Below the pieces are notes generated by a model, which saw only the letters and a program-made list of their open reading frames with translations, had not been told where the DNA came from and made no database searches. Positions 1-7,643 of a stretch of DNA of 7,643 bases are shown piece after piece; position 1 is the first letter of the stretch; every line of letters starts with the position of its first letter. This DNA is from a bacterium. Its GTDB lineage: Bacteria > Blakebacterota > Blakebacteria > Blakebacterales > Blakebacteraceae. The position numbers and the translations under genes are program-made. Where the stretch lies: assembly GCA_025774205.1 (NCBI GenBank), contig JALGWK010000070.1, forward strand, positions 1 through 7,643, in the 5' to 3' direction.

Positions 1-2
1 AA

Positions 3-809
3 CAGAACGGGAGCCTGCCGGCTGAGGAATCTGAACCGGCAGCCGCGGCGCAACCCGTAACCGAAGCGCAGCCCGCGGCAGATTCTCCGCCGGTGGCTGA
101 AGCGCAGCCCGCGGTCGAAAGTCCGCCGGTGGCTGAAGCGCAGCCCGCGGTCGAAAGTCCGCCTGTGGCCGAATCGCCATCGACGGGTGGGCCGCCGGAG
201 AAGCAGAGCTACATCGGCCAGGCCTGGCTGGTGATCCTGCTGGCGTTCTTCTTCGGCGCGGTCCTGGCCCTGGTGCATACCACCATGGGGCCGAGGATCG
301 CCGAGAACAAGCGCAACGAGACCTATGCCGTCATCCCCAACCTGGTGCCGGGAGCTGATCGCGACCAGACTCAGGAAGTCGTTGTCGAAGGTCGGGACGG
401 CCGGGAGGTGCGGCTCTACAAGGCGTTTGCTGCCGACAGCTCGCACGTAGGTTGGGTGATCCCGGCCCGGGGGCAGGGCTTCGCCGATGTCATCGAGGTC
501 CTGATCGGCCAGAGCGCCGACCTCTCCCGGATAACGGGGATGTACGTGCTGGCCCAGAAGGAGACACCAGGACTGGGGGACTACATCAGGGGTGAGGACT
601 TTCTCCAGCGGTTCGAAGGCAAGCCGACCGATACCCCCCTGGTCGTGGTCAAGGCCGATCCGCGCCAGGAGAACGAGATCCTTGCCCTGACCGGGGCGAC
701 GATCTCCTCAGAGGCAGTGTCCGATATAATCAACGCGACGATCGAGAACCTGCAGGGCAGGCTCGAGGCGTATAGCGGCAACTCTGCACCGGAGGGGACC
801 GATGGCTGA
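3..809 (+). CDS. rnfG: RnfG, FMN-binding subunit of the Rnf electron transport complex (5' partial)
   Basis: RnfG is a membrane-anchored subunit of the Rnf ferredoxin:NAD+ oxidoreductase and carries a covalently bound FMN on the outer face of the membrane. Numbered from the first possible start in the window (GTG at 93), a membrane helix lies at about residues 43-62 (WLVILLAFFFGAVLALVH). An ETPGLGD motif follows at 157-163, and LTGATISS contains the predicted flavinylated threonine, Thr203 (codon 699-701). No stop codon or earlier ATG/GTG/TTG occurs in frame between 3 and 92, and GTG 93 has no Shine-Dalgarno sequence, so the true start probably lies left of the window. The N-terminal part is a low-complexity Pro/Ala/Glu linker of 12-residue repeats, unusual for this family. 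The last 8 bases overlap rnfE. The identity is secure; the N-terminus is not, and a fusion to the preceding gene (expected rnfD) is possible. Confidence 0.93.
   Translation, partial: QNGSLPAEESEPAAAAQPVTEAQPAADSPPVAEAQPAVESPPVAEAQPAVESPPVAESPSTGGPPEKQSYIGQAWLVILLAFFFGAVLALVHTTMGPRIAENKRNETYAVIPNLVPGADRDQTQEVVVEGRDGREVRLYKAFAADSSHVGWVIPARGQGFADVIEVLIGQSADLSRITGMYVLAQKETPGLGDYIRGEDFLQRFEGKPTDTPLVVVKADPRQENEILALTGATISSEAVSDIINATIENLQGRLEAYSGNSAPEGTDG
57..164 (+). repeat. Three tandem 36-bp repeats coding a Pro/Ala/Glu linker
   Basis: Three in-frame 36-bp units occupy 57-92, 93-128 and 129-164. They encode VTEAQPAADSPP, VAEAQPAVESPP and VAEAQPAVESPP. The last two are nearly identical in DNA, differing only at the final base of the unit. 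A partial, diverged unit (VAESPS) follows at 165-182, and a more distant Ala/Glu/Pro stretch precedes the array. The repeats lie before the RnfG membrane helix, so on the known topology they would be cytoplasmic. Near identity of DNA suggests recent duplication and possible length variation between strains. Confidence 0.9.
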
Positions 810-1431
810 TCAACCGACCGCCTCGGAGCGGTTCATCCAGGGGATCCTGCCGGAGAATCCGGTCTATCGCCAGCTGCTGGGACTCTGTCCCACGCTGGCG
901 GTCACCAACGGTATGAAGCCGGCCATGACCATGGTGGGCGCCACTGCCTTCGTGCTCATCATGTCGAACATCCTCGTGTCGCTGATCCGGGGCCTGTTGA
1001 AACCGCACCTTCGCATCCTGGTCTTCACTCTCACCATCGCCACCTTTGTGACGATAGCCGACCGTTTCCTCGGGGCGTACATGTACGAGATGAGCAAGGA
1101 ACTGGGACCGTATGTCCCGCTCATCATCGTCAACTGCCTCATCATCTCGCGGGCTGAGATCTGCGCCTCCAAGCAGAGCCTCGGAACGGCCGTGGCCGAT
1201 GCCGCCGGGATGTCTCTCGGATTCGGTCTGGCGCTGGCGAGCGTTGCCACCGTTCGCGAGATACTCGGCGCCGGGACCTGGTTCGGCATCAACGTGCTCG
1301 GATCGGGCTGGCCGGACTGGGGGATCATGGTACTGCCGCCTGGAGCGTTCCTGGTGCTGGGACTGCTCGTGGGTGGCGCAAACTGGTTCGGTGACCGGCG
1401 AAAGCGTCTGGCCGTCACCGTCGGGGAATAG
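802..1431 (+). CDS. rnfE: RnfE, integral membrane subunit of the Rnf complex
   Basis: RnfE is a multi-helix membrane subunit of the RnfA/RnfE (NqrE/NqrD) family. In the Rnf and Na+-NQR complexes it pairs with RnfA to hold an intramembrane [2Fe-2S] centre on the electron path that drives ion pumping. The two family cysteines are visible: Cys29 in GLCPTLAVTN and Cys112 in VNCLIISRAE. These inverted-topology motifs are diagnostic. The N-terminus is typical (ERFIQGILPENPVYRQLLGLCP), and several hydrophobic helices fill the rest. The 209-aa length fits the family. The ATG at 802 has a good ribosome site (GGAGGGG, 791-797) and overlaps the end of rnfG by 8 bases, which points to translational coupling. 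Confidence 0.96.
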   Translation: MADQPTASERFIQGILPENPVYRQLLGLCPTLAVTNGMKPAMTMVGATAFVLIMSNILVSLIRGLLKPHLRILVFTLTIATFVTIADRFLGAYMYEMSKELGPYVPLIIVNCLIISRAEICASKQSLGTAVADAAGMSLGFGLALASVATVREILGAGTWFGINVLGSGWPDWGIMVLPPGAFLVLGLLVGGANWFGDRRKRLAVTVGE

Positions 1432-1440
1432 GAGAAGATC

Positions 1441-2139
1441 ATGGAGCTGCTAACCAATGTCTTGATGATCTTCATCAGCGCGGCGCTGATCAACAACTTC
1501 GTGCTGCACTACTTCGTGGGGATCTGCCCCTTCATGGGTGTCTCGAAGCGGGTGGACACAGCCTTCGGAATGGGGCTGGCAGTCATCTTCGTGATGGTGA
1601 TCGCCTCCACCCTGAGCTGGCTGTTCACCAGCTTCATTCTCCGCCCGATGGCACCGATCCCGGTCTGGATCTGGAGTATCGCGGGCGGGAATCCTGACAC
1701 CGTGGTCGACCTCTCGGTGCTCAGCTACATCATCTACATCTTCGTCATCGCCTCTTCAGTGCAGTTCGTGGAGATGTACGTCCGTAAGTTCCAACCGAAA
1801 CTCTACGAGTCGTTCGGGGTCTTCCTGCCGCTGATCACGACCAACTGCGCCATCCTCTTCGCCTGTCTCGAGATCATGAAGAACCTGCAGGACCCGACTC
1901 GCCTGTGGGGCCTGCACGAGGCGCTGACGCTGGCGATCGGTGGCGGAATCGGCTTCACAATCGCGATCACGCTCATGGCCGGGATCCGGTCCGAACTCGA
2001 CCTGTGCGACGTGCCGAAAGCGCTGAAAGGGGCGGGGATTGCCTTCATCGTGGCCGGCATCATGGCGATGGCGTTCATGGGCTTCACTGGTATGGACAGG
2101 GGCATCGAGCAGGCTCTCTCCGGTCTCGGTGCAAGGTAG
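1441..2139 (+). CDS. rnfA: RnfA, integral membrane subunit of the Rnf complex
   Basis: RnfA is the partner of RnfE in the membrane core and supplies the other ligands of the shared Fe-S site. Family signatures are clear: [19 protein letters not shown] with Cys29, [16 protein letters not shown] with Cys136, and a C-terminal [14 protein letters not shown]. At 232 aa it is longer than the roughly 190-200 aa usual for RnfA. The extra residues are mainly a loop between helices 2 and 3 (around residues 70-95, [15 protein letters not shown]), a polar stretch near [13 protein letters not shown], and a short tail. The ATG lies 9 bases after the rnfE stop with GGAG just upstream (1431-1434), so the two are co-transcribed. 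Within the RnfA/RnfE pair, the [10 protein letters not shown] and [11 protein letters not shown] signatures assign this one to RnfA. Confidence 0.95.
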
Positions 2140-2193
2140 ACGGACGATTCGGAGCAAATGGATCGTCAGGTACGCAGGTAGGGAGGAAACACT

Positions 2194-3105
2194 GTGCTGA
2201 CCATTGTGACACTGATACTGGCCGCCGCTGTCCTGGTTCTTCTGGCGGTCGCGATGGGCTGGGTCCTCGGCTGGGCAAACCGGGCTTTCTACGTCTATGT
2301 CGATCCGAAGATTTTGGAGATCCAGGACGCACTCCCCGGGGCCAACTGCGGCGGTTGCGGCTACGTCGGCTGCAACTCGTACGCCGATGCCATCGGAGCG
2401 GGGGAGGAGGAGGACCTCACCCTCTGCGGACCGGGCGGGACAAGCTGTGTGGGCGACATCGCCGACATCATGGGGCTCGAGGTGACCGACGTCTGGCCAT
2501 ACAAGGCGGTCGTTCACTGCGCCGCCAAGGAGGATGAGCGGCTCCTGAAGATGGATTATGAAGGTGAGCCGACCTGCGCCGCCGCCAACCTGGTGGCCGG
2601 TTTCCAGGGCTGCACCTATGGATGCATGGGCCTGAGCGACTGTGTCCGCGTCTGTGACTACGACGCCATGCACATCGTGGACGGGGTGGCGGTAGTCGAT
2701 TACGCGAAGTGCACCGGATGCAAGCTCTGTGCGGCCGCCTGTCCCCGCAACATCATCACCATGGTCCCCTTCAAGCGGTCGGAGATGTTCGTTGTCGCCT
2801 GTTCCAACGACGACTTCGGGAAAGAGGTCCAGTCGGTCTGCACCGTCGGCTGCACCGGCTGCATGTCGTGCTCGAGGGTAAGCGAGTTCATGGTGATGGA
2901 TGGCAATCGCCCGACGGTCAACTACGACGCCTACGAGGACATGACCGACTTCGAGCCGATCCTGGAGAAGTGCAAGCGCTCGAGCCTGATATTCGTGGGG
3001 ATTCCCACGGAAGATCAGGTAGCCGCAGTAGCTGACGAAGAAGTACCGGACAGGATCGAAGCTGACTTCCAGACCACAGTGGACGACACTGAATGGCGGG
3101 GATAG
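2194..3105 (+). CDS. rnfB: RnfB, Fe-S cluster protein of the Rnf complex
   Basis: RnfB receives electrons from ferredoxin and passes them into the Rnf complex through several Fe-S clusters at the cytoplasmic face. In order: an N-terminal membrane anchor (about 4-28); a Fe-S domain with C52-x2-C55-x4-C60 and C78 (NCGGCGYVGC); a ferredoxin-like region with C140, C144, C150, C154 and a standard motif C173-x2-C176-x2-C179-x3-C183-P; and a third cysteine group at C216, C220, C223, C226. In the third group the expected last ligand is a serine (Ser230, codon AGC at 2881-2883), and the following Pro is Glu. The GTG start is set by a strong ribosome site (GGGAGGAAA, 2181-2189). The gene is last in the visible operon, 54 bases after rnfA. 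Length (303 aa) suits the longer RnfB type found in rnfCDGEAB operons. Confidence 0.95.
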   Translation: MLTIVTLILAAAVLVLLAVAMGWVLGWANRAFYVYVDPKILEIQDALPGANCGGCGYVGCNSYADAIGAGEEEDLTLCGPGGTSCVGDIADIMGLEVTDVWPYKAVVHCAAKEDERLLKMDYEGEPTCAAANLVAGFQGCTYGCMGLSDCVRVCDYDAMHIVDGVAVVDYAKCTGCKLCAAACPRNIITMVPFKRSEMFVVACSNDDFGKEVQSVCTVGCTGCMSCSRVSEFMVMDGNRPTVNYDAYEDMTDFEPILEKCKRSSLIFVGIPTEDQVAAVADEEVPDRIEADFQTTVDDTEWRG

Positions 3106-3110
3106 ATATT

Positions 3111-3420
3111 ATAATCTGATTACACGTACAGAGACAGATTAGATACAGTTTAAGGAAGTTTGATGCTGTATAATACTTTTAAAGGTTATTATTGATTTAT
3201 ATAGACTTGTAGTGACCTAACACGAATTATACTGATCTATGCCGACTACTAATATTCTCTATCAAGCAGTAACAGCTCGTAAAGGACTGACACAACTTAT
3301 TATAACCTATTACGACTAATAGCAACCATTAAAACTTGTAACTGCCCGATGATACCAATAATGACCAGTATGGATGAGTAACGACCAGTAATAATAAGAT
3401 ATGTCAGTAATAGACCATAT
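3111..3420. repeat. AT-rich tract with 10-nt quasi-periodicity (degenerate decamer array)
   Basis: The non-coding interval between convergent rnfB and apbE (3106-3568, 463 bp) is far richer in A/T than its surroundings. From 3111 to 3420 it can be cut into 31 consecutive 10-base blocks with no slippage. In this register the tenth base is A or T in all 31 blocks, and the sixth is C in 18. The approximate consensus is WANGACYWRT; examples are ATAGACTTGT (3201), AGTGACCTAA (3211), TACGACTAAT (3311) and TAGACCATAT (3411). Two exact copies of a 12-mer (TAAYGACCAGTA, Y differing) lie at 3359-3370 and 3379-3390, 20 bp apart. From 3421 to 3568 the DNA stays AT-rich, with many GTAA/GTAAT words but a weaker period. 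No gene or RNA is recognisable here. Confidence 0.6.
3112..3141 (+). terminator. Weak AT-rich inverted repeat after rnfB
   Basis: TAATCTG (3112-3118) and CAGATTA (3135-3141) are perfect complements around a 16-base loop, starting 7 bases after the rnfB stop. The position suits transcript termination or 3' end stabilisation. The stem is short and AT-rich, the loop is long and there is no T tract, so it does not meet the usual intrinsic terminator pattern. It could also be chance within AT-rich DNA. Confidence 0.2.
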
Positions 3421-3568
3421 AACATTTATCAAGGAAGTAATATTCTGTATATATAGTGTGTGAGAGTATTAACAGATAACAACATAATATGCAAATCATA
3501 TTAATGGTAATAGCAACATAGTGAAGTAATGAAGAGTAGTTAATGGTAACTAAGGCTCATATATTGTT

Positions 3569-4666
3569 CTAGCGGACTATAGGATCAATATAAAGATCAA
3601 ATGATCCTGATATTACCGTATCATGCATAATGGAACCATCAGGAGACATACTGAGAACCATCATGGATTCTATGCCATCAGGTACCGTTTCCAGGCCGCG
3701 AGGACCGAGAATACTCAGTGATGTGGCCCAGATATCAGCCTCGAGAGCAGTCGGTGCGATCACCGACACCGAGAGGGCTGCGGTAGCGGGATGACCTGTC
3801 CGCGGATCGATGATATGGCTGTATCGTTCACCATCGATAACGAAGAATCGAGAGTAATCACCACTGGTGCAGACAGCCCCGGTGAGCAGGGCGAGGTGTT
3901 CGAGGGCACCGGAACCTGAAGGATCCTGGACGACGACGCGCCAGGCGATGCCGTCAGGAGGCTGACCGAAGACCCGCAGGTCACCTCCGACATCCACAAG
4001 TCCTCCCACTGCTCCAGCACTCTGCATGGCCTCAACGGCCCGGTCGATGGCGTATCCTTTAGCGATGCCACCCAGGTCGATCTCGACCCCGCTGCTCAGC
4101 TTGAAGATCCTTTCCCTGGTCAGGTCGATCTGGTCCCAGGAAGATTGCTGACGGGCCCGATTCAGGGCCGCGTCGCCGGGCAGAACACCAGCAGAGGCGG
4201 CCTCCCGCCAGAGCAGGATCAGGGGACGGATGGTGACATCGAAGGTGCCGCCGGTCGTCTGGTGGGCCTCGAGTGCGTCATGCAGGATGGCGTAACTGGT
4301 GGCGGATAGGGGGATCTCGTCGCCGACTGCGGCACGGTTGAACCTGGTGACGCGGGAACCCTCCAGCCAGCTGCTCACTTCCAGTTCTATAGACCGGAGA
4401 ACGCTCTCAGCTACTGAAAGCGCTTCCGTAGCACGCGCTTCCTCAACGGGGCGGGTGACCACTGCCAGCCGGCAGGAAGTACCCATGATCCCCTGGGGCT
4501 CGGAGGTGAGGGTGATGAAACGCACTGCCTCCCGTTCGGTACGGGTCTGCCGGAGCGCCACTACTACTATGATGGCGGTGCACACCAGCAGCATGAGCCT
4601 GATGACCTGGTCGCGTCTCATCGGGTATCTGGTAAAAACCGAAAAGCAGGCAACAAACCGGGCCAC
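3569..4666 (-). CDS. apbE: ApbE-family FAD:protein FMN transferase
   Basis: ApbE moves FMN from FAD to a threonine in S/TGAT-type motifs of RnfG/RnfD and NqrB/NqrC, outside the cytoplasmic membrane. Family motifs appear in order: GIMGT (59-63), TGGTFDVTIRPL (138-149), DLGGIAKGYAID (197-208), DVGGDLRVFG (225-234), CTSGDYSRFF (266-275), YSHIIDPRTGHP (282-293) and a Mg2+-site segment EADIWATSLSILG with Asp311 and Thr315. A hydrophobic helix at about 21-38 follows basic residues and should export or anchor the protein. It contains Cys29, but VC at this point is not a good lipobox. The GTG at 4666 is preferred because AGGAGG lies upstream; the ATG at 4621 (Met16) has no such site and is the alternative. 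It faces the rnf operon, and RnfG is its evident substrate. Its last codons run into the AT-rich tract. Length (365 aa) is normal. Confidence 0.95.
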   Translation of the reverse strand: MARFVACFSVFTRYPMRRDQVIRLMLLVCTAIIVVVALRQTRTEREAVRFITLTSEPQGIMGTSCRLAVVTRPVEEARATEALSVAESVLRSIELEVSSWLEGSRVTRFNRAAVGDEIPLSATSYAILHDALEAHQTTGGTFDVTIRPLILLWREAASAGVLPGDAALNRARQQSSWDQIDLTRERIFKLSSGVEIDLGGIAKGYAIDRAVEAMQSAGAVGGLVDVGGDLRVFGQPPDGIAWRVVVQDPSGSGALEHLALLTGAVCTSGDYSRFFVIDGERYSHIIDPRTGHPATAALSVSVIAPTALEADIWATSLSILGPRGLETVPDGIESMMVLSMSPDGSIMHDTVISGSFDLYIDPIVR

Positions 4667-4676
4667 ATATCAGAAG

Positions 4677-4686
4677 ACCTCCTCCT
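4677..4686 (-). promoter_or_regulatory. Ribosome binding site of apbE
   Basis: Read on the minus strand this is AGGAGGAGGT, a near-perfect anti-16S match ending 10 bases before the GTG at 4666. It decides the start of apbE in favour of 4666. It borders directly on the CTCTCTACA repeat tract, so changes in tract length would alter the leader just ahead of it. Confidence 0.65.
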
Positions 4687-4768
4687 CACACTCTCTACAC
4701 TCTCTACACTTTCTCACTCTCTACACTCTCTACACTCTCACACTCTCTACACTCTCTCACTCTCTACA
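4687..4768. repeat. CTCTCTACA simple-sequence tract upstream of apbE
   Basis: Six exact copies of the 9-mer CTCTCTACA begin at 4691, 4700, 4717, 4726, 4743 and 4760. Spacings are 9, 17, 9, 17 and 17, with near-copies such as CTCTCTCA filling the gaps. The plus strand has no G from 4677 to 4772 (96 bases), so an apbE leader copied from here would have no C. The tract sits in the apbE leader or promoter region. Such short repeats can change length by slipped-strand mispairing. No protein is supported here; plus-strand reading frames through it are low-complexity Ser/Leu/Thr. Confidence 0.85.
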
Positions 4769-4783
4769 TTTAGCCTGTATCTC

Positions 4784-4848
4784 GTCAAATTCCTGTTCCA
4801 TTCAGTCAAGATACTGGTCCCATTCAGTGAGGATACATGTTCCGATCA
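4784..4848. repeat. Three degenerate ~22-bp direct repeats
   Basis: Units at 4784-4804, 4805-4826 and 4827-4848 share the pattern GTSARGATACNNGTYCC, then CATTCA or similar. The clearest pair is 4798-4818 against 4820-4840: both begin CCATTCAGT and share GATAC, with 17 of 21 positions equal and a 22-bp offset. Spacing near two helical turns would place copies on one face of the DNA, as for tandem protein-binding sites. They lie between the simple-sequence tract and the palindrome array, upstream of apbE on its strand. Confidence 0.6.
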
Positions 4849-4858
4849 TCGTTTTCCC

Positions 4859-4989
4859 TGTACGACAACTTGCGTACAGACTTCTGTGGAAAACGTGTAC
4901 GCGCAAACGCGTACATCCCCACCGGACGTGGATGTACGCTTCAGAGCGTACAGCCCCTACAGCAAATCCTGTACGCGAAACGTCGTACA
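4859..4989. repeat. Array of four 20-bp palindromes, TGTACG-N8-CGTACA, at exact 37-bp spacing
   Basis: Four copies occupy 4859-4878, 4896-4915, 4933-4952 and 4970-4989. Each has perfect 6-bp outer arms, TGTACG and CGTACA. Copies 2 and 3 extend the pairing to 8 bp with a 4-base centre (TGTACGCG-CAAA-CGCGTACA and TGTACGCT-TCAG-AGCGTACA). Between these two, arm position 8 changes together on both sides (G/C to T/A), so symmetry is kept while sequence drifts. The three spacers are all 17 bp and unrelated in sequence. The 37-bp period is about 3.5 turns of DNA. The pattern fits an operator array for a symmetric DNA-binding protein; four RNA hairpins are the main alternative. It lies 195 bp before the start of the gene at 5185 and 192 bp before apbE. 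Confidence 0.9.
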
Positions 4990-5000
4990 TCAGAAACTCA

Positions 5001-5028
5001 TTATTGCACCCCTTTTGACATTGATAAT
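5001..5028 (+). promoter_or_regulatory. Possible sigma-70-type promoter for the 5185 gene
   Basis: GATAAT (5023-5028) is one base from the -10 consensus, with TTATTG (5001-5006) as a weak -35 after a 16-base spacer. A perfect TTGACA also sits at 5015-5020, but no good -10 follows at the right distance (5038-5043 reads TCCTCA). Either reading would start transcription just after the palindrome array and give a leader of roughly 150 bases that includes the inverted repeat at 5076-5106. Support is sequence similarity only. Confidence 0.22.
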
Positions 5029-5075
5029 CGAATGGCGTCCTCAGCGTCCTCCCTTCGATCAGGGACTGGTGTCCC

Positions 5076-5106
5076 GGGTGTCGTCATTGATCTCATGACG
5101 ACACCC
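5076..5106. repeat. Perfect 12-bp inverted repeat in the leader of the 5185 gene
   Basis: GGGTGTCGTCAT (5076-5087) and ATGACGACACCC (5095-5106) are exact reverse complements around the 7-base loop TGATCTC. No T tract follows on either strand, so it is not a standard terminator. It could be an RNA hairpin in the leader or a protein-binding palindrome. The word TTGATCTCA, which spans the loop (5087-5095), recurs at 5143-5151. Confidence 0.75.
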
Positions 5107-5170
5107 ACCATTTGAATGCGTGATCCGCCCCCCGGACGATCGTTGATCTCACGGCCTCTGACCGAAAGCC

Positions 5171-5179
5171 GGAAAGGGA
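5171..5179 (+). promoter_or_regulatory. Ribosome binding site favouring the ATG at 5185
   Basis: GGAAAGGGA lies 5 bases before ATG 5185. The earlier in-frame ATG at 5116 is preceded by CACCCACCATTTGA, with no purine-rich site. The N-terminus it would add (MRDPPPGRSLIS...) also overlaps the leader that carries the repeated TTGATCTCA word. Confidence 0.5.
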
Positions 5180-5184
5180 AAGTC

Positions 5185-5835
5185 ATGCACCTGCCGATGC
5201 AGATAGAAACCTGTCGCGATCCTGGCCAGGCATTCCTTGATATCCTCCGTTCAGAAGGAGATACCGATGTCTTTTTCTGTGGGAAATGCCTGCGACACAA
5301 CACCATCCGGTATCAGTATCTGGAATTTGAATCCTTCATCGGGGAATCAGGCGATCTTCTGACCGGAATATGCATTGATTGCGGCAAACTCGTCTCGGTA
5401 CCCTACCAGGCCTCAACGCTGCTGGCAGAGTCATGGATCGAGCGGAAGCTCACCTGTTGTGATATGCGATTGCCGCGGCCGATGGTCGATTTACTGCGTT
5501 GTATCAGTGAGCAATTCGAGGTGCCGAACGATCGGTTCCGCCAGGCAATGCTGAGGTATTACATGCAGGAACTCTGTGAAGACAACCACTTGATCGTACC
5601 GGTGATGCGTATGGCCCGTTCCCCGCTGGCCCGGCAGGCGGCCGACGCTCGTCTCACAGTACGACTCTCCCCGGAACAATACGGCGATTTTTCCTGGACC
5701 CTGCACAGGTATCGGATTGAGAATTGGTCGATGGTGATCCGGGGATTGATCCTGGTGGGGGCGCAGGATGCGAATTCCCGGCCGCCGAACAGGAGGCGGC
5801 AGGCACTTTCGGCTATCGCCGCCTCCCTCGGCTGA
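5185..5835 (+). CDS. Unrecognised protein with zinc-ribbon-like cysteines and two ribbon-helix-helix-like segments
   Basis: I do not recognise this 216-aa family. Two CxxC pairs, C32-GK-C35 and C63-ID-C66 (FFCGKC and GICIDCGK), look like a zinc ribbon. Residues about 90-131 read as a short strand (TCCDMRLP), a helix (RPMVDLLRCISEQF) and a second helix (NDRFRQAMLRYYMQEL). Residues about 155-195 repeat the plan: ARLTVRLS, then PEQYGDFSWTLHRYRI, then NWSMVIRGLILVG. This strand-helix-helix plan, and VIRGLI in the last helix, resembles RHH repressors of the Arc/CopG/NikR kind, here perhaps two in one chain. The C-terminus is basic (RPPNRRRQ). ATG 5185 has GGAAAGGGA upstream (5171-5179); an in-frame ATG at 5116 has no ribosome site. 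It follows a repeat-rich regulatory region and precedes uvrB by 48 bases with no terminator, so the two may share a transcript. A transcriptional regulator is inferred, not shown. Confidence 0.75.
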   Translation: MHLPMQIETCRDPGQAFLDILRSEGDTDVFFCGKCLRHNTIRYQYLEFESFIGESGDLLTGICIDCGKLVSVPYQASTLLAESWIERKLTCCDMRLPRPMVDLLRCISEQFEVPNDRFRQAMLRYYMQELCEDNHLIVPVMRMARSPLARQAADARLTVRLSPEQYGDFSWTLHRYRIENWSMVIRGLILVGAQDANSRPPNRRRQALSAIAASLG

Positions 5836-5883
5836 ATGATATTCCCTGATTGGCACAGGCCATGATCAAGGGCGAGTGATGGT

Positions 5884-7643
5884 GTGAACAGAACGTTGGA
5901 TAATAAGAGTCAGGGTGATTCGAACGATCGGATCGATCTGCAGTCGGCACTCGGCTCGCCGTGGATGGAGCGGAGGGACCAGCCCTTCAACCTGGTGAGC
6001 AGCTATAAGCCTGCCGGTGACCAGGCCGGGGCCATCGAGGACCTGACCTCCGGACTCGAGCGGGGTGATCGCTATCAGACCCTGCTCGGAGTGACCGGAT
6101 CGGGAAAGACGTTCACGATGGCGAATGTGATCGCCCGGGTGAACCGTCCCACGCTCGTCATCAGCCACAACAAGACCCTGGCGGCCCAGCTTTACGGTGA
6201 GCTGAGGGGCTTTTTCCCCGACAACGCGGTCGAGTACTTCATCTCCTACTACGACTACTACCAGCCGGAGGCCTACCTGCCGGGGCGCGATCTCTATATC
6301 GAGAAGGAGACCAGCGTCAACGAACTGATCGAACGTCTCCGCCTCCGCACGACCAGCGCGCTGCTCGACCGCCGCGATGTCATCGTGGTGGCCTCGGTCT
6401 CCTGCATTTACGGCCTCGGGAATCCCGCTGACACCTACAAGCTGCTGGTGGGACTGGAGAAGGGGCAGACTCTCGATCGGCAGGACTTCCTTCGGGCCCT
6501 GCTCGACCTGCAGTACCACCGGAACGACATCGCCTTCGACCGGGGGACCTTCCGGGTTCGCGGCGACGTGGTGGAGATCCACCTCGCTTACGAGGAGATC
6601 GCCGTGAGGGTGGAGTTCTGGGGAGAGGAAATCGAGAACCTCTCCATTGTCAACCTGCTCACCGGTGAGATCCTCGAAGAGCGGGACCGGGTGATCATCT
6701 TCCCCTCCAGCCACTTCCTGACCAACCGGGATAAAGTGGATGAAATCCTGGCCGTCATCGAGCAGGACGCCGAACAGGAGGTGGAGATCCTCCAGGACGC
6801 CGGCAGGCTGGTCGAAGCGCAGCGCCTGAAAACCCGGACCAGGTACGACCTGGAGATGATGGCCGAGGTCGGCTGGTGCACGGGGATCGAGAACTACAGC
6901 CGGTATTTCGACGGCCGTGAGGTTGGCGACCGTCCCCATACCCTGATCGATTACTTCCCCGACGACTTCCTCACCATCATCGATGAATCGCACGTCACCG
7001 TCTCCCAGATCGGCGGGATGCACGCCGGCGACCGCTCGCGAAAGGAGAACCTGGTCGAATTCGGCTTCCGGCTCAGATCGGCGCTCGACAACCGCCCCCT
7101 CGAGTACGCCGAGTTCGAAGCGCTGCAGAACAATACTGTCTACGTGTCGGCCACGCCGGGTGACTTCGAGCTGGAGAAGTGCGACGGAGTGGTCGTGGAG
7201 CAGGTGGTGAGGCCCTCCGGGCTGCTCGATCCCGAAGTGGTCGTGCGGCCGGTGTCGGGACAGATCGATGACATGCTGGAGGAGATCAGGAGGCGGGTGG
7301 AGCAGGGGGAACGGACCCTGGTCACGACCCTGACCAAGAAGATGGCCGAGGATCTCACCGATTACCTGGTCAAGGTGGGGGTTCGGGCCCGCTACATGCA
7401 CTCGGAGATTGACGCCCTCGATCGGGTGGAGGTCTTGCGAGGTCTACGCATGGGTGATTACGACGTTCTGGTAGGGATCAACCTGCTCAGGGAGGGTCTC
7501 GACATGCCGGAGGTGAGCCTGGTCGTCATACTCGACGCCGACAAGGAGGGCTTCCTGCGGAGCCAGACAAGCCTGATCCAGACCATGGGGCGCGCGGCGC
7601 GCAACGCCAACGGGCTGATCATCATGTATGCTGACCGGGTGAC
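5884..7643 (+). CDS. uvrB: UvrB, excinuclease ABC subunit B (3' partial)
   Basis: UvrB is the damage-verifying helicase of nucleotide excision repair. It receives the lesion from UvrA and recruits UvrC. 586 codons are visible and the frame is open at the right edge; the family's usual 660-680 aa means the C-terminal UvrC-contacting UVR domain lies outside. Motifs, numbered from GTG 5884: Walker A GVTGSGKT with Lys75, the damage-probing hairpin [10 protein letters not shown] (from 122), [14 protein letters not shown], Walker B IIDESH (Asp367), [41 protein letters not shown] and motif [11 protein letters not shown] (from 566). The GTG follows AAGGGCGAG and an in-frame stop at 5863. ATG 5965 is the alternative: it puts the Walker lysine at residue 48, close to the family's usual position (Lys45 in E. 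coli), but lacks a clear ribosome site. The GTG would add 27 residues. It is probably co-transcribed with the preceding gene. Confidence 0.97.

Follow-up and report, generated by a model that had tools for sequence, protein, structure and literature searches.

In the F-plasmid parS (sopC), a 43-bp repeat bearing a 16-bp inverted repeat occurs twelve times in tandem (PMC6238139). The XRE-type antitoxin HigA2 of Vibrio cholerae has a footprinted operator of the form TGTACGC-N5-GCGTACA (PMC11006873). In the YefM-YoeB operator the palindromes have a TGTACA core and their spacing affects cooperative binding, and MqsA, of the MqsRA system, regulates further loci in trans (PMC4803016).

The array described here lies in a 7,643-nucleotide stretch of DNA (the window) and comprises four exact TGTACG-N8-CGTACA palindromes, to which no strand is assigned. 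Pattern matching places them at 4859..4878 (TGTACG-ACAACTTG-CGTACA), 4896..4915 (TGTACG-CGCAAACG-CGTACA), 4933..4952 (TGTACG-CTTCAGAG-CGTACA) and 4970..4989 (TGTACG-CGAAACGT-CGTACA). The start-to-start distances are 37, 37 and 37 bp, with spacers of 17 bp between neighbours, and the 37-bp period reported in the initial annotation is real. The 8-bp symmetry also reported for copies 2 and 3 is present in the window; however, because the counterpart of copy 3 in a paralogous array on contig C280 (TGTACGATTCATGGCGTACA) has lost it, this symmetry is not conserved.

The array ends 195 bp upstream of the start codon of the gene at 5185..5835. No clear promoter was found at the window array, in which the one weak promoter-like match is on the other strand. 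Between the array and the gene is a perfect 12-bp inverted repeat with a 7-bp loop and no T-run (5076..5106, no strand assigned). To the left, a 22-bp tandem pair (GTTCCATTCAGTCAAGATACTG / GTCCCATTCAGTGAGGATACAT) at 4795-4838 immediately adjoins the array, and upstream of apbE, at 4688-4768, a unit of about 9 bp (ACTCTCTAC) is repeated in tandem in degenerate form. The spacer between sites 1 and 2 (4879-4895) is TTTTCCACA in the window, and the same spacer in C280 (L006 5040-5056) is TTATCCACA, the DnaA-box consensus.

The genome to which the window belongs (G000, 3.09 Mb, 86% complete) contains exact TGTACG-N8-CGTACA at 10 sites in three loci, all of them intergenic, and a reversed control pattern has 0 matches across the same genome. 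Exact sites inside genes, part of what the initial annotation had named as evidence against its own view, are thus not seen. Four exact sites are those of the window contig (C222). The C280 locus has three, at 8282, 8319 and 8356, preceded by a degenerate one at 8245, all at 37-bp spacing. The C261 locus has three, at 684, 746 and 879, with spacings of 62 and 133 bp. Strict phasing, as originally proposed, is thus seen in two arrays but is missing from the third. Relaxing the pattern to TGTAC-N10-GTACA with one mismatch adds to the own-genome set the degenerate eleventh site on C280 and further matches at the control rate; one checked pair of these relaxed matches is inside a MiaB-like gene. 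When the relaxed pattern was scanned over wider genome contigs, other spacings dominated among the matches listed.

The array lies between two divergent genes. On the minus strand, 3569..4666 is apbE, encoding an FMN transferase (Pfam PF02424, E 2e-71). On the plus strand, 5185..5835 encodes a 216-aa protein (the 5185 product), the likely array-binding protein. The plus-strand gene at 5884..7643, which runs off the window, we take to be uvrB; its start codon was picked by reading the frame, and tblastx matches it to the orthologous locus of the related genome G001 at 86%. A gap of 48 bp separates this uvrB from the 5185 gene upstream of it, and the two genes are possibly co-transcribed. Ahead of the 5185 gene, the window has no toxin-like ORF.

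The N-terminus of the 5185 product has the arrangement CxxC...CxxC, which is invariant in an alignment with plasmid relatives and appears zinc-ribbon-like, as judged from the residues and by eye. This four-cysteine part has no Pfam match above cut-off. The C-terminal part resembles a ribbon-helix-helix by eye only, and scans of the protein or of its C-terminal part against Pfam, NCBIfam and PDB gave nothing supporting either fold. The protein has no match worth naming in Pfam, NCBIfam, PHROGs or PADLOC, no HTH match in Pfam, and 0 relatives in 60 related genomes. A single-sequence structure model was unusable (pLDDT 32).

Relatives were found on plasmids. A tblastn search with the 5185 product matched six Rhizobium plasmid records at 20-21% identity, with E values down to 6e-7, and a Rhizobium protein used as query led to Acetobacter relatives at 37-38% identity. 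In hhalign, the 5185 product matched an alignment of five plasmid relatives with a probability of 96.6% (E 5.5e-10, 189 columns). By these comparisons it is distantly related to the protein encoded second in a plasmid gene pair, after an ORF of 96-98 aa (for example, NZ_CP006988.1 and NZ_HF677572.1). The Rhizobium/Acetobacter pair is called TA-like from its layout alone, and its small first ORF has no family match in Pfam or NCBIfam, MqsR included. No relatives of the 5185 product or of the pair were found in viral contigs, and tblastn of the pair's two first-gene proteins, both from plasmids, against the window and other fetched loci gave no significant match.

The sequence upstream of the Rhizobium pair contains TACGAAGAMCTTCGTA, that is, TACG-N8-CGTA, and Acetobacter has TACGAGGATATTCGTA at the corresponding upstream position. 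Each of six plasmid loci (four Rhizobium, two Acetobacter) has a single TACG-N8-CGTA about 20-30 bp upstream of the first gene, and in most of the six the palindrome spans a promoter-like TTGATT-16/17-TATATT/A. The centres vary (AAGAMCTT, AGGATATT), and the core and spacing are constant. The consensus T-N-TACG-M-N6-K-CGTA-N-A fits 10/10 exact sites of the window's genome and 5/6 plasmid sites, the exception being L232. By comparison, when each 500-bp upstream stretch was shuffled 300 times, TACG-N8-CGTA arose in one shuffle, and its background is 0.057 per kb, as counted in contigs chosen for TGTAC palindromes. The idea of a palindrome arose from Rhizobium, where it is post hoc, and was afterwards checked on Acetobacter. 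Because the operons of the two genera probably share an ancestor, the plasmid evidence amounts to about one independent match, not six. The two-gene TA-like module with a single palindrome in a promoter-like region is represented by plasmid loci L233, L234, L235 and L236.

The array is probably an operator cluster bound by the adjacent 5185 product, a solitary antitoxin-like protein that would repress its own gene. The restriction of the ten exact sites to three intergenic loci, with no match to the control, supports the array as a predicted operator. Homology, and the TACG-N8-CGTA core in common with the plasmid promoter-like regions, point indirectly to the 5185 product as the predicted binder, the protein that the initial annotation had put forward for a binding test. 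Several observations count against this reading: the plasmid sites have TACG and N8 in common with the array but differ at position 2, where G is missing, and occur once rather than four times; a toxin-like ORF ahead of the 5185 gene and a clear promoter at the array are both lacking; and the C261 array is between two convergent 3' ends, so that it is not an ordinary promoter operator there.

Each operator half-site would be TGTACGM (M = A or C), and dimers of the 5185 product might occupy each 20-bp palindrome, possibly cooperatively. Because 37 bp is about 3.5 turns, neighbouring sites of the two regular arrays would face opposite sides of the helix. If it behaves as type II TA antitoxins do, the protein may repress its own gene and perhaps also the downstream uvrB, and it might act in trans at the two dispersed copies of the element, on C280 and C261. 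We infer the binding of the array, the oligomeric state, the repression and the trans regulation alike.

Within the genus and family, G001-G003 contain no exact site and no relative of the 5185 protein; this co-occurrence of gene and sites speaks for the 5185 product as the candidate binder, though it is drawn from few, incomplete genomes. An array missing upstream of the same gene in close relatives, which the initial annotation would have taken as contrary evidence, was not encountered, the sole same-genus relative having neither array nor gene. The apbE-uvrB gap of G001 is short and has only a degenerate TGTACAGGAACGTACA. It includes a stretch whose translation, with an in-frame stop, resembles the final residues encoded by the 5185 gene, and read by eye it looks like a C-terminal remnant left when G001 lost the gene. 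At the locus corresponding to C261, G001 has a shorter gap, of about 90 bp, and no array. Searches for the C280 locus in G001-G003 found nothing.

The window array is part of a larger duplicated element (4843..5071, plus strand) composed of a 16-bp left flank, the four sites and a conserved tail of about 80 bp. A second copy is at G000:C280:8163-8391 (minus strand), with 82% identity to the window over 229 bp. Judged from this alignment, the array and its tail are copied as a unit, and the 37-bp period is common to the two arrays by descent. In a three-way alignment, C261:684-898 is a diverged third copy, whose reverse complement aligns with the loss of one site and a long insertion. Its putative homology to the other two rests mainly on a single flank match: the right flank of C261 agrees with the fourth-site flank of the window and C280 at 14/22 positions, a score reached by 6 of 2000 shuffles. 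Composition places all three array contigs in one genus-level genome, and that of C280 groups with the rest of the genome. According to ORF lists, the window array lies between divergent genes, the C280 array in a codirectional context, by fpg and a serine hydrolase gene, and the C261 array between convergent genes (an FtsX-type permease gene on one side and 2-oxoacid oxidoreductase genes on the other). These differing contexts make it less likely that every copy is a plain promoter operator.

The arms of the palindromes are conserved beyond their surroundings. Between the window and C280, identity is 47/48 in arms, 23/32 in centres, 43/51 in spacers and 60/82 in the right flank, or about 78% outside the arms (Fisher p 5e-4). 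The initial annotation had described centres and spacers as unrelated, which is true within the window array; between these paralogous arrays, however, the spacers are conserved, and more so than the centres. Between the window and C261, the arms of sites 1, 2 and 4 are identical at 36/36 positions, and sequence outside the arms matches at 14/28, 20/48 and 36/76 (41-50%).

These copies raise the alternative that the array is a dispersed repeat, that is, MITE- or BIME-like mobile DNA with four palindromes and no dedicated binder encoded by the adjacent gene. This we regard as unlikely, yet it is the most credible of the competing views. Three paralogous copies in unrelated intergenic contexts, the 82% identity of two of them, the shorter, array-less gap at the C261 locus in G001, and a 12-bp inverted repeat (92%) flanking the three C261 sites are all consistent with it. 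However, there are only three copies; the two closer ones share, by eye, no terminal inverted repeats or target-site duplications; the G001 gap is no clean empty site; and no transposase gene was recognised on the contigs read. The arms are selectively conserved, and such a repeat would also leave unexplained why the plasmid relatives of the 5185 product have a matching operator. Mobility of the array and binding by a protein are compatible, and no reading accounts for the spread of the copies. One 26-bp phage match to the array DNA is at chance level, and there is no plasmid match; a phage or plasmid origin was rejected. A viral contig with two TGTACG palindromes has a 13-bp spacer and was judged unrelated.

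It is improbable that the array is a set of centromere-like or nucleoid-organising sites for a ParB-like or other architectural protein. Its regular palindromes resemble the F-plasmid parS, and one array is outside promoters, between convergent genes. However, no par genes were seen next to the arrays, which are few and low in copy, and canonical parS sites are present instead on contig C515, the likely location of the chromosomal ParB site. On C515 (L202), parS is found at 870, 917 and 964. Two of these sites are exact and the third has a single mismatch; they recur at a 47-bp period, their spacers are identical, and they adjoin gidB-like and yidC-like genes. The array sites themselves lack the TGTTTCACGTGAAACA sequence and were rejected as chromosomal parS.

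Equally doubtful is the idea that the palindromes are operators of a HigA2-like XRE-type antitoxin encoded elsewhere in the genome. The half-site is nearly identical to that of HigA2, and C continues it in 14/22 half-sites here. However, the arm-to-arm spacing is off by one base pair, the exact sites having N8 between CG and CG, and the contact motif Arg-x2-Glu-Asn-x4-Arg occurs in 0/13 HTH_3 matches of the 86% complete genome, some of which are weak or on the other strand. The fetched stretches around these HTH_3 matches contain no TGTAC palindrome. A LexA/SOS operator was also rejected, the 86% complete genome having no PF01726 match under a profile that matched 10/14 controls.

The initial annotation had offered protein binding and a run of RNA hairpins as alternatives. 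Position 7 is C in 14 and A in 8 of the 22 half-sites of 11 sites, which are not independent because the arrays are paralogous. The 7/14 pairs are AG (4), CT (4) and CG (3), mispaired in 8/11 sites. Because position 7 is A or C in both half-sites even where pairing breaks, a protein half-site is favoured over a stem, and selection on protein binding is further supported by arms that are kept while the rest drifts. That the array is transcribed and acts as hairpins or terminators is very improbable: every palindrome can form a 6-bp stem and six T directly follow C261 site 3, but pairing is not kept by paired changes, no site in the window or C280 arrays is terminator-like, and an Rfam search gave no match.

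If the operator reading is correct, an addiction-module regulator separated from its toxin can gain a multi-site array and further chromosomal sites. It would give the plasmid TA-like family a predicted operator code (T-N-TACG-M, N6, mirrored) and an otherwise unannotated protein a candidate ligand. A more novel version, which we hold to be quite unlikely, is that a solitary, domesticated regulator of the antitoxin family uses phased four-site arrays to control a small dispersed regulon, including the DNA-repair genes uvrB and fpg, in a bacterium whose 86% complete genome yielded no LexA; the inclusion of these two genes is suggested by adjacency only.

The initial annotation knew of no named element with this layout. 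For the four-site arrangement no match was found, but the site type does have a likely relative, the type II TA-like operator. Like the window array, the F-plasmid parS is made of tandem, regularly spaced inverted repeats; it differs in its 43-bp repeats and its ParB ligand. HigBA2 of Vibrio cholerae has a similar half-site, TGTACGC, but a spacer one base pair shorter, an XRE protein and a single operator. YefM-YoeB likewise has palindromes with a TGTACA core, which is continuous, however, and the two palindromes are 12 bp apart. MqsRA resembles the plasmid pair in its toxin-first order, and its antitoxin has an N-terminal four-cysteine zinc domain, of which the CxxC...CxxC of the 5185 family is reminiscent, but no counterpart of the C-terminal XRE-type HTH of that antitoxin is recognised in the 5185 product or its plasmid relatives. 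In the plasmid TA-like module, the second gene encodes a homologue of the 5185 product and the TACG-N8-CGTA core and its spacing are alike, whereas there is one site, a first gene of 96-98 aa, and T or A at half-site position 2, where the array has G.
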